Below, piece after piece: positions 1 to 64,000 of a DNA stretch of 64,000 nucleotides. The stretch's first letter is position 1; the number at the start of each line of letters is the position of its first letter. The translations under genes were made by a program, and so were the position numbers. A model generated the notes under the pieces. The model saw only the letters and a program-made list of their open reading frames with translations, was not told the DNA's origin and searched no databases. Origin of the DNA: Microbacterium faecale (GTDB taxonomy: Bacteria; Actinomycetota; Actinomycetes; Actinomycetales; Microbacteriaceae); contig NZ_BMHO01000001.1 in assembly GCF_014640975.1 (NCBI RefSeq), positions 258,166-322,165 of the forward strand, given 5' to 3'.

Positions 1-2017
1 CAGATCGGTCGATGATCGTGTTGTTCTGGCGCCAGCGATCGACGATGGCCGCGGGCTCGTCGGCGATCTCCGGGCCGACGAGCGAGAGGAATCCGATCGA
101 ATGCGGAATGTCGGATTCGTCCGTGATGACTGTGGACGCGTCGACGACGGGCGCCAGTCGGCGCGCGAGCATCTGCATGTACGCGTTCGAAACGCCCTCG
201 ACCTTCGCGTGCTCATAGCGCTCGCCCGACCGCACCGCGCCGATCGTCGCGTCTTCGAGCCCGCGGGTGACGTCGACGAAGCTCCGGCACACGGCGGGCA
301 GCGACTCGACCGTCGGAGCCACGAACACCGCATGCACCCCCACCTCGGCGCCGAGTTCCAGCACCTGCGTCAGCCGGGCGCGATCCACCGGAGCGTCGCT
401 CGTGACGAACACGATGACCGACAGCCGGCGGCGCGCTTCGTTCTTGCTCGCGGCCTTCTCGACGTCGGTGCCGTAGAGCATCGGGTTCCACTCCTCGTTG
501 AAGGGACCGCGATTCTTCGGATCCTTCGCGAGGCTCATCACGTACTCTTCGAGCGCACTCAGCAGCGCATTCGCGGCGGGTGCCGAATCGGCGAGCGGGA
601 ACGCCGAGAACGGGCTCGTCTCGCTGGTGGTGTGGGGAAGCCACTTGATCCACTCCAGCTCGGCGACGCCCTCCGACCCCGCGAACGCGACGGAGACGAC
701 CTCGTTCGGCGCGTGCAGGCCCATCAGCTGCACCGCCAGTCCGCGCATGGCGTCCGCCGCCGGGGCTTCCGCTCCCGCGACGCCGATGGAGCCCGCCGCC
801 GTGAGCGATTCGAGCACCGGGACGTCGTCGACGTACCGATACCGTTCGCGCAGGCGATCCACGCGATCGATGTACTCGGGCAGACCCGTCTGCTCCTCAC
901 GCTCCACAATCGAGTTGCGAGACGGCGCGCGCGAGGTCCCCAGGCGCACCGCGAGGAAGTTCCAGTGCTCGGGCCGTCTCGTCCACAGCAGCGGCCCCAG
1001 GCGCATCGCGTGCTCGAACACCTCCGCCACGGGAGGCGCCTCCTCACCACGCGCCTTCTCTTCGTCCGGCTTCGCGTAGTACAGCTTTTCTTCCAGCGAC
1101 TCGAACTGCCGCTCGAAGAGCATCTGCTCGTGACCCGTGGCGTTCTTCATCTGGATCCGCTGGTTGATGAAGTTGCCGAATGCCATCATCGGCGTCATCG
1201 CGATCATCAGCAGTGCGCGCGGACGATCCGTGATGAGGTACATCGCCACGCCCATGAGGATCGGGGCGACGAGCATCGTCCACGGGAACATCTTGGTGAG
1301 CTTCTCGCCGGGCATCGGCGGCGGCGTCAACTGCTCACCCGGGTAGCGCACCTCGACGCGAGGACTGCGGTTGAACCGCAGCCCGCCGCCGCGTTCGAGC
1401 ACCGGATCCTCGGACCCGGCTTCGACCTCGGCCGAGTAGAACAGCGCGAAGGTCGTGCTGCCGATGACGAACTGCTGGCCGGGTTCGATTCGCGCCCGGG
1501 CGACCGTCTCGCCGCCGACCTGCACGCCGTTGGCCGAGTTGAGATCGACGATCTCGACGAAGCTCGACACCTCGAGACGCGCGTGGCGCTTGGAGACCGC
1601 CTGGTCGGCGAGGACGATGTCGTTGCTCTCCGCGCGCCCGACGAACGAGTGGCCACGGGCGACGGGGAAGTCCTGTCCGGCGAACGGGCCGGACAGCGCG
1701 CGCAGTACGGCGATCGTCTGGCGCCCGCTCACGAGCGACGCGCGGCGCGGGCCAAGCTTGAGCACCGACACCGCGAAGCCGGATCCGATGGGAGCCTCAC
1801 TCAGCGGCACATCGTGCTGGAGCGGCTCCATGCGCTCGGCCGTCGGCGACGCGACGGCGAGCGTGACGACGTCGTCGTCACCGACCGTGATCGAGCCGGC
1901 GGGGTCGGTCTCGGCGATGTGGCGCGCGACGTCGCCCGCGGTGGCGAGGGAGTCGGCCGTGACGACGATGTCGACGGAATCGGCTTCATCGCGATGCAGG
2001 GTGAGCTTGACCTTCAC
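1..2017 (-). CDS. EssC/EccC-like FHA-FtsK/SpoIIIE secretion ATPase (N-terminal part, runs off window)
   Basis: The first 672 codons of a protein that continues past position 1. Residues 1-75 resemble the ubiquitin-like/YukD-type start of EssC. An FHA domain follows at about 103-197 (GRAESNDI, SKRHARLEV, NSANGVQVGG). Two membrane segments lie at about 232-270. A long region after them resembles the linker ahead of the FtsK/SpoIIIE ATPase modules. No Walker motif is reached inside the window. The GTG at 2017 is chosen because it follows the upstream stop by three bases (TGA TCC GTG). By family this would be the motor of a type VII (WXG100) secretion system. It is the last visible gene of the kinase/FHA/RDD locus. 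The secretion role is inferred; no WXG100 substrate gene is in view. Confidence 0.75.
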   Translation of the reverse strand, partial: MKVKLTLHRDEADSVDIVVTADSLATAGDVARHIAETDPAGSITVGDDDVVTLAVASPTAERMEPLQHDVPLSEAPIGSGFAVSVLKLGPRRASLVSGRQTIAVLRALSGPFAGQDFPVARGHSFVGRAESNDIVLADQAVSKRHARLEVSSFVEIVDLNSANGVQVGGETVARARIEPGQQFVIGSTTFALFYSAEVEAGSEDPVLERGGGLRFNRSPRVEVRYPGEQLTPPPMPGEKLTKMFPWTMLVAPILMGVAMYLITDRPRALLMIAMTPMMAFGNFINQRIQMKNATGHEQMLFERQFESLEEKLYYAKPDEEKARGEEAPPVAEVFEHAMRLGPLLWTRRPEHWNFLAVRLGTSRAPSRNSIVEREEQTGLPEYIDRVDRLRERYRYVDDVPVLESLTAAGSIGVAGAEAPAADAMRGLAVQLMGLHAPNEVVSVAFAGSEGVAELEWIKWLPHTTSETSPFSAFPLADSAPAANALLSALEEYVMSLAKDPKNRGPFNEEWNPMLYGTDVEKAASKNEARRRLSVIVFVTSDAPVDRARLTQVLELGAEVGVHAVFVAPTVESLPAVCRSFVDVTRGLEDATIGAVRSGERYEHAKVEGVSNAYMQMLARRLAPVVDASTVITDESDIPHSIGFLSLVGPEIADEPAAIVDRWRQNNTIIDRS

Positions 2018-2020
2018 GGA

Positions 2021-3466
2021 TCACGCCAATCGGTCGGTGGTCGAGAGGTGGATGACGAACGTCCGGTCGCCGAAGCGCACGGTGTCGCCGCGCGCGGCGA
2101 GGACAGGGGCGCCGGGGGCGACCACCGCGCTCTGACCGTCGCGCTCGATCTCGGTTCCGTTCGTGGAGCCGAGGTCCGAGAGCTCGACCCCGAGCTCCGT
2201 GACGCGCAGCGACAGGTGGGTCTTCGAGATCGATCGCGTGTCGTCGGGGATGGCGATGAGCCGGGCATCGCCGATGTCGGCGCGGGCCTGCGGATCGCGC
2301 CCGAGCAGCACTCGCCCGGCGACACGGATCCGCTGCCCGGTGTCGAGAACGAGCACGCCCTCGGGAGGCGCGGGCGGCCGCGGCGGCACGGGCGGAGCAG
2401 GGGGAACCGACGCGTCAGGGGACGCCGCTTCCGGCGCCGGAGGGGTCAGGCCAGGCTGTGGAGGGGTCGCCTCGGGCTGCGGCGATGGCTGGGGCGGCGA
2501 CGCCTGCGGAATGGGCGGCGGAGCGACCGACGACGGAGCAGACGGCGCTGGTTCGGACTCCACACGGTCCGGCATGCGGGGCGTGGGACGCTCCGGCGGC
2601 GCACCACGCAGGTTCGTCGGGACGCCGAGGACGACCTGAGGTGCAGCGTCGCGAGCGGTCGCGGGCGACGGCGCGACCGTGTCGGGCAGGCCGACGGGAG
2701 GCGCGTCGTCGTCCGCGTGAGTTCGCGCGACACCGAGGACGCCCGCGCTCACACGCGCGGCCGGGCGATACTCGGGGGCCGTTCCGCTTGCCGCGCTGGT
2801 GGCGAGCGAGGGGAGGCCGGGACGTTCGGCGATCTCAGCCGCCTCCGCTGCCTTGCGTGCGACGCGCATGCGCTTGTCGTCGTACGGATCCAGCCCACCT
2901 CGGACATCGATCAGCCAGACGCGCGTCGCGTGATCGTGCCAGCCGCGTCCGCGACGCTCAGAGTCCCAGAGCGGGGAGAGAACCATCACGAGCGGGCCGA
3001 CCACGACCAGCCCCGAGGCCGCGACGATGATGCTGCGCAGCACGACGCGCCAGAAGCCGGGCCGGCCGAGCTTTGCGACGTGCACCGACCTCAGTCCGAA
3101 GACGGACTTGCCGATCGTCGTTCCCTTGCGCCCGTGGAGTACGAACTGCACGATGCCGAGCACGAGGGTCAGCAGGACGGTGGCGCCGGCCATGATCGCG
3201 GCGAGGAGGAAGCTCGGGTGCGTCACGAAGCCGTAGAGACTCAGGCTGCCGGAGAGGTAGAGGAAGACGAGCGGCATCGCGAACAGCCACAGCGGCAGCT
3301 GCACGAGCAGATAGACCACCACGTCGATGAGGACGGAGAGCGCGCGACGTGGGAAGGGCGCGCGGATGAGCCCGAGACGCGCGGCGTACGCCGGGTCAGG
3401 ACGCCCGTCGGCATCGAGGCCGGGGACCTCCTCCTCGCCATCGTCGATCTCCCAGATCGCCGTCAT
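2021..3466 (-). CDS. RDD-family membrane protein with C-terminal FHA domain
   Basis: 481 residues. An RDD-type membrane domain occupies about residues 35-190, with three to four hydrophobic helices and a 'GKSVFGLR' loop typical of RDD proteins. A long proline-rich linker follows (about 265-370). The C-terminal FHA domain (about 385-475) has the phosphothreonine-pocket motifs LLGRD, SISKTHLSL and LGSTNGTEI. The ATG at 3466 is preceded by GAGGTG eight bases upstream. A 108-bp gap separates it from the FHA gene upstream; downstream it is coupled to the EssC-like gene by three bases. The FHA domain probably reads phosphorylation by the PknB-like kinase of the same locus (inference). The membrane partner is unknown. 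Confidence 0.8.
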   Translation of the reverse strand: MTAIWEIDDGEEEVPGLDADGRPDPAYAARLGLIRAPFPRRALSVLIDVVVYLLVQLPLWLFAMPLVFLYLSGSLSLYGFVTHPSFLLAAIMAGATVLLTLVLGIVQFVLHGRKGTTIGKSVFGLRSVHVAKLGRPGFWRVVLRSIIVAASGLVVVGPLVMVLSPLWDSERRGRGWHDHATRVWLIDVRGGLDPYDDKRMRVARKAAEAAEIAERPGLPSLATSAASGTAPEYRPAARVSAGVLGVARTHADDDAPPVGLPDTVAPSPATARDAAPQVVLGVPTNLRGAPPERPTPRMPDRVESEPAPSAPSSVAPPPIPQASPPQPSPQPEATPPQPGLTPPAPEAASPDASVPPAPPVPPRPPAPPEGVLVLDTGQRIRVAGRVLLGRDPQARADIGDARLIAIPDDTRSISKTHLSLRVTELGVELSDLGSTNGTEIERDGQSAVVAPGAPVLAARGDTVRFGDRTFVIHLSTTDRLA

Positions 3467-3574
3467 CCGTCTGTCACCTCATCGATCATGTGAACGTGCG
3501 CGATCCACGTTACTCAGCGCCGAGCGCGGCGCCCGTGCCCGCGGCGGGGACTTCTCCCCATACACTCGTCGAAC

Positions 3575-4360
3575 TCAGCCGTCGTCGGCGTCTCCCGCCT
3601 CGAGCAGCGGCAGGTCCAATCGCCCGATGAGCTGCGACGACACGGCGTATTCCACCAGCCGCGCTCGGCGGTTCGTGGCGAGCCGGCCAGGTCCGCCGCG
3701 CAGGCCGGGGACACCGAAGCGGTCGAGCTTCTCGCACACGAAGTCGAGCTTGCGGTTGAACTTGCTGATCGACCACCCGAGACGCTCGGCGGCTGCGGCA
3801 GACGAGGGAAGCTCGCTCACCGAAACCCCTTCGCGCCGCAGCATCGGTTCGGCAAGCGCGACGATGAGTTGCTTCTGCGAGGCGGTGAAGCTGACGGGGA
3901 GGATCGTCTCCTCTCCCGACGCGGACTCGTGCACGCGAGCGGACACCCCGTACGGTGCCGACTCGAGGTGCAGGGAGACCTCATAGGTCGTCGGCCCGGC
4001 GCTGAAGACAACGGTGCTGTCGTCGAACACGAGCGGCAGACGCGCGCCGGGTGAGAGCCACGACTGCACGGCGCCGCCCGCACTCGACACGGTGGCCGAC
4101 AGTCGGGATCCGACGTTCGCCAGCCACCACATGCCGCCCGAGCACGACAGCTGCAGGAAAGCGCGGTGCAGGAAATGGTTCGTGTCGACGGAGAGATCTG
4201 CGTCACGACCGATGGTGAAGACGCCGCCCGGCTCAACGATGTGCACCTCCCCCGAGAACACCACGCGCACCACGCCCTGCGCCGGGAGGCGGTCGGCCTG
4301 GGGCTCCACGGTGTCAGCCGGCAACTCGTGCTCGGCGGGGGAGACGGCGGGGTCGGTCAT
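3575..4360 (-). CDS. FHA-domain protein with C-terminal winged-helix-like region
   Basis: 261 residues, soluble, with no signal peptide. Residues about 30-135 form an FHA-like fold (FTIGRDADLSVD, then an HRAF strand), but the classical SxxH and NG motifs are degenerate, so phosphopeptide binding may be weak. Residues about 145-245 contain 'FTASQKQLIVALAEPML' followed by a helical stretch with WSISKFNRKLDFV, which looks like a transcriptional-regulator winged helix. The gene starts nine bases after the kinase stop and is probably co-transcribed with it. It could be a cytoplasmic reader of kinase signalling. The helix-turn-helix reading is visual only. Confidence 0.65.
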   Translation of the reverse strand: MTDPAVSPAEHELPADTVEPQADRLPAQGVVRVVFSGEVHIVEPGGVFTIGRDADLSVDTNHFLHRAFLQLSCSGGMWWLANVGSRLSATVSSAGGAVQSWLSPGARLPLVFDDSTVVFSAGPTTYEVSLHLESAPYGVSARVHESASGEETILPVSFTASQKQLIVALAEPMLRREGVSVSELPSSAAAAERLGWSISKFNRKLDFVCEKLDRFGVPGLRGGPGRLATNRRARLVEYAVSSQLIGRLDLPLLEAGDADDG

Positions 4361-4369
4361 CTTGTCACG

Positions 4370-6121
4370 TTATCCGGCGTTGTCGACGCAGGCGACCTCT
4401 GTCGACGAACGCGACCCGTCTGCGCGCTCGATGAGCACCTCGATGCACGTCTGCTCCCCCGACTGTCGTTCGATCGTGACCGTGGGGGATTCGGCGCGAC
4501 TGTCGAGCGCCGTGACGCGCTCCTCGTCGTAGATGCCCCAGAGGTAGGCGTCGCCGCGCTCCTCGTCGGGGTTCGACCACGTGAACCGGATCTCCTCGCC
4601 AATCGCGACGCCGCTCAGTTCGGTGACCGAATCCACGTCTCGCGCCGGCCCATCGGTGGGAACCTCCTCAACTGCGAGCGCCTGCATCACGGCGATCACG
4701 ACGAGCGCGACGGCGACGACGATGAGCACCACGAGTCCCCAGACGAGCAGCGGCCGCATCCGTGACGAGCGCGGCACCACGGTCGGCGCGGACGCCGGTG
4801 TCGGGACGGCCGGGACGGTCGCAGCCGCACCGCGGAAGGGTGCCGCGTCGGCGACGGGGACGCTGCCGCGCGCGAATTCCACGGGGGCGTTGAACTCATA
4901 CTCCGGCACTTCCGGTCCACGGTCGTCACGGCGAGCGACGGGCACATCCCCCGCCCCCGCGACCGGTGCCGGACGCACGAGAGTGTCGTCCTCGACCGCA
5001 TCGTCGACGACGGGCACGGCGAACGACGTCGGTGGTTCGGGAGGTCCCGCGGCCGGCGGCGTCGCGGCTGGCGCGTGGGACGACTCCGGGGCGAATCCGG
5101 CGGTGTCGCCGGTGGTGACCGGCGCGATGAACGGATCCGCCGGAGCCGGAGGGCGGACAGGCTCGACGGGTCGCGAGGCGACCTCGGTGAACGGGCGGAT
5201 CCGTGTCGTCCCGTCAGGGGTGTCGTCGACGACGTCGTGCGGGCCGTCGGCGCCATCATCGAAGATGTCGATCGCCGCGACCGGGTGACCAAGCTCCTGT
5301 TGCACCTCCTGCAGGGCGACCGCGAACGCGAGCGCCGATGGGTGGCGCTCCGCGGGATCCTTCGCCATCGCCTGCTCGAGCACGCGCGCGAGCGAGGTTG
5401 GCACGTCGGTGCGCTCGAGCGCGGGAAGCGGTGCGCGCTCGATCCGCTCGATCAGCGCCTCGGTGCCGTTCTCCCCACCGGGAGCTTCGAAGGGCGAGCG
5501 GCCCGCGAGAAGCGTATACACCGTCGCGCCGAGCTGGTACACGTCGCTGCGCGCATCGCCGCGCGGCGGATCCGCGAACGATTCGGGGGGCGACCACGGA
5601 ACCGAGACGCCCTGCGTTTCGTCGGGATGCACGTCCGACGACGCGATGCCGAAGTCGGTCAGCGCAGGCCGGTTGTATTCCGACACGAGAATATTTGCGG
5701 GTTTGATGTCGCGATGGAGCACGTTCGCGCGGTGCGCCGTCTCGACCGCGGCGGCGATCGGGATCCCGGTGGCGAGCGCTTCATCGACGGAGAAGGGCGC
5801 GCGGCGGTATCGCACCTGAAGGTTCGGACGCGGGCAGTACTCCATCACGAGGTAGGGTCGGCCGTCATCGGCGACGCCCGCCTCGTAGATCGCGACGATC
5901 GCGGGGTGCGCGCCGAGCATCGCCATGACGTTCGCCTCGGTCGTGAACTGCGCCGCGGACGTCGAGATGCGATCGGGCAGCAGCACCTTGATGGCGACAC
6001 GTCGGCGCGGCATCTTCTGCTCGTACAGGAATACGTCGGCGAACCCGCCCGAGCCGAGCAGCTGCAGATAGGTGAAGCCCGGGATCTCCGGCGGCGTCGA
6101 CGGCGCGCGCTTCATGGTCAC
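4370..6121 (-). CDS. PknB-like membrane serine/threonine protein kinase
   Basis: 583 residues. The N-terminal kinase domain (about 15-280) has the glycine loop LGSGGFADVF, catalytic lysine in VAIKVL, the catalytic loop HRDIKPANIL, and the DFGIA magnesium motif. A proline/alanine-rich juxtamembrane linker follows, then one membrane helix at about residues 460-485, placing a roughly 100-residue C-terminal beta-rich domain outside. No PASTA repeats are present. The GTG at 6121 overlaps the stop of the RDD gene; an ATG at 6115 is nearly as good and has a better-placed G-rich ribosome site. It is flanked by FHA genes, so its likely targets are those neighbours (inference). Confidence 0.88.
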   Translation of the reverse strand: MTMKRAPSTPPEIPGFTYLQLLGSGGFADVFLYEQKMPRRRVAIKVLLPDRISTSAAQFTTEANVMAMLGAHPAIVAIYEAGVADDGRPYLVMEYCPRPNLQVRYRRAPFSVDEALATGIPIAAAVETAHRANVLHRDIKPANILVSEYNRPALTDFGIASSDVHPDETQGVSVPWSPPESFADPPRGDARSDVYQLGATVYTLLAGRSPFEAPGGENGTEALIERIERAPLPALERTDVPTSLARVLEQAMAKDPAERHPSALAFAVALQEVQQELGHPVAAIDIFDDGADGPHDVVDDTPDGTTRIRPFTEVASRPVEPVRPPAPADPFIAPVTTGDTAGFAPESSHAPAATPPAAGPPEPPTSFAVPVVDDAVEDDTLVRPAPVAGAGDVPVARRDDRGPEVPEYEFNAPVEFARGSVPVADAAPFRGAAATVPAVPTPASAPTVVPRSSRMRPLLVWGLVVLIVVAVALVVIAVMQALAVEEVPTDGPARDVDSVTELSGVAIGEEIRFTWSNPDEERGDAYLWGIYDEERVTALDSRAESPTVTIERQSGEQTCIEVLIERADGSRSSTEVACVDNAG

Positions 6122-7641
6122 GGGCCCCCGACGGTGATCGACCGATCTCCGATCGTCAGGACGTCACCGGCCGCCAGCCGGACGGATGTGCCGAGCGCGA
6201 GGTCGAGCGCGGCGCCTCCACGGGTGACGGAGATATCGCTCGCGTCCGTGCTGCGCAGGATCGACAATCCGGCTGCGTCGGCCGTGAGCGCGAACCCGTC
6301 ACCGGAGAGCAACGCTTCCGCGGGCGCGGGGGGTGCGGGTGGCACGGCGGGCGCGGCGGGACGGCGGTTGAGGACGATCGTGTCGTCGACGATGTCCTCA
6401 TCGGGCGGTACGGGAACCGTCATCGGATCGATGGGGTCCGCGGGCGGTGCGGGGTCCGCGCGCGGCGGTGCGGGATCCGTGGGCGGCGGAGAGACGGTGT
6501 CGCGCGCCGGTGAGGGCACCGGCGCAGGGTCGGCGTCGGGTTGCGCGACGGCCGCCGGCGCTTCGGGCGGCGCGAACGGATCGCGCGGCACGGCGTTCGG
6601 CGTCGGTGTCGGGGACGGCGCCGCCCGACGGTCGCGAGGCGGGAGCGCGATCGTGTCATCCGACACGACGCTCTCGTCGGGGCTCGGCGGCGCGAAGGAG
6701 TCATGGGAGCTCGGCACGGCGGCCGCCGGCGGCGCGGGAGTGTCGGCCGGGACCGAGTCCGCCGCGCCCGCGACGGGTGCCAGCGCAGGCGGCATCGGGG
6801 GCACGGCGGGAGCAGCCGGCGGAGCGGGGTGAGCCGTCGGAACGGCCGGAGCGGGCACCGCGGCGGGAGCCTGCGGTGCGACAGGGGTCCGCGATGCGAC
6901 GGGAGCCTGCGGCGCCGCGGGGGCTGGAGCAGCAACGGGCGCGGCGGGATGAGCAGGCGCGGCCGGGTGGCCGGGAACGACAGGAGCCCACGCGGACGCC
7001 GAGGCGGCGGGCATCTGCGGCGGAGCGTCAGGTGCCGCAGCCGACGCCGCAGACGCATCGCGCTCTGGCGCGAGCGGGGCGAAGGCCACCTGCCGGACGG
7101 CGGCACGCGATTCCGAGACGTCGACGACGAGCGTTCCCGTCGCCTTGTCGTGCCAGCCCTGGCGACGACCGGATCCGTCGAACAGCGGCGAGAAGTATCC
7201 GACGACGATCACTCCCGCGAGCGCCCAGAGCACGTGCCGTCCGAGCGCGCGGCCGAAACCGACTCGCTCCCCCGTCTCGGCGCGCACGATCCGCACGTCG
7301 AACCAGCGTTGCGCGAGCGAACCGCCCGTCGCCTGCATCACGATGTAGGCGAGCATGAGGACGAGTCCGATGCCGGGGATCGCCGCGAGCCAGCTGAGGG
7401 CGCTGGCTCCGGTCAGGAGCGCGTCGATTCCGATCGCCGCGGCGGCGAGCGCGCCGAGCGTGCCACCGATGGCGCCGATGACGGCCAGGTCCACGAGACA
7501 GACGAGCGCGCGCCGACCGAGCGAGGCGACGGCCCGCGTCTCCGCACGCGGAGCCTCCCGCTTCTGACGCGGTTCCGGCGCGCCGCCGGGCGGCCGGTAC
7601 GCCTGGCTCGCGTAGCCTTCCTGTCCCGTCGACATGCTCAT
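6118..7641 (-). CDS. RDD-family membrane protein with Pro/Ala-rich tail and FHA-like C-terminus
   Basis: 507 residues. An RDD domain occupies about residues 38-180, with hydrophobic helices beginning RRALVCLVDLAVIG, a 'LAQRWFDVRIV' motif and a GWHDKATGT end motif that is nearly the same in the other RDD protein of this locus. About 220 residues of Pro/Ala-rich linker follow. The last 80 residues (starting LSGDGFALTAD) resemble a divergent FHA beta-sandwich without a clear phosphopeptide pocket. The start ATG overlaps the transglutaminase stop (ATGA), and its own stop overlaps the kinase start, so it is translationally coupled on both sides. Function is unknown; it is probably a membrane scaffold of the locus. 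Confidence 0.78.
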   Translation of the reverse strand: MSMSTGQEGYASQAYRPPGGAPEPRQKREAPRAETRAVASLGRRALVCLVDLAVIGAIGGTLGALAAAAIGIDALLTGASALSWLAAIPGIGLVLMLAYIVMQATGGSLAQRWFDVRIVRAETGERVGFGRALGRHVLWALAGVIVVGYFSPLFDGSGRRQGWHDKATGTLVVDVSESRAAVRQVAFAPLAPERDASAASAAAPDAPPQMPAASASAWAPVVPGHPAAPAHPAAPVAAPAPAAPQAPVASRTPVAPQAPAAVPAPAVPTAHPAPPAAPAVPPMPPALAPVAGAADSVPADTPAPPAAAVPSSHDSFAPPSPDESVVSDDTIALPPRDRRAAPSPTPTPNAVPRDPFAPPEAPAAVAQPDADPAPVPSPARDTVSPPPTDPAPPRADPAPPADPIDPMTVPVPPDEDIVDDTIVLNRRPAAPAVPPAPPAPAEALLSGDGFALTADAAGLSILRSTDASDISVTRGGAALDLALGTSVRLAAGDVLTIGDRSITVGGP

Positions 7642-10064
7642 CTCGTTGACGCCTCCTGCGCTCTCGTTCGTGCTTCTGCGACCTTCTCACGCAGGCGCCG
7701 CATTCCGCGACGGAACGGTGCGTTCCTGCCGATCGCGCGGACGGCGAGCCGGGCCCGCAGGCGCGCCCGGCGCGTCGCCTTCCGGCGCATGTCGTCGACG
7801 ACGTCGTCGACGCTCTGCCAGTATGCCGCGACGTCGTCGTCCGTGGGATCGCGGGGCGCGAACACGCGCGCGTCCGCCTCGGAGGCGAGCTGGGCGACGC
7901 GCGGCTGTTCGAGCGTGGTCGCGATCGTGACAGCCTCCTCGTGCCGCGTCGCTCCGTCGGGCAGCGGCGTCCCGCGGTACGCACCGTAGTCGGTCGCGCG
8001 GTCGATGAGCTCGTGCCAGCCGCCGGCGATCCGCGCGCTCGGGTCCGCCGCACTCAGGCGTCGGCGGCGGCGCGCGAGCTTGATGCCGCCGATGATCACG
8101 AACGGCGACAGCAGGAGCGCGATGATGAGCAGGCCGATGCCGGTCGCGGCGATCACGCGCCACATCACGGGCGAGATCAGCTCGTCGTCCGGTTCGTTCT
8201 CGCCCCGCTCGTTCGGCACGAGCGGTGGCTCATCGGCGGGCTGCTGCGGGGGCGGCGGGGGCTGCAGCACCTGTGGGCGCGGTTCCTGACGCGGGCTCTC
8301 GGTGATCTCCTCGGGCACATTGTCCTCGGAGGGCGTCGGGTCGAACGTGACCCAGCCGAACCCGTCGAACGCGACCTCGACCCAGGCGTGCACGGTTGCT
8401 CCGGACGCGATGAACGGATCCACGTGCGGATCGTTCTGGTCCGCATGGAAGCCCATCACGACGCGGGCCGGCATCCCCAGCGCCCGCGCCATCGTCACCA
8501 TGGCGACCGCGTACTGCTCGTCGTCGCCGACGCGTTGGTCGGAGGTGAGCAGCTGCGTGATGCGCTGCGCGCCGTGGCCGGCGCGCGACATCGGATCATC
8601 TTCCGCGCGACCGGTGTCCTCCTTCGACAGCCCGTGGCTGAACGCACTGTTCTGCAGCCATTCCTCGAGCGCGGCCGCTCGCGCATACGGCGACAGGGCT
8701 CCGTCGACCTGATTGTCCGCCTCGTCGATGATGTCCGCGGCCGTCGTCGCAGCCTCGTCGGGCACGCCCTCCGCCGCGGGCAGAGGCACCTTCGCGAATG
8801 CCGCGTCGCCGATCTCATCGGCCGTCGGTCGTTCGGGGACGACCGCAGTCACGGTGAACTCGTCTCCAGACCGCAGTCCGCCGGCCACGAGGCCCGTGCC
8901 CGTCTGCTCGTTGAAGAACGTTCCTCGGCGGAGCAGTTCGGCGCGCTCGTCCGAGCCCGTGTAGGTCACCGTGTCGACGATGCCGAGGTCCGGCAGCCAG
9001 GGGCCCTCGTACTGTTCGATCCGGACGTCGACCTCGACCCGCTCCCCTTCGGCCCCGCGAGCCATCTCGCTGCGCAGCGGTTCGAACCTGCCCGACTGTG
9101 CATCGCCGTCCTGCGAAACGCGCGAGACGAGTCCGTCGTATCCGTCGAGGACCGCGAGCCGCATGCGCGCCCCCTCGGGGAGTCCGGCCGCCGAGAACAG
9201 CGGCTCGTCGGACGTCGGGTGATCGCGGACGATCGAGCGCCAGGACTGCAGCGGACTGGCATAGTCGTGCAGCTGGAACGGAGGGACGATCGTGTCGCGT
9301 GCGACGTCGCGCACCTCATGGGGCGGCGCGAGGAGCTGCGAGGCGATCCCCGCACCGGCCGCGACCGCGACGATCGCCGCCCCCGCCACCACGCGCGTCG
9401 CGGTTCGTCCCGACGTACCGGTTCCCGCGGTTCCCGCGACCGACACCGAGGCCCGCCGCGGCGACCATGCCTCACGTACCGCCAACCACACGATCGCGAC
9501 CACGACGAACGCGGCGCCGAGCACGTACGGCAACCAGACCGGGGGATCCGGAGTGCTGAGGAGAATCGCCAGCGCAACGGATCCCGTCACCGGCAGCAGC
9601 GTCCAGGCGGGCGGCATCACCCGCAGCGCGAGGCTGCCCGCGACGACCGAGGTCACCAGGAGCGTCGTTAACGGCACGAGCAGATGTCCGTCGGCGGGAG
9701 AGACCGGGATCACCGTCGTCAGGAACGACTTCCACATTGTCACCGAGCCGACCGCGAGCTCACGCAGGGTCGTCAGCGTCGGCACGACGCCGCCGATCGT
9801 GGTGGATGGCAGGCCGAATGCGCCGCCGGCGACGAGGTAGCCGGCGACGGTTGCGCCCGCGAGCGTGAGCATCCCCCACCGCCAGATCGCTCCCGCCGCG
9901 GCGATCGCGAGACCGAGCACGAGACCGCCGTAGGCGCCGACGAACAGGCGCGGGCCGTCGAACAGCGGCCAGAACACCAGAACCGTGACGGACAGCATCG
10001 CGGCGAGCGCCGCGAGGTCCAGTACCCAGCGGCGCGCGGACGGCGCGGAACGGGCCTCGCTCAT
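7638..10064 (-). CDS. Transglutaminase-like membrane protein, catalytic Cys replaced
   Basis: 808 residues. It has about six N-terminal membrane helices (residues 15-240), an extracytoplasmic region, a transglutaminase-core-like domain (about 520-600) and one more helix near 690. The core shows ARVVMGFHAD and HAWVEVAFDGFGW followed by FDPTP, which supply the expected His and Asp. The usual catalytic Cys before E-x-Y-A is Asp (GDDEQYAVAM). The overall layout matches the TgpA/DUF3488 group often found beside MoxR and DUF58 genes. It is coupled by ATGA overlaps to DUF58 upstream and RDD downstream. A binding or structural role seems likelier than peptide cross-linking. Confidence 0.85.
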   Translation of the reverse strand: MSEARSAPSARRWVLDLAALAAMLSVTVLVFWPLFDGPRLFVGAYGGLVLGLAIAAAGAIWRWGMLTLAGATVAGYLVAGGAFGLPSTTIGGVVPTLTTLRELAVGSVTMWKSFLTTVIPVSPADGHLLVPLTTLLVTSVVAGSLALRVMPPAWTLLPVTGSVALAILLSTPDPPVWLPYVLGAAFVVVAIVWLAVREAWSPRRASVSVAGTAGTGTSGRTATRVVAGAAIVAVAAGAGIASQLLAPPHEVRDVARDTIVPPFQLHDYASPLQSWRSIVRDHPTSDEPLFSAAGLPEGARMRLAVLDGYDGLVSRVSQDGDAQSGRFEPLRSEMARGAEGERVEVDVRIEQYEGPWLPDLGIVDTVTYTGSDERAELLRRGTFFNEQTGTGLVAGGLRSGDEFTVTAVVPERPTADEIGDAAFAKVPLPAAEGVPDEAATTAADIIDEADNQVDGALSPYARAAALEEWLQNSAFSHGLSKEDTGRAEDDPMSRAGHGAQRITQLLTSDQRVGDDEQYAVAMVTMARALGMPARVVMGFHADQNDPHVDPFIASGATVHAWVEVAFDGFGWVTFDPTPSEDNVPEEITESPRQEPRPQVLQPPPPPQQPADEPPLVPNERGENEPDDELISPVMWRVIAATGIGLLIIALLLSPFVIIGGIKLARRRRRLSAADPSARIAGGWHELIDRATDYGAYRGTPLPDGATRHEEAVTIATTLEQPRVAQLASEADARVFAPRDPTDDDVAAYWQSVDDVVDDMRRKATRRARLRARLAVRAIGRNAPFRRGMRRLREKVAEARTRAQEASTR

Positions 10065-11353
10065 CCGATCACCCTCCGCATCACGCGCGGCAGCTGGTCG
10101 AGGCGGCCGATGGACACGACGTCGGCGTCGCCAATGCGACGAATCGTCGGATCCGCGTCCTCGTCGGCGACGCAGACGAGCGCTCGCGCACCCGACGGGA
10201 TCCGCGAGACGGCGGCGCGCACGTCGCTCGTCGACGCGCCGCGCCCCGTGACAAGCGTCACGAAGCTCGCCGAGGGCGCCTCGGATCCGATGACCGCACC
10301 GAGTTCGTCGATACCGTCGCGGATCCGCGCGTGCTCGATTCGCGAGAACGAGTCGAGCATGCGCCGCTCGTCGTCGCCGCGCAGCACCGCAAGCTGGGTG
10401 CGCAGTTCGACGTCGAACGAGTCGCGGACGCCGCGGCGCGCCACCGACGCCGCGATCGAGACCGCGAGTTCGAACTCGGCGTCGGAGCGGTACTCGTCGC
10501 GCGATCGGGAGAGGCCGAGCACGAAGTGCGACCGCCGGGTCTCTTCGTAGGTGCGCACCATCATGGTCCCGGTACGAGCGGTCGAGCGCCAGTGCACGTG
10601 CCGGAGGTCGTCGCCGGGCTGATACTCGGAGAGCGCGTGGAAGGCGATGTCGTCGCGCGCGAGGTCGCGCGTGGGCAGGCCCTCGAGATCGCGCACGAAG
10701 CCGAGCGATTCGCCGCCGAACGAGACGGTGCGCGGGTGGACGAACAGTTCGACGGGGTCGGCGCGGCGTTCGACCCGCTCGAACAGGCCGAGGGGATCCC
10801 CGCGGAGCACGCTCACGGGGCCCACCAGCAGCACGCCGCGTCGCCGCGTCGGCATCTCGAACGTCTCGGCGACGCTCTCGCCGGACGCGAGGCGCCGCAC
10901 GGAGAACACGCCGCGGTCGCGCCCGACGGGCAGGACGATGCGGGCCGGAGCGAGTGCCGCGGCGGTGGTGTTGGCAATTGCGACCTCGCCGCGGGCGACG
11001 TCGCCGACGATGACACCGTCGCGCGCCAGCACGAGCTCGATGTCGTGCGCCGTGCGCCCGATCAGGAACAGCGCGCAGGCGACGATCACCACGGTCAAGG
11101 CGATCGCGCCGGTCGTCAGCTCACGCCAGCCGAACATCGGGCCGAGGGTCCACAGCAGGATCGCGCCGATGATGGCGGCCCACCCGATCGGCCGAATGAC
11201 CGTCGCCACGGCCTGCACGGCGCGCCAGGCGCGCGCGAGCAGGTAGCCGAGCACCTCGCGCCCCGTGACGCGCTCGGGCGCCGGGGCAGGCTCGGCCGAC
11301 GGCGGCGCCCACTGGGGGGCGTCGCGCGCGGGCTCCGGAACGGCCGACGTCAT
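10061..11353 (-). CDS. DUF58 (vWA-like) membrane protein
   Basis: 430 residues. Two membrane helices lie at about residues 55-100. A beta-rich region follows, then the DUF58 signature FHALSEYQPGDDLRHVHW with the downstream R-x-MMVRTYEE. A C-terminal alpha/beta part resembles a vWA domain. The ATG at 11353 is chosen because it lies two bases after the MoxR stop; a GTG two codons upstream is an alternative that would overlap that stop. A longer open frame upstream runs inside moxR and is not used. DUF58 proteins are typical partners of MoxR AAA ATPases, and here the two are adjacent with the transglutaminase-like gene. The biochemical activity is unknown. Confidence 0.87.
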   Translation of the reverse strand: MTSAVPEPARDAPQWAPPSAEPAPAPERVTGREVLGYLLARAWRAVQAVATVIRPIGWAAIIGAILLWTLGPMFGWRELTTGAIALTVVIVACALFLIGRTAHDIELVLARDGVIVGDVARGEVAIANTTAAALAPARIVLPVGRDRGVFSVRRLASGESVAETFEMPTRRRGVLLVGPVSVLRGDPLGLFERVERRADPVELFVHPRTVSFGGESLGFVRDLEGLPTRDLARDDIAFHALSEYQPGDDLRHVHWRSTARTGTMMVRTYEETRRSHFVLGLSRSRDEYRSDAEFELAVSIAASVARRGVRDSFDVELRTQLAVLRGDDERRMLDSFSRIEHARIRDGIDELGAVIGSEAPSASFVTLVTGRGASTSDVRAAVSRIPSGARALVCVADEDADPTIRRIGDADVVSIGRLDQLPRVMRRVIG

Positions 11354-11355
11354 GG

Positions 11356-12336
11356 TCACTCCGTGTTCTGCTGCGCCCGAGACTGCGGCGCGGGGATCTC
11401 GCTCAGAACGCGCTGGACGACGGTGCTCTGCACCACGCCAGCGAACTCCGCTTCCGGATCCATGACGAGGCGGTGCGCCCACGTCGGCTGCGCCAGCACC
11501 TTGATGTCGTCCGGGATGACGTAGTGGCGGCCCTGCGCCGCCGCCCACACCTTTGCGAGACGGATCATCGCGAGGGCACCGCGCACGGAGACGCCGAGAC
11601 GCGTGTCCTGATCGGTCCGCGTGGCCTCCGCGAGCTCGGCCACGTACCGCAGCACCGCGCCGTCGACGTGCACGGACGCGCCGAGGTCGGACATGTCGGC
11701 CATGGCCTCGGTCGTGATGAGCGAGGACAGACGGCTCGACGGGTTGCGTTCGGCGGATCCGGCGAGGATCTGCTCGGTCACCTCGACGGTCGGGTAACCG
11801 ATCGACGCCTTGACGAGGAACCGGTCGAGCTGTGCCTCCGGCAGGCGGTATGTGCCCGCGGTCTCGATGGGGTTCTGCGTCGCGATCACCAGGAACGGGC
11901 GCCCGACCTCGTGGGTGACGCCGTCGACGGTGACGCGCGCCTCTTCCATCACCTCGAGCAGAGACGACTGCGTCTTCGGCGACGCGCGGTTGATCTCGTC
12001 CGCCAGCAGAATCGACGTGAAGACCGGCCCCTTGTGGAACGCGAACGAGTGGTTCTGCTGATCGTAGATCGTCACGCCCGTGACGTCGCTCGGCAGCAGG
12101 TCGGGCGTGAACTGGATGCGGTTCGACGTGCCTTGAATCGTCGCAGCGATCGACTTCGCGAGGCTGGTCTTGCCGGTGCCGGGGGCGTCCTCCAGCAGCA
12201 CGTGTCCCTCCGCGAGCATGGCGGCCAGCACGAGGCTCACGACGTCACGCTTGCCCATCAGCGCACGGTCGACGTTGTCCACCAGGCGGTTGAAGGTCCC
12301 CTGGAACCAGCCGGCCTGCTGCGGGTTCATGGTCAT
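11356..12336 (-). CDS. MoxR-family AAA+ ATPase
   Basis: 326 residues, the usual MoxR length. The Walker A motif is DAPGTGKTSLAKS (about 49-61), Walker B is LLADEINRASPKTQSSLLE, and sensor 1 is ATQNPIE. The C-terminal lid includes the SVRGALAMIRLAKVWAA segment. MoxR proteins act as chaperone-like ATPases that mature or remodel vWA/DUF58 partners, and the next gene downstream is DUF58. It starts 37 bp after the giant surface-protein gene and should be in the same operon. Confidence 0.93.
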   Translation of the reverse strand: MTMNPQQAGWFQGTFNRLVDNVDRALMGKRDVVSLVLAAMLAEGHVLLEDAPGTGKTSLAKSIAATIQGTSNRIQFTPDLLPSDVTGVTIYDQQNHSFAFHKGPVFTSILLADEINRASPKTQSSLLEVMEEARVTVDGVTHEVGRPFLVIATQNPIETAGTYRLPEAQLDRFLVKASIGYPTVEVTEQILAGSAERNPSSRLSSLITTEAMADMSDLGASVHVDGAVLRYVAELAEATRTDQDTRLGVSVRGALAMIRLAKVWAAAQGRHYVIPDDIKVLAQPTWAHRLVMDPEAEFAGVVQSTVVQRVLSEIPAPQSRAQQNTE

Positions 12337-12375
12337 GTGTGTTTCTCGCTTTCCATGGCGGATCCTGCTCCGCGG

Positions 12376-15300
12376 TCAGTTCGTGTTGTCTGTCGTCTCG
12401 CGCTCGACGGTCACCGAGTTGGACGCGCGCATGCCCTTCGGAACCTGCGGGAAGTCGTCGTCGATGCGCACGCGGTACTCACCGGGCTCGACGCGGTTCG
12501 GGAAGCATTCGACCGTGGTCTGGCCGCGCCCAGACGGATTCGCATAGCCGAACCAACTGTTCCGGTATCGCGCGCGCTCCCACTTGCCGTCTTCCTCGTT
12601 CCACTGCTCGCACACGAAGGTGTATCCCCCGTAGTGGTCGCTCGGCGGCGCGAGATTCTGCCATGCGAGGGTGAAGGTGCTGCCGCGGTCCGATGTCGGG
12701 TCGGAGTCCTCGTGCGTCAGCTTGAACGACGGTCTCGGCACGCCGATCTCTGTCGACGTCGAGCTGCTCTGGCCCTCGGTGTCCCAGACCGTCGCCTTGA
12801 CGCGGGCGTTCGTGCCCGGCGGGAAAAGCCGGTCGAAGCGCTCGGACATCCCGGGCGATGGCTCGCCGGACTCGCCCTTCTTCCATTCGCGCGTGACCTT
12901 GTCGCCATTGGCGTCGGTTACCTCGAGGAGGATGCGACGAATGTTGCGGCCGTTGTACGACGTCGTCACGTCGACCGCGACGTTCTTCGCGTGCGTCGTA
13001 CCTGGAGCGCGGAAGATCTGCGGTTCGAACGGCTGCCCGTACGGGCGCACAGTCTCCGCGGTGCCGGGCTCGCCCGTCCGCGTGCCCTCGCCGTCGACCG
13101 ACGTCACGGCGCGGATCGAAACAGTCGTATCCTCACCGTTCGTGGCCGGGAGGGTCGCCTTGGCCTTGCCATCGCCGACCGAGAAACCGTTCGGGAGGCC
13201 TCGCCAATCGCCGCCGTTGACCCGGTACTGGTACCGCACCTGGTCCTGGCGCACGCCGTTCGGGTCCGCCTGCTTCCATCGCGCCTCGATCGCATTGTCG
13301 AGTGGCTTCGCGGCGACACCGGTCACGGGTCCGGGAGGCGAGTAGGAGCGGATCGGCGAGCTCTTCTCGCTGAAGCCGCCGCGCCCCTCGCGGTTGGTCG
13401 CCGCGACAGAGAATCGATAGTCGGAGGCAGAGTTCGGCAGCACGATCGTGTGCTTCGGACCGTCATTCGGGACCTCGACGCGGCGAACCACGTCGCTGCC
13501 CTGGTGCACGCGGATCGTCCACTGCGAGATCCCGTCGCCGCCGTTGCTCTTGCCCGTCTTCCACGTCAGGCGGAACTCGTTCTCGCCGTAGGGCTGGTCG
13601 GTGCGCTCGATCGCCGGTGGCTGCGGCGCGTCCGGCACCGTCGCCGGCTTCTCGAACGCCGACCACGGACTCCACGCCCACTCCCCCGCGGCGCGCACAT
13701 CCGCACGGTTCGTCGCGGCGACCTGGAACCGGTAGCGCGTGCCGTTCGTGAGCCCCTCGAAGATGCGGCGCGTCGCCGTGGATCCGTCGAACTCGTGCAG
13801 CGTGACCTGCGTGCCGTCGTCGACGCGCACGAGGTACCCCGTGATCGCGGACCCCTCGTTCTCCGGGGTGTTCCACGCGATCCCGAGGCGCTGGTTCCGA
13901 TCACCCGGTTCGAGCGTGAAGGACGGCGCCGCCGGTGCCGTCGGCTTGACGTCGGGGCGCACGACCCGGCTGCGGTCCGACACCGGCGAGGGGCCGACGT
14001 CGTTGATGGCGGTGACCTGGAACTGGTATTCGCGGTCGTTCACGAGGCCGCCGAGCTCGCAGACCGTCGCCTTACAGGTCTTCGTGTAGCCGCTGCCGAG
14101 GTAGTCCTCGACGAGGTACTCGGTGATCTCGGATCCGTTGTTCGAGGGAGCCGTCCAGGTGAGCGTCGCCGTGCGGTTGCCGATCTGGGTCGCGTTCGGC
14201 GTGCCGGGCTGGTCGGAGACACCGAGAACGGTCGCGGTGATGCGTCCCTGCACGTATCGATCCGGATCCTCGGTGATGTCGCCGATCGTGTAGCGCGCCG
14301 TCACGTACCCGTGGAAGTCCTCGTCGGGCGTCAGCGTCACGCTGCCCTCCTCGACCTGGATGGATGCCTCCCCCGACTCGATCTCGGCGTCGACGATGCT
14401 CAGCGGACCCTCGTCCTCGAACGGGTTCGTGTCGTTCTCGAGCACGGGCACGACCACCGGTTCGCCCTGGTGCACTTCGCCGAGCTTGTCGTCGTTAGCG
14501 GCGGGCAGCGGGCGGCTCGACGCCGCCACCGCGACGTGCACCTGCCCGACGACGGGGTCCGCCTCGCCGTCGTCGACCAGGACGTCGATCGTCGCGTCAT
14601 CGCCGCGCGAGTCGGGGCCTGCTTCGACCGTGAGCGATGCGCCCTCGAGCGTCGCCGTCATGCCGTTCGGCACCGCGCCTGGGTCCGCGAGCGAGAACGA
14701 CAGGTCGTCCTCGTCGATGTCGAACGCGCGCTGCGCGAGGTCGAGTGTGACGGGGCCGTCGCCGGCGCCGATCGTCGTCGACGTGTTCGTGAACTCCGGC
14801 GACTCGTTCCGCGGCTCGGTGACGGTGATGGGGATCGTCAGCACGGAACGGCGGCCGGTCGGATCGTCGGGGCCGGCGCCGTCCGTCACTTCGAAGGTGA
14901 TGTCGTCGGTGCCTTCGTAGCGGTACACCGACCGGTACTGCAGCGTCTGCGGGTCCATCACGAGCGAGTCGCCGTTGCCGTGCTTGACGGAGACGCCGTC
15001 GGCAGACACCACGCGCGGCTCGCGGCCTTCGGCGACCTGAACGTAGTCGGCGAGCGGGATCTCGACGATCGTGTCGCTCTGGACGACGATCTGCGCGCCC
15101 TCTCTGAGAACGGGGCGCAGGTCGTCCTTCGCGGGCACGATGAGGAAGGCCGAGGCCTCGCCGCCGTCGACGTCTGTGACGGTGTACGGAATCGCGCGGC
15201 GGCGGTCCTCGATCGCGACGCGGACCGTGCCGGTGCCGTCATCCGAGAGCTTCTCGACGCCGGCGATGTCCAATTCGAGCTTGTCGACGGTTCCGTCGGG

Positions 15301-18300
15301 ATCCTCGTCGTTCTCGAACAGCGCGATGTCGGCCGTGAAGTCGCTCGTCACGTCGTCGATGAGGACGCGGTCGTCGCGCGCTATGGGCGCCTCGAGCGGC
15401 ACGTCGTCTGCGACCGTGACCTGAACGACGCCCTGGGCGGCGTTGCCCTTCTCATCCTCGATCGTGTACTGGAGCTGCCCGGACCCCTCGTCGTTCGGCG
15501 CCGTGACGATCACGCGGTCCTTCGACGTCACGGCCGTCAGGTCGCCGCCGAGGACCTCGACCGAGTCGGGCACGAGGCCGATCTGGTCGCCCTCGGGGTC
15601 GGCGTCGTTCGCGAGGACGGGGACCGAGACTGTCCGTCCCGTGCGCATCGCGACCTCGTCACTCATCGCGTGCGGCGCCTGGTTGACCTCCGGCGGCGGA
15701 GCGATTCCCACCCGCACGGTGCCGATCGATTCGGCGCCGAACGTGTCGACGACGCGGTACTCGAACGCGTCGACACCCGACGCTCCACGGTCGGCCTCGT
15801 AGGTGAGATGACCCGCCCCGGTCTCGGTGACGCGGCCCTTCTGCGGCGCGGACGAGATGCCGACGAGATCGACAGAGTCGCCGTCCGGGTCGATACGTTC
15901 GAGCGGGATCTCGATGCGCGCCTGGGCACCCGCGATCGCGCGACCGGTCACCGCCTCGGGAACGGGCGCGGAATTGTTGTCCTCGTTCCAGGGCGTGATG
16001 TTGATCGTCAATGAGGCGGCGTCGCGCTGCCCCTTACTGTCGACGATGCTGTAGACCGCGGAGACCTGGCCCTCGGCGTCGGGCGCCGCACGAAAGCGCA
16101 CCTCGTCCTGGGACACGAACAGGTCGCCCGCATCGCCGTCCGGGCGTTCGACGAACTCCGGCGAGACCGAGAACGTATCGCCGTTGGGGTGCGAGTCGTT
16201 CGCGGTGACGGGGACCGTGACGATGTCCCCCGCGCGGACCGTCGCGGTGTCATCGACCGCGATCGGGGGGCGCACCTTGTCCGTCGCGGGAACCGGCACC
16301 ACGACGATTTCGCCGTTCGCGGCGCGATCGCCGTTGTGGATCCGGTAGTTCACGATGACCTGCTCGCCGAGCATGGCGGTGTCGGTCAGCTGGACCGTCG
16401 ACTGCCCGAGGACCGCAGCCGAGACGCCGGACCCGCCGGGCGCTTCGACGGACTGGACGACGAGCACGCCGGCCGCCGGGTCGTGGTCGTTCTGCAGGAC
16501 GTCGATGAGGACTTCGCCGCCGCCCGGGAGGTAGGCGATGTCTCGCACAGCGACGGGATCGCCGGCGTTGCCGTCTTCGCGCTCGAGCACGTCGACGCGT
16601 ACGAGGCCGGCCGCCGATTGCGCGCCGGCCGACGCGGTGTAGTCGAGATAGTAGGTGCCGGGGGTCTCCCCCGTGATGGAGAACGTGCGCCCCTGCGCGT
16701 CGATCTGCGGCGAGACGCCGGCGGTCTCCGACACCTGCGAGAGCATGAGGTCTTCGCTCGCCGCGTTGACGTCATTCAGCAGGGGCTCGACCGTCGCCAT
16801 CTCGCCCGCGTAGAACGCGACATGATCGGCGTTGGTCACGGGGCGGACCGTGCCCACGGGGCGCACGTCGAGGCTCAGCGTGCCGGTTGCCGAGGCCGTG
16901 CCGTCGGAGACGGTGACGTCGACCTCGAGCGGCCCCTGGTATGGCGAGAGCGAGCGGTAGGTGACGCGACCGTCAGCCGTGAAGTCGACTTCGTCGCCCT
17001 CGGCCGGAACGACGTTCGCGAGGTAGACGTTGTCGCCGTCGGGGTCGATCCAGTCGGGCAGCACGTTGTAGGTGACCGAACCGCCGGTTTCGACGGCGAC
17101 CGTCGGGCGCAGGTCCTTCTGCTCGGGCGGCGCGTTCTCGTCGGCGTCGCGAACGCTGATCTCGACGCGCGCGCTGTCCGTGCCGCCGCGCCCGTCATCG
17201 ACCGTGTACGCGAACGACGCCGAGGCGCCTTCGGAGTCCTCCGGCATCGTCAGCTGCAGCGCCTGGCCGTCCTGCACCACCTGCACGCGGCCGGATTCGG
17301 GCTGGTCGTCGATCGTGATCGTGAGGACGTCGCCGTCCTCGTCCGAGTCGTTGTCGAGCACGGGGAGCACGGAGGACCGGCCGGCGCGCGCGCCGTACTC
17401 GTCGTCTTCCGCGACCGGGGGTGTGTTCTCGGCCGTGCGCTCAGGCGGCTGGATCTCGGCTTCGTCGGTGTGGGTGACCTCGTCGGAGTCTTGGCCGTCG
17501 CCCTCGGGCGGCGTCAGGTCATCCCAGTTGTTGATGACCTGCATCGCGTCGGACGCGAGCCACGACGTGCCAGCCGACGCGTCGTTCAGGGCCACCTCGC
17601 TGCCGTTCGTCCGGAAGACGAGACCGTCGTCCGACGCGCCCTCCACGGTCTGGGCGAGATCGTCTGCGGCTCCGGCGCAGTCTCGGCGGACCTGGTGGGT
17701 GCCCTGCCACGCGGCGTACGCACAGCCGTCGACGACGATCGGCTCGGCCGGGGCGCTGGCCGACCCCCCGTTCGACGTGCGCTGCGGCTCGGATCCGTCC
17801 AGCGGCACCGAGACGAGCGAGCTCGCCGTCGCGACGTGAACGGCGTCGCTGGCGTCGGCATCGGCCGCGAGTCGAGCCGAGTCGCCCTCGCCGATCTCGG
17901 TCGCGAGCCCGTCGGTCGAGTGCACGGTCCCCGTGGCTTCGTCGAGGAGGATCGCTGTGGATCCCACCGACGAGATCTGGATGTCGCTCTCGGAGATGCC
18001 CTCGAGCCGCCGCTGGTCGGGTTCGCCGCTCGCGGATCCGTCGGATCCGGTCTCGATCGTCGTGAGGAGGCCGCTGCCCGGCGCGTACGCGTACACCGTG
18101 CCGTCGGTTCCGACGGTCACGACGGCCGTCGTGCCGACCTCCACGACGGGTTCGGCCTCTTCGGCGTCGAAGGCGCCGATCTCGTCGACGGGCAGCACGT
18201 GGAGCGCGCCCGTGTCACCCGCGAGGAGCGCAACGGTGTTACCGCCCCGTTGCACGGTGGACCCGGCCGGCACCTGGACATGCCCGTCGAGGACCATGCT

Positions 18301-18618
18301 CGCGCCGTTCACACGCGCGATCTTGTCGTCGCCGTGATCGAAGATCACGACATCATCGCCGCGCTGCATGACGTCGACCTGATCGTTCGTGATGCCACGC
18401 AGCTGGCCGTCGAGCAGGGCCGACGACGCGTTGAGGTGACCCATGACCTCGCTCGACGTCTTGGTCACCCAGACGCTGCCAGCGTCCAGCTCGACCTCAG
18501 CCGAGGGGTTGCCGTCATACGCGACCGCGAAGCCCGCGAGCGTGACGGACGCGGCGACCACAATGGCCGCGCCGGCGAGAGCGCCACGGCGCTCGTTCGC
18601 CCAGCCCATGAAACTCAT
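12376..18618 (-). CDS. Giant anchored surface protein with Ig-like/cadherin-like repeats and Fn3 domains
   Basis: 2080 residues. A short cytoplasmic start is followed by one membrane helix (about 13-33). A roughly 350-residue region with WD/propeller-like strands comes next. About nine tandem Ig-like domains of the 'VLANDxDPxGD' type follow (seen as DNDSDEDGD, NDHDPAAG, NDSHPNGD, NDADPEGD, NDEDPDGT, NDTNPFED). From about residue 1470, three to four fibronectin type III domains appear (TATLTWTAPSNNGS, then YLVRVDDGT), with a C-terminal beta-rich end. There is no LPXTG motif; anchoring is by the N-terminal helix. The start ATG has GGGGGAAG seven bases upstream. It is the first gene of the envelope locus and the probable extracellular effector or scaffold. 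Confidence 0.85.
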   Translation of the reverse strand: MSFMGWANERRGALAGAAIVVAASVTLAGFAVAYDGNPSAEVELDAGSVWVTKTSSEVMGHLNASSALLDGQLRGITNDQVDVMQRGDDVVIFDHGDDKIARVNGASMVLDGHVQVPAGSTVQRGGNTVALLAGDTGALHVLPVDEIGAFDAEEAEPVVEVGTTAVVTVGTDGTVYAYAPGSGLLTTIETGSDGSASGEPDQRRLEGISESDIQISSVGSTAILLDEATGTVHSTDGLATEIGEGDSARLAADADASDAVHVATASSLVSVPLDGSEPQRTSNGGSASAPAEPIVVDGCAYAAWQGTHQVRRDCAGAADDLAQTVEGASDDGLVFRTNGSEVALNDASAGTSWLASDAMQVINNWDDLTPPEGDGQDSDEVTHTDEAEIQPPERTAENTPPVAEDDEYGARAGRSSVLPVLDNDSDEDGDVLTITIDDQPESGRVQVVQDGQALQLTMPEDSEGASASFAYTVDDGRGGTDSARVEISVRDADENAPPEQKDLRPTVAVETGGSVTYNVLPDWIDPDGDNVYLANVVPAEGDEVDFTADGRVTYRSLSPYQGPLEVDVTVSDGTASATGTLSLDVRPVGTVRPVTNADHVAFYAGEMATVEPLLNDVNAASEDLMLSQVSETAGVSPQIDAQGRTFSITGETPGTYYLDYTASAGAQSAAGLVRVDVLEREDGNAGDPVAVRDIAYLPGGGEVLIDVLQNDHDPAAGVLVVQSVEAPGGSGVSAAVLGQSTVQLTDTAMLGEQVIVNYRIHNGDRAANGEIVVVPVPATDKVRPPIAVDDTATVRAGDIVTVPVTANDSHPNGDTFSVSPEFVERPDGDAGDLFVSQDEVRFRAAPDAEGQVSAVYSIVDSKGQRDAASLTINITPWNEDNNSAPVPEAVTGRAIAGAQARIEIPLERIDPDGDSVDLVGISSAPQKGRVTETGAGHLTYEADRGASGVDAFEYRVVDTFGAESIGTVRVGIAPPPEVNQAPHAMSDEVAMRTGRTVSVPVLANDADPEGDQIGLVPDSVEVLGGDLTAVTSKDRVIVTAPNDEGSGQLQYTIEDEKGNAAQGVVQVTVADDVPLEAPIARDDRVLIDDVTSDFTADIALFENDEDPDGTVDKLELDIAGVEKLSDDGTGTVRVAIEDRRRAIPYTVTDVDGGEASAFLIVPAKDDLRPVLREGAQIVVQSDTIVEIPLADYVQVAEGREPRVVSADGVSVKHGNGDSLVMDPQTLQYRSVYRYEGTDDITFEVTDGAGPDDPTGRRSVLTIPITVTEPRNESPEFTNTSTTIGAGDGPVTLDLAQRAFDIDEDDLSFSLADPGAVPNGMTATLEGASLTVEAGPDSRGDDATIDVLVDDGEADPVVGQVHVAVAASSRPLPAANDDKLGEVHQGEPVVVPVLENDTNPFEDEGPLSIVDAEIESGEASIQVEEGSVTLTPDEDFHGYVTARYTIGDITEDPDRYVQGRITATVLGVSDQPGTPNATQIGNRTATLTWTAPSNNGSEITEYLVEDYLGSGYTKTCKATVCELGGLVNDREYQFQVTAINDVGPSPVSDRSRVVRPDVKPTAPAAPSFTLEPGDRNQRLGIAWNTPENEGSAITGYLVRVDDGTQVTLHEFDGSTATRRIFEGLTNGTRYRFQVAATNRADVRAAGEWAWSPWSAFEKPATVPDAPQPPAIERTDQPYGENEFRLTWKTGKSNGGDGISQWTIRVHQGSDVVRRVEVPNDGPKHTIVLPNSASDYRFSVAATNREGRGGFSEKSSPIRSYSPPGPVTGVAAKPLDNAIEARWKQADPNGVRQDQVRYQYRVNGGDWRGLPNGFSVGDGKAKATLPATNGEDTTVSIRAVTSVDGEGTRTGEPGTAETVRPYGQPFEPQIFRAPGTTHAKNVAVDVTTSYNGRNIRRILLEVTDANGDKVTREWKKGESGEPSPGMSERFDRLFPPGTNARVKATVWDTEGQSSSTSTEIGVPRPSFKLTHEDSDPTSDRGSTFTLAWQNLAPPSDHYGGYTFVCEQWNEEDGKWERARYRNSWFGYANPSGRGQTTVECFPNRVEPGEYRVRIDDDFPQVPKGMRASNSVTVERETTDNTN

Positions 18619-18747
18619 TGAGCCGCTTCCCCCAGGCAGTCGCGTGCGATCCGTCTATCAAACTCGCCCATCTTATCGATAGCGACATTCCGAACACTGA
18701 GAGCATTCGTAGCTCGCGCCCGTCGCGACGAGGCCGAGCGCTCTGGA

Positions 18748-19119
18748 TCAGCGAGAGGAGTCGGCGCCCGCGGCGTCGTCGCCGGCGTCCGTGTCGTGCG
18801 CGTCACCGCTCGCGTTCTCGCCGTCACCGGCTGCGGCGTCGCGATCGCGCAGCAGGACGGGGCCGTCCTTCGGGTCGGTGACCTCGCGCGGATCCACGAC
18901 GAGCAGCAGCAGCGCGAGCATGAGCACGACGACGATGAAGGTGATGCCCGCGACGATCGCGGCGAGGCGCCACGCGTTGCCGACGACCTCCGCACCGGCC
19001 CCGGTGAAGGCGCCGGTCGACAAGGCGGTGACGAATCCGGCGAACAGCGCTGCGACGAATGACCAGCCGAGGAGGTGCACAGGCTTCATGAGATCGCGGC
19101 GCGTGGGCTTGTCGGTCAT
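18748..19119 (-). CDS. Small two-helix membrane protein
   Basis: 123 residues. Two hydrophobic helices (about 15-35 and 48-72) are followed by a 50-residue acidic, Asp/Ala-rich tail. No family was recognised. The start ATG overlaps the stop of the upstream membrane protein (ATGA), so the two form a transcription unit. The 129 bp between this gene and the giant surface protein probably hold the promoter of the envelope operon, but no clear -35/-10 pair was found. Confidence 0.6.
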   Translation of the reverse strand: MTDKPTRRDLMKPVHLLGWSFVAALFAGFVTALSTGAFTGAGAEVVGNAWRLAAIVAGITFIVVVLMLALLLLVVDPREVTDPKDGPVLLRDRDAAAGDGENASGDAHDTDAGDDAAGADSSR

Positions 19120-19721
19120 GCGGGTTCCTTTGTGGCGACGGGGGTGCGAGCTGCCGGCGAGAACGCGCCGATGCCGAGGTAGACGGCGATGACGGCGGCC
19201 CAGCCGCCGAACAGTCCGACGCCGATGATCGTGCCCGTGAGCGTGAACCAGCTGTTGGCCTCGGCGACGAAGTAGTCGAGCGCATACCCGGGCGAGACGA
19301 GCAGCGAGGCGATCGCGAGCACGCAGGTGAGGACGCCGACCGTGATCGTGTCGCGTGCGTCGACGGATCCGGCCCGCCGCGCGACGAGTCCGCCAGCGAG
19401 CTCGACGATGCCGGCCGACGCCGCCCAGATCAGCAGCGCGAGATGGAAGCGCTCCGCGGCCGGTCCCGGCAGCATGAACGCGAGGGCGGCGCCCCCGACG
19501 TATGCGACGGCCAGCAGCAACCGCGCGACATCGCCGCGGCGCAGCACGAGCTCGATGACGAGGATGACGGCGGTCGCGAGAGCGAACGACTGGAAGACGG
19601 CGAGTGAGAAGTCGCCCGTGCGCGCCTGCGTGAACGTCACGATCGCCGCCGCGACGGCCGCGACAACCGCCCGCAGCACCATCAGCGTTCTGCTGGCGCT
19701 GGGCTGCAGGGAACGGGGCAT
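19116..19721 (-). CDS. Polytopic membrane protein, DUF308/HdeD-like
   Basis: 201 residues with about six hydrophobic helices in repeated short pairs, resembling the DUF308/HdeD repeat family. The ATG at 19721 is preferred because AAGGA lies five bases upstream; an in-frame ATG at 19757 would add 12 residues but has a poorer ribosome site. A much longer open frame upstream lies inside aztA and is a shadow. It is coupled to the next small membrane protein. The role is unknown, and the family call rests only on the helix pattern. Confidence 0.6.
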   Translation of the reverse strand: MPRSLQPSASRTLMVLRAVVAAVAAAIVTFTQARTGDFSLAVFQSFALATAVILVIELVLRRGDVARLLLAVAYVGGAALAFMLPGPAAERFHLALLIWAASAGIVELAGGLVARRAGSVDARDTITVGVLTCVLAIASLLVSPGYALDYFVAEANSWFTLTGTIIGVGLFGGWAAVIAVYLGIGAFSPAARTPVATKEPA

Positions 19722-19782
19722 GCGGATCCTTGTGACGATGGAAGGGGGCTGTCCCATCCTATTCCGCCCCACCTGAGAGGGG

Positions 19783-20403
19783 TCAGGCCACCCTGCGCCC
19801 TGCCGCCAGGCGCACGATCCGATCGGACGCGGCGGTGTCGGCCTCGTCGTGCGTGACCCACGCGACCGCGCGACCGCGCGCCGTCTCCCTACGGAGGAGC
19901 TCGCGCACGCTCCGTCGGCCCTCGGAATCGAGCCCCGCCGTCGGCTCGTCGAGGAGCATGATGCCGGCGTCGCGAACGATCGCCTGCGCGATGAGCGCAC
20001 GCTGGCGCTGACCCCCCGAGAGCGCGTGAATCGGTCGGCGCGCGAACGCCGACAGCCCGACGCTGCAGAGCGCGGCGTCCACCGCCCGTCGCGATGCGCG
20101 CCGCGCGGTGCGAGCACCCCACGTCCCTATCGCGACCGTCTCGCGCACGGTGATCGGCAACCTCTCCGGGATCCGGCTCCGCTGCACGACGAGGGCGACG
20201 GACTCCGAACGTTCGACGCTGCCCGAGCGCGGCGGGCGCAGGCCGGCGAGGATCTCGATGAGCGTCGACTTCCCGGATCCGTTCGCACCGACGATCGCCG
20301 TCAGGCTCCCGGCACATAACTCGATGCCGACGTCGTGGAGAACGTCCGGCCCGTCGAAGGCAAAACAGAGGCCGGAGGCCCGAACGAGAATCTCGCGAGA
20401 CAT
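19783..20403 (-). CDS. aztA: Zinc ABC transporter ATP-binding protein AztA
   Basis: 206 residues, short for an ABC ATPase but usual for AztA/ZnuC types. Walker A is GANGSGKST, the signature is LSGGQRQR, Walker B is IMLLDEPTAGLD, and the switch His is in WVTHDEAD. It would energise zinc uptake with AztB and the binding protein AztC. It is transcribed away from aztB across a 51-bp gap that carries a Fur/Zur-type palindrome. Confidence 0.85.
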   Translation of the reverse strand: MSREILVRASGLCFAFDGPDVLHDVGIELCAGSLTAIVGANGSGKSTLIEILAGLRPPRSGSVERSESVALVVQRSRIPERLPITVRETVAIGTWGARTARRASRRAVDAALCSVGLSAFARRPIHALSGGQRQRALIAQAIVRDAGIMLLDEPTAGLDSEGRRSVRELLRRETARGRAVAWVTHDEADTAASDRIVRLAAGRRVA

Positions 20404-20417
20404 TTCTCCACCTTAAT

Positions 20418-20438
20418 TGATATTCATTCTCATTATCA
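20418..20438. promoter_or_regulatory. Zur/Fur-family operator between aztA and aztB
   Basis: A 21-bp AT-rich palindrome-like site, TGATA...TATCA, in otherwise GC-rich DNA. On the minus strand the 19-mer GATAATGAGAATGAATATC matches the classic Fur box at 16 of 19 positions. It lies in the only space between the divergent aztA and aztB genes, so one zinc-responsive repressor (Zur) probably controls both directions. The choice of Zur over Fur is inferred from the zinc-transporter context. Confidence 0.75.
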
Positions 20439-20454
20439 GGTAGCGTCGACGATC

Positions 20455-21330
20455 GTGATCCTTCTCGAGCCGTTCTTCGCGGGCTTCATGTTGCGCGCGC
20501 TCACCGGTGGCGCGCTTGTCGCCGCCACGTGCGCGATCGTGGGCACGTGGGTCGTCATCCGCGGAATGGCCTTCCTCGGCGAGGCGCTCGGTCACGGCAT
20601 GCTTCCCGGCGTCGCGATCGCGACGCTTCTCGGCGTACCCGCGATCATCGGCGGCGCCGCAAGCGCCGTCGTCATGAGCGCGGCGATCGGTGCCCTCCAG
20701 CGGCGCGAACGCCTCTCCTACGACACGAGCATCGGACTGCTGTTCGTCGGCATGCTGTCACTCGGAGTGATCATCGTGTCGCATTCGCGCAGCTTCGCGA
20801 CCGACGCGACGGCCATGCTCTTCGGCGACGTGCTCGCCATCACCGCGGGGGACATCGTCGTGATGGCCATCGCACTCGCCGTCACCGCCGCGGTCGCCCT
20901 CGCGTTCCACCGGTCCTTCGTCGCCGCCGCCTTTGATCCACGTGTCGCGCGCACGCTCGGACTGCGGCCGCACCTCGCGCACGTCGCGCTCACCGGCCTC
21001 GTGACGCTCGCCGTCGTCTCGGCTTTCCAAGCAGTCGGGACGCTCCTCGTTGTCGGCATGCTTTTGGCGCCCGCCGTGGCCGCCGGCCACTGGACGCGCA
21101 GCATCGGGTCCACGATGGCGCTCGCCACGGCATTCGGTGTCGTCGCGGTGGCCACCGGGCTCGCCGTCTCGTGGTTTGCCGCGACGGCCGCGGGCGCCAC
21201 GATCGCCGGATCCGCGATCGCCTTCGCCGCCCTTTCGTCAGTCGCGGCGCGCGCGACCCGACGACTTCGCCTCGCGCGCGGCGCTCACGTCGACGCACGC
21301 CCCCTCGACCTCACGGAGAGCCACGCATGA
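20455..21330 (+). CDS. aztB: Zinc ABC transporter permease AztB
   Basis: 291 residues with eight to nine membrane helices of the ABC-3 (ZnuB/AztB) family. The conserved start LLEPFFAGFMLRAL and the motif IVGTWVVIRGMAFLGEALGH are visible. The GTG at 20455 is chosen because it places the usual 'L-x-EPF' N-terminus correctly; no strong ribosome site precedes it, and the in-frame extension upstream runs through the operator and aztA. The stop overlaps the next ATG (ATGA), so translation is coupled to the lipoprotein gene. Confidence 0.85.
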   Translation: MILLEPFFAGFMLRALTGGALVAATCAIVGTWVVIRGMAFLGEALGHGMLPGVAIATLLGVPAIIGGAASAVVMSAAIGALQRRERLSYDTSIGLLFVGMLSLGVIIVSHSRSFATDATAMLFGDVLAITAGDIVVMAIALAVTAAVALAFHRSFVAAAFDPRVARTLGLRPHLAHVALTGLVTLAVVSAFQAVGTLLVVGMLLAPAVAAGHWTRSIGSTMALATAFGVVAVATGLAVSWFAATAAGATIAGSAIAFAALSSVAARATRRLRLARGAHVDARPLDLTESHA

Positions 21331-22517
21331 AGATCCGCCTCGCCGCCGCGCCCGTCGCTGTCCTCGTGCTCGCAGGCTGTGCGCCTGCCGCCACGAGCGC
21401 CCCGCCGTCCCCGGATACGTCGGCGCCCGCCCCGCACGGGGAACGCGCCGGGGCGATCGAGATGGCTACGCCGCAGAGCACGCTGCTCTCCGTGGCGGCA
21501 GACGGAACGGTCGGCCTGCTCGACCTCCTGACGGAGGAGACCCGCGAGCTCGGTGCGATCGGCGCACCCACCGCCATCGACAGCGACGGCCGGTTCGGCT
21601 TCGTCTCGACGCAGCAGGGCGTCGACGTCGTCGACAGCGGCGTGTGGAGCTGGGACCACGGCGACCACTTCCACCATTACCGTGCCGAGCCGCGACTGAC
21701 CGGCTCGCTTCCCGGGGAGGGACCCGTGTCGGTCACGACACCGCCGCTGTCAACCTCCGGTGCCACCGGGCTGTTCTTCTCCGGCTCGGGCGACGCCGTC
21801 GCCGTCGACATGGCATCGCTCGACGGCGGCGAGATCTCGGAGTGGTTCCGCCTGCCGACCGAGGCCAACAGCGGCGTCGTCGCGCCGGCGGGAGACTACG
21901 CGGTCGTGGCGGTCGACGATGGATCCGACACCGCCGTCGTATACGACGACGAAGGCGAACTCGTTGACGGCTCCTCCGCGCCGTGCGTCGATCCTGCCGG
22001 TGCGATCGCGACGCGCGCGGGCACCGTGATCGGATGCGCCGACGGTGCGCTCATCGCCATGACGGATTCCGGTTCGGTCACGTTCGACCGCGCCCCCGCC
22101 CCGTCCGACGCGCCACGCGCCACGGAATTCGCGGGGCGGAAGAACCGACCGACCGTCGCCGCGCTCTCCGGCGACCGCGCCTTCTGGCTGCTGGACGTGC
22201 GCGAGCGCGAATGGGAGCGAGTCGAGGTGTCGCACGACCTCGTTGCTGTCGCCGCCGCTGACGATGCCGACGGGAACGTCGTCGCAATCGATGCCGACGG
22301 CGTCGTGCGCGTGTTCGGCCCCGACGGATCCGACCGCGGATCCACGGATCCGATCGCGCACGAGAACTCGACGCTCACGGTCGACACGGAGCGCGCGTAC
22401 GTCGCGTCCCCGGCGGAGGGCGTGGTGTACGAAATCGACTACGCCGACGCGGCGCGCATCGCTCGCGTCTTGACGACGGCGACGTCCCCCGATGCCGCGG
22501 TCGAGGTGGGACGATGA
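21327..22517 (+). CDS. AztD-like beta-propeller lipoprotein (second copy)
   Basis: 396 residues. It begins with a lipoprotein signal ending VLVLAGC (lipobox Cys near residue 19). The rest reads as repeated beta strands like a seven-bladed propeller, resembling the AztD at the end of this operon (shared 'GCADGALIAM' versus 'GCEDGALMYR' blade). A His-rich stretch, DHGDHFHHYR, could bind zinc. It overlaps aztB and aztC by ATGA on both sides. It is probably a periplasmic or membrane-anchored zinc carrier. It is diverged from AztD, so a separate role is possible. Confidence 0.72.
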   Translation: MKIRLAAAPVAVLVLAGCAPAATSAPPSPDTSAPAPHGERAGAIEMATPQSTLLSVAADGTVGLLDLLTEETRELGAIGAPTAIDSDGRFGFVSTQQGVDVVDSGVWSWDHGDHFHHYRAEPRLTGSLPGEGPVSVTTPPLSTSGATGLFFSGSGDAVAVDMASLDGGEISEWFRLPTEANSGVVAPAGDYAVVAVDDGSDTAVVYDDEGELVDGSSAPCVDPAGAIATRAGTVIGCADGALIAMTDSGSVTFDRAPAPSDAPRATEFAGRKNRPTVAALSGDRAFWLLDVREREWERVEVSHDLVAVAAADDADGNVVAIDADGVVRVFGPDGSDRGSTDPIAHENSTLTVDTERAYVASPAEGVVYEIDYADAARIARVLTTATSPDAAVEVGR

Positions 22518-23470
22518 GCGGCCTCGTGCAGCGACGGCGCCCGGTCGGCACCGCCGCCCGGCGCCGGCGTCTTCTGGCGCACGCCGTCTGGCTGGCCGTG
22601 ACGGTCGCCGTCACGGGATGCGCGGCGAACACCGACGGCGGGCCGCGCGCGGAGATCGTCGTGACAACGAACATCCTCGGCGACGTCGTGAACGAGCTCA
22701 CCGGCGACGTCGCTCGGGTGACGACGCTGATGAAGCCGAACGCAGATCCCCACTCCTTCGAGATCTCGGCTCAAGCAGCCGCGCACCTCGCGGATGCCGA
22801 CCTGGTCATCTCGAACGGCTTGGGCCTCGAGGCCGGCGTGGAACAGCACCTCGAGGCGGCTGCCGCTCAGGGCGCGCCGCGCTTCGTCGCCGGAAATCGC
22901 ATTGACGCGCTCTCGTACGCGGGCGAAGCGTCGGGGCCCGACCCGCACTTCTGGACGGATCCCGCGCGCATGCTCGACGTCATCGATGCGCTAGAGGAGC
23001 GTCTGTTGGAGATCGACGCGATCGACGCCGCTGCGGTCACGCAGAACGCCGCCGACTATCGCGCCGAGCTGAAAGTGCTCGAAACCGAGATGACCGCGGC
23101 GTTCGCGGAAATCCCCGACGACCGCCGGGCGCTCGTGACCAACCACCACGTCTTCGGCTACCTCGCCAAACGATTCGACTTCGAGGTCATCGGCGCCGCG
23201 ATTCCCGGCGGGACGACTCTCGCCTCCCCCTCGGCGGCGGATCTCGCGGAGCTCACCGACGCGATCGAGAAGCACGGCGTGCCGGCGATTTTCGCCGAGT
23301 CGTCGCAACCCGATCGGCTGATGCAGGTGCTCAGTTCCGAAGCGGGCATCGAGGTCGACGTGATCGAGCTGTTCACAGAATCGCTCACCGCGCCGGGCGA
23401 CGCCGCCGACAGCTACCTCGCCATGATGCGCGAGAACACCGACCGCATCACCACCGGCCTCACGCCGTGA
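22514..23470 (+). CDS. aztC: Zinc-binding protein AztC (cluster A-I solute-binding protein)
   Basis: 318 residues. A basic, rather long N-terminus leads to a hydrophobic segment and a lipobox-like VTGC. The mature domain is of the ZnuA/AztC type, with probable zinc ligands in NADPHSFE, DPHFWTDP and TNHHVFGYL and a late acidic residue in IFAESSQPD. The His-rich loop of classical ZnuA is absent, as in AztC, which receives zinc from AztD. It is coupled to the preceding lipoprotein gene and followed 26 bp later by aztD. Confidence 0.87.
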   Translation: MSGLVQRRRPVGTAARRRRLLAHAVWLAVTVAVTGCAANTDGGPRAEIVVTTNILGDVVNELTGDVARVTTLMKPNADPHSFEISAQAAAHLADADLVISNGLGLEAGVEQHLEAAAAQGAPRFVAGNRIDALSYAGEASGPDPHFWTDPARMLDVIDALEERLLEIDAIDAAAVTQNAADYRAELKVLETEMTAAFAEIPDDRRALVTNHHVFGYLAKRFDFEVIGAAIPGGTTLASPSAADLAELTDAIEKHGVPAIFAESSQPDRLMQVLSSEAGIEVDVIELFTESLTAPGDAADSYLAMMRENTDRITTGLTP

Positions 23471-23496
23471 GCGCCGTTTCCTCCGGAAAGGAACCC

Positions 23497-24699
23497 ATGA
23501 GAATCATCACTCGAAAGCGACTGTTCGGCGGCGGATCCATCGCCGCGATCGCGCTCCTGGCCGCGGGCTGCGCGTCGGGCCCAGCCGCCGAGACGCCCGC
23601 CACCGACACGCACGGTCACGACGTCGAGGCGGGATCGCGCGTCGCCGTCTCGCTCGAGGGCGAGGTAGCAGTGCTCGACGCGGAAACGCTGTCCGTCATC
23701 GACACGTTCGAGACGGAGGAGTTCACGCGACTCAACGCGGTCGGCGACGGCCGGAACGTCCTCGTCACGACATCCGCCGGATTCCAGGTCCTCGACACAA
23801 CAACACCGGAACTGACCCAGACGGTGTTCGACGCGGACGCCGCTGGCCACGTCGTCCGGCACGCGGGACAGACGATCCTGTACTCCGACGGCTGGGGCGA
23901 GACGACGATCTTCGACTCGCACGCGCTCGTCGACTCCGACGGCGCGATGCCGGAGGTGCGCCAGCACCAGGCAGATGCGCCGCACCACGGCGTCTCCATC
24001 GTGCTCGAGGACGGCACTCTCGTCACGACCGTCGGCGACGACGCGGCACGATCCGGCGCGGTCGCGCTCGAACCCCACGACGATCATTACCACGAGCTCA
24101 CGGTGTCGGACCAATGCCCGGGCATCCACGGCGAGGGAACCGCGAAGGACGAAGCCGTCGTCTTCGGCTGCGAGGACGGCGCGCTGATGTATCGGGACGG
24201 CGCGTTCCACAAGTTCGATGCGCCCGAAGAGTACGGCCGCATGGGGAACGCATACGTCTCGGAGACGAGCCCCATCGCCGTCGGCGACTACAAGAACGAT
24301 CCCGACGCCGAGGGGTACCTGCTGAACGACGTCGCGCTGATCGACACCGAGAACGAGACCTACGACGTGCAGAACCTCGGCGACGTCGAGTACACCTGGC
24401 GCGGCGCGGGCCGCGGACCCGGCGACCGGTTCTTCGTGCTCGGCACCGACGGATCCATTCACGTCATGGACCCGCAGAGCGGTGAGTTCGACGACGCGTA
24501 CCCCGTCGTCGACGAGTGGGAGGGCCCGGGCGACTGGCAGCAGCCGCACGCCGCGATGATCACGGCGGGCGACATCGCGTACGTTGCCGACGTCGCGAAT
24601 CAGCGCGTCGTCTCGGTGGACCTCACCACGGGCGAGGTCCTGGCCGAGGGCGAGAGCCTGTCATCCGCTCCGAACGAGATCGCGGTGAACCTCGGCTAG
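23497..24699 (+). CDS. aztD: Zinc metallochaperone AztD (beta-propeller lipoprotein)
   Basis: 400 residues. The lipoprotein signal is MRIITRKRLFGGGSIAAIAL ending AAGC. Histidine-rich sites follow: THGHD at the start of the mature protein, PHHGV and DDHYHEL. The repeated beta-strand pattern matches AztD, the periplasmic chaperone that transfers zinc to AztC. The ATG at 23497 is preceded by GGAAAGGA; a GTG ten codons upstream is possible but lacks such a site. It is the last gene of the azt operon; a hairpin follows the stop. Confidence 0.88.
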   Translation: MRIITRKRLFGGGSIAAIALLAAGCASGPAAETPATDTHGHDVEAGSRVAVSLEGEVAVLDAETLSVIDTFETEEFTRLNAVGDGRNVLVTTSAGFQVLDTTTPELTQTVFDADAAGHVVRHAGQTILYSDGWGETTIFDSHALVDSDGAMPEVRQHQADAPHHGVSIVLEDGTLVTTVGDDAARSGAVALEPHDDHYHELTVSDQCPGIHGEGTAKDEAVVFGCEDGALMYRDGAFHKFDAPEEYGRMGNAYVSETSPIAVGDYKNDPDAEGYLLNDVALIDTENETYDVQNLGDVEYTWRGAGRGPGDRFFVLGTDGSIHVMDPQSGEFDDAYPVVDEWEGPGDWQQPHAAMITAGDIAYVADVANQRVVSVDLTTGEVLAEGESLSSAPNEIAVNLG

Positions 24700-24706
24700 G
24701 CAGATG

Positions 24707-24738
24707 GTGGGGCGGGGTTGGCGACGGCACCGCCCCAC
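24707..24738. terminator. Hairpin terminator between aztD and the LLM gene
   Basis: Inverted repeat GTGGGGCGG / CCGCCCCAC (9-bp arms, 14-base loop) lying eight bases after the aztD stop and eight before the stop of the convergent gene. No T-run follows on either side. The position suggests a shared terminator. Confidence 0.5.
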
Positions 24739-24745
24739 TGCCGCG

Positions 24746-25525
24746 TCAGGCGGTCGCGTCAGCGAGCGGGAGGAACTCCAGGTACTCGTCGATCCGGTCA
24801 TCGGGCGTGATCGCACGCAGGACGACCTCGTCGACGGCGTCGAGATAGGCCGTGAGCCGCGGAGCGATCTCGCGTTCTCCGGGGGCCGGCAGCACCGTGT
24901 CGCGCGCGCCGAAGCCGAGTCGCGCGAAGTGGGCGGCGTAGGCGCCGAAACCGGCGTAGCGATCCGCCTCCTCTTCGAGCCGGCCGCGCGCCTGCTCGTG
25001 CACGTTCGTACGCACGTAGAGCGTGGCGGTGCCGTCGGCGTTGCGGTCGTGGAACGCGGCCGCCTGGTCAGCAGCGGTCGGCGGCGTCAGCCAGCTGAGC
25101 ACGACACCGTCCGAGCGATCCGCGGCGAGCGCCCGCATCTTGGGCCCGAGGGCGCCGAGCGCGAGTCGCGCGGCGGTGCCGGTGCGCAGATCGTCGAGGG
25201 TGCGCTCGATCATCGCGAGCGCGCCCTTCCGCGTCTGCCCTGATCCGATGCCGAGCGTCAGGCGATCCTCGGGGATCTCGAGCCGCGCGATGTCGTCGAG
25301 CAGTTCGCTGGCGGGGCGTCGGTCGACCGCGACGACGCCGGTCGCGACGCGCAGGCGTTCGGTCTCCCTGGCAGCTGCGGCCGCGACCTCCAGGGCGTTG
25401 ATTCCGGGGGTCTCGTTGATCCAGAGCGCGTGGAAGCCGGCCTGCTCGAGGCGCGGCGCGAGGGCCGCGGCCGCGTCGGCGCCGAGCTTTCCGGCGATTC
25501 CGAGGGATACGTGTTTCGGGCGCAT
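24746..25525 (-). CDS. LLM-class (F420/flavin-dependent) oxidoreductase
   Basis: 259 residues. The luciferase-like (beta/alpha)8 pattern is seen in the start LGIAGKLGADAAAALAPRLE, ALWINETPG, RLRVATGVVAVDRRP, and RLTLGIGSGQ, which are typical of the mycobacterial-type LLM group that uses F420 or FMN. It is slightly shorter than the usual 290-340 residues, with a reduced middle. The substrate cannot be told. It is convergent with aztD and lies 48 bp downstream of the Fpg/Nei gene on the same strand. Confidence 0.82.
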   Translation of the reverse strand: MRPKHVSLGIAGKLGADAAAALAPRLEQAGFHALWINETPGINALEVAAAAARETERLRVATGVVAVDRRPASELLDDIARLEIPEDRLTLGIGSGQTRKGALAMIERTLDDLRTGTAARLALGALGPKMRALAADRSDGVVLSWLTPPTAADQAAAFHDRNADGTATLYVRTNVHEQARGRLEEEADRYAGFGAYAAHFARLGFGARDTVLPAPGEREIAPRLTAYLDAVDEVVLRAITPDDRIDEYLEFLPLADATA

Positions 25526-25573
25526 GGCCCCACTCTGCCACGAGTTACGGCGTCGGGGCGGGCTGGGCGGACG

Positions 25574-26437
25574 CTACTTCAGCAACCGGGAGAGCCGCCG
25601 GTCGGCGAGAGTCTTGCCGCCTGTCTGGCAGGTCGGGCAGTACTCGAGCGAACGGTCTGCGAAGTACACGCTGCGCACGGTGTCGCCACAGATGGGACAC
25701 GTCTCGCCGGAACGTCCGTGCACGGCCATGCCCCGACGTTTCGCGTCCTTGAGATCGGCCGGTGGGCGACCCGACGCGGCCTTGACGGCGGCTCCGAGGG
25801 TCGTCCGCATCGCCTCGTACAGGCGATCGATCTCGGCCTCGCTCCTCTCGGCGGCCAGCGCGTAGGGCGACATGCGCGCCGCGTGCAGGATCTCGTCGGA
25901 GTATGCGTTGCCGATGCCGGCGATGATCGACTGGTCCCGCAGCAACCCCTTGATCTGCGTGCGACGCCCGGCGAGGATCCGCGCGAAGGCGTCGCGCGTG
26001 AAGGCGTCGTCGAGCGGGTCGGGCCCCAGTCGTGCGACTCCCGGAACGTCAGCCGGATCGCGAACGACGTACACGGCGAGTGACTTCTTGGTTCCCGCCT
26101 CGGTCAGGTCGAAACCGGATCCGTCGTCGAGCGCGACGCGCAGCGCGATCGGCGACCGGCCGGGCTTGATCACCGTCGCGGGGAGCTTCTCGTACCATCG
26201 GAGCCAGCCGGCCTTCGCCAGGTGGAAGACGAGGTGTAGCTCGGCTCCCGCCGCGATGACGGCGAACTTCCCACGTCGGGTCACGTCACTGATCTCGCGG
26301 TCGACGAGCGCGTCGAGCAGCGGGTCGTAGGTTTTCAGCGCCGAGATCGCCGCGACCTGCGCGCGACGCACGGTGCGGCCGGCCGCGCGCTCGCCGAGGA
26401 AGTCGACCAGACCCTGGACCTCCGGCATCTCCGGCAT
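25574..26437 (-). CDS. Fpg/Nei-family DNA glycosylase/AP lyase
   Basis: 287 residues. The start ATG at 26437 gives MPEMPEV, placing the catalytic Pro2 and Glu3 exactly as in Fpg/Nei enzymes; a longer upstream frame would bury them and is rejected. The helix-two-turn-helix segment is IKGLLRDQSIIAGIGNAYSD. The C-terminal zinc finger has the canonical C-x2-C-x16-C-x2-C spacing (CPIC then CPTC). It removes oxidised bases and nicks the strand. The sequence resembles the actinobacterial Fpg-like group often annotated as formamidopyrimidine-DNA glycosylase; 8-oxoG versus pyrimidine specificity is not decidable here. Confidence 0.9.
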   Translation of the reverse strand: MPEMPEVQGLVDFLGERAAGRTVRRAQVAAISALKTYDPLLDALVDREISDVTRRGKFAVIAAGAELHLVFHLAKAGWLRWYEKLPATVIKPGRSPIALRVALDDGSGFDLTEAGTKKSLAVYVVRDPADVPGVARLGPDPLDDAFTRDAFARILAGRRTQIKGLLRDQSIIAGIGNAYSDEILHAARMSPYALAAERSEAEIDRLYEAMRTTLGAAVKAASGRPPADLKDAKRRGMAVHGRSGETCPICGDTVRSVYFADRSLEYCPTCQTGGKTLADRRLSRLLK

Positions 26438-26475
26438 GGGGCCATCCTCCCCCATGTGGCGACCCTGCCGCCAGG

Positions 26476-26534
26476 TCCACATGTCTCCGACAAGTCCGGC
26501 GTGAATCGCAGCGGACTTGTCGGAGACATGTGGA
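26476..26534. repeat. Long perfect palindrome (23-bp arms, 13-base loop)
   Basis: Arms 26476-26498 and 26512-26534 are perfect reverse complements (left arm begins TCCACATGTCTCCGACAAG). The loop is 13 bases. It lies between the pabAB stop (26547) and the Fpg/Nei start, both on the minus strand. It may end the pabAB transcript, but there is no T-run and the arms are far longer than a normal terminator needs. Confidence 0.9.
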
Positions 26535-26546
26535 TTTAGGTGCGCA

Positions 26547-28652
26547 TCAGCTCGCAGCCGCCGGGTGGGAGCGGCCGAACGCCGCCAGCACCGCCGCGGT
26601 CTTCGCGAGCGTCTCGTCGAACTCGTCGTCCGGGTCGCTGTCGATCGTGATCGCACCACCCGTGCCGACCGTGACCTCGCCTCCCGCAACCACGGCGGTG
26701 CGGATCACGACCGACAGGTCGACGGATCCGCCGTAGGAGAAGAACCCGAGCACGCCCGCATACGCCCCGCGCGGCTCCGCCTCGAGCTCGTCGAGCATCT
26801 CGACCGTGCGACGCTTCGGAGCGCCCGTCATGGATCCGGGCGGAAAGAGCGCCTCGGCGGCCATCACGCCGCTCGTCAGCACGCGAGAGCGCACGGATGT
26901 CACGAGCTGGTGCACCGTCGCATAGCTCTCCACTGCCATGAGCGCCGGAACCTCGACGGATCCGGGCGCGCTGATGCGCCCGAGGTCGTTGCGCAACAGG
27001 TCCACGATCATGAGGTTCTCGGCGCGCGTCTTCGGATCCGCGGCGAGTGCCCGCGCGACGTCGGCGTCTCGTTTCGGATCCGCGTGGCGCCGCGCGGTGC
27101 CCTTGATGGGCTTCGTCTCGGCGCGACCGTCGGGGGCGACGGCGAGGTACCGCTCGGGCGAGCACGACAGAATCTCGCGACCCGGCAGCCGCAGGTACGC
27201 CGCGTAGGGCGCGGGGTTGGCGCGCCGCAGCGTGCGGTAGACATCGAGCGCGTCACCGTCGAACGGGAAGTGAACCCGGTAGGTGTAGCAGGCCTCATAG
27301 GAGTCGCCCGCCACAAGCCAGGTACGCACGTCGGCGAGATCGCGGCGGTACTGCGCGGGGGTAACGGAAGCGGCAGCGGGGCGCGTCTCCACCATGTGCG
27401 CCGTCACCGGATTCGCCCCGCTCGCGCGCCGGCCCATGCCGCGGATCCGCTCCCCGGTCTCGGCGATCCAGCGCCGTGCCTCGGATGCGTCGCCGTCGAG
27501 GCCACCCGCCACGACGTGGAGGGTGTTCTCGACGTGATCGATCACGAGGAACCGGCTGAGGTGCACGAGCTGCGCGTCGGGCTCCCCCGCGTCGCGCACG
27601 CGCCCGATCGCCTTCGTGCCGTAGCCGACGGATCCGACGTAGCCGCCGACGAAGGGCAGGCCGGGGGCCGGATCCACGGCATGCGCGCCGATGCGCACGT
27701 CGAGTTCGCGCCACAGGTCGTCGCCCACCGGCTCGCCGTCGATCGTGACCTGCGTGTCGGTCGCGCGGTAGGTGAGCACATGGTCGCGCGGGGCGTCGGG
27801 CGCGCCCAGGATGGAGTAGCGGCCCATGTCGTACGCCTGCTGCGCGCTGTCGAGCCACACCGCCGTAGGGGCATCGCCGTAGAGCTCCGCGAACAGCGAC
27901 TCGGCGTCGACCTCGAGTGGGGTTTGCTCCGACCACACGCGCCAGGTCTCCCCGGCTGACGCCACGAAACTCGGAGATCTCACGTATTTCGGATCGTCTG
28001 CGGGGATCGGCCCGCGTTTCGTGAGATCTCCGAGTTTCGTGGCGTCGATACCGGCCCGGTCGCCCTTCGCGCTGCCGAGCGCGAGGAAGTTCTCGATGAG
28101 GCGCCGGCCGTGGGCGGATCCGATCGACTCGGGGTGGAACTGCACGCCGCACCAGCCGCGGTCGGCCGCTTCGCCCGCCATCGGGGATCCGTCGCTCGCT
28201 CGCGCGGTGACGCGAAACGGCGCGGGCTCGGCGACGACCAGCGAGTGGTAGCGCACGGCCTCGAACTGCGCGGGCACACCGTCGAAGAGCGCGGATCCGT
28301 CGTGGGTGATCGTCTCGATGACGCCGTGCGCGGGGCGGTCGGCGGGGTCGACGCGACCGGCGAGCGCGACGGCCATCTCCTGGAACCCGAAGCACACGCC
28401 CAGCACGGGCACGGTCGCGCGCCGCAGGATCTCCAGTCCCCGCCCGGCGTCAGAGGCGCGGTGCGGGGTCCCCGGGCCCGGGCCGAGCACGATGTGCGTG
28501 TAGCGGTCGAGCGCGCCGAGGTCGACGGCGTCGCTCTGCACGAGGTGCGGGCGCGCGCCCGTCGCCTGCCACAGCAGCTGTTCGATGCTGCCCGTGTACG
28601 AATCGTGGTTGTCGACCAGGAGCACGCGCGCGGGGGAGGTTCGCGGCGTCAT
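26547..28652 (-). CDS. pabB: Fused aminodeoxychorismate synthase (glutamine amidotransferase + synthase)
   Basis: 701 residues. The N-terminal class I glutamine amidotransferase (about 1-195) has LVDNHDSYTGS, GPGPGTP, the nucleophile in GVCFGFQ and the His-Glu pair FHPESIG. The C-terminal chorismate-binding domain (about 240-690) has CSPERYL, KPIKGTARR, ENLMIVDLLRNDLG and PPGSMTGAPKRRT. KPIKGT favours aminodeoxychorismate synthase over anthranilate synthase. It makes 4-amino-4-deoxychorismate for folate. The adjacent divergent lyase gene completes pABA formation. A 27-bp-arm palindrome (27958-28046) lies in the inter-domain linker and is translated. Confidence 0.92.
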   Translation of the reverse strand: MTPRTSPARVLLVDNHDSYTGSIEQLLWQATGARPHLVQSDAVDLGALDRYTHIVLGPGPGTPHRASDAGRGLEILRRATVPVLGVCFGFQEMAVALAGRVDPADRPAHGVIETITHDGSALFDGVPAQFEAVRYHSLVVAEPAPFRVTARASDGSPMAGEAADRGWCGVQFHPESIGSAHGRRLIENFLALGSAKGDRAGIDATKLGDLTKRGPIPADDPKYVRSPSFVASAGETWRVWSEQTPLEVDAESLFAELYGDAPTAVWLDSAQQAYDMGRYSILGAPDAPRDHVLTYRATDTQVTIDGEPVGDDLWRELDVRIGAHAVDPAPGLPFVGGYVGSVGYGTKAIGRVRDAGEPDAQLVHLSRFLVIDHVENTLHVVAGGLDGDASEARRWIAETGERIRGMGRRASGANPVTAHMVETRPAAASVTPAQYRRDLADVRTWLVAGDSYEACYTYRVHFPFDGDALDVYRTLRRANPAPYAAYLRLPGREILSCSPERYLAVAPDGRAETKPIKGTARRHADPKRDADVARALAADPKTRAENLMIVDLLRNDLGRISAPGSVEVPALMAVESYATVHQLVTSVRSRVLTSGVMAAEALFPPGSMTGAPKRRTVEMLDELEAEPRGAYAGVLGFFSYGGSVDLSVVIRTAVVAGGEVTVGTGGAITIDSDPDDEFDETLAKTAAVLAAFGRSHPAAAS
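27958..28046. repeat. Long perfect palindrome (27-bp arms) inside the pabB coding sequence
   Basis: Arms 27958-27984 and 28020-28046 are perfect reverse complements (left arm begins GACGCCACGAAACTCGGAG); the loop is 35 bases. The frame stays open across it, adding about 30 linker residues between the amidotransferase and synthase domains. Its design (long perfect arms, short loop) matches the elements at 26476 and 50477, and its arm shares a TCTCC/GAGTTT-like core with the latter. Confidence 0.92.
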
Positions 28653-28764
28653 CTACCCATTCTCCCAACACGAGGCGGTCGATTCTGCCCCGTGTCGTCG
28701 CAACACACCGACATCCGCCGCGATGTCCGCGGGTTCGACGGCGTCGTGCGGTGAGAATGAAGGT

Positions 28765-29529
28765 ATGGAGCAGCTCGACGGCACACCCGCCACCGCCGCG
28801 GATCTGCGCGCGCTCGCATTCGCCGGCCTCGGCCACTTCACGACGATGCGCGTGGAGTCAGGCTGTGTCCGCGGCCTCGGCCTGCACCTCGCCCGGCTCG
28901 TCCACGACAGCCGCGCGCTGTTCGACGCCGAACTCGATCTCGACGCCGTACGTGCGCGGATCCGCCTCGCGATCGCTGATGAGCCCGCGATCGTGCTCGT
29001 GCGGGTGACGGTCTTCGACCCCGCGCTCACGCTCGAGCGTCCGGGCGCCGATGCCGCGCCGCGGATCCTCGTCTCGCCACGGCCGGCGTCGACGGGAGCG
29101 GTCGCTCCCCTCCGGCTGCGCTCCACGCGGTTCGGTCGCGAGACCCCCGAGATCAAGCACACCGGGCTGTTCGGCTCGCTCTACCAGCGCCGGCTCGCCC
29201 AGCGCGCAGGGTTCGACGACGCCGTGTTTATCGACGACGCCGGGCAGCTCTCGGAAGGGCCGACGTGGAACATCGGATTTATCCGCGGTGACGCCGTCGT
29301 GTGGGCCGATGGCGACGCGTTGCCCGGCATCACACGCGCGCTGGTCGGTGGCACCTCGGAACCCGTGTCGCTCGCACACCTGCCCCAGCTGGACGCGGCG
29401 TTCGCGACGAGCTCGGGGGTCGGGATCCGACCGATCGCTTCGATCGACGGTCACACCTGGGAAACTGACCATCCCGTGTTCGACCAGCTCCGTGCGGCGT
29501 ACGCTGCCGTTCCCCTCGAGCGCCTCTGA
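28765..29529 (+). CDS. pabC: Aminodeoxychorismate lyase (class IV PLP aminotransferase fold)
   Basis: 254 residues. It has the fold-type IV pattern: FAGLGHFTTMRVE near the start, the PLP lysine in EIKHTGLFGSLYQR, and the DDAGQLSEGPTWNIGF motif. It converts aminodeoxychorismate to 4-aminobenzoate and pyruvate, finishing the step begun by the divergent pabB fusion. The ATG at 28765 fits the domain start; the ribosome site (AAGG) is unusually close. A related branched-chain or D-amino-acid transaminase is possible, but the pairing with pabB favours PabC. Confidence 0.83.
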   Translation: MEQLDGTPATAADLRALAFAGLGHFTTMRVESGCVRGLGLHLARLVHDSRALFDAELDLDAVRARIRLAIADEPAIVLVRVTVFDPALTLERPGADAAPRILVSPRPASTGAVAPLRLRSTRFGRETPEIKHTGLFGSLYQRRLAQRAGFDDAVFIDDAGQLSEGPTWNIGFIRGDAVVWADGDALPGITRALVGGTSEPVSLAHLPQLDAAFATSSGVGIRPIASIDGHTWETDHPVFDQLRAAYAAVPLERL

Positions 29530-29530
29530 G

Positions 29531-29610
29531 TCGGCTCCCGCGGCCGCACCGGAAGGCGGCGACGTGACCTTCACGCACCCGACCGAAGACCTCGAGATGA
29601 CGTTCGAGGC
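29531..29610 (+). pseudogene. Siderophore-binding protein gene, N-terminal fragment left of the transposon
   Basis: An open stretch in one frame directly after the pabC stop reads like the start of a mature siderophore-binding lipoprotein (GGDVTFTHPTEDLEMTFEA). It has no start codon, signal peptide or lipobox; these were lost at or near 29530. It is cut at 29610 by the transposon. Joining 29610 to 33783 (one GAGGC copy removed) continues the frame as FEA-QPETIIMDCY, so the transposon hit this gene. Confidence 0.72.
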
Positions 29611-29636
29611 TGTCCGATGACACGGCATCTGTAGTT
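29611..29636 (+). repeat. Left terminal inverted repeat
   Basis: 26 bp beginning TGTCCGATGACACGG and ending CTGTAGTT, directly after the GAGGC target duplication. It differs from the right repeat only at position 13. A further partial copy (CTGTAGTTTTG) lies at about 29730, as expected for a row of transposase-binding sites. Confidence 0.92.
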
Positions 29637-29709
29637 CTTGTCATCGATGTTGTGGAGGCGATCCGCGGGATCTCCGCTTTCGAGCGCCGGTCCAAGAGCG
29701 CCAGTGGCC

Positions 29710-30510
29710 CTATTCGCCTGTCAACGGAACTGTAGTTTTGAGGAGCCGGTCGAGCACCTGAGCGACGCCCTCATCGGCACACGAGGGCGCACCGTGCTGC
29801 GCGACCATCTGGACGGACTCGTGCGCGTTCGCCACTGCATAGCTTGTCCCGGCCCACATGATCATCGGGATGTCGTTGGGCATGTCGCCGAAGGCGATGA
29901 CATCGTCTGATCTGACATCGAGGCTTTCGCACAGGCTCTGGAGAGCGCTCGCCTTGGTGATACCGGCGGCGCTGATCTCCACCAGTCCGGAAACAGACCA
30001 GGTGACCGTCGCGGCGTCTCCGACGATCGCAGCAATCTGATCGTGGAGCAGATCGGCGTCTACGTCTGGATGCCTCACGAGAAGCTTGACCGCGGGGTCT
30101 GTCCAGATCTTCTCGAGCGGGCCGCGCGGTGCGCCGGGCGCGGGATACGGCTCGACGTACTCAGGGTCGAGGCGGATGCCATCGGTGCACTCGATCGCGA
30201 ACCGGGCGCCAGGGAGCGCTCCGGTGATCGCATCACAGACTTCCAACCCCACGTCCGAGCCGATGCCGACCAGCGACACGATCCGGCGCTCGTGTGCGTC
30301 GTACGTGATTGCGCCGTTGGAGACGATGGCTATGCCGTGATTGCCGACGTGAGGCCAGAAGGCATCCATCCAGCGGAGCGGCCGTGCTGTGACGAAGACG
30401 ACTGGCACTCCTGCGGTGTCCAGCCGGCGCAGCACACTCGCGGTGAACGGCGGCAACGCGACAGTGTCGTTCGGCACGAGTGTGCCGTCGAGATCCGTTG
30501 CGATCAGCAT
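29710..30510 (-). CDS. HAD-superfamily (Cof-type) phosphatase, transposon cargo
   Basis: 266 residues. The HAD motifs are visible: motif I DLDGTLVPND with the nucleophile Asp, motif II VFVTARP, the Lys in PAVKLLV, and motif IV AFGDMPNDIPMI. The large C2B cap is that of Cof/sugar-phosphate phosphatases. The ATG at 30510 is chosen because it starts directly on motif I and overlaps the NUDIX stop by seven bases; a longer frame exists but lies inside the NUDIX gene. The substrate is unknown. Confidence 0.85.
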   Translation of the reverse strand: MLIATDLDGTLVPNDTVALPPFTASVLRRLDTAGVPVVFVTARPLRWMDAFWPHVGNHGIAIVSNGAITYDAHERRIVSLVGIGSDVGLEVCDAITGALPGARFAIECTDGIRLDPEYVEPYPAPGAPRGPLEKIWTDPAVKLLVRHPDVDADLLHDQIAAIVGDAATVTWSVSGLVEISAAGITKASALQSLCESLDVRSDDVIAFGDMPNDIPMIMWAGTSYAVANAHESVQMVAQHGAPSCADEGVAQVLDRLLKTTVPLTGE

Positions 30511-30983
30511 CCGACTTCCGCGGCCATGTCTTCCCGCCTCGGAGCGTCGGCGATCACCCTGTCGATCCACGTTCGCCTGGGCAAAGTCCCGATCTGCGAT
30601 CTTTCGAACCATCCGAGCTCCAGGAGCTCCTCCATGTCTGGCTCCGCATCGCTCAGGAGCTCACATTCGTACGCGGTCGTGATGTAGCCGACGCGATCAC
30701 CGTTGGGGTACTCGACCATCATCGGCTCACCGCCGTAGACGCCCACGATTCCCGTCGCGCGAATCTTCGCCCCGGTCTCCTCCATCACCTCTCGGAGCAC
30801 AGCCTCTCCCGGTTCCTCCCCCGGCTCGACCGCTCCACCGATCAGGCTCCACAGTCCAGAGTGCTCATGGCGGGCGAGCAGGAACCTCTCTCCCTCGCGA
30901 ATGACGGCGGTCACCCCCGGCAAAAGCAGGAGATCCTGCCCGATGCGGCTGCGGATCGACTCGACGTACTCGGACCGGGGCAT
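30504..30983 (-). CDS. NUDIX hydrolase, transposon cargo
   Basis: 159 residues. The NUDIX box is complete: GGAVEPGEEP followed by EAVLREVMEETGAKI, with the metal-binding glutamates in REVMEE. The N-terminus ALTAV-type strand and C-terminal EELLELGWFE fit the MutT/ADP-ribose pyrophosphatase-like range. It overlaps and probably drives translation of the HAD phosphatase. A paired nucleotide or sugar-nucleotide degradation role is possible but unproven. Confidence 0.87.
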   Translation of the reverse strand: MPRSEYVESIRSRIGQDLLLLPGVTAVIREGERFLLARHEHSGLWSLIGGAVEPGEEPGEAVLREVMEETGAKIRATGIVGVYGGEPMMVEYPNGDRVGYITTAYECELLSDAEPDMEELLELGWFERSQIGTLPRRTWIDRVIADAPRREDMAAEVGC

Positions 30984-31034
30984 GCCGGTCAGTCTATTGA
31001 GGGCCGGCGCTCAGTCACGTCTACGATTCCCTTC

Positions 31035-31724
31035 ATGGACTACGTCGAGCTGACTGAGCGCTTCATCGAGGAGAGGTTTCCCGGTGCCGAGGTTGCTGTG
31101 ATCGGCGGGAGTACAGCCCGAGGCACTCGCACCAAGACGAGCGACATCGACCTGCTTCTGATCGGCGATGAGGTCTTCGCCGACGGCGCGTCCAGCCTCG
31201 CGGGCGCATGGGAGTACGACAGCGAGGTCTTCGAGGTGTTCGCTTACACCTACGACGCCTACACGAAGTGGGCGCGCGGCGGGATCGCGCAGTACCGTCC
31301 TGTGATCGTCGACTTGCTCCTCGACGGGCAGGAAGTGCGCGGTGGCGACGCCCTTACTCGACTCCGTGAGGAATGGGGCGCGAAGCTCGCCGAAGGTCCG
31401 CCGATAACCGACCATGAACTCGCGATGCGACGCTACGCGATCACGGACCTGATTGACGATCTTCGCGACGCAACCGATCCACTGGAGCAGAACGTCGTCG
31501 CGTGGGATCTTTTTGAGAAAGTCGCGGACCTGATGCTGCTCACCGACAAACACTGGATCGGCACGGGAAAGTACCTGGCGCGACGACTCCGGGAACTGAG
31601 CGTGAGCCGTACAGAACACCTCACGTCTCCCCTGCTGCAGGGAGATCTCATCACATTCGCGGACCGTGCTGAGCAGGAACTGATGCGCGCTGGCGGGCGA
31701 GTCCACGCAGGCTTCGTTCGCTGA
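31035..31724 (+). CDS. Nucleotidyltransferase-domain protein, transposon cargo
   Basis: 229 residues. The pol-beta-like motif GGSTARGTRTKTSDIDLLL (G-S-x10-D-x-D) and a second Asp in VIVDLLLDG give the three metal-binding acids. A helical C-terminal half follows. This layout is shared by aminoglycoside/lincosamide nucleotidyltransferases and by MNT-type enzymes. The ATG at 31035 begins the conserved N-terminal helix. It is divergent from the NUDIX-HAD pair across 51 bp and ends two bases from the tniQ stop. Antibiotic resistance or nucleotidylation of a cell target are both open. Confidence 0.78.
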   Translation: MDYVELTERFIEERFPGAEVAVIGGSTARGTRTKTSDIDLLLIGDEVFADGASSLAGAWEYDSEVFEVFAYTYDAYTKWARGGIAQYRPVIVDLLLDGQEVRGGDALTRLREEWGAKLAEGPPITDHELAMRRYAITDLIDDLRDATDPLEQNVVAWDLFEKVADLMLLTDKHWIGTGKYLARRLRELSVSRTEHLTSPLLQGDLITFADRAEQELMRAGGRVHAGFVR

Positions 31725-31726
31725 GG

Positions 31727-32797
31727 CTATGCATCGACCATCACAAGATCCGGCAACGGCCGGTGACGATCGAGCACGCGACTCCGCGGGACAGCGAGCC
31801 CAGGCTGATACGGCAGGATCTGGATCCGTACAGTGCTGAGGTGGCGAAGCAGACAGCTGCGGTGCCGCTGCGAAGAGGCGACGAGCGCCTTCTCGAGGGT
31901 CGCCGGGCGCTTGTTGTGCGCGTTCTGACGCATCCCGAACGCCGTTTCGACAGCGGCCTTTCCGCGAGTGACGATCTTCTCGGCGACGTCGTGCAGTCGC
32001 GCTGTTGTGGAGCCGCGCATGACCGTGATGACCGCTGCTTCGAGCGCCCATACTTGCTCGGCGAGACTGAATCGCGGACTGAGCAGGTAGCTCGCGAACG
32101 ACAGATCGGTCAGCACGGTGGCCAAGCGGACGACCTCGGGATATGCCGCGAGGAGGACAGCATCGGCGTCGAGCGTTCCCACCTCGAGCGCGGACATTCG
32201 GTCCTCGATCCGGGCATCTGGGCGCTCATCGGTCATCCAGCAGCGGATGAGCGTGGCAGCGAGTTGGAGCTCGCCGGTCGCAAGCCCGACGCCTCGCTTC
32301 CAGAGCGTGCCCGAGAGGCAGCGCTCGGCGTGCGCGTACTCGGGAAAGCTCGCGAGGTCGACGTCGGCGGCGTCGAGGTGCCATCGGCGGTGGCGGTTGC
32401 AGACAGCGCCACCTCTGCTGCGCACGGAGGTCTGGTCGCCGTCGGCGCAGCGTCGGCACGCAGATCGTGGAGCCTGCGTGTAGCCGCATCGTTTGCAGAG
32501 CGCGGGTTGCCAGCCGTAATGCTGGCAGCGGACGTACATGGCGTTTCGGCGCGCGTCGGCGTCGAAGTGGCCGGGGGCGAGAGCACCGAGTCGTTCGGTC
32601 CACGCGGCTGCGCGCTCGAGGTTCGGACGTGAGGGTGAAAGCCCAGCGAGATCGGTGACATGGAGCCGGAGATCACGCGGCGTGAGCGAGTTCGCGGTCG
32701 CGAGCCTTCCGAGAAATCCGGTCACCGTCTCCGCCGCAAGCGGCCGCACACGCAGCGGCAGTGCTCGCACATCCGCAGGCGGTATCGGACCTCTCAT
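31727..32797 (-). CDS. tniQ: TniQ/TnsD-like target-selection protein
   Basis: 356 residues. The N-terminal TniQ domain starts LPLRVRPLAAETVTGFLGRL. A zinc-finger set follows: CKRCGYTQAPRSACRRC, then C-x-RH near residue 140. The C-terminal half is helical. TniQ/TnsD proteins bind the target site and recruit the AAA ATPase. The gene overlaps tniB by four bases (ATGA). Its presence without an adjacent transposase is the odd point of this element. Confidence 0.85.
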   Translation of the reverse strand: MRGPIPPADVRALPLRVRPLAAETVTGFLGRLATANSLTPRDLRLHVTDLAGLSPSRPNLERAAAWTERLGALAPGHFDADARRNAMYVRCQHYGWQPALCKRCGYTQAPRSACRRCADGDQTSVRSRGGAVCNRHRRWHLDAADVDLASFPEYAHAERCLSGTLWKRGVGLATGELQLAATLIRCWMTDERPDARIEDRMSALEVGTLDADAVLLAAYPEVVRLATVLTDLSFASYLLSPRFSLAEQVWALEAAVITVMRGSTTARLHDVAEKIVTRGKAAVETAFGMRQNAHNKRPATLEKALVASSQRHRSCLLRHLSTVRIQILPYQPGLAVPRSRVLDRHRPLPDLVMVDA

Positions 32798-33648
32798 GTC
32801 GTGGCGGATGCCGTCCCGGACACGGGTGCAGGAACCGTGCCGAACACGCTGTCAAGATCGAGCCGTTCGCCTCCGCTGTCGATCGCGTCGATCGCGAGCA
32901 TCTGCAGCATCCCGGTGAGGTCGCCGATAACGCCGCCGGTCGCGGTATGGAGGTGGCTCGCGTGGCGGAGGATCGCCGCGGGCTGCTGGTCGATGAGCCC
33001 CAGGGAGCTCTCGACCGCGACCAGTAGATCAGCCCACGCCGCCTTGCCCTTACCGGTGTTCTCAAACGTGTGCAGGTGCATGATTTGGAACCTGCTGCTG
33101 ATCTGGCGTCCGCGGGTGCCGTCGAGCAGGCCGCTGGCTTCGACGTCTACGCCGGCGTAGACGAACGTGCCCGGGCACTTTTCGGACAGTTGCTTGAGCG
33201 TGTCGGAGGCTTCGCCCATCTGCTTGTACTTCTGGTTGAGGTTGTGGATCTCGTCCACGATGATCAGCTCGGTTCCGCATGCGGAGATCACGCTCGCGAC
33301 GGTGTTCATCAGCTCGCCGGTGTTGTAATGCGGGCGGATCGGGAGACCGAGGAAGTGCGCGAACTCGCCGAGCATCAGCTTCGGCGTGCACGACGGGGGC
33401 ACACTCACGTAGATCACTGGCACGGAGTTCGCACCACCGGCCCGGCCGATGTCGCGGCGGCGTCGCTCGAAGCGGCGGGCGATGTGTGAGACCGTCGTGG
33501 TCTTGCCGATGTTCGGTTCGCCCGACACGATGACGCCGAGTTTGCCGTGCGACTTGTACTGGTTCAGCATCAGCCGCCGGAGGATCTCGGTCTCGATCGC
33601 CGCGGAGCACCGGGCCGTTATGCGCGCGGCCGACGATGGGCCAGCCAT
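32794..33648 (-). CDS. tniB: TniB/TnsC-like transposition AAA ATPase
   Basis: 284 residues. Walker A is SGEPNIGKTTTVS (about 43-55), Walker B LIIVDEIHNLNQKYK, and the sensor region GTFVYAGVDV. This matches TniB/TnsC regulators that bridge target selector and transposase. The start at 33648 is the first good ATG; the N-terminus is somewhat short for the family and the frame stays open upstream, so a non-ATG start or truncation is possible. In Tn5053-type elements tniA lies upstream of tniB; here only repeats and the element end are found there. Confidence 0.87.
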   Translation of the reverse strand: MAGPSSAARITARCSAAIETEILRRLMLNQYKSHGKLGVIVSGEPNIGKTTTVSHIARRFERRRRDIGRAGGANSVPVIYVSVPPSCTPKLMLGEFAHFLGLPIRPHYNTGELMNTVASVISACGTELIIVDEIHNLNQKYKQMGEASDTLKQLSEKCPGTFVYAGVDVEASGLLDGTRGRQISSRFQIMHLHTFENTGKGKAAWADLLVAVESSLGLIDQQPAAILRHASHLHTATGGVIGDLTGMLQMLAIDAIDSGGERLDLDSVFGTVPAPVSGTASATT

Positions 33649-33751
33649 CGCGGAGGTCGTGCTCGATCTACGACCGGCCTGACGCCCAGAACCACAGATC
33701 GGTTGGCGAAAACTACAGGTCGTCTGTCACGACCACAGAATCGATGGCAGA

Positions 33752-33777
33752 AACTACAGATGCCTTGTCATCGGACA
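33752..33777 (-). repeat. Right terminal inverted repeat with internal repeat copies
   Basis: 26 bp, reverse complement of the left repeat except one base, followed by GAGGC. Between 33690 and 33750 at least two more related copies are seen (AACTACAGGTCGTCTGTCA and ACCACAGATCGGTTGGC), spaced about 35 bp, like the multiple transposase-binding sites at ends of Tn7/Tn5053-type elements. Confidence 0.88.
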
Positions 33778-34119
33778 GAGGCGCAGCCCGAGACGATCAT
33801 CATGGACTGCTACGCATACAGCTCGCTGCACGAGTACGGCATCGAGCCCGACGCGCTGTTCGGCTTCGATTGTGAGAACTCGTTCGTGATGGGCGACATC
33901 GACACCAGCGGCATCGAGCGCGTCGGCCAGGACGGCGAGATCGCCGCGCGCTACGCGGACCACGTCGTCGCCATGAAGGGCGGTGCTGTCGTGGGCACCG
34001 GCGATCCAGCGACCGTGATCACCGAGGATCTCGTCGCCGACGTGTTCGGCTTGGACGCGCGCGTGATCCCCGACCCGGAGTCCGGCAGTCCGCTCGTGGT
34101 GCCGCGCTGGCGGCACTGA
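33778..34119 (+). pseudogene. Siderophore-binding protein fragment fused to tail of a siderophore ABC ATPase
   Basis: After the GAGGC copy, the frame reads QPETIIMDCYAYSSLHEYG then FGFDCENSFVMGD, which is the N-terminal lobe of an iron-siderophore binding protein. At about 33945-33955 it switches, in frame, to RYADHVVAMKGG and VFGLDARVIPDP, the C-terminal end of a FepC/FecE-type ATPase, ending TGA at 34117-34119. An internal deletion has joined two genes of one uptake operon. It abuts the stop of the convergent export-protein gene. Not expected to be functional. Confidence 0.75.
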
Positions 34120-34599
34120 TCAGAAGCGGCCCACAACCTGCACGCCACCGAGCGCGAGGAGCGTGAACGCGACACCCCAGAGGATGATCGAGATGATCTG
34201 CCAGAAGATCACCTTGTTCTTCGAGGCGCCGAAGCTGACGATGAGCGCCGACGTGATCTGACTCGGCAGAACCGCCTGACCCAGGAGGCTCACCCCCGCG
34301 ATGCCGAACTTGTCGAACCGTTCCTTGAGCTTCTGCTTGCGGGGCGAGAGTTCCTTCGGCGCGTTGTTCTTGGTCGCGGCCGTCCGGATGCCATGCGCGG
34401 ACAGGACGAAGATCAGCATCGAGACCACGTTCCCGATGATGGCGGCCGCAAGCGCGACGACGGGGTGGATCCCCGCGATCACTCCGATGAACGCGCCCAG
34501 GTACGACTCGACGAACGGGATCGCCGAGATGAGGATGATCCCGACCCACTGAACGGCGACAGGGAGAGTTTCGGTGAACGACTGCAGGTTCTCGAGCAT
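34120..34599 (-). CDS. Putative small multidrug export protein (PF06695-like)
   Basis: 159 residues, four to five hydrophobic segments. The pattern 'AIPFVESYLGAFIGVIAGI' and 'LPSQITSALIVSFG' fits the Sm_multidrug_ex family. The ATG at 34599 is chosen for the AGGA four bases upstream; an upstream in-frame ATG at 34632 has none. The family name implies export but the substrate is not established. Confidence 0.75.
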   Translation of the reverse strand: MLENLQSFTETLPVAVQWVGIILISAIPFVESYLGAFIGVIAGIHPVVALAAAIIGNVVSMLIFVLSAHGIRTAATKNNAPKELSPRKQKLKERFDKFGIAGVSLLGQAVLPSQITSALIVSFGASKNKVIFWQIISIILWGVAFTLLALGGVQVVGRF

Positions 34600-34662
34600 G
34601 TTCCTATTCCACCGCATCCGGCCGTAGGCCACTTCCCCCTCCGGGAGGAAAACGCTCCGCCG

Positions 34663-35607
34663 TCAGTCGGAGCTCGCGCGCGGATCCGCCTTCGGCGTCC
34701 AGTCGCGCTCGGGGCGGAACGCCCGGGTGACGAGAAGCACGCCGATGACGACGGCGAGCAGGATCCATCCCGGCACCCCGACGGCGGAGCCCAGCAGCGG
34801 ATCCAGGTCAGGCGTCGCCCAGAGGAGCGGGTAGGTGAAGGTCGCGTTGAGGGCGCCATGCCCGACTGCGGCCGGCCACACGCTGCGGGTGAAGTAACGG
34901 CTCCACTGGAGGATCACGCCGACGAGCAGGCAGAAGATCACCATGTACACGAGCCCGAGCGCGTCGGTGCGACCGAAGTTGTAGCCGAGCAGGATGATCG
35001 GCGCGTGCCACAGGCCCCAGACGACGCCGATGATCGCGGACGACGGCCAGAACCCGAGCGGCGACAGCGCCGTCGTGAGGTAGCCGCGCCAGCCGAGCTC
35101 CTCGCCGAAGGCAGTGATGGTGGCCTGGATCACGATGAGCGGCAGGGAGAGGAACTGGATGATGAGGAACACGTCGACGTCGGCGCCGCCCAGCTGGGCG
35201 GAGAGCGTCGCGAGTTCGCCATCGATCGTGAGCCACCCGAGGGCCGAGGCAAGGAACATCGCACCGAAGGCGACGGCGAGGAAGATGACCGGCCACAGCA
35301 GGATGAGCCAGATCTTGCGCGACACGGGCCGGAACGGCAGCAGGCCGAGGTAGCGTGCGCGGCCGCCCTTGGGGACGGCGATGAACGTGATGATGAGGGC
35401 CGCGATGGTTGGGGTGGCCATGAGCCCGGCCGCGAAGAGCTGGAAGAACGGGGAGGCGAGGCCGTCGCCGAACCAGAGGGGAAGGCAGACGAGCCAGCCC
35501 AGTGCGAGTGCGATCGCGGCGAACGCGCCGACGGGCCCCCAGGGCACACGCGTAGGTGGCACGCCGGGGCGGTTGTCATGGGGCGAGAAGAGATCGGTGG
35601 CGTTCAT
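34663..35607 (-). CDS. CPBP (CAAX-type) intramembrane metalloprotease
   Basis: 314 residues with eight membrane helices. The three CPBP motifs are present: EELGWRG (E-E-x3-R), FxxxH-type VWGLWHAP, and HGALNA. These supply the glutamates and histidines of the membrane zinc/metal site. The ATG at 35607 gives a short cytoplasmic start; the longer open frame upstream is not supported. Bacterial homologues include bacteriocin-immunity and prenyl-protein processing types; the role here is unknown. Confidence 0.87.
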   Translation of the reverse strand: MNATDLFSPHDNRPGVPPTRVPWGPVGAFAAIALALGWLVCLPLWFGDGLASPFFQLFAAGLMATPTIAALIITFIAVPKGGRARYLGLLPFRPVSRKIWLILLWPVIFLAVAFGAMFLASALGWLTIDGELATLSAQLGGADVDVFLIIQFLSLPLIVIQATITAFGEELGWRGYLTTALSPLGFWPSSAIIGVVWGLWHAPIILLGYNFGRTDALGLVYMVIFCLLVGVILQWSRYFTRSVWPAAVGHGALNATFTYPLLWATPDLDPLLGSAVGVPGWILLAVVIGVLLVTRAFRPERDWTPKADPRASSD

Positions 35608-35696
35608 GGCTCCATGCTCGCGCGGAGTCTCGCGTCGCACATCCGTCACGCGGGGGAATTCGGGTACCCGTCGCGCGGGGGACGGCGCGCGTTCGG

Positions 35697-36587
35697 TTAC
35701 CCGGCGAACCGGTGCACGGGAGCGCCCTGCAGGGTCGTCTCGATCTCGTACACGAGCCCGGCGTGAGCTTCCGCGTCGACGTCGATCCCCTGCTTCGACG
35801 ACGTGATGAACAGCGTGCGTCCCTCCGGTCCGCCGAACGCGCACGAGGTGGGGTTGGTCACGTCGAGAGGAATGGTGTCGGTGCAGCGCCCGTCGGCGTC
35901 ATACCGGCGGACGCACGCCCCGCCCCAGAGGGCGATCCAGAGGCCGCCCTCGTCGTCAGCCGCCATACCGTCCGGTTTCCCGGGCTCGTCGCCGAGGTCA
36001 AGGTGAACCTCGCGGTCGCCGAAGATTCCGGTCTCGAGGTCATACGCGTACCGGTACACCGTCGCGGCGGGGGTGTCCACGTGCAGTGCGCTGCGGCCGT
36101 CGGGAGTCCAGACGAGACCGTTGGGAATCGTGAGGTCGTGCAGCACCGGCGCGACCGTGAGGTCGGCGTCGAGGCGGTAGAGCGTGCCGGCGCCGGGCGT
36201 GGCGTCATACGCCATCGTTCCGCAGAAGAGACGGCCGCGCGGATCGCACGCGCCCTCGTTCATGCGGATCCGCGCATCGTCGAAGACGGGGATCTCTCGC
36301 ACGCTGTCGAGCGCGTCGTCCAGAAGGGCGAACCCCTGTTGGAGGGCGACGACGAAGCCGCCGCGCTCGCGTCGCCGGATCACCGCGGCGACGTCGCCGA
36401 GGGTGCGCCGCGATGCTTCGTCGCCGTCCCAGGTGATGACGCCACCCGCGAGCATGTCCACGTGCCGCAGGACATCGGCGTCGTCGTCCCAGAACGCGCC
36501 TTCGCCGTGAAACGTCGCGGGGTCGCCGATCCAGCGACCGGGCCCGCGCACGTGCGGGGCGTCGGTTCCCGTCATCGGGTGATGCAT
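35697..36587 (-). CDS. SMP-30/gluconolactonase-like hydrolase
   Basis: 296 residues, six-bladed propeller type. Metal-binding motifs are visible: GEGAFWDDD near the start, RMNEGACDPRGRLFCGTM, IPNGLVWTPDG and KPDGMAADDEGGLWIALWGG. It would hydrolyse a sugar lactone or similar ester. No sugar dehydrogenase gene is adjacent, so the substrate is open. The start has two nearby ATGs (36587 and 36575). Confidence 0.87.
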   Translation of the reverse strand: MHHPMTGTDAPHVRGPGRWIGDPATFHGEGAFWDDDADVLRHVDMLAGGVITWDGDEASRRTLGDVAAVIRRRERGGFVVALQQGFALLDDALDSVREIPVFDDARIRMNEGACDPRGRLFCGTMAYDATPGAGTLYRLDADLTVAPVLHDLTIPNGLVWTPDGRSALHVDTPAATVYRYAYDLETGIFGDREVHLDLGDEPGKPDGMAADDEGGLWIALWGGACVRRYDADGRCTDTIPLDVTNPTSCAFGGPEGRTLFITSSKQGIDVDAEAHAGLVYEIETTLQGAPVHRFAG

Positions 36588-36646
36588 TTGGATCGGAGTG
36601 CGTCAGTCGTCGTCATACCGCGATCGTACGACGTCGCGTGCGATGG

Positions 36647-38032
36647 CTACTCGTCACCGAAGCCCGCGTCCATGTGCACCATGTCGTGGAAGCGGCTGTA
36701 ATGGCCCTGGAACGCGACCGCGATGTCGGCCGTGGGGCCGTTACGGTGCTTCGCGACGATCAGGTCGGCCTCGCCGGGGCGCGACTGCCGGTCGTACACC
36801 TCGTCGCGGTGGAGGAGGATCACCATATCGGCGTCCTGCTCGATCGATCCCGATTCGCGCAGGTCGCTGACCATTGGGCGCTTGTCCTGGCGCTGCTCGG
36901 ATCCTCGGTTCAGCTGCGACAGCGCGATGACCGGCACCTGCAGCTCCTTCGCCATCAGCTTGAGCGCACGGGAGAACTCCGAGACCTCCTGCTGACGTGA
37001 CTCGACCTTCTTACCGCTCGTCATGAGCTGGAGATAGTCGATGATGATCATCTTCAGACCGACGCGCTGCTTGAGGCGTCGGCACTTCGCACGAATCTCG
37101 ACGAGCGTCATGTTCGGACTGTCGTCGACGTAGAGCGGTGCGTCGTTGATGCGGCCACGCGTCGACGCCAGCGTCGTCCAGTCACGCGAATCGAGGTCGC
37201 CCTTGCGCAGCTTCTGCAGCGGGATCTGGCCCTCGGCGCTGAGCAGGCGCATCGCGATCTCGGTCTTGCCCATCTCGAGCGAGAAGAAGATCGCGGGCTG
37301 GTCATGCTTGATCGCGGACGCCCGAGCGAAATCGAGAGCCAGGGTTGATTTACCCATAGCCGGTCGTGCGGCGACGACGATCATCTGGCCGGCGTGCAGG
37401 CCGTTCGTCAGCTCGTCGAGGTCTTTGAACCCCGTCGGCACGCCCGTCATCTGGCCGTCGCGGCCCTTGGCCATCTCGATCTCCTCGAGGGCGGCGGAGA
37501 CCGCGACCTCGAGCGGGACGTAGTCCTCGGTCTGATCCTGTCCCGTGACGGAGTAGACCTCGGCCTGGGCCTGGTTGACGAGCTCGACGGCTTCTCCCTC
37601 GCCGCTATAGCCCATCTGCACGATGCGCGTGCCAGCGTCAACGAGGCGACGCAGCAGCGCGCGCTCCTGCACGATCGATGCGTAATATCCGGCGTTGGCC
37701 GCCGTCGGCACGATCGACGTCAGCGAGTGGAGGTAGTCGACGCCACCGGCACGCTGCAAGTCGCCGGTCTTCATCAGCTCATCGGTGACGGTGATGACGT
37801 CGGTCGGCTCGCCGTGCGAATAGAGCGAGAGGATCGCCTCGAAGATCACCTCGTGCTTCGGGATGTAGAAGTCACCGCCGCGCAGCGTCTCGACGACATC
37901 AGCGACGGCGTCCTTCGACAGCAGCATTCCGCCGAGGGTCGACTGCTCGCTCAACAGGTCGTGGGGCGGCGTGCGCTCGTGAGCCGGCTGCCCGCCGTCC
38001 AGACGCTCGGTCACGACGTCGTTGATCGACAC
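36647..38032 (-). CDS. dnaB: Replicative DNA helicase DnaB
   Basis: 461 residues, the standard length. The N-terminal domain starts PHDLLSEQSTLGGMLLSKDA. The RecA-like core has Walker A ARPAMGKSTLALD, Walker B KMIIIDYLQLM, VIALSQLNRG and the arginine-finger region VSDLRESGSIEQDAD. No intein is present. The GTG at 38032 is chosen because GGGAGGAG lies six bases upstream; ATGs at 38095 and 38116 are possible but have no ribosome site. It lies downstream of rplI on the same strand across a 384-bp region rich in DnaA-box-like sequences. Confidence 0.93.
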   Translation of the reverse strand: MSINDVVTERLDGGQPAHERTPPHDLLSEQSTLGGMLLSKDAVADVVETLRGGDFYIPKHEVIFEAILSLYSHGEPTDVITVTDELMKTGDLQRAGGVDYLHSLTSIVPTAANAGYYASIVQERALLRRLVDAGTRIVQMGYSGEGEAVELVNQAQAEVYSVTGQDQTEDYVPLEVAVSAALEEIEMAKGRDGQMTGVPTGFKDLDELTNGLHAGQMIVVAARPAMGKSTLALDFARASAIKHDQPAIFFSLEMGKTEIAMRLLSAEGQIPLQKLRKGDLDSRDWTTLASTRGRINDAPLYVDDSPNMTLVEIRAKCRRLKQRVGLKMIIIDYLQLMTSGKKVESRQQEVSEFSRALKLMAKELQVPVIALSQLNRGSEQRQDKRPMVSDLRESGSIEQDADMVILLHRDEVYDRQSRPGEADLIVAKHRNGPTADIAVAFQGHYSRFHDMVHMDAGFGDE

Positions 38033-38185
38033 AGACTCTCCTCCCGACGGATCTCGCTCCGTGATCGGCGATTCGGGGCGAACCGCGACAGTCATGTCAC
38101 CAGCGACGACCGACATTCGAACGGGGCACCCGACACGTTCCGACGACTCACCTTATGAACAGATTTTGCGCGCCACAACGCGCCC

Positions 38186-38329
38186 TGTGGATAACCCTGT
38201 GGATGGTTCTGGGTAAAACGCCGCTCGGCCTGTGGAATCAGCCTGTGGACAACGGTGTGGAATGCGGCATACTGCGTGATTTTTATAACCTCTGACCAGG
38301 TATTTACCCGTTGCACACAGTGTGGATAA
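38186..38329 (-). promoter_or_regulatory. Cluster of DnaA-box-like sites upstream of dnaB
   Basis: Within 144 bp the nonamer TGTGGANNN occurs six times in one orientation. Two are exact TTATCCACA boxes (38186-38194, 38321-38329) and one is the actinobacterial TTGTCCACA (38244-38252). Degenerate copies are at 38198, 38231 and 38256. The intergenic stretch 38033-38416 is otherwise free of genes and has AT-rich patches (TTTTTATAA near 38280). It probably lets DnaA bind upstream of dnaB, for regulation or DnaA titration. Confidence 0.7.
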
Positions 38330-38416
38330 CAGTCGACTTGAACCGCTGCTTGAAGGTTGAACGGCAGATGAACGGATGTGGAAGAAACACACCTGTGTCG
38401 CCCCGTCCAGGCATGA

Positions 38417-38455
38417 GAAACCGGCGCTTCTCCACAGGGGAGAAGCGCCGGTTTC
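38417..38455 (-). terminator. Terminator of the rpsF-ssb-rpsR-rplI operon
   Basis: 17-bp perfect arms (GAAACCGGCGCTTCTCC and its complement) with a five-base loop, 13 bases after the rplI stop. Very stable; no T-run is obvious, as is common in high-GC actinobacteria. Confidence 0.85.
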
Positions 38456-38468
38456 GAGTGCGAGAAGA

Positions 38469-38924
38469 CTACTTCTTCTGCGCGATGACCTGCAGGTTGA
38501 TCACGGCGGTCACGTTGTCGTGAAGACGCACGAGCGCCTCGTGGTCACCGACGGCCTTGATCGGCGACGGCAGCGTCACACGACGCTTGTCGAGGTCTCC
38601 GAGACCCGCCTCCGCAACGGCGTTCGCGACGTCGGCCGGCTTGACGGATCCGAACAGGCGCCCCTCGGCGCCGGCCTTGACCGTCACCTTGACGCGGGCC
38701 TGCTCGAGCTTCTGCTTGAGCTCCTCGGCCTCTTCGTGAGTGGCGATCGCGCGCGACTCGCGTGCAGCGCGGATCTGGTCCACCTGCTTCTGGCCGCCGC
38801 GCGTCCACGTGACGGCGAAGCCCTGCGGAATGAGGTAGTTACGGGCGTACCCGTCCTTGACCTCGATCACGTCACCGGCGCTACCCAGCCCGTCGACCTC
38901 ATGCGTGAGAATCAGCTTCGACAT
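38469..38924 (-). CDS. rplI: Large ribosomal subunit protein bL9
   Basis: 151 residues, normal length. The N-terminal RNA-binding domain starts [21 protein letters not shown] and contains [13 protein letters not shown], the bL9 signature; a helical connector and C-terminal domain follow. It is the last gene of the operon, 11 bp after rpsR. A terminator follows. Confidence 0.97.
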
Positions 38925-38935
38925 GCGAGGGCTCC

Positions 38936-39190
38936 TTACCGGCCTGCGCCGGCGTACGGCAGGAGAGCCATCTCGCGCGCGTTCTTGATCGCGCGGGCGA
39001 TGAGGCGCTGCTCCTGAACCGAAACACCGGTGATACGACGGGCACGGATCTTGCCGCGCTCCGAGATGAACTTGCGAAGGGTCGCGACATCCTTGTAGTC
39101 AATGACGCCGACCCGAATGTGCTTCGCGGGGGCGGCGTTCTTCGCGCCCTTCCGCGTCTTGCGGCGATCGCCGCTCGACTTTCCAGCCAT
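38936..39190 (-). CDS. rpsR: Small ribosomal subunit protein bS18
   Basis: 84 residues. The bS18 core is clear: [19 protein letters not shown] and [20 protein letters not shown] followed by [11 protein letters not shown]. The N-terminal Cys-rich zinc motif of some bS18 proteins is absent, so this is the zinc-independent form; actinobacteria often carry a second, zinc-dependent or Zur-controlled copy. It sits between ssb and rplI. Confidence 0.96.
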
Positions 39191-39217
39191 GAATGGATCC
39201 TTTACGAATGTAAGAGA

Positions 39218-39739
39218 TTAGAACGGGGTGTCGTCAGAGAACGACCCCGGAGTGCTCCACGCGTCACCGCCGGACGAGCCGGGCGTCGCCCAGGGCTCGT
39301 CGGAGGACTGCTGCGGAGCCTGCTGACCACCGGAGACCTGACCGGAGTTTCCGCCCCGGCCATAGTTTCCGCTGCTCGCCGCACGGGTGACCTGTGCCGT
39401 GGCGTAGCGCAACGACGGACCGATCTCCTGGACGTCCAGTTCGATCGAGGTGCGTCGCTCGCCCTCACGCGTCTCATAGTTCCGCTGACGGAGGTTGCCC
39501 TGCGCGATCACGCGCATGCCCTTCGTCATGGACCCGGCGACGTGCTCGGCGAAGTCGCGCCAGACACTGGCGCGCAAGAACAGGGCTTCGCCGTCCTTCC
39601 ACTCGCCCGACGCGCGATCGAACGTGCGCGGGGTCGAAGCGATCGTGAAGTTCGCCACGGGGATCCCGGACTGCGTGTACCGCAGCTCGGGATCGGCGGT
39701 CAGATTGCCTACGACGGTGATAACGGTTTCGCCTGCCAT
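39218..39739 (-). CDS. ssb: Single-stranded DNA-binding protein SSB
   Basis: 173 residues. The OB-fold (about 1-110) starts [20 protein letters not shown] and includes FRASVW-like [14 protein letters not shown] Gly/Gln/Ser-rich linker follows, ending with the acidic protein-interaction tip DDTPF. It lies in the rpsF-ssb-rpsR-rplI operon, 9 bp after rpsF, as in most actinobacteria. It coats ssDNA at the fork; dnaB is the next gene group. Confidence 0.96.
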
Positions 39740-39748
39740 GCGCTTACC

Positions 39749-40117
39749 TTAGGCCTTCGCCGCAGACTTGCGTGCAGCCTTCGCTTCGGCCCGCTTGGCC
39801 TCGGAGGCGACCATCGCGATGGCCTCTTCCGCACGAAGGATCTTGGTGCGCATCACGTCATCGGCAAGACCGAGCTGGCGGTCGAGCTCATGCGTGGCGT
39901 CGCTGGTGGCCGTGAAGTCGACGACGGCGTAGATGCCCTCGGTCTTCTTCTGGATCTCGTAGGCGAACTTGCGCTTGCCCCAGATGTCCACGTTCTCGAT
40001 CGTGCCCTTGGCGTCAGTGATGACCTTGAGGTACTTATCGAGGTACGCGGGAACCTGGCGCTCGTCCACCTCAGGCTGGATGATAACCATCATCTCGTAC
40101 TGGTGCGTGTGCGTCAC
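39749..40117 (-). CDS. rpsF: Small ribosomal subunit protein bS6
   Basis: 122 residues. The bS6 fold is clear in YEMMVIIQPEVDERQVPAYL, DIWGKRKFAYEI and GIYAVVDFTA. The GTG at 40117 is chosen because AGGAGGTGGGAAA lies directly upstream; a long open frame further upstream has no support. It opens the operon. The 256 bp upstream (40118-40373) is shared with a divergent gene and probably carries the promoter; TAGACT near 40231 (minus strand) is a possible -10. Confidence 0.96.
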   Translation of the reverse strand: MTHTHQYEMMVIIQPEVDERQVPAYLDKYLKVITDAKGTIENVDIWGKRKFAYEIQKKTEGIYAVVDFTATSDATHELDRQLGLADDVMRTKILRAEEAIAMVASEAKRAEAKAARKSAAKA

Positions 40118-40373
40118 TTTCCCACCTCCTTCGGACTCGAACGGATGCCGGGCATTTCCCGACATCAGGAGGGTGTGTTGCACGTCGCCCGGATGTGGGC
40201 CGAACGGCGGCACAGCGGACAACCGGTTTAGTCTAGCGGATCCTGCTGGCTGCCGCGAGCGCGGGCGCGGATTCACCACGATGCCATTGACACGACCGAT
40301 ATGCAGCGGAATGGTGGGGCCCGTTAAGGGCCGTGGATCGACCACGGCGTCGTGACCGAGAGAGGGTTCGATC

Positions 40374-41603
40374 ATGAGTTTCTCTGACATCGACTGGGTG
40401 GGCATCCTCGGCAAGGTTGTCCTCGCGATCGTCATCATCGCGGCGACATGGATTCTTGCCGCCGTCGTACGGTGGGCCATCGGCAAGCTCGTCTCGCGGG
40501 TGACGTTCCTGCAGCGCGAAGGCAACGACGGCAAGGCCGTCGGCGACTCGATCGGATCCGTCGCCTCCCTGCTCGTCTGGCTGTTCGGCCTGATGGCAGT
40601 CCTCCAGCTCTTCTCGCTCACGCAGGTCCTCGAGCCCATCCAGTCGTTGCTCCAGGGGGTCCTCGGCTTCCTGCCCAACCTCATCGGTGCGACGTTCGTC
40701 TTCGTCATCGGCTTCGTCGTGGCGAAGATCGTGCGCCAGCTCGTCGAAACCGCGCTCGGCGCGGTGAACTTCACGAAGCTGACGCGCAAGGCCTCGGCGG
40801 GCGCGAACACCGTCGTGAACGAGGCGTCCGGCGCCCCCGCCGATCCGACTCAGGTCCCGGTCGGTGACCCGGCCCCGCCGAAGACCGGCCTGTCGAACAT
40901 CCCGAACGTCGTCGGCAACCTCGTGTTCGCGATCATCCTGATCGTCGTCGCGATCGCGGCGCTGCAGATCCTCGGCATCTCGGCGATCTCCGATCCCGCC
41001 GAGCAGATGCTGCAGATGTTCCTCACGGCGTTGCCGGCGATCATCGCGGCCGCGCTCATCCTCGGCCTCGGCTACCTCATCTCGTCGTTCCTCGGCGGAC
41101 TGCTCGAAACGACGCTCGGCGGCCTCGGCGTGGACCGCTCAGTCGCGAAGCTCGAGATCCTGCCGGCCGGCGCCAGCGCGACGAAGATCATCACGCGCAT
41201 CGTGCAGGTCGCGATCATGGTGTTCTTCGCGATCATGGCCACGCGCGCGCTCGGCTTCCCCGAGGTCACCCAGATCCTCAACGAGGTCCTTGAGCTCGGC
41301 GGCCGCGTCCTGTTCGGCGGCGTCATCATCGCCGCGGGCTTCCTCATCGCGAACCTCATCGTGAAGTTCATGGGCAAGGGCACGCCCGCGACCGTCATCA
41401 AGTGGGCGACGATCGCCCTGTTCACGGCGATGGGCCTGAGCTACATGGGCATCGCCGACGAGATCATCACCCTCGCGTTCGGCGCGGTCGTCGTCGGCGG
41501 TGCGCTCGCCGCGGCGCTTGCCTACGGCCTCGGCGGCCGGCAGGCCGCGGCCGAGTCGCTCGAGAAGTTGAAGGTGAAGAAGGCAGCGGATCCAACGGAG
41601 TAG
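40374..41603 (+). CDS. CmpX-like mechanosensitive-channel-family membrane protein
   Basis: 409 residues. Repeated TM_helix (PF05552-like) units: pairs of glycine-rich hydrophobic helices such as GVLGFLPNLIGATFVFVIGF, FLTALPAIIAAALILGLGY and LGGRVLFGGVIIAAGFLIAN, the last two being recognisable repeats. This is the CmpX/Msc-like family without the MscS beta domain. AGAGAGGG precedes the ATG. Upstream, TTGACA at 40287 is a possible -35 and an inverted repeat CCGTGG/CCACGG (40331-40347) may bind a regulator. A terminator follows. Confidence 0.82.
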   Translation: MSFSDIDWVGILGKVVLAIVIIAATWILAAVVRWAIGKLVSRVTFLQREGNDGKAVGDSIGSVASLLVWLFGLMAVLQLFSLTQVLEPIQSLLQGVLGFLPNLIGATFVFVIGFVVAKIVRQLVETALGAVNFTKLTRKASAGANTVVNEASGAPADPTQVPVGDPAPPKTGLSNIPNVVGNLVFAIILIVVAIAALQILGISAISDPAEQMLQMFLTALPAIIAAALILGLGYLISSFLGGLLETTLGGLGVDRSVAKLEILPAGASATKIITRIVQVAIMVFFAIMATRALGFPEVTQILNEVLELGGRVLFGGVIIAAGFLIANLIVKFMGKGTPATVIKWATIALFTAMGLSYMGIADEIITLAFGAVVVGGALAAALAYGLGGRQAAAESLEKLKVKKAADPTE

Positions 41604-41615
41604 AACGGATGCGCG

Positions 41616-41648
41616 GCGGGCCCGGTTCCCTGAGGGATCCGGGCCCGC
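41616..41648 (+). terminator. Hairpin terminator after the CmpX-like gene
   Basis: Arms GCGGGCCCGG and CCGGGCCCGC (10 bp, perfect) around a 13-base loop that itself pairs (TCCC/GGGA), followed by CTTCATCT. It is 12 bases after the stop codon. Confidence 0.78.
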
Positions 41649-41684
41649 TTCATCTCCGAAAGGCACCACCCGAGGAAGAAGGCC

Positions 41685-42059
41685 ATGGGCGAGCTGCGGA
41701 TCAAGCGGGCATACGACGACGCGAACACGGCCGACGGCTATCGTGTGCTGGTGGATCGGATGTGGCCGCGCGGCGTGTCGAAGGAACGCGCGGCGCTCGA
41801 CGAGCACCTGAAGGACATCGCTCCGTCGCCGGACCTGCGCACCTGGTGGAACCACGATCCAGACCGCATCGATGAGTTCACGAAGCGGTACCGGGCGGAG
41901 TTGGACAACAACCCCGCCGTCGAGGATCTGCGGTCGCGGGTGCGGGGCCACAAGACGGTCACCCTCATCTACGGGGCGAAGGATCCTGACGTGAATCACG
42001 CTCGCATCCTGCGCGACTACCTCCGCGAGGCAGGCGCTTCAGGAGAAGAGTCGCCGTAA
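41685..42059 (+). CDS. DUF488 family protein
   Basis: 124 residues, YeaO/DUF488 type. Motifs RVLVDRMWPRGVSKERAALD, WWNHDPDRIDEFTKRYRAEL and VTLIYGAKD match the family well. The biochemical role is unknown. It lies 36 bp after the CmpX terminator hairpin and is followed 75 bp later by a hypothetical gene on the same strand. Confidence 0.88.
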   Translation: MGELRIKRAYDDANTADGYRVLVDRMWPRGVSKERAALDEHLKDIAPSPDLRTWWNHDPDRIDEFTKRYRAELDNNPAVEDLRSRVRGHKTVTLIYGAKDPDVNHARILRDYLREAGASGEESP

Positions 42060-42134
42060 CGACGGATCCGATCGCGCTCTCGATCCGCCGGAACGACACG
42101 TCTCCTTCTGAACGGCTCGGCGTACGCTGGGCAC

Positions 42135-43049
42135 ATGGAGTGGACGAGCGACGTCGCGGCCGGGGACTGGATCCGCGAGAGGCTTGAGACTGCGTGGACG
42201 CTGCACCACTTCGTGCCGCGCGGCTTTCCCGCCTACGCACGTATCTTCCACCCCGCCTATCGCGAGCGGCCGGTCGGGACCGACTGGCCCGCCGACGGAG
42301 ACACCGAGGTGTGGGAGCAGCTGCACGGGCGCGAGATCGACGCCGAACGCATCGGCTGGCGCGACGCGGCCACCGCATTCGGCACCGAGATGCACGCGCG
42401 AGCAGCGTGGCACCGGATCGCCCTGACGGATCCGCCGAGCGAGACACCGGTGGACGCCGACGGCTGGCGCTACGACGCTCCGGAGGAGGGCACGCTCGAG
42501 CCCGACGTCCTCACCAGCGTCGGCGCGCACCTCGCCGAGCACACCGCGACGCCCGACGACGGACACGCGGCGGTGTGGGCCGGATGGGGCGGCCTCGTCG
42601 GGTTCATGGGAACGCGCGGATCCCGCGTGGGGCTCAGCGCCGCATACACGGACGACTCCCACCACGCGAACCTGCTACGCGAAAGCTACCGCGATGCGTT
42701 CAACAACGTGTTCCGCAAGAAGACCTGGCAGCCGGGGATCCTCAGCGACGAGGCCTCGCGCGGTCCGCACCTCGAGCTCCCCGATCGCGAGCACGTGCTG
42801 TTCCGCGCGGCACCGCGCGCGTGGGCGGATCCGTCGTGGCCGCAGACGGTGCCGTGGAGCGAAGACGGGCACACCCGCTCGCCCAGCCTGATCTGGCCCG
42901 AGGGCCGGGAATGGGTGCTGGTGACCGAGATCGACCTCGCCTCCACCATCGTCGCCGGCACGCCCGACCTCGTTCGGGCGATCTGCACGGATCCCGCCAT
43001 CGAGGCGCATGCGATCCGCCCGGGCGAGGACATCCCCCTCACGACATGA
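42135..43049 (+). CDS. Conserved actinobacterial hypothetical protein
   Basis: 304 residues, soluble and acidic, no signal peptide or membrane helix. Notable features are the N-terminal 'HHFVPRGFPAYARIFHPAYR' motif and a Trp-rich middle (AVWAGWGGLVGFM), and a C-terminal stretch (REWVLVTEIDLASTIVAG) that reads like the end of a small enzyme domain. I recognise it as a type of protein annotated only as hypothetical in Microbacteriaceae. Function unknown. The tail overlaps the end of the mazF remnant on the other strand by 11 bases. Confidence 0.78.
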   Translation: MEWTSDVAAGDWIRERLETAWTLHHFVPRGFPAYARIFHPAYRERPVGTDWPADGDTEVWEQLHGREIDAERIGWRDAATAFGTEMHARAAWHRIALTDPPSETPVDADGWRYDAPEEGTLEPDVLTSVGAHLAEHTATPDDGHAAVWAGWGGLVGFMGTRGSRVGLSAAYTDDSHHANLLRESYRDAFNNVFRKKTWQPGILSDEASRGPHLELPDREHVLFRAAPRAWADPSWPQTVPWSEDGHTRSPSLIWPEGREWVLVTEIDLASTIVAGTPDLVRAICTDPAIEAHAIRPGEDIPLTT

Positions 43050-43409
43050 GGTGAACGCGCAGCGCCTCATCGATGGCGGCCATCGTCTCCCGGCTGACAG
43101 ATCCGAGTTTTCGCAGAACCCGCTGGGGTGAGCTCGAGCGAATCTGCTCCGCCTGTGCCTTGCTCGGGCGTGCGAGGCCGTTGGACGGAGCCGGATGGAC
43201 GAGCGTTTGACACGCGAGGACGTGGTCAGCGTTGCTGGTGAGGGGTACGACGGTGATCACACCGTGCCCGGTCTGAGCGATCGACGCATGCCGGGCATCG
43301 TTCGACACAGCGACGCAGCGACACAGGGTCGAGCTTTGCCTTGTTCGCTCCGGGCCGATGGATCCAGGATCGTCAGCAGGACGTCTCCACGCCTACAGAC
43401 CGTCGGCAT
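43039..43409 (-). pseudogene. MazF/PemK-like toxin, frameshifted
   Basis: The first frame, from ATG 43409, gives RRGDVLLTILDPSARSEQGK and ARPCV, the start of a MazF-type RNase. It then loses frame. The rest continues in another frame from about 43308 (SNDARHASIAQTGHGVITVV, then PLTSNADHV) to a proper C-terminus ending at 43039. The break lies near a repeated TGTGTCG (about 43305-43330), which looks like a small duplication. Length if repaired would be about 120 residues, normal for MazF. Confidence 0.75.
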
Positions 43410-43506
43410 CGGTGTTGCTCCAGAGAAGTGATTCCTCCGAGTCGCCCCATTCGCTGTCCGCCTCCGTGTATTGCGACACGAGATCACCGAATCGCAACCG
43501 CTGCAC
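43393..43506 (-). pseudogene. Antitoxin remnant overlapping mazF
   Basis: A 37-codon frame from GTG 43506 ending TAG 43393-43395, with an acidic C-terminal pattern (QYTEADSEWGDSEESLLWSN) typical of MazE/RelB-type toxin-neutralising tails. The stop overlaps the mazF start by 17 bases, the usual antitoxin-toxin coupling. The DNA-binding half expected at the N-terminus is missing, because the frame is closed just upstream at the end of the neighbouring membrane-protein gene. Confidence 0.55.
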
Positions 43507-43530
43507 GGCAGCGGCGAGCGCGGCGACTCC

Positions 43531-44316
43531 TCACGGCACCAGGCGATTCTCGCTCGGGAGTTCGATTGTCTCGCGATGGCCCACGGACCTGGAGCGGCCG
43601 AAGCGCATCGCGATTCCGATCGCGACAATGCCGAGCGCGCTCGCGAGCGCCAGGGTCGGGATCCATCCGGGATTCTCGTAGTGGACTCCCTGCGACCACA
43701 CCCAGCCGAGCGGGAACCACCGCCATGGACCACGTGAGCTCATCGGGAGGTCCTGTGGGCCCGCCGGTGACACATCCGGGGCGGGTGCCGCAACGGCGTA
43801 AATCACGGATCCGATCGCCCCAAGCGCGCCGAACAGGATCCATACGTACGGAACCCAGCCCGGTGGACGTGCATGCCGTCCGGGGAGCACCCGCGCGGCG
43901 ACGATACCTCCCGCGACGGCCCAGATCCCGCCACCGCCGACGAGGAAGATACCCGACGCGTATGCGAAGGCATACACAGAGAGGAGGAGAGCGCCCAGAG
44001 ATCTGGACCCGGGGGCCACGATGACCCCGATGACGAGAGCGACCGCTCCGATCGCGAGGACGCAGGCGGCCAGCGTCTGCGCTGCGGCACCAGTGCGCGT
44101 CCGCGGCGGCCACGCGAACGCGAGGAGTCCGCCGACGAGGATTCCGACCGCGGCGGCCGCCGGCGAGATCAGGAGCACGAATGCGGGGAACCCATCGACG
44201 TCCCCGGGAAGCACCGTCAGGAGGACGGCGATCGCGGCGCAGATCGCCCACGGTGCTCCGACCGCGAGTGCGCTAAAACCGAGTGCACGCCCCCACGTGA
44301 TCCGCTGCCGCCTCAT
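43531..44316 (-). CDS. Polytopic membrane protein, unknown
   Basis: 261 residues with about seven hydrophobic helices (for example APWAICAAIAVLLTVL, FVLLISPAAAAVGILVGGLL, TLAACVLAIGAVALVIGVIV). The C-terminus ends in a short basic and acidic tail. No family was recognised. It lies upstream of the toxin remnant on the same strand, and its stop sits where the antitoxin N-terminus should be. Confidence 0.68.
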   Translation of the reverse strand: MRRQRITWGRALGFSALAVGAPWAICAAIAVLLTVLPGDVDGFPAFVLLISPAAAAVGILVGGLLAFAWPPRTRTGAAAQTLAACVLAIGAVALVIGVIVAPGSRSLGALLLSVYAFAYASGIFLVGGGGIWAVAGGIVAARVLPGRHARPPGWVPYVWILFGALGAIGSVIYAVAAPAPDVSPAGPQDLPMSSRGPWRWFPLGWVWSQGVHYENPGWIPTLALASALGIVAIGIAMRFGRSRSVGHRETIELPSENRLVP

Positions 44317-44357
44317 GCCCCCAGGTTATCGGCGCCGTTCTCGCCATCTCGTCCGCC

Positions 44358-44413
44358 GAGCATCTGGGAACCTCGCCAGATTCGGCCGGATCCGGCGAAT
44401 CCGTCAGATGCTC
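44358..44413. repeat. Imperfect palindrome after the TetR gene
   Basis: Outer arms GAGCATCTG (44358-44366) and CAGATGCTC (44405-44413) enclose an almost symmetric core around CCGGATCCGG. It lies 38 bp after the TetR stop, where a terminator would be expected, and 42 bp ahead of the membrane-protein start. Confidence 0.6.
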
Positions 44414-44450
44414 GCCGAATTTCCAGACGCTCGGCGAAGGCGCGACCGCG

Positions 44451-45068
44451 TCAGCGCGCGCTCATGCCCCGCCAGGCGATCTCGAACGCGCGGCGGCAGC
44501 GCTCGAGCGCCGCATCGTCGCGCAGCGTCGCACCGCGCACGACCGACTGATAGTAGAAGACGCCGTTGATGAGGTCGATAGCGGCGTCGACGTCGACGTC
44601 GTCGCGCAGGTCTCCCCGGCGAATCGCCTCGGTGAGCGCGGCGTGCACCGAGACCCGGCGCCGGCGCACGTGCGACGACCAGTACGCGTGCTGCAGGTCT
44701 GGATTCTGCATCACGAGGGCCAACCGCGCGCGGAACCGCCGGTCGCTGTAGGTCGACCCGCGCGCCGCCCGCGGATCGCCGAAGTACAGGGCGACGATCG
44801 CCTCCTTGATGTCGCCGGAGGTGTCGACCTCGAGCGCCAAGCGCCCCCGGTCGAGGGCGGCGGCGACGAGATCCGGCAGGCTCGGCCAACGCCGGTACAG
44901 CGCGGCGCGGGACACGCCGCTCTCCTCGACGACGGCGCCTACCGTCACGGGGCGGTCCGCGTCGATCAGCTTGTCGACAGCGGCGAGGATCTTCTCGTCA
45001 TGCCCCTCGGCGCGCGGGCGGCCGGGGCCGCGCACGGCGGCCCCGGCGTCCCTGACCCCTGAACTCAC
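44451..45068 (-). CDS. TetR-family transcriptional regulator
   Basis: 205 residues. The N-terminal helix-turn-helix is clear: VTVGAVVEESGVSRAALYRRW (about 41-61). The C-terminal ligand domain resembles the TetR_C_11-type. The GTG at 45068 overlaps the phosphatase stop (GTGA), so the regulator is the last gene of the phn operon and may repress it. Ligand unknown. Confidence 0.87.
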   Translation of the reverse strand: MSSGVRDAGAAVRGPGRPRAEGHDEKILAAVDKLIDADRPVTVGAVVEESGVSRAALYRRWPSLPDLVAAALDRGRLALEVDTSGDIKEAIVALYFGDPRAARGSTYSDRRFRARLALVMQNPDLQHAYWSSHVRRRRVSVHAALTEAIRRGDLRDDVDVDAAIDLINGVFYYQSVVRGATLRDDAALERCRRAFEIAWRGMSAR

Positions 45069-45817
45069 ACGACCGCCAGGGACCGGAGCGTCTCGATGAG
45101 GCCGTCCGTGAGTCCGGCCTCGCGGAGACGGCGAAGCGGATCCGCGTCCTCGCGCGAGAGATGGGCGAGCAGCCCCTCCATCGGCGCCGGCGAGAACTCG
45201 GGGCGCGAGGCGGCCTTCGCCGCCGCCTCGAGGTCGATCCCCCGCTCAGCCATGAGCGGCCCCATCACGGGTGCGATGCGCTCGACGATCGCGGGCGAGT
45301 TCTGACCCGTGTGCGTGTAGTCCTCGACGATGTCGTCGTGCGAGGCGCCGAGCACGAGCAGCAGGGCCGCGGCGAGCACGCCGGTGCGGTCCTGGCCGGC
45401 TGCGCAGTGGAAGGCGGTGGCGCCCGGCGACGTCGCGATCACGGCGAGCGCCTGCACGATGCGCGGTGCGGCGCTGTCGAACATGCGCACGTAGAGGCGC
45501 TCGAACGACGCCTGGTTCATCGCGTCCTCGGTGGCGTCTTCCAGCGACGTGAGGAACGGCACGTGGTGGTATGTGACGGGCATCGAGCCGAACGGGCCGC
45601 GCCCGGTGAACGTCGCCTCTGCGTGCGAGCGCAGGTCGATGATCGAGGTGAGACCGCGCTCGACGAGGTCGGCGGCCGAGTCGGCGTCGGAGGTCGACAG
45701 GTCGTCCGCGCGGATCGCGAACCCGCGGCGCACGGATCCGCCCGCGACCCGGATCCCGCCGAGGTCGCGCAGGTTGACGGGGGCGGTGAGCGGAAGTTCG
45801 ATGGTGTCGATGCTCAT
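45065..45817 (-). CDS. Tyrosine-protein phosphatase (PtpB/SIW14-like)
   Basis: 250 residues. The P-loop is HCAAGQDRTG (Cys nucleophile, Arg) at about residues 120-129, with the upstream NLRDLGGIRVAGGSVRRG and the IIDLRSHAE motif of the PtpB/DUF1706-like family. It is coupled to phnE (ATGA overlap). By position it probably dephosphorylates the imported organophosphate rather than a protein (inference). A phosphoinositide or phospho-sugar substrate is possible. Confidence 0.87.
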   Translation of the reverse strand: MSIDTIELPLTAPVNLRDLGGIRVAGGSVRRGFAIRADDLSTSDADSAADLVERGLTSIIDLRSHAEATFTGRGPFGSMPVTYHHVPFLTSLEDATEDAMNQASFERLYVRMFDSAAPRIVQALAVIATSPGATAFHCAAGQDRTGVLAAALLLVLGASHDDIVEDYTHTGQNSPAIVERIAPVMGPLMAERGIDLEAAAKAASRPEFSPAPMEGLLAHLSREDADPLRRLREAGLTDGLIETLRSLAVV

Positions 45818-46653
45818 GTGATCTTCTTTCTGATGATGGCGCTCGCCTGGTCGATGATGGTGACGAGCACGATGATGCAGATGACCATGGCGAACAGGTG
45901 GCCGTATTCGTAGCGGTTCATGGCGGTGGTGAGTTCGAGGCCGATGCCGCCGGCGCCGACGAGCCCGAGGATCGTGGCCCCGCGCACGTTGCCCTCGAAC
46001 AGCAGCAGCGTGTAGCTCGTCAGCAGGGGCAGCGCCTGCGGCACGATCGCGTACTGGATGATCTGGCGTCGCGACGCGCCGACCGACTCCATCGCGGTGA
46101 TGGGGCCGCGGTCGACGGCCTCCATCGCTTCCGCGAAGACTTTGCCGATCGAGCCGATGGATCCGATCGTCATCGCGAGAATGCCCGCGAACGGGCCGAG
46201 GCCGACGGCGGAGACGAACATCAAGGCGATCACGAGATCCGGGAGGGCGCGGATGATGTTCATCGTCCATCGGCACGCGTAATACACCCATGTCGGAGCG
46301 ATGTTGCTCGCCGCACCGAAGGCCATGATCAGCGACAGCACGGCGCCGATCGCCGTGCCCACGATCGCCATCTGCAGCGTCTCGGTCAGCAGCGCGAGGA
46401 TCAGACCGATCTTCGAGAAGTCCGGCGGGAACATGCGCAGGATGAACTCGCCCATGTTCACCGCGCCGTCCCCGAGCTTCAGGAAGTCGAACTGCGCACC
46501 ATTCGCCGACCACAGAAAGATCGCGACGGCGAGCACCGCTCCGACGATGAAACGGGCACGCGGGATGCGGAACGCTCTCTCCATGCGCTCGCGGGCACGC
46601 GGGTCGAGTTGCGGGGCAGGTTTGCGGCGCCGCTTCTCCTCAACGGTCAGCAT
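45814..46653 (-). CDS. phnE: Phosphonate/phosphate-ester ABC permease PhnE
   Basis: 279 residues with six membrane helices of the BPD_transp_1 type. The EAA-like loop is SVGASRRQIIQYAIVPQALP and the region NIIRALPDLVIALMFV is typical of PhnE. It starts three bases after phnC and couples to the phosphatase gene. Confidence 0.9.
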   Translation of the reverse strand: MLTVEEKRRRKPAPQLDPRARERMERAFRIPRARFIVGAVLAVAIFLWSANGAQFDFLKLGDGAVNMGEFILRMFPPDFSKIGLILALLTETLQMAIVGTAIGAVLSLIMAFGAASNIAPTWVYYACRWTMNIIRALPDLVIALMFVSAVGLGPFAGILAMTIGSIGSIGKVFAEAMEAVDRGPITAMESVGASRRQIIQYAIVPQALPLLTSYTLLLFEGNVRGATILGLVGAGGIGLELTTAMNRYEYGHLFAMVICIIVLVTIIDQASAIIRKKIT

Positions 46654-46656
46654 GAT

Positions 46657-47469
46657 CTAGTCGTCCTCGCCCTCGTCGTCGAGCTCGTACACGGGCGCGA
46701 GCTGCTCGGCATCGAGGTCGGCCGTTCGACCGGAGATGACCATCTCACCGTGACGCAGCCCCACAATGCGATCGGAATGCGCGAGCGCGAGCGGCAGCAC
46801 GTGCAGGCTGACGAGCACGGGGATCCCCTCGTCGCGCGCGATGGACTGCAGAAGTTCCAGCACCGTGCGGCTCATCTTCGGGTCCAGCGACGCCACCGGC
46901 TCGTCCGCGAGGATCACGCGCGGATTCTGCATGAGCGCGCGTGCGATCGCGACGCGCTGCTGCTGACCGCCCGACAGCGTCCGCGCTTCGGCGTTCGCCT
47001 TGTGCGCGATGCCGACGCGGTCCAGGAGGTCGAGCGCCTTCTTGCGGTCTGCGCTCCGAAACGTGCCGAGCACGTTGACCGCTCCCGCACGGTGCAGCGA
47101 TCCGGTCAACACGTTCGTGAGCACGCTGAGCCGTCCGATCAGGTTGAACTGCTGGAACACCTGCCCGGTCTGCGAACGCAGGTCGCGCAACTGCCCGCGA
47201 CGCAGATTCGCCACGTCGATCTCGCCCATACGCACGGTCCCGGACGTGACGGGAGCGAAGCCCGTCAGCGACTTCATCAGCGTGGACTTTCCGGATCCGC
47301 TCGCGCCGAGGAGCGCGACCATCTCGCCGTCGTGCAGATCGAGATCGACGCCGTCCAGTACGAACGGCTCGTCAGGCGCGTACCGCACTCGCAGATCGCG
47401 GAGGTGGACGAGCGCGGTGCCCGTGGCCGCCGCCGGACGCATGGTGACGGTGTCACTCACGGCGTTCAT
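46657..47469 (-). CDS. phnC: Phosphonate-type ABC ATPase PhnC
   Basis: 270 residues. Walker A is GASGSGKSTLMKSL, the signature LSGGQQQRVAIARAL, Walker B VILADEPVASLDP and the switch His in VSLHVLPLAL. Matches PhnC length. Its ATG overlaps the phnD stop. Confidence 0.92.
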   Translation of the reverse strand: MNAVSDTVTMRPAAATGTALVHLRDLRVRYAPDEPFVLDGVDLDLHDGEMVALLGASGSGKSTLMKSLTGFAPVTSGTVRMGEIDVANLRRGQLRDLRSQTGQVFQQFNLIGRLSVLTNVLTGSLHRAGAVNVLGTFRSADRKKALDLLDRVGIAHKANAEARTLSGGQQQRVAIARALMQNPRVILADEPVASLDPKMSRTVLELLQSIARDEGIPVLVSLHVLPLALAHSDRIVGLRHGEMVISGRTADLDAEQLAPVYELDDEGEDD

Positions 47470-48389
47470 TCGAGGTCCCCGATGTCGACGCCCGCTGCGG
47501 CGGCGATGTCGACGATCGGCTGGAACACATCGGTGCCGGGCTCCGCGATCGGCTCGATGCCCTCCGGCATGCCGTCCATGTACATCCCCAGAACGTCTCG
47601 GTTCTCGTCGCTGAAGACGCGCGGGATGGCGTCGACGAGCGCCGCGCGCTTCTCGGCGCTCATGTGCTGACTGCCGAGCACTCCCATCGAGACGGGCATC
47701 GAGATGCTCTCACCGATCGAACGCGTCTCTCCCTCGTCGAACGGGAACATCGGATCCCCCTGGCCAGCCATCGCCGGGAAGATCGTCGACGTGCAGGCGA
47801 TATCGGCCTGGCCCTCCTTCAGCGCGATGAAGCTGCGGTCGTGTCCGCCAGCGAAGAGCACCGTGAAGTCCCCTTCGTCTTCGCGAAGGCCGTGTTCGTT
47901 CAGCATGTAGGTCGGCATATAGAAGCCGCTCGACGAGTTGGGGTCGGCGAACGCGATCGTCGTGTCGGCGGTGATGTCGTCGAACGACTGGATGTCCGCA
48001 TCGTCGAGCACGAGGCAGGTCGATACGGGTTCGTCGACGCCGGGCCACGCGACGAGCGCGTCGACCTCGCCGGTGTTCACGGCGAGCGCGGAGGGGAAAG
48101 CGCTCATGATGCCGATGTCCTCATGACCTGCGCGCACGGCCTCGATCACCGCTGAATAGTTGGGGACGTCGGTCATCTCGACTCTCATCCCGGTCTCCTC
48201 TTCGAGGAGCGCGGCGATCTCATCGATCGGTGTTTCGACCGACGGGTCATCGACGAGCGGAAGGGTGGCGAAGCGGATGACGTCGTCTTCGGCTGCAGCA
48301 GGATCCGCGGACGTGCCGGAGCAGCCAGCGAGGAGGATCGCGGACGCCGCGGCGAGAGCGCCGAGGGCGAGAGGAGCACGAAGTCGCAT
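47466..48389 (-). CDS. phnD: Phosphonate-type substrate-binding lipoprotein PhnD
   Basis: 307 residues. Lipoprotein signal with lipobox LLAGC. The mature part has the PhnD pattern IRFATLPLVDDPS, YSAVIEAVRAGHEDIG, FADPNSSSGFYMP and VLFAGGHDRSFIALKEGQAD. It is the first gene of the operon, so the 213 bp upstream (48390-48602), shared with a divergent gene, should hold the promoter. No PhnGHIJKLM C-P lyase genes are in the window, so the ligand could be phosphonate, phosphite, phosphate or a phosphate ester. Confidence 0.9.
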   Translation of the reverse strand: MRLRAPLALGALAAASAILLAGCSGTSADPAAAEDDVIRFATLPLVDDPSVETPIDEIAALLEEETGMRVEMTDVPNYSAVIEAVRAGHEDIGIMSAFPSALAVNTGEVDALVAWPGVDEPVSTCLVLDDADIQSFDDITADTTIAFADPNSSSGFYMPTYMLNEHGLREDEGDFTVLFAGGHDRSFIALKEGQADIACTSTIFPAMAGQGDPMFPFDEGETRSIGESISMPVSMGVLGSQHMSAEKRAALVDAIPRVFSDENRDVLGMYMDGMPEGIEPIAEPGTDVFQPIVDIAAAAGVDIGDLE

Positions 48390-48602
48390 GGAGGGCCTTT
48401 CAGAGGTGTTCTCCGGGTGGGGACCTCCTCATGAAAGGCGCTCAAGGTGACGTCGAATTACGAGACTGGTGGTATCAGAACAGAAGAGTCGGTGAACGGC
48501 AGGTTACAGAACCGCCGGTCTTGTGACGAGCGCGGCGGCATCACGCGCGACCCGCGTTCGGCAGTGGCGCGATCGACCGCGTGGGTTACGTACCGTGGAG
48601 GC

Positions 48603-49682
48603 ATGCACAACTTCGACGCGAGCGCCCTCAGCGAGCCGATCGATCGGAACGAGCTTCGCGCTTTCAAGGCCTCCGTCGCCCAGCGGTTCCCGCACTCGCA
48701 TCAGGGGAAATCCTCCAGCAGCATTTTCGCGCTGATCGTGCTCAGCCTCATCGGGGTCGCGATGCTCGTCGCGGGCATCGTGATGCTGGCGGCCGATGCC
48801 AGCCTCATCACGGGCGGCATATTCACCGTCGTCGGTCTCGTGTTGGCGGCCCTCGGCATCGGCACGCTCGTGGTGGGCGACAGCGACAAGCGGCAGTTTC
48901 GACTCGATCGTTTCGCGCGTGCCAACGGCATGCAGTTCCACCCCGGGTTCAACAACCCGAAGCTGCCCGGCATGCTCTTCGACATCGGCCGACAGCGCAA
49001 CTCGCAGCTCCTCGTCCGCGGCGACACGCCCCGTTTCGTCGAGTTCGGCAACTACCGCTATACGACCGGCTCCGGGAAGAACTCCACGACCCACACGTGG
49101 GGGTACATCGCCGTCCAGCTCGATTCGCCGTTGCCGCACATCGTCCTCGACGCCGAGGGGAACAACAGCTTCTTCGGGTCGAACCTGCCGATCGGGCTGA
49201 AGAAGGACCAGCGCCTGAGCCTCGAGGGCAACTTCGACGAGCACTTCAGCCTGTACGCACCTGTCGGCTACGAGGCCGACGCCCTGTACCTGTTCACGCC
49301 CGACATCATGCAGCGCTTCATCCGCAACGCCGCTCAGCTCGACGTCGAGATCGTCGACGACTGGCTGTTCTTCTACACGGGCGACGACGTCTCGACGCTC
49401 AACGCTGATCGGTGGGCGTGGCTGTTCTCCGTGGTCGGGGCGATGCTTCAGAAGATCGAGCGCTGGGGGCGCTGGCGCGACGAACGCCTGCGCGTGGCGA
49501 ACGCCGCTCCGCTCGCCGCTGGCTCCTCGGACATCCCCGCCGTACAGAACCCGGAGATGCTGCGTCCGCCGTCCGGCGTGGCGGATCCCGGCAAGCGCCT
49601 CAAGCGCCGCGGTTTCACCTGGGTGACCTTCATCATCATCGCGGTCTTCGTCGTCCTCCAGGTGGTCTCGCGCCTGTCGTGA
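48603..49682 (+). CDS. Membrane protein with two N-terminal and one C-terminal helices, unknown
   Basis: 359 residues. Two hydrophobic helices (about 40-90) are followed by a soluble region of about 220 residues with WGYIAVQLDSPLPHIVLDAE and a DSDKR/FxxxN pattern, and a final helix (TWVTFIIIAVFVVLQVV). Similar proteins occur widely in Microbacteriaceae without a known role; the layout resembles DUF3137-like proteins. GGAGG lies two bases ahead of the ATG, a rather tight spacing. Confidence 0.72.
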   Translation: MHNFDASALSEPIDRNELRAFKASVAQRFPHSHQGKSSSSIFALIVLSLIGVAMLVAGIVMLAADASLITGGIFTVVGLVLAALGIGTLVVGDSDKRQFRLDRFARANGMQFHPGFNNPKLPGMLFDIGRQRNSQLLVRGDTPRFVEFGNYRYTTGSGKNSTTHTWGYIAVQLDSPLPHIVLDAEGNNSFFGSNLPIGLKKDQRLSLEGNFDEHFSLYAPVGYEADALYLFTPDIMQRFIRNAAQLDVEIVDDWLFFYTGDDVSTLNADRWAWLFSVVGAMLQKIERWGRWRDERLRVANAAPLAAGSSDIPAVQNPEMLRPPSGVADPGKRLKRRGFTWVTFIIIAVFVVLQVVSRLS

Positions 49683-49692
49683 CGCGGCGGCG

Positions 49693-50454
49693 TTAGACGA
49701 GCGCGAGTTCCGCGTCGATCGCGTGCGTCGCGTCGCGCAGTGCCGGCAGGTGTTCGCCGGTCAGGCGTTCGAGGTCGACGCGGCTGGCGGCCGTCGAGAC
49801 GTTGACGGCGGCGACGACGCGACCGCCGCGACCCCGAATCGGCGCGGCGACCGACCGCACCCCCTCTTCGAGCTCGCCGTCGACGAGGGCGTAGCCCTGT
49901 TCGCGGATCCGCTCGAGCTCGCGTGCGAGGGCTCGCGGATCCGTGACGGTCGTCGGGGTCACCCGTGCGAGCGAGCCCGTCAGCGCCTCGCCCGGATCTT
50001 CGGCGTGCGCGAGGAGGACGCGCCCCATGCTCGTCGCGTGCGCGGGGAAGCGCGTGCCGATCGTGATGCCGACGCTCATGATGCGCCGGGTCGGCACACG
50101 GGAGATGTAGACGATGTCGGAGCCGTCGAGGACGGCCGCGGACACGCTCTCGTCGACCTGCCGTGAGAGCCGTTCGAGATGCGGGTGGACGATGTCTGGC
50201 AGGCTCAGCGCCGAGAGATAGCTGTGACCGAGCTCGAGCACGCGCGGGGTGAGGGCGAAGTCTCGCCCGCTCTCGCGCACGTAGCCGAGTTCGACGAGCG
50301 TGTGCAGGAAGCGCCGCGCGGCCGCTCGGGTCATCTCGGCACGCTGGGCGACCTCGCTGAGCGTGAGCACCGGGTGCGTCGCGTCGAACGCGCGGATCAC
50401 GCTGAGCCCGCGGGCGAGGGACTGCACGAACTCGCGAGAGCCCTGCTCGGTCAT
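49693..50454 (-). CDS. IclR-family regulator (PcaR/PobR-like)
   Basis: 253 residues. The N-terminal winged helix is LTLSEVAQRAEMTRAAARRF; the effector domain contains PHLERLSRQVDESVSAAVLD and the C-terminal APIRGRGGRVVAAVNVS of the PcaR/PcaU/PobR subgroup. The ATG at 50454 is chosen; an in-frame extension to 50535 would run through a palindrome. Placed downstream of pcaIJF on the same strand, it probably controls them in response to beta-ketoadipate or an aromatic acid. Confidence 0.88.
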   Translation of the reverse strand: MTEQGSREFVQSLARGLSVIRAFDATHPVLTLSEVAQRAEMTRAAARRFLHTLVELGYVRESGRDFALTPRVLELGHSYLSALSLPDIVHPHLERLSRQVDESVSAAVLDGSDIVYISRVPTRRIMSVGITIGTRFPAHATSMGRVLLAHAEDPGEALTGSLARVTPTTVTDPRALARELERIREQGYALVDGELEEGVRSVAAPIRGRGGRVVAAVNVSTAASRVDLERLTGEHLPALRDATHAIDAELALV

Positions 50455-50476
50455 CGGATCACCCCGCCCACCGACG

Positions 50477-50535
50477 ATGGGTCGCCAGAGTTTGCAGGTG
50501 TGCGGCGCACAAACCTGCAAACTCTGGCGACCCAT
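50477..50535. repeat. Long perfect palindrome (23-bp arms, 13-base loop)
   Basis: Arms 50477-50499 and 50513-50535 are perfect complements (left arm begins ATGGGTCGCCAGAGTTTGC); inside the loop GTGCG/CGCAC pairs as well. It lies between the pcaF stop (50557) and the IclR start. It could end the pcaIJF transcript but lacks a T-run and matches the design of the palindromes at 26476 and 27958. Confidence 0.9.
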
Positions 50536-50556
50536 AAGGGGGCCGTGCCCCCCGCG

Positions 50557-51726
50557 TCATCGTTCGAGAACCACCGCGAGTCCCTGGCCGACCCCGATGC
50601 AGATGGCTGCGACGGCAACGCCGGATCCGCGGCGCGCGAGCTCGTGCGCGGCGTGGCCGATGATGCGCCCGCCGGACGCGCCGAGCGGGTGGCCGATCGC
50701 GAGCGCACCGCCGTGGATGTTGACCTTCTCCGGGTCCAGGTCGGGCCAGCCGGCGATGCACGCGAGGCTCTGCGAAGCAAACGCCTCGTTCAGCTCGACG
50801 ATGTCGACATCGGCCCACGTGCGGCCCGCGCGTGCGAGCGCCTTGTTCGCGGCCTCGATCGGCGCGATCGGGAATTCGTCCGGATCCACGCCGTGCGCGC
50901 CGCGACCCGTGATGCGAGCGAGCGGCTCGACGTCAAGCACGCCCTCCGCGCCGAGCAGCACCGCGGAGGCGCCGTCATTGATCGACGACGAGTTGCCGGC
51001 AGTCACGGATCCGTCGCTCGCGAACAGGGCCCGAAGCCCGGCGAGCTTCTCGACGGTGCTGCCGTCGCGGATCCCCTCGTCGCGCGCGAGCTCGGCTCCG
51101 TCGACCTGCACGATCTCGCGGTCGTACACGCCCTCCGCCCACGCGCGCGCGGCGAGCTCGTGGCTGCGCACCGCGAACTCGTCCTGCTGCTCACGGCTGA
51201 TGTTCCAGGAGCGGGCGGTCTTCTCCGCGGCCTCGCCGTTCGAGATCGTCCAGTGCGTCGGCAGGTTCCGATTGACCATGCGCCAGCCGATCGACGTGTT
51301 CCACATCGTCGGGTTGCCGCCCGCCGGGAACGGCTTCGGCGACTTCTCGACGACGAAAGGCGCGCGTGTCATCGACTCGACGCCGCCGGCGAGGATCACG
51401 TCGGCGTCGCCCGCCTCGATCGCGCGGGATCCCTGCACGACCGCCTCGAGCGACGAGGCACAGAGGCGGTTGACGGTCACGCCGGTGACGGAGGTGGGGA
51501 ATCCGGCGAGCAGCGCGCCGAAGCGCGCGACGTTGCGGTTGTCCTCCCCGGCCTGGTTCGCGTCACCGAAGATGACGTCGGCGATGCGCGCCGGGTCGAT
51601 CCCCGTGCGCTCCACGCTCGCTTTCATCACGGTCGCGGCGAGGTCATCCGGGCGCACGCCCGCGAGGGCGCCACCCGCCCGGCCGAACGGTGTGCGAACG
51701 GCGTCATAGATGTAGGTGCCGGACAT
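50557..51726 (-). CDS. pcaF: Beta-ketoadipyl-CoA thiolase PcaF
   Basis: 389 residues. Thiolase active sites: NRLCASSLEAV (Cys), VELNEAFA, GGALAIGHPLGASGGR (His) and the C-terminal CIGVGQGLAVVLE (Cys). It cleaves 3-oxoadipyl-CoA to succinyl-CoA and acetyl-CoA. The ATG at 51726 follows GGAGGGGAATGAC and lies one base after the pcaJ stop. Preceded by the CoA-transferase genes, so PcaF rather than a general acetyl-CoA acetyltransferase. Confidence 0.93.
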   Translation of the reverse strand: MSGTYIYDAVRTPFGRAGGALAGVRPDDLAATVMKASVERTGIDPARIADVIFGDANQAGEDNRNVARFGALLAGFPTSVTGVTVNRLCASSLEAVVQGSRAIEAGDADVILAGGVESMTRAPFVVEKSPKPFPAGGNPTMWNTSIGWRMVNRNLPTHWTISNGEAAEKTARSWNISREQQDEFAVRSHELAARAWAEGVYDREIVQVDGAELARDEGIRDGSTVEKLAGLRALFASDGSVTAGNSSSINDGASAVLLGAEGVLDVEPLARITGRGAHGVDPDEFPIAPIEAANKALARAGRTWADVDIVELNEAFASQSLACIAGWPDLDPEKVNIHGGALAIGHPLGASGGRIIGHAAHELARRGSGVAVAAICIGVGQGLAVVLER

Positions 51727-51727
51727 G

Positions 51728-52375
51728 TCATTCCCCTCCGAGATCGAGGCCGGTGAGCTCTTCGAGCTCGGTGACCGTGTTGGATCCGAACGCCTCACGC
51801 ACGCGGAAGCCCTCGTCCGTGACGTCGAAGATCGCGTGATCCGTGTAGACGCGCGTGACGCAGCCGACGCCCGTGAGCGGGTAGGTGCACGCCGCGACGA
51901 GCTTCGACTCGCCGGTCTTCGTCAGCAGGTCGGTCATGACGTACACGCTCTTGGCGCCGATCGCGAGGTCCATCGCGCCACCCACGGCGGGAATCGCGCC
52001 GGGAGCACCGGTCGACCAGTTCGCAAGATCGCCGTTCTGCGCGACCTGGAAGGCGCCGAGCACGCACACGTCGAGGTGCCCGCCGCGCATCATGCCGAAC
52101 GAATCGGCGTGATGGAAGAACGCGGCGCCGGGCACGGCCGTGACCGGCTGCTTCCCGGCGTTGATGAGGTCGGGGTCGATCCATCCGTCCTCCGGAGCCG
52201 CGCCCATGCCGAGCAGCCCGTTCTCCGTGTGGAGGATGATCTCCTCGTCCTCCGGCAGGTAGTTGGCGACGAGGGTCGGCGCCCCGATCCCGAGGTTCAC
52301 ATACGCGCCCTCCGGGATGTCCGCGGCGATCCGTGCCGCGAGATCCTTGCGACTGATGCGGGTGAGCTCACTCAT
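51728..52375 (-). CDS. pcaJ: 3-oxoadipate CoA-transferase subunit B PcaJ
   Basis: 215 residues. Family I CoA-transferase beta subunit, with the catalytic Glu in the IILHTENGLLGMG motif and 'YVNLGIGAPTLVANY' start. ATG at 52375 overlaps the pcaI stop. The long frame upstream lies inside pcaI and is not used. Works with PcaI to give 3-oxoadipyl-CoA. Confidence 0.93.
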   Translation of the reverse strand: MSELTRISRKDLAARIAADIPEGAYVNLGIGAPTLVANYLPEDEEIILHTENGLLGMGAAPEDGWIDPDLINAGKQPVTAVPGAAFFHHADSFGMMRGGHLDVCVLGAFQVAQNGDLANWSTGAPGAIPAVGGAMDLAIGAKSVYVMTDLLTKTGESKLVAACTYPLTGVGCVTRVYTDHAIFDVTDEGFRVREAFGSNTVTELEELTGLDLGGE

Positions 52376-53118
52376 CGTGCGTCCTCCTTCGCCTCGAGCG
52401 ACCGGCCTTCGATATCGACGCCGCCCACGAACTCGCGATCGTTCAGCCAGCGCCGCTCGCCGACCGCGACGACGCGATCGACGAAGAGGCCCGGCGTCAC
52501 GACGCGCTCCGGGTCGATGGATCCGAGCTCGACGACGCGGTCGACCTGCACCACACTCGTGGCCGCGGCCGACGCCATGATCGGGCCGAAGTTGCGGGCC
52601 GTCTCGCGGTAGATCACGTTGCCCCAGCGGTCGGCCTCGAGGCCCGACACGAGCGCGAAGTCCGCGCGGATCGGGTACTCGAGCGCGTACGTCCTGCCGT
52701 CGATCTCGCGCGTCTCCTTGCCCTCGGCGAGCTGCGTGCCGACGCCGGTCGGGGTGAAGAAGGCGCCGATGCCGGCGCCCGCGGCGCGGATCCGCTCGGC
52801 GAGGTTGCCCTGCGGCACGAGCTCGAGTTCGATTCTGCCGTCGCGGTAGAGCTCGTCGAACACCCACGAGTCGGTCTGGCGCGGGAACGAGCACACGATC
52901 TTGCGAACGCGGCCGGCCGCGAGGAGCGCGGCGAGACCCGTGTCTCCGTTGCCGGCGTTGTTGTTCACGATCGTGAGGTCGGTCGCCCCCTGTGCGATCA
53001 GCGCGTCGATCAGCTCGACCGGCTGACCGGCACGACCGAACCCGCCGATCATGACGGTGTTCCCGTCTTCGATCCCCGCGACGGCGTCGGCGACGCCCGC
53101 GACTTCCTTATCGATCAT
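52372..53118 (-). CDS. pcaI: 3-oxoadipate CoA-transferase subunit A PcaI
   Basis: 248 residues. The alpha-subunit motif MIGGFGRAGQPVELIDALI and FFTPTGVGTQLAEGKETR are clear. ATG at 53118 follows GGAGGTTCGG. First gene of pcaIJF; an operator-like duplicated palindrome lies 17 bp upstream. The pcaGHBCD genes are not in the window. Confidence 0.92.
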   Translation of the reverse strand: MIDKEVAGVADAVAGIEDGNTVMIGGFGRAGQPVELIDALIAQGATDLTIVNNNAGNGDTGLAALLAAGRVRKIVCSFPRQTDSWVFDELYRDGRIELELVPQGNLAERIRAAGAGIGAFFTPTGVGTQLAEGKETREIDGRTYALEYPIRADFALVSGLEADRWGNVIYRETARNFGPIMASAAATSVVQVDRVVELGSIDPERVVTPGLFVDRVVAVGERRWLNDREFVGGVDIEGRSLEAKEDAR

Positions 53119-53134
53119 CCGAACCTCCACGGTG

Positions 53135-53166
53135 TTCGCTGTGCGAACAGGCGTTCGCTGTGCGAA
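53135..53166. promoter_or_regulatory. Tandem IclR-type operator upstream of pcaI
   Basis: Two copies of the palindrome TTCGCTGTGCGAA (53135-53147 and 53154-53166), 19 bp apart centre to centre, in the region between divergent pcaI and the MFS gene. IclR-family regulators such as PcaR bind TTCG/CGAA-type repeats. The IclR gene of this cluster is the natural candidate, and it may control both directions. Confidence 0.72.
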
Positions 53167-53347
53167 TCCAGGGTACCGCGCGGCGGCGCGATTAGCCAGG
53201 GATTGCGCCGCCGACCACGCGCGCGGATCGACCAGGCTGATATCTCGCATCATCAGATCAGCGGATCGGATCCGCCGCGCCCGGGCTAGATTCCAGTCAG
53301 GTCATGCCGTGTCGACGTGGATGCGGCGATCGGACAAGGGAGTTCGC

Positions 53348-54538
53348 ATGTCTTCAGTCGTTCACGCGGGAACCGCGCGGCGCGCCGGGCTGGCGCAGGT
53401 CATCATCCTGTTGGCCGCCGCGTGCATGCCCGTGATGGCCGCCACGCTCATCACGCCGGTCCTGCCGCAGATGCTGCAGCACTTCTCCGACGTCGACGGC
53501 TACCGGGTGCTCGTGCCGATGATCGTCGGCCTTCCCGCACTCATGGTGGCCGTGTTCGCGCCGTTCGCGGGACAGATCGTCGACCGCGTCGGCCGCAAGA
53601 CCCTCATCGTCGTGGCGCTCGTCGCCTACGCGTTCATGGGCGTGATCCCCGCATTCGTCGACGGCCTCACGATGATCCTCCTCTCGCGCCTCGCACTCGG
53701 CGTCAGCGAGTCGGCGATCATCACGGTCGCGACCGCGCTGATCGTCGACTACTTCCACGAGGACCACAAGCGCAACCGCTACCTCGGGCTGCAGGGCGCG
53801 GCCGGCGCGATCGGCGCGACGGTGTTCATCATCGTCGGCACCATCCTCGGCACGCAGGGCTGGCGCGCACCGTTCTGGATCTACCTCATCAGCCTCGTCA
53901 TCGCGCTGCCGGCGCTCTGGCTGCTCTGGGAGCCGCGGGCGGCGGCCACGGGCGAATCGGTCGAGCGGGGCCGGATCCCGTGGGGGCGCCTCTGGGGCCC
54001 ACTGATCGTGACCGTCTTCGGCGGCATCACGTTCTACGCGCTCGTCGTCAACCTGCCGGAGATCGTCGCCACCGTCGGCCAGCTCGACGCGGCGAGCCCG
54101 GCGATCGGTGGGCTCGCGGCTCTCGCCTCGGCCGTCGTGGCGACGGGCGGCATCGTGTTCCCGGCGATCAAGCGCCGACTCGATCACCGGGTCGTGCCGC
54201 TCGCGTTCGCGCTCCAGGCCGTCGGCCTCGTGCTGCTGTGGCTCCTCAGCCCGCTCGGCATCCCGGGCGTCGTCGTCGGTGCGCTGATCGCGTCGTTCGG
54301 ATCCGGCCTGTTGCTGCCCGGCTTCCTCACCTGGGTCGTCGTCCGTGCCGGCTTCGCGGAGCGCGGCCGCGTCACCGGTCTGTGGACCGCGGCGTTCTTC
54401 CTGGGCAACTTCCTCGTCGCCCCGGTCGTGAATGGCATCGGCGCGAACATCGGGATCGTCACGGCGATCGGGATCTTCGGCATCATCGCAGCCCCCATCG
54501 CGGTGATCACCTGGGTGGCCTCCCGGCCCGGACGCTGA
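53348..54538 (+). CDS. MFS transporter
   Basis: 396 residues, 12 membrane helices. The loop 2-3 motif GQIVDRVGRKTLIV and PVLPQML near the start are typical. Divergent from pcaI with the operator-like repeats between, so uptake of an aromatic acid or beta-ketoadipate is plausible but the sequence also resembles drug-efflux MFS (DHA1). The ATG at 53348 is preferred; the upstream frame would run through the operator. Followed by a terminator. Confidence 0.83.
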   Translation: MSSVVHAGTARRAGLAQVIILLAAACMPVMAATLITPVLPQMLQHFSDVDGYRVLVPMIVGLPALMVAVFAPFAGQIVDRVGRKTLIVVALVAYAFMGVIPAFVDGLTMILLSRLALGVSESAIITVATALIVDYFHEDHKRNRYLGLQGAAGAIGATVFIIVGTILGTQGWRAPFWIYLISLVIALPALWLLWEPRAAATGESVERGRIPWGRLWGPLIVTVFGGITFYALVVNLPEIVATVGQLDAASPAIGGLAALASAVVATGGIVFPAIKRRLDHRVVPLAFALQAVGLVLLWLLSPLGIPGVVVGALIASFGSGLLLPGFLTWVVVRAGFAERGRVTGLWTAAFFLGNFLVAPVVNGIGANIGIVTAIGIFGIIAAPIAVITWVASRPGR

Positions 54539-54575
54539 GCTGGATGCGGCCGGGGAGATCCCCGGCCCCGCGACC

Positions 54576-54615
54576 CAGAAGAGGGGCGCCGGACACGGTC
54601 CGGGCCCCTCTTCTG
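54576..54615. terminator. Bidirectional terminator between the MFS gene and the GH78 gene
   Basis: Outer arms CAGAAGAGGGGC / GCCCCTCTTCTG with inner CCGGAC / GTCCGG, one bulged base and a three-base loop, followed by TTTCAT. It separates the convergent MFS and rhamnosidase genes. Confidence 0.85.
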
Positions 54616-54617
54616 TT

Positions 54618-57371
54618 TCATCGTGAGTGCAGACCCCGACGCTCGTTCAGCGCCATGAGGCGCGCGGCGATCTGATCCTGCACGTGCGGGGGCACGTCGA
54701 ACAGTCCTGCCGGAAGCGCATCCTGCAATGTCCATTCGATCCGCCGTCGCAGCGTCGCCGCGAGCTCAGGACTGAAGGCCTCGATCGGTTCCCAGATCGC
54801 CGCTCGCGCCTCGGCATCGTCGACGACGTCGCGGAACGTCGACCAGAACGCGACGGGAGCGAAGACCTCACTCTGCTCGACGATCGTCCACGAGTGGTCG
54901 CCCGATCCGACGGACAACTTCCGCCCGTCAGGGAGCTCGACGTCGGCGGTGGCGTGCGCCGGCACGCGCAACCGCAGCCGGACCTGTGCGCCCTCGCGCC
55001 GCCAGCCGCCCTCGATCCGACCGGAGGGCGAGAACAGAGTCGCCTCGACATGGTCGAGCTCGCGGCACACCACCGGCGCGAACCGAATCACCCGGTAGGC
55101 GTCTGCCGCAGGCGAGATGCCCGCCAGCCTGCGGTAGAGCCAGTCTGCAACGGCACCGAACGCGTAATGGTTGAACGACGTCATCTCGCCGGAATTGATC
55201 GTGCCGTCAGGCTGCAGCGAGTCCCATCGCTCCCAGATCGTGGTCGCGCCCATCGTCACGGGGTACAGCCAGGAGGGGAAGTCGGTCTGAAGCAGCAGCC
55301 GGATGGCAGCGTCTCCATGTCCGGTGTCGGCGAGAGCATCGAGGATCAGCGGCGTCCCGACGAAGCCGGTAGCGATGCGGTAGCCGTTGCGGCGGGTGAG
55401 ATCGGCCAGCCGCTCCCCCAGCTTCTCGCGCATCGGCTGGTCCGCCACGATACCGAACTGCAATGCGAGCGAATAGGCCGTCGGCGAATCCGACGCCATC
55501 CGACCGGCGGGCGTGACGTAATGCGCCAAGAACGCTTCGCGGGTGCGCTCAGCGAGCGCACGATAACCGTCGGCTCCGTCGACCTCGAGCCGTGCCATCC
55601 ACCCGGCCACCAGCGAAGCGGAGCGGAACAGGTGTGCGGTGGCGACGATGTCACGGGCGGTCTTGGCCGCTCCGGGCGCGTCCGACGGGGCGTCCGGGTC
55701 GAGCCAGTCGCCGAACTGATTGTGGTTCTCCCAGACGCCGGCGGGCCCGACGAACGGCACGATCGCGTCGACCCACGAGCGCATGCTGTCCAGCTGCCGC
55801 GCGACGATGCCGGTGTCGCCGAGGCGCCCTGCGAGGACGTCCGGGATCACCGTCGCCGCATCGCCCCACGCAGCCATGGGACCGACCGGGAAGCGAAGCA
55901 CATCGGGCACGACGAATGGCACGATGCCATCTCGCTGGGACTGCTCCGCCGCGAGATCGTCAAGCCAACTGGCGAGAAAACCGGCGCTGTCGAAGAGCGT
56001 CGTAGCGGTCGGTGCGAACACCTGTGCGTCGCCGGTCCACCCCATCCGCTCGTCGCGTTGCGGACAGTCTGTGGGCACGGAGAGGAAGTTTCCGCGCATC
56101 GACCAGAGCACATTCTCATGCAGCCGGTTGAGACCTTCATGCGACGAAGAGAACCAGCCGGTGCGGCGCATGTCGCTGTGCAACACGACCGCGCGTACGC
56201 ATTCGGGGTCGAACTCGGCGGGCCACCCAGTGATCTCGGCGTACCGGAAACCGTGGAAGGTGCCGCGCGGCTCGATCGTGCACTCGCCGCCGCCCAGAAT
56301 GATCCGGTCGGTGGCGGCAGCCCGACGCAGCGGACGCGTCGCCAGCTCGCCGCCGTCGAGCACTTCTGCGTGCCGAATGACGACCTCGTGACCCGCCGGC
56401 CCGTCGACGGTGATACGGAGGCGGCCGACCAGGTTCTGCCCGAAGTCGAGGATCAGCCCGCCCGATGCCGAGCGCAGCACCTCCTGCACGGCCAGCTCGC
56501 CCGTGCGCCGCACCGGCTCCGAGATGCGCGCGACGGGGACCAGGTCGTCGAGGACCACCGCAGCCGGCGAGCCTGATTTCTCTCCGACGAGGCGCAGGTC
56601 GATGCGCTCGCCCTGGTAGATGCCGGATTCGACGATCTCACCGTCGCCAGCGGCCGTCCAGTCGGCGCCGGTGCGGATCACCTCACGCGAGCCGTCGCCG
56701 TATCGCAGGTGCAGTTCGAGAGCCGCCGACGGCTGGTCGCCGTAGACGCGAGTGCCCGTCGGACCGAAACCATATTCTTCGGTGTACCAGGCCCCGGTGA
56801 CCTCGATCGAGAGCCGATGCTCGCCCTCCACGAGCCGGGCGGTGACATCGACCGAGTCGTGCAGCACGCGCGAATCGTAGCTCGTCCAACCGGGCCCGAG
56901 CACGCTGTCGTCGATCTCGCTGCCGTCGATCTCGACGGTCGCCGCGCCGAGGGCGGCGACGTGTACGACGGCGTCGACGAGACCTGGTCGGATGTCGATC
57001 GTCCGACTGAGCAGGACGGGCTGAGCGGGGCGCTCCGGAGCGGCGAGGCCGATGAACGGAGCCTTCCAATCAGCGACGATCGCGGAGCGCACCGGCAGCG
57101 GCGCGGACCACGGCGTCCAGTCGCCGGCGGCCGACTGCGCGCGCACGCGCACCTCGTGGGGTGCCTCGTCGAGATCGGCAAACGGCCAGCCGACGAAGAC
57201 GTTGGCGGTCGTGTCGAGGACGGCTGCTTCATCGTCGTCAAGGCGAACCTCGACGCGCCGCTGCGACCAGCCGGGCTCGTCGGTCTCGACGACCCACGAA
57301 ATCCTCGGGCGCGCGGTTGCGACGAATGGAGAATCGCTGCGGTATTCTGCGCGGAGCGCGATCGTTGTCAT
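54618..57371 (-). CDS. GH78 alpha-L-rhamnosidase
   Basis: 917 residues, normal for GH78. The N-terminal beta-sandwich domains start with SDSPFVATARPRISWVVE and include WTSYDSRVLHDSVDVT. The (alpha/alpha)6 core has the catalytic DCPQRDERMGWTGDAQVF with its general-acid Glu/Asp pair and, later, WERWDSLQPDG. There is no signal peptide, so it acts in the cytoplasm on imported rhamnosides. It starts at 57371, one base from the GH3 stop, and is the last gene of the importer operon. Confidence 0.92.
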   Translation of the reverse strand: MTTIALRAEYRSDSPFVATARPRISWVVETDEPGWSQRRVEVRLDDDEAAVLDTTANVFVGWPFADLDEAPHEVRVRAQSAAGDWTPWSAPLPVRSAIVADWKAPFIGLAAPERPAQPVLLSRTIDIRPGLVDAVVHVAALGAATVEIDGSEIDDSVLGPGWTSYDSRVLHDSVDVTARLVEGEHRLSIEVTGAWYTEEYGFGPTGTRVYGDQPSAALELHLRYGDGSREVIRTGADWTAAGDGEIVESGIYQGERIDLRLVGEKSGSPAAVVLDDLVPVARISEPVRRTGELAVQEVLRSASGGLILDFGQNLVGRLRITVDGPAGHEVVIRHAEVLDGGELATRPLRRAAATDRIILGGGECTIEPRGTFHGFRYAEITGWPAEFDPECVRAVVLHSDMRRTGWFSSSHEGLNRLHENVLWSMRGNFLSVPTDCPQRDERMGWTGDAQVFAPTATTLFDSAGFLASWLDDLAAEQSQRDGIVPFVVPDVLRFPVGPMAAWGDAATVIPDVLAGRLGDTGIVARQLDSMRSWVDAIVPFVGPAGVWENHNQFGDWLDPDAPSDAPGAAKTARDIVATAHLFRSASLVAGWMARLEVDGADGYRALAERTREAFLAHYVTPAGRMASDSPTAYSLALQFGIVADQPMREKLGERLADLTRRNGYRIATGFVGTPLILDALADTGHGDAAIRLLLQTDFPSWLYPVTMGATTIWERWDSLQPDGTINSGEMTSFNHYAFGAVADWLYRRLAGISPAADAYRVIRFAPVVCRELDHVEATLFSPSGRIEGGWRREGAQVRLRLRVPAHATADVELPDGRKLSVGSGDHSWTIVEQSEVFAPVAFWSTFRDVVDDAEARAAIWEPIEAFSPELAATLRRRIEWTLQDALPAGLFDVPPHVQDQIAARLMALNERRGLHSR

Positions 57372-59126
57372 TCAGGCGTCCTTCATAATGTCGAGTCCAT
57401 GGCCGAGCGGGAAGAGCGGGTCGACGGTATCGGCACCGGCGTCCGGGGCGGCTGCCTCGACGGCCGCCATACTGCGCGGCAGCTCGAACGGGAGTCGACC
57501 TTCGGGCGGAACGACGCCGGTGAGCGCATCGATCAGCGCCGCATCGCTGGCGCCGAAGTCACCGACCAGCGCGGCCGCGTGCGGCTCGATCTCGGTGAGG
57601 ATCGCGGGCCGTGTCAGCGTCACGACGACCACGGTCGGCGCGTGCGCGGCGACGCGAGCGATCTCGGTGACGTCCTCGTCTGGAAAATCGAGCGAGCCCT
57701 GCTGCATACCGGCTTCAAGGAAGTAGGTGTCGCGCGGCTCGAACGGAGCGGTCCGGCGAATGAACGCCAGTTCCGCCTCCTCCAGCGAAGCGACGGTCCA
57801 GCCGTCTGGGAGGGCGTCGGGCGACACCCCGTCGAGGTAGACGCGGTGAGCCCTCCGGATCGGCAGGGTCGCGGCCTCGTACTTCAACACGGTGACCGCC
57901 CGACTCTGCGCCCGCCGACCGGCCGCGACGTCCGCAACCCGCGGCAGCACGTACGCGTCGGGCCGCCGCGCTAACTCGGTGTCGGCCAAGCCCATCCGAA
58001 TGAGCACGGTCGCGGTCCGGGCGGCCGCGGTCGTGATCGTCTCCTCCGAGACGGCGCCGGAGGCGACCAGGTCGAGCACCGCGGCGGTGTCGTGCTCACC
58101 GCCGAACTGGTCGACACCGGCTGCCAGCAGGGCCGCGTATCGCTCACCGACGCTGAGGTGTTCCACTCCCCAGGCACGGGCCGGGAACGGCTTGCCGAAT
58201 ACCTCGGCGTCGGTGACGAGGCCGAAGTCGCTGAGCACCATGCCGTCGTAGCCGAGCTCTTCGCGCAGCAGCCCGGTGATGATGTCGCGGTTATACCCGA
58301 AGCCGACCTCGGGAATGGCGCGGCCGCCACGGCGCAGCCCGACGGGCACGCCGTAGTAGGGCATGATTGCCGCGGCGCCCGCGTCGATCGCCGCACGAAA
58401 CGGCTCGAGATGCTCCTCGAAGCGGCCCGCCGGATAGACCTGCTCGCGTCCGTAGGGGAAGTGCGGGTCCTCACCATCGAGTTGCGCGCCACCGCCAGGG
58501 AAGTGCTTGACCACCGCCGCCACACTCTCCTCGCTGAGATGCTCGCCCTGTAGCCCCTCGAGGAATGCGCGCAGCAGGCGGGAGGTCTCGCTTGGCAAGG
58601 TACCGAAGCTCTGCGCCTGACGCGCCCAACGTGCCTCGGTGGTGAGATCGACCTGCGGGTGCAGCGCCATCCGAATTCCCATGGTGCGATAGTCGTCGCG
58701 GACGGTGCGGCCGAAGCGACGCACCTCATCCGCGTCGCCGATTGCACCGAGACCGAGCGGCTCGGGCCACTGCGAGACACCGTGGGCGGCGTGCGCTGCG
58801 CCGGCGTTCTGCACGAAGGAGTGGCGCGGATCGGTCGAGAAGACCAGCGGCAGGCCGTTCCCCTCGTCGCGCGCGAGGGTCTGCAGCCGGTCGGTGACCT
58901 CAGCGGTCTCGGCAGGCGACGGTATCGCACTGAGGCAGAAGAAGCGGATGCCGCGATCGATGATGAGCTCGCGCAGGGACGGCCCCAACGGCGAAGGCTC
59001 GTCGAGGTCCTGTCCGGCGCGGAGCATCACGATCGGATGGAAGAGCAGGCCGACGCGATCGGCGACGGGCAGCGCCTCGACGAGGGTCCGTGCCTGCTGG
59101 TCGATGGCGAGGGCTTCGATGGTCAT
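57372..59126 (-). CDS. GH3 glycoside hydrolase
   Basis: 584 residues, shorter than the 700-800 of full beta-glucosidases with a Fn3 domain. The (beta/alpha)8 part has KHFPGGGAQLDGEDPHFPYG and the nucleophile Asp in YDGMVLSDFG. The alpha/beta-sandwich part follows. No signal peptide; cytoplasmic. Coupled to the ABC ATPase upstream (overlap) and the GH78 downstream. It likely trims a beta-linked sugar (glucose or xylose) from the imported rhamnoside. Confidence 0.88.
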   Translation of the reverse strand: MTIEALAIDQQARTLVEALPVADRVGLLFHPIVMLRAGQDLDEPSPLGPSLRELIIDRGIRFFCLSAIPSPAETAEVTDRLQTLARDEGNGLPLVFSTDPRHSFVQNAGAAHAAHGVSQWPEPLGLGAIGDADEVRRFGRTVRDDYRTMGIRMALHPQVDLTTEARWARQAQSFGTLPSETSRLLRAFLEGLQGEHLSEESVAAVVKHFPGGGAQLDGEDPHFPYGREQVYPAGRFEEHLEPFRAAIDAGAAAIMPYYGVPVGLRRGGRAIPEVGFGYNRDIITGLLREELGYDGMVLSDFGLVTDAEVFGKPFPARAWGVEHLSVGERYAALLAAGVDQFGGEHDTAAVLDLVASGAVSEETITTAAARTATVLIRMGLADTELARRPDAYVLPRVADVAAGRRAQSRAVTVLKYEAATLPIRRAHRVYLDGVSPDALPDGWTVASLEEAELAFIRRTAPFEPRDTYFLEAGMQQGSLDFPDEDVTEIARVAAHAPTVVVVTLTRPAILTEIEPHAAALVGDFGASDAALIDALTGVVPPEGRLPFELPRSMAAVEAAAPDAGADTVDPLFPLGHGLDIMKDA

Positions 59127-59968
59127 GCAGCGGCCTTTCGGAGAGCGAGCTCGGCGCGGCGCTCGGCCTGTCGCGCGGGGTCGGCGACGGGAGAGGCCAG
59201 CAGGAGCCGCTGGGTATAGGGGTGTTGGGGAGCTCCTGTGACGGTCTCGCCGTCACCCCATTCGACGATCTCGCCGCCCTGCATCACAGCGACGCGGTGG
59301 CTCAACGCGCGCACCACGTTCAAATCGTGCGAGATGAAGAGATACGCCACGCCGGTGCGCTGCTGCACCTCGAGGAAGAGTTCGAGCACGCGGGCCTGCG
59401 TGGTGAGGTCGAGGGCTGAAACCGGTTCGTCGCACACGATCAGCTTCGGCTCGAGCGCGAGCGCCCGTGCGATCGCGACGCGTTGGCGCTGGCCGCCGCT
59501 GAACTCGCGCGGCAGACGTCCAGCGGCATCGCTCGGCAACCCGACCAGGTCGAGCAGGTCGGCAATGCGGCCGCGAGCAGCGGCGGCCGAGACGCCGCGG
59601 GCGCGCAACGGCTCGGCCAGTGTCTCGCCGATGCTGAGCGCGGGGCTGAGGGACGAGTACGGATCCTGGAAGACGACCTGGATGTCGGCGGCGAGCGCGC
59701 GACGGCGCTCGCGGGGACGCAGCGTGTCGATGCGGCGGCCGTCGAACGCGATCTCCCCGCCGGTGACCGGCGCGAGCCCGAGCACCGCCCGGCCGAGCGT
59801 CGACTTGCCCGAACCGGACTCGCCGACCAGGCCGACGGTCTCGCCAGCGCGCACATCGAGGCTGGTCCCGTGCAGGATCTCGGGCGAGGAACGCCGCAGA
59901 CCGCGGCCCGGGTAGGCGACGCGCAGATCGCGCACGTCGAGCAGGGAGGCGGTGGTTGCGGTGCTCAT
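59123..59968 (-). CDS. Oligopeptide-type ABC ATP-binding protein (OppF/DppF-like)
   Basis: 281 residues. Walker A GESGSGKSTLGRAVL, signature FSGGQRQRVAIARAL, Walker B LIVCDEPVSALD, switch His SHDLNVVRAL. The C-terminal oligopeptide-type end (GAPQHPYTQRLL) is present. It pairs with the fused ATPase encoded just upstream. Overlaps of four bases on both sides. Confidence 0.92.
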   Translation of the reverse strand: MSTATTASLLDVRDLRVAYPGRGLRRSSPEILHGTSLDVRAGETVGLVGESGSGKSTLGRAVLGLAPVTGGEIAFDGRRIDTLRPRERRRALAADIQVVFQDPYSSLSPALSIGETLAEPLRARGVSAAAARGRIADLLDLVGLPSDAAGRLPREFSGGQRQRVAIARALALEPKLIVCDEPVSALDLTTQARVLELFLEVQQRTGVAYLFISHDLNVVRALSHRVAVMQGGEIVEWGDGETVTGAPQHPYTQRLLLASPVADPARQAERRAELALRKAAA

Positions 59969-61710
59969 GACAGCTCCATCGGCTCGAGGGGCCCGCGCGC
60001 CGGCGCGTCATCGAGCAGCGCGTCGAAGAGGCCCCGGGTGTAGGGGTGTCGCGGGTCGGCGAACACATCGGCAACGGCGCCGCTCTCCACGATCGCGCCG
60101 TCGCGCATCACAGAGACCGAGTCCGCGAGGTCGGCGACGACGCCGAAGTTGTGCGTGACGAGCAGCATCGAAAGACCGCGTTCCGCGCGGAGCTCACGCA
60201 GCAGCTCGAGGATCTCGGCTTGGACGGTCACATCGAGGGCGGTGGTCGGCTCGTCGGCGACGATCAGGTCGGGCTCGAGCGAGACCGCGCCGGCGATCAG
60301 CACGCGTTGTGCCATGCCGCCGGAGATCTGGTGCGGGTAGAGACGGAACGTGCGTTGCGGATCGGCGATGCCCACGCGCGCCAGCAGTTCCAGCGCGCGT
60401 CCGCGCGCCCCCGACCTCGACAATCCGAGCGCGAGGCGCAGCGGTTCGGTGAGCTGGGCGCCCACTGTGCGCGCGGGATCGAGGTTCGACATCGGCTCCT
60501 GCGGGACATAGCCGATCCGACGGCCGCGCAGACGTGCGCGCTCGTTCTCGTGCAAGCCGCTCAGGTCGCGTCCGTCAAATCGGATCGAGCCGGCGACGAT
60601 CTCGCCGCCTTCAGGGAGCAGACCGAGCACGGACCAGGCCGTCTGGGTCTTGCCCGAGCCGGACTCGCCGATGAGCGCGTGCACCTCGCCCCTTCCGATC
60701 TCGAGAGAGAGCTCGTGGACGACGGTCTTCCATCCGGTGCCCTGCCGGTAGGCGACAGCGAGGCCATCGATCTCGACGAGCTTCTCGCGCGCATCTGATG
60801 CGGCGTGAACGATCGACGATGCGGCCTCTTGCTGCGGCTGCCATGCGTCGGCGCGGCGGCGCGGGCTGTCACCGGTCTGCTCGAGCTCGTCGCGCAGTGC
60901 CGTGCCGAACAGGTTGAGCGCGAGGCAGGTCAGCGCGATCACGGCGCTCGGCCAGATCATCAGCAGCGGCGTGCGCGAGATGTTCGTGAAGCCGTCGCTG
61001 AGGATCCCACCCCAGGTCGGCAGCGAACTGTCGCCGACGCCGAGAAAGTCGAGGCTGGCCTGGATCGCGATGGCGACCGAGAACAACCCGGCGGTGAGCA
61101 GGATCGCCGGCGCGCGCACCACGGTGAGAACATGCCGACCGAGGATTCGCAGATCGCTCAGACCGGCGACCCGCGCGGCATCGATGTACAGCTCGGCGCG
61201 CACTCCCTGCACGGCGCCGTAGACGATGCGGTGGTATGAGGGCGCGAGGATCACGCCGAAGACGACCATGATCGCCCAGATCGAGGGGCCGATCACCGCG
61301 CGTGCCGCGAGCAGCACGACGATCGCTGGCAGGGACAATACGGCTCCCGCGAACCAGTTCGAGACCAGGTCGAACCATCCGAGCCGGTAGCCCGCAATGA
61401 GGCCGGACGTCACTCCGATGACGGCCGCGACTGCGACCGCGACGAAGGCACCGGCGAGACTGACCGACGTGGCCACGACAAGCCGCGAGAGCACATCGCG
61501 CCCTGCGCTGTCGCCCCCGAGCAGGTGGTCGCCGCCGGGCGGCGCGAGCACCGATCCGAGGTCGACCTCGTCGGCGCCGAACGGGACGACGAACGGCCCG
61601 ACCACGGCGACGAGAGCGAGCAGCGCCAGATAGGCCGATGCAACGGCGCCGAGCGGATTGCGGATGAGCCGCGCCGCGACGGGGCGGCGGCCGTGGTTCA
61701 CGGACGTCAT
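59965..61710 (-). CDS. Fused peptide-type ABC permease (DppC) and ATPase (DppD)
   Basis: 581 residues. Residues about 1-285 form a DppC-type permease with six helices ([13 protein letters not shown] start, [23 protein letters not shown] loop). About 320-575 is an ABC ATPase: Walker [16 protein letters not shown], signature [14 protein letters not shown], Walker [13 protein letters not shown], switch His [10 protein letters not shown], and the C-terminal [13 protein letters not shown] end. Domain order permease-ATPase in one chain is a known actinobacterial arrangement. ATG at 61710 overlaps the dppB stop. Confidence 0.9.
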
Positions 61711-62648
61711 GAGACACGCACCTTCGGGTTGAGAACGCCCTGGAGCAAGTCGACGATGAGGTTGATGACGAGCACGAGCAGCGCGGTGGACACAATGATG
61801 CCCATGACGAGCGGAACGTCGCCCTGTAGCGTCGCCGCGACGGCGGCTTGGCCGAGACCCGGCAACGAGAAGACCTGTTCGACCACGACCGCGCCGCCGA
61901 ACATCACGATCACCTGCAGGCCGAGCACGCTGAGGGCGGGACCAGCGGCGTTGCGGAGCACATGCCTGTAGACGACGCGGCCATGGGGGATGCCGCGCGA
62001 GCGGAGGGTGCGGACGTAGTCGAGGCGGAGCGAGTCGATCATCGCACCGCGCACCTGCTGCGCGACGCTCGCGATGGCGCCGAGCGCGAGGGCGATGACC
62101 GGCAGAGCGATCGTAGAGAGCCAGCCGACGACCGATGTGCCGAACGGGATGTAGCCGGTGGCCGGAAAGATGCGCAGAGTGAGGCCGAAGATGAAGACGA
62201 GGAAGAGCGCGATGAGGAAGCCCGGCACAGCCGAGACGACGACGATGATCACCTGGATGATCCGGTCGGCCGTTCCGCGCTGGCTGGCCGCGAGCACGCC
62301 TACGAGCACACCGACCACGGCCGTCAGAATCGTCGCTCCGAGGGTGAGCGAGAGCGTCACGGGGAGGCGCGTCGCAAGCGCGTCGGTGACCTCCTGGCCG
62401 GAGAACCACGATCGTCCGAGGTCGCCGACGAGCGCGCTGCCAGTCCAGTCGACGAACCGCGTGAGCAGCGGTCGGTCAAGGCCGAGCTCGATCTCCTTGC
62501 GGGCGACGATCTCGGGATCGGCGGTACTTCCGACCAGGCGCCGAGCGATGTCGTGTGCGCCGAGATAGAGAAGGAAGAACCCGAACACGCAGATCGTGAT
62601 GACGGTGAGAACGCCCGCGATCAGGCGTCGGATGATGAACGAGATCAT
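61707..62648 (-). CDS. Peptide-type ABC permease (DppB-like)
   Basis: 313 residues with six helices. DppB N-terminus 'IIRRLIAGVLTVITICVFGF' and the EAA-like RSRGIPHGRVVYRHVLRNAA loop are clear. The start is taken at ATG 62648; a GTG ten codons upstream (62678) is possible and has AAAGGA 12 bases before it. 47-bp gap from the binding-protein gene. Confidence 0.9.
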   Translation of the reverse strand: MISFIIRRLIAGVLTVITICVFGFFLLYLGAHDIARRLVGSTADPEIVARKEIELGLDRPLLTRFVDWTGSALVGDLGRSWFSGQEVTDALATRLPVTLSLTLGATILTAVVGVLVGVLAASQRGTADRIIQVIIVVVSAVPGFLIALFLVFIFGLTLRIFPATGYIPFGTSVVGWLSTIALPVIALALGAIASVAQQVRGAMIDSLRLDYVRTLRSRGIPHGRVVYRHVLRNAAGPALSVLGLQVIVMFGGAVVVEQVFSLPGLGQAAVAATLQGDVPLVMGIIVSTALLVLVINLIVDLLQGVLNPKVRVS

Positions 62649-62695
62649 GTCGTCTCGGGCGGCGGACCCGGTTCTCACCGGGTCCGCCGGTCCTT

Positions 62696-64000
62696 TCAGT
62701 TGGCGGGCGTGATGTTCCAGAGGTAGGGCACGGCGTTGTCGCTCTGCACCACGGCCTCGGTGTCAGCGTTGGTGATGAACGCCGAGTACGGACGATAGAT
62801 CGGCGCGTACCACGCCTGCTCGACGATGTACTCGTTGAGCGCCTTCGCCGCGGCATCCGCTTCAGCGCCCTCGCTGGCGCGCACCGTCTCGGCCAGTTCG
62901 AGCATCTCCGGGTCGCTAGCTTGGAAGACGTTCCACGTCGACTCGGGGAGCATCGAGAACTGGATCGTCTGCCAGGGCGTCGGATCGATCTGCAGGACGA
63001 ACGAGAACGCCGCCCAATCGCCGCCGAGCATCCGGCCGAACAGGTCGTCGCCGGTCGACTCCCACTCAACGTCGATGCCGACCGCGCCGAGCTGCTCAGC
63101 GTAGATCGCGAACTCCGACTCCGGCACGAAGTCGTTACTCGGCATCACCAATGTGAAGCCGTCGGGATAGCCGGCGTCCGCAAGCAGCTCCGTCGCCTTC
63201 TCGGGATCGTACGGGTAGCGCTCATCGAGCTCTGCGTCATAGGCAGCTGAGTTCGGCGAGAACACCTGCGTCGTCGTCGTGCCGAGGCCTCCGGCGAGCG
63301 CCTCGAGCAGACCCTCGCGGTCGAGCGCGTGGTTGAACGCCTGCCGCACGCGCACGTCGCCGATGGCTTCGTTGACGGCACCGTCGCGGTCGGAGAGCAG
63401 GAAGCCGGTCCAGTTCTGCTCGTAATTCTGCACCGTGAAGCCGGCTGCCTCAGCATCCGCGCCCTGCGTCGGCGACTGCGTGTTGGCCGCATCGACCTGA
63501 CCGCCCTTGACGGCGTTCATGAGCGCGGTCGGGTCGCCGTAGAACGTCATCTCGATCTCGTCGTAGTGCACGCTCTCGGCGTCCCAGTAGTCAGGGTTCG
63601 CGTCGAAGACGTACTTCGAGCCGACGACGCTCTCCCCGGCATCGAGCGTGTAGGGACCCGAGCCGATCGGCGAGGTCTGCGCGTCCTCAGCGTCGAACAT
63701 CGCCGGGGCGCCCACCAGGCCCGCGTTCTGGCTGAGGTAGACCGGCAGAGCGGGGTCGGGAGCCTCGAGCGTGACAACAAGGGTGGTGTCGTCGGGCGCC
63801 TCCGCGGCGGTCATCCCGGAAAGGAAAGCGGCATTCTCGCTGGTGCCGTCGCGGAAGCGCGTCAGATTATCGGCGGCGACCTGCGCCGTCAGCGCGGTCC
63901 CGTCACTGAACTCAACACCGTCCCGCAGGGTGAGCGTTAAGGCCGTACGGGAGTCGTCCCAACTCCATTCGGTCGCCAAGCCCGGAACGACCGTGCCGTC
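62696..64000 (-). CDS. Family 5 substrate-binding protein (C-terminal 434 codons, runs off window)
   Basis: Continues past position 64000. Family 5 (OppA/DppA) features: GVEFSDGTALTAQ, VRVRQAFNHALDREGLLEAL, DPEKATELLADAGYPDGF and the C-terminal QAWYAPIYRPYSAFI. The residues at the window edge (VVPGLATEW) are about 50-60 residues into a mature protein. It defines the ligand specificity of the importer in the GH78/GH3 operon; an oligosaccharide or aryl-rhamnoside is inferred from the neighbours. Confidence 0.9.
   Translation of the reverse strand, partial: DGTVVPGLATEWSWDDSRTALTLTLRDGVEFSDGTALTAQVAADNLTRFRDGTSENAAFLSGMTAAEAPDDTTLVVTLEAPDPALPVYLSQNAGLVGAPAMFDAEDAQTSPIGSGPYTLDAGESVVGSKYVFDANPDYWDAESVHYDEIEMTFYGDPTALMNAVKGGQVDAANTQSPTQGADAEAAGFTVQNYEQNWTGFLLSDRDGAVNEAIGDVRVRQAFNHALDREGLLEALAGGLGTTTTQVFSPNSAAYDAELDERYPYDPEKATELLADAGYPDGFTLVMPSNDFVPESEFAIYAEQLGAVGIDVEWESTGDDLFGRMLGGDWAAFSFVLQIDPTPWQTIQFSMLPESTWNVFQASDPEMLELAETVRASEGAEADAAAKALNEYIVEQAWYAPIYRPYSAFITNADTEAVVQSDNAVPYLWNITPAN

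What the first reader, a model, noticed from the sequence alone, without database searches (positions are those of the whole stretch)
29611..33777. A TniB/TniQ transposon with intact ends but no transposase gene
Both 26-bp ends, the 5-bp GAGGC duplication, tniB and tniQ are present, yet no DDE transposase (TniA/TnsB) or resolvase lies inside; only about 100 bp separates the right end from tniB. TniB and TniQ cannot move DNA alone, so either the transposase is supplied from elsewhere or tniA was lost after insertion. Elements that keep the target-selection genes and lack the transposase are unusual and could be a minimal, trans-mobilised type.
Basis: partly seen in the sequence, partly recalled or inferred. 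Interest (0 to 1): 0.85.

Follow-up and report, generated by a model that had tools for sequence, protein, structure and literature searches.

The report
Broken Tn7-like transposon, transposase deleted
This is a jumping element of a familiar kind that lost its cutting-and-joining genes in one internal deletion, so it is an ordinary crippled remnant rather than a new minimal type of transposon.

Summary
In detail: a 4167-bp element (29611-33777) with matching inverted ends, a perfect GAGGC duplication, tniQ, a tniB-like gene, three cargo genes and no transposase. The reading as a minimal, trans-mobilised type does not hold. In 366 Microbacterium genomes (own included), ten others carry a close relative, and all ten have tnsA, tniA (TnsB), full-length tniB and tniQ in one row; five of the ten have a detected pair of ends with a 5-bp duplication. 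The window copy has one junction at 33604/33605: tniB codon 66 is joined to the last ~28 codons of a DUF6176 cargo gene that lies whole beside the same kind of end in genome G054. The rest of that gene, tnsA, tniA and tniB codons 1-65 are missing. The joint was seen only in this genome. The genome has no match to a relative's TniA and no other site that resembles the ends beyond 12 bp. Four other genomes (G054, G080, G138, G161) hold differently broken kin, so decay is common here. Whether the deletion came before or after insertion is open. Verdict: defective Tn7-like element, low interest.

The parts
29606..29610 (.). target duplication GAGGC, left copy
   Evidence: sequence
29611..29656 (+). 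left terminal inverted repeat (TGTCCGATGACA...; 46 nt, 87% complementary to the right one; the repeat tool starts it one base earlier)
29710..30612 (-). cargo: Cof-type HAD-IIB hydrolase, 300 aa in the longest frame
   Evidence: PF08282 E 1.8e-41
30504..30983 (-). cargo: NUDIX hydrolase, 159 aa
   Evidence: PF00293 E 2.6e-18
31011..31724 (+). cargo: nucleotidyltransferase-domain protein
   Evidence: PF01909 E 6.5e-8
31727..32797 (-). tniQ, 356 aa, whole frame; 70-82% identical to nine relatives
32794..33648 (-). truncated tniB (TnsC-like AAA ATPase); homologous to relatives only up to 33603 (their residue 66 onwards); the first 15 residues of the open frame are not homologous
   Evidence: PF05621
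33604..33605 (.). deletion junction (position uncertain by up to ~9 bp)
   Evidence: homology of ten relatives ends at 33601-33604; DUF6176 match runs 33596-33679
33596..33682 (+). 3' remnant of a DUF6176 cargo gene (residues 80-107 of the 107-residue protein of G054)
   Evidence: tblastn E 1.1e-9, 89%; PF19673 for the whole gene in L106
33690..33777 (-). right end with sub-terminal repeats (CTGTAGTTT..TGCCA type), 90-91% identical over ~90 bp to the right end of the intact elements L051 and L053
33778..33782 (.). target duplication GAGGC, right copy
   Evidence: sequence

Best explanation
The element is an internally deleted, non-autonomous copy of a Microbacterium Tn7-like transposon. The intact form runs: right end - (cargo) - tnsA - tniA/tnsB - tniB/tnsC - tniQ - cargo - left end. 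Its ancestor carried a DUF6176 gene beside the right end. One deletion, estimated at 3-5 kb, ran from inside that gene to codon 66 of tniB and removed tnsA, tniA and the start of tniB. Shown: ends, 5-bp duplication, the junction with both cut genes, intact relatives, uninterrupted sites in other genomes. Inferred: that a single event made the junction, its size, that the copy cannot move unaided, and that intact kin moves as Tn7-like elements do (TnsB joins ends to target, TnsC/TniQ choose it).
For: Ten of ten close relatives have tnsA-tniA-tniB-tniQ in one row; five of them have paired ends with 5-bp duplications. Homology of the relatives stops at 33601-33604. The remaining 80 bp is the 3' end of a DUF6176 gene that is whole in G054 beside the same kind of end. 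Right end 90-91% like the intact L051/L053. Uninterrupted sites in G041, G071 and G122. Junction in 1 of 366 genomes.
Against: No intact element with the DUF6176 gene at its right end was found; both genomes that carry that module (G054, G161) are themselves broken, so the exact ancestor is inferred. The remaining tniB and tniQ frames are open and their pN/pS is not raised, which would also fit continued use. The nearest intact kin are only 73-81% identical in DNA.
Confidence: 0.92

Rival explanations
1. A stable, minimal, trans-mobilised element: the deleted form itself transposes with TnsA/TnsB supplied by an intact relative, and keeps tniB and tniQ for target choice.
For: Both ends and the duplication are perfect; the right end is 90-91% like that of intact elements, so a relative's TnsB might recognise it. 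G054 also has a 4.2-kb copy with both ends, duplication TCCAT and no tniA. tniQ and the tniB remnant are open frames.
Against: The junction was seen only in this genome of 366 (few candidates are scored per genome). No second copy of the ends and no related TniA in the host. tniB has lost its start and ~65 codons. G054's copy has a different deletion and keeps only tniQ residues 275-350, so nothing is conserved as a type. Perfect ends and duplication are expected of any insertion, whenever the deletion happened.
Confidence: 0.06
2. Assembly artefact: a mis-join created the junction.
For: Not tested against reads; the genome is a 4-contig assembly.
Against: The junction lies inside a 2.69-Mb contig. 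The only TniB match in the genome is this one, so there is no second copy to mis-join with.
Confidence: 0.02

Closest known systems
Intact elements of the same family in Microbacterium (L053/L148 = M. paulum 2C, G320; L051/L147 = uncultured Microbacterium, G358)
   Same: Right end 90-91% over ~90 bp; tniB 66-323 at 88-90% and tniQ at 76-78% protein identity; 5-bp duplications
   Different: 8.1 and 9.3 kb; carry tnsA, tniA and whole tniB; other cargo: no match to the window's HAD, NUDIX or nucleotidyltransferase genes
Broken kin in G054 (L106)
   Same: Same kind of right end followed by the DUF6176 gene, duplication TCCAT, 4217 bp, no tniA
   Different: Different deletion: tnsA residues 1-62, then tniQ residues 275-350; DUF6176 gene whole, DUF488 gene next
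Tn7 and Tn7-like transposons in general (PMC8649781 and PMC10293859, passages seen)
   Same: TnsA/TnsB/TnsC/TniQ set in the intact kin, variable cargo, 5-bp duplication
   Different: The window copy lacks TnsA and TnsB and has a shortened TnsC
Tn5053-type tniABQ elements (recalled, no call)
   Same: tniA-tniB-tniQ order in the intact kin
   Different: Intact kin also have tnsA upstream of tniA; no resolvase gene was recognised in the window element

Membership tests
Tn7-like transposon (by descent) | Inverted ends with repeated sub-terminal motifs | tested here: met
   that the motifs are TnsB sites is inferred
Tn7-like transposon (by descent) | 5-bp target duplication | tested here: met
   GAGGC; three genomes with the site uninterrupted
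Tn7-like transposon (by descent) | TnsC/TniB-type AAA ATPase | tested here: met
   PF05621, but N-terminus lost
Tn7-like transposon (by descent) | TniQ/TnsD target selector | tested here: met
   PF06527 in 10 of 10 members at E up to 1, best 8.4e-5; window member 0.0058, below Pfam's cut-off
Tn7-like transposon (by descent) | TnsB (TniA) DDE transposase | tested here: not met
   Absent from the window copy; present in 10 of 10 close relatives. The window copy is therefore filed as a remnant, not as a working member
Tn7-like transposon (by descent) | TnsA endonuclease (cut-and-paste Tn7-like elements) | tested here: not met
   Absent from the window copy; present in 10 of 10 close relatives by tblastn; PF08722 in L105 and L053 above, in L051 just below the cut-off
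Trans-mobilised minimal element | Same short form at more than one site or in more than one genome | tested here: not met
   1 of 366 genomes; no other ends in the host. The tool scores few candidates per genome, so a copy could be missed
Trans-mobilised minimal element | A related transposase in the same cell | tested here: not met
   No match to a relative's TniA at E 0.1. PF09299 search had no ringing control; six PF00665 places not examined one by one
Trans-mobilised minimal element | Movement when transposase is supplied | not testable with these tools
   Needs a bench assay

The most novel reading that the evidence does not exclude
The internally deleted form still transposes, or did so after the deletion, whenever a cell also holds an intact relative. 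Shortened copies that keep both ends (this one, G054) would then be a mobile, non-autonomous class of Tn7-like elements that carries small cargo sets while keeping its own target-selection gene.
Probability: 0.07. Interest if true: 0.4.

Novelty: new member of a known kind. Interest (0 to 1): 0.15.

Why it matters
It shows that a tidy tniB-tniQ element with perfect ends and duplication can be a plain deletion remnant, and that the telling sign is a junction that cuts a gene on each side. It also gives a small natural series of intact and broken copies of one Tn7-like family in Microbacterium.

Tried and rejected
A transposase frame missed inside the element: not found in the ORF list, in Pfam scans of five genes, or by tblastn with a relative's TniA.

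A transposase elsewhere in the genome: PF09299 gave nothing, but no control genome rang either, so that is weak. PF00665 gave six places with open frames of 134-432 aa, which I did not examine one by one. A relative's TniA gave no match at E 0.1; the same query finds TniA in the relatives.

Further ends in the genome: 12 sites with one mismatch to the 12-bp tip, two of them (C1:484302 and C1:488073) facing each other 3.8 kb apart; none matches an end beyond the tip.

Plasmids: 29 of 72,556 records match, none over 80% of the element; the best is a Microbacterium plasmid, 43% of the element at 75%.

TniQ fold: the model came out at mean pLDDT 50.5, so it was not used for a fold search. PDB profile search with TniQ: no match at E 1. 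Defence-gene models: hits of cargo only to candidate (PDC) models, best E 3.5e-10 for the NUDIX protein; the tniB remnant hits a TnsC model, E 1.1e-8.

Age of the deletion by relaxed selection: pN/pS of the window's tniQ (mean 0.24) and tniB 66-323 (0.16) is not raised against the relatives (0.26-0.40 and 0.13-0.22), so it gives no date.

Papers: three searches; in the listings I saw nothing on this Microbacterium family; one search listed 15 of 27 papers. Passages of two papers were seen (12 of 18 and 5 of 5 places). This does not show that nothing is in print.

Full report
What is there. The element spans 29611-33777 (4167 bp). Its ends begin TGTCCGATGACA and agree in 25 of 26 bp; the inverted repeat runs to 46 nt at 87%. 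GAGGC flanks it on both sides. Inside are a Cof-type HAD hydrolase, a NUDIX hydrolase, a nucleotidyltransferase-domain protein, tniQ and a tniB-like gene. TniQ is only weakly recognised by Pfam (E 0.0058, below the cut-off), but 10 of 10 aligned members match PF06527 at E up to 1, best 8.4e-5. In the 3.12-Mb genome the exact 12-bp tip occurs only at these two places; 12 more sites have one mismatch, and none of them matches an end further in.

The insertion is precise. Joining the flanks with a single GAGGC gives an open frame across the site. A search of 149 Microbacterium genomes with 171 bp of the joined flanks gave matches in 42, mostly short; three besides the own genome match continuously across the insertion point: G041 (80%), G071 (82%) and G122 (79%); a fourth, G124, matches only from three bases before the duplication onwards.

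The gene called tniB is cut short. The close relatives match only from residue 15-17 of the window protein, and in DNA from window 33601-33604. In nine of these loci, 61-65 residues precede the point where the match begins; the exact start codons are uncertain.

The relatives are complete. All ten have tnsA, tniA, whole tniB and tniQ in one row by tblastn (the loci of G333, G358 and G320 are identical to L049, L051 and L053). PF08722 (TnsA) was tested in three sequences: above the cut-off in L105 and L053, just below in L051. TniA of L053 matches TnsB chains of the PDB, best E 9.6e-9, but Pfam's Mu-transpos_C and rve models match it only below their cut-offs, and L051's TniA had no Pfam match. 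D290, D394 and E430 are invariant in the eight TniA sequences aligned, of the ten; that they are the catalytic triad is my reading. Paired ends with equal 5-bp flanks were found in five of the ten: G320, G358, G211, G275 and G172. G274 has two ends with unequal flanks; in G253, G333, G164 and G350 only one end was found in the stretch held.

The other side of the gap. The ~80 bp between the right end and the truncated tniB does not resemble the intact elements L051 and L053. It matches G161 and G054 at 84-86%, together with the end. In G054 it is the 3' end of a 107-codon DUF6176 gene (PF19673); in G161 the related frame is broken. In the window, residues 80-107 of that protein are left (33596-33679), abutting TniB residue 66 at 33603. 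One junction thus cuts two unrelated genes, which is the mark of a deletion. The size is an estimate of mine: 2.9 kb if the ancestor was laid out like L053, nearer 5 kb if like L105.

Recurrent decay. Four further genomes hold broken kin. G054: both ends, duplication TCCAT, tnsA residues 1-62 followed by tniQ 275-350. G161: tniA residues 1-387, no tniB or tniQ match, an rve-type transposase of IS3 appearance, ends with unequal flanks. G080: tniQ residues 150-353 in two frames and one end. G138: two pieces of tnsA some 1.6 kb inside a changed end. G093 has two ends with unequal flanks and no tnsA or tniA match between them; the genes there look like an ABC transporter and a two-component system by eye. 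No intact element with DUF6176 at the right end was found.

No sign of movement in trans. The junction was seen in one genome of 366, with the caveat that few candidates are scored per genome. The host has one TniB and no match to a relative's TniA. Differences in tniQ and tniB are like those between intact copies, so either the deletion is recent or the genes are still used; the test cannot tell. Whether the deletion came before or after insertion is open.

In print. Tn7-like transposons with variable cargo are well described; PMC10293859 also mentions loci with a TniQ too short for target choice that might recruit selectors in trans. In the passages I saw nothing dealt with transposase-less copies; neither paper was read in full.

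The own-genome ends were examined further. The odds of the trans-mobilised rival and of the novel case are set at 0.06 and 0.07.

Noticed in passing
L037 14192-14359, L038 14231-14397, L040 2-79, L042 6462-6586, L051 5713-5877, L144 9938-10066; also L043-L047, L105-L107, L109, L111, L114, L145: A conserved ~165-bp sequence (a terminator-like hairpin, then TTGCACCAAGAGTGTCCTGCAATCACATG and a promoter-like stretch) lies within about 60 bp outside the tnsA-side end in 6 of the 10 close relatives, and near tnsA in 5 of 6 more distant Tn7-like elements looked at (L043-L048): it looks like a shared attachment site of Microbacterium Tn7-like elements. Rfam gave no match above its cut-offs in the stretch searched.
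   Followed up: partly
G000:C3:21042-21177 (L116): The window's own genome has one copy of that attachment-like sequence (78%) with no end-like tip on its contig; the window element sits elsewhere.
   Followed up: partly
29564-29610 and 33783-34119: The interrupted frame looks by eye like the start of a siderophore-binding protein joined to the tail of an ABC-transporter ATPase, so the target may already have been a fused pseudogene. Pfam found nothing in the right-hand piece.
   Followed up: partly
L106 7544-7711 and 9556-9715: G054 has two copies of the attachment-like sequence about 2 kb apart; the frame between them reads by eye like a glutaminase.
   Followed up: no
L038 2022-14207: In G211 a 12.2-kb element with duplication GAGTG contains a further end at 4912, and a second, more distant tnsA-tniA set (41% and 33%) lies beyond tniQ, which suggests stacked insertions.
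   Followed up: no
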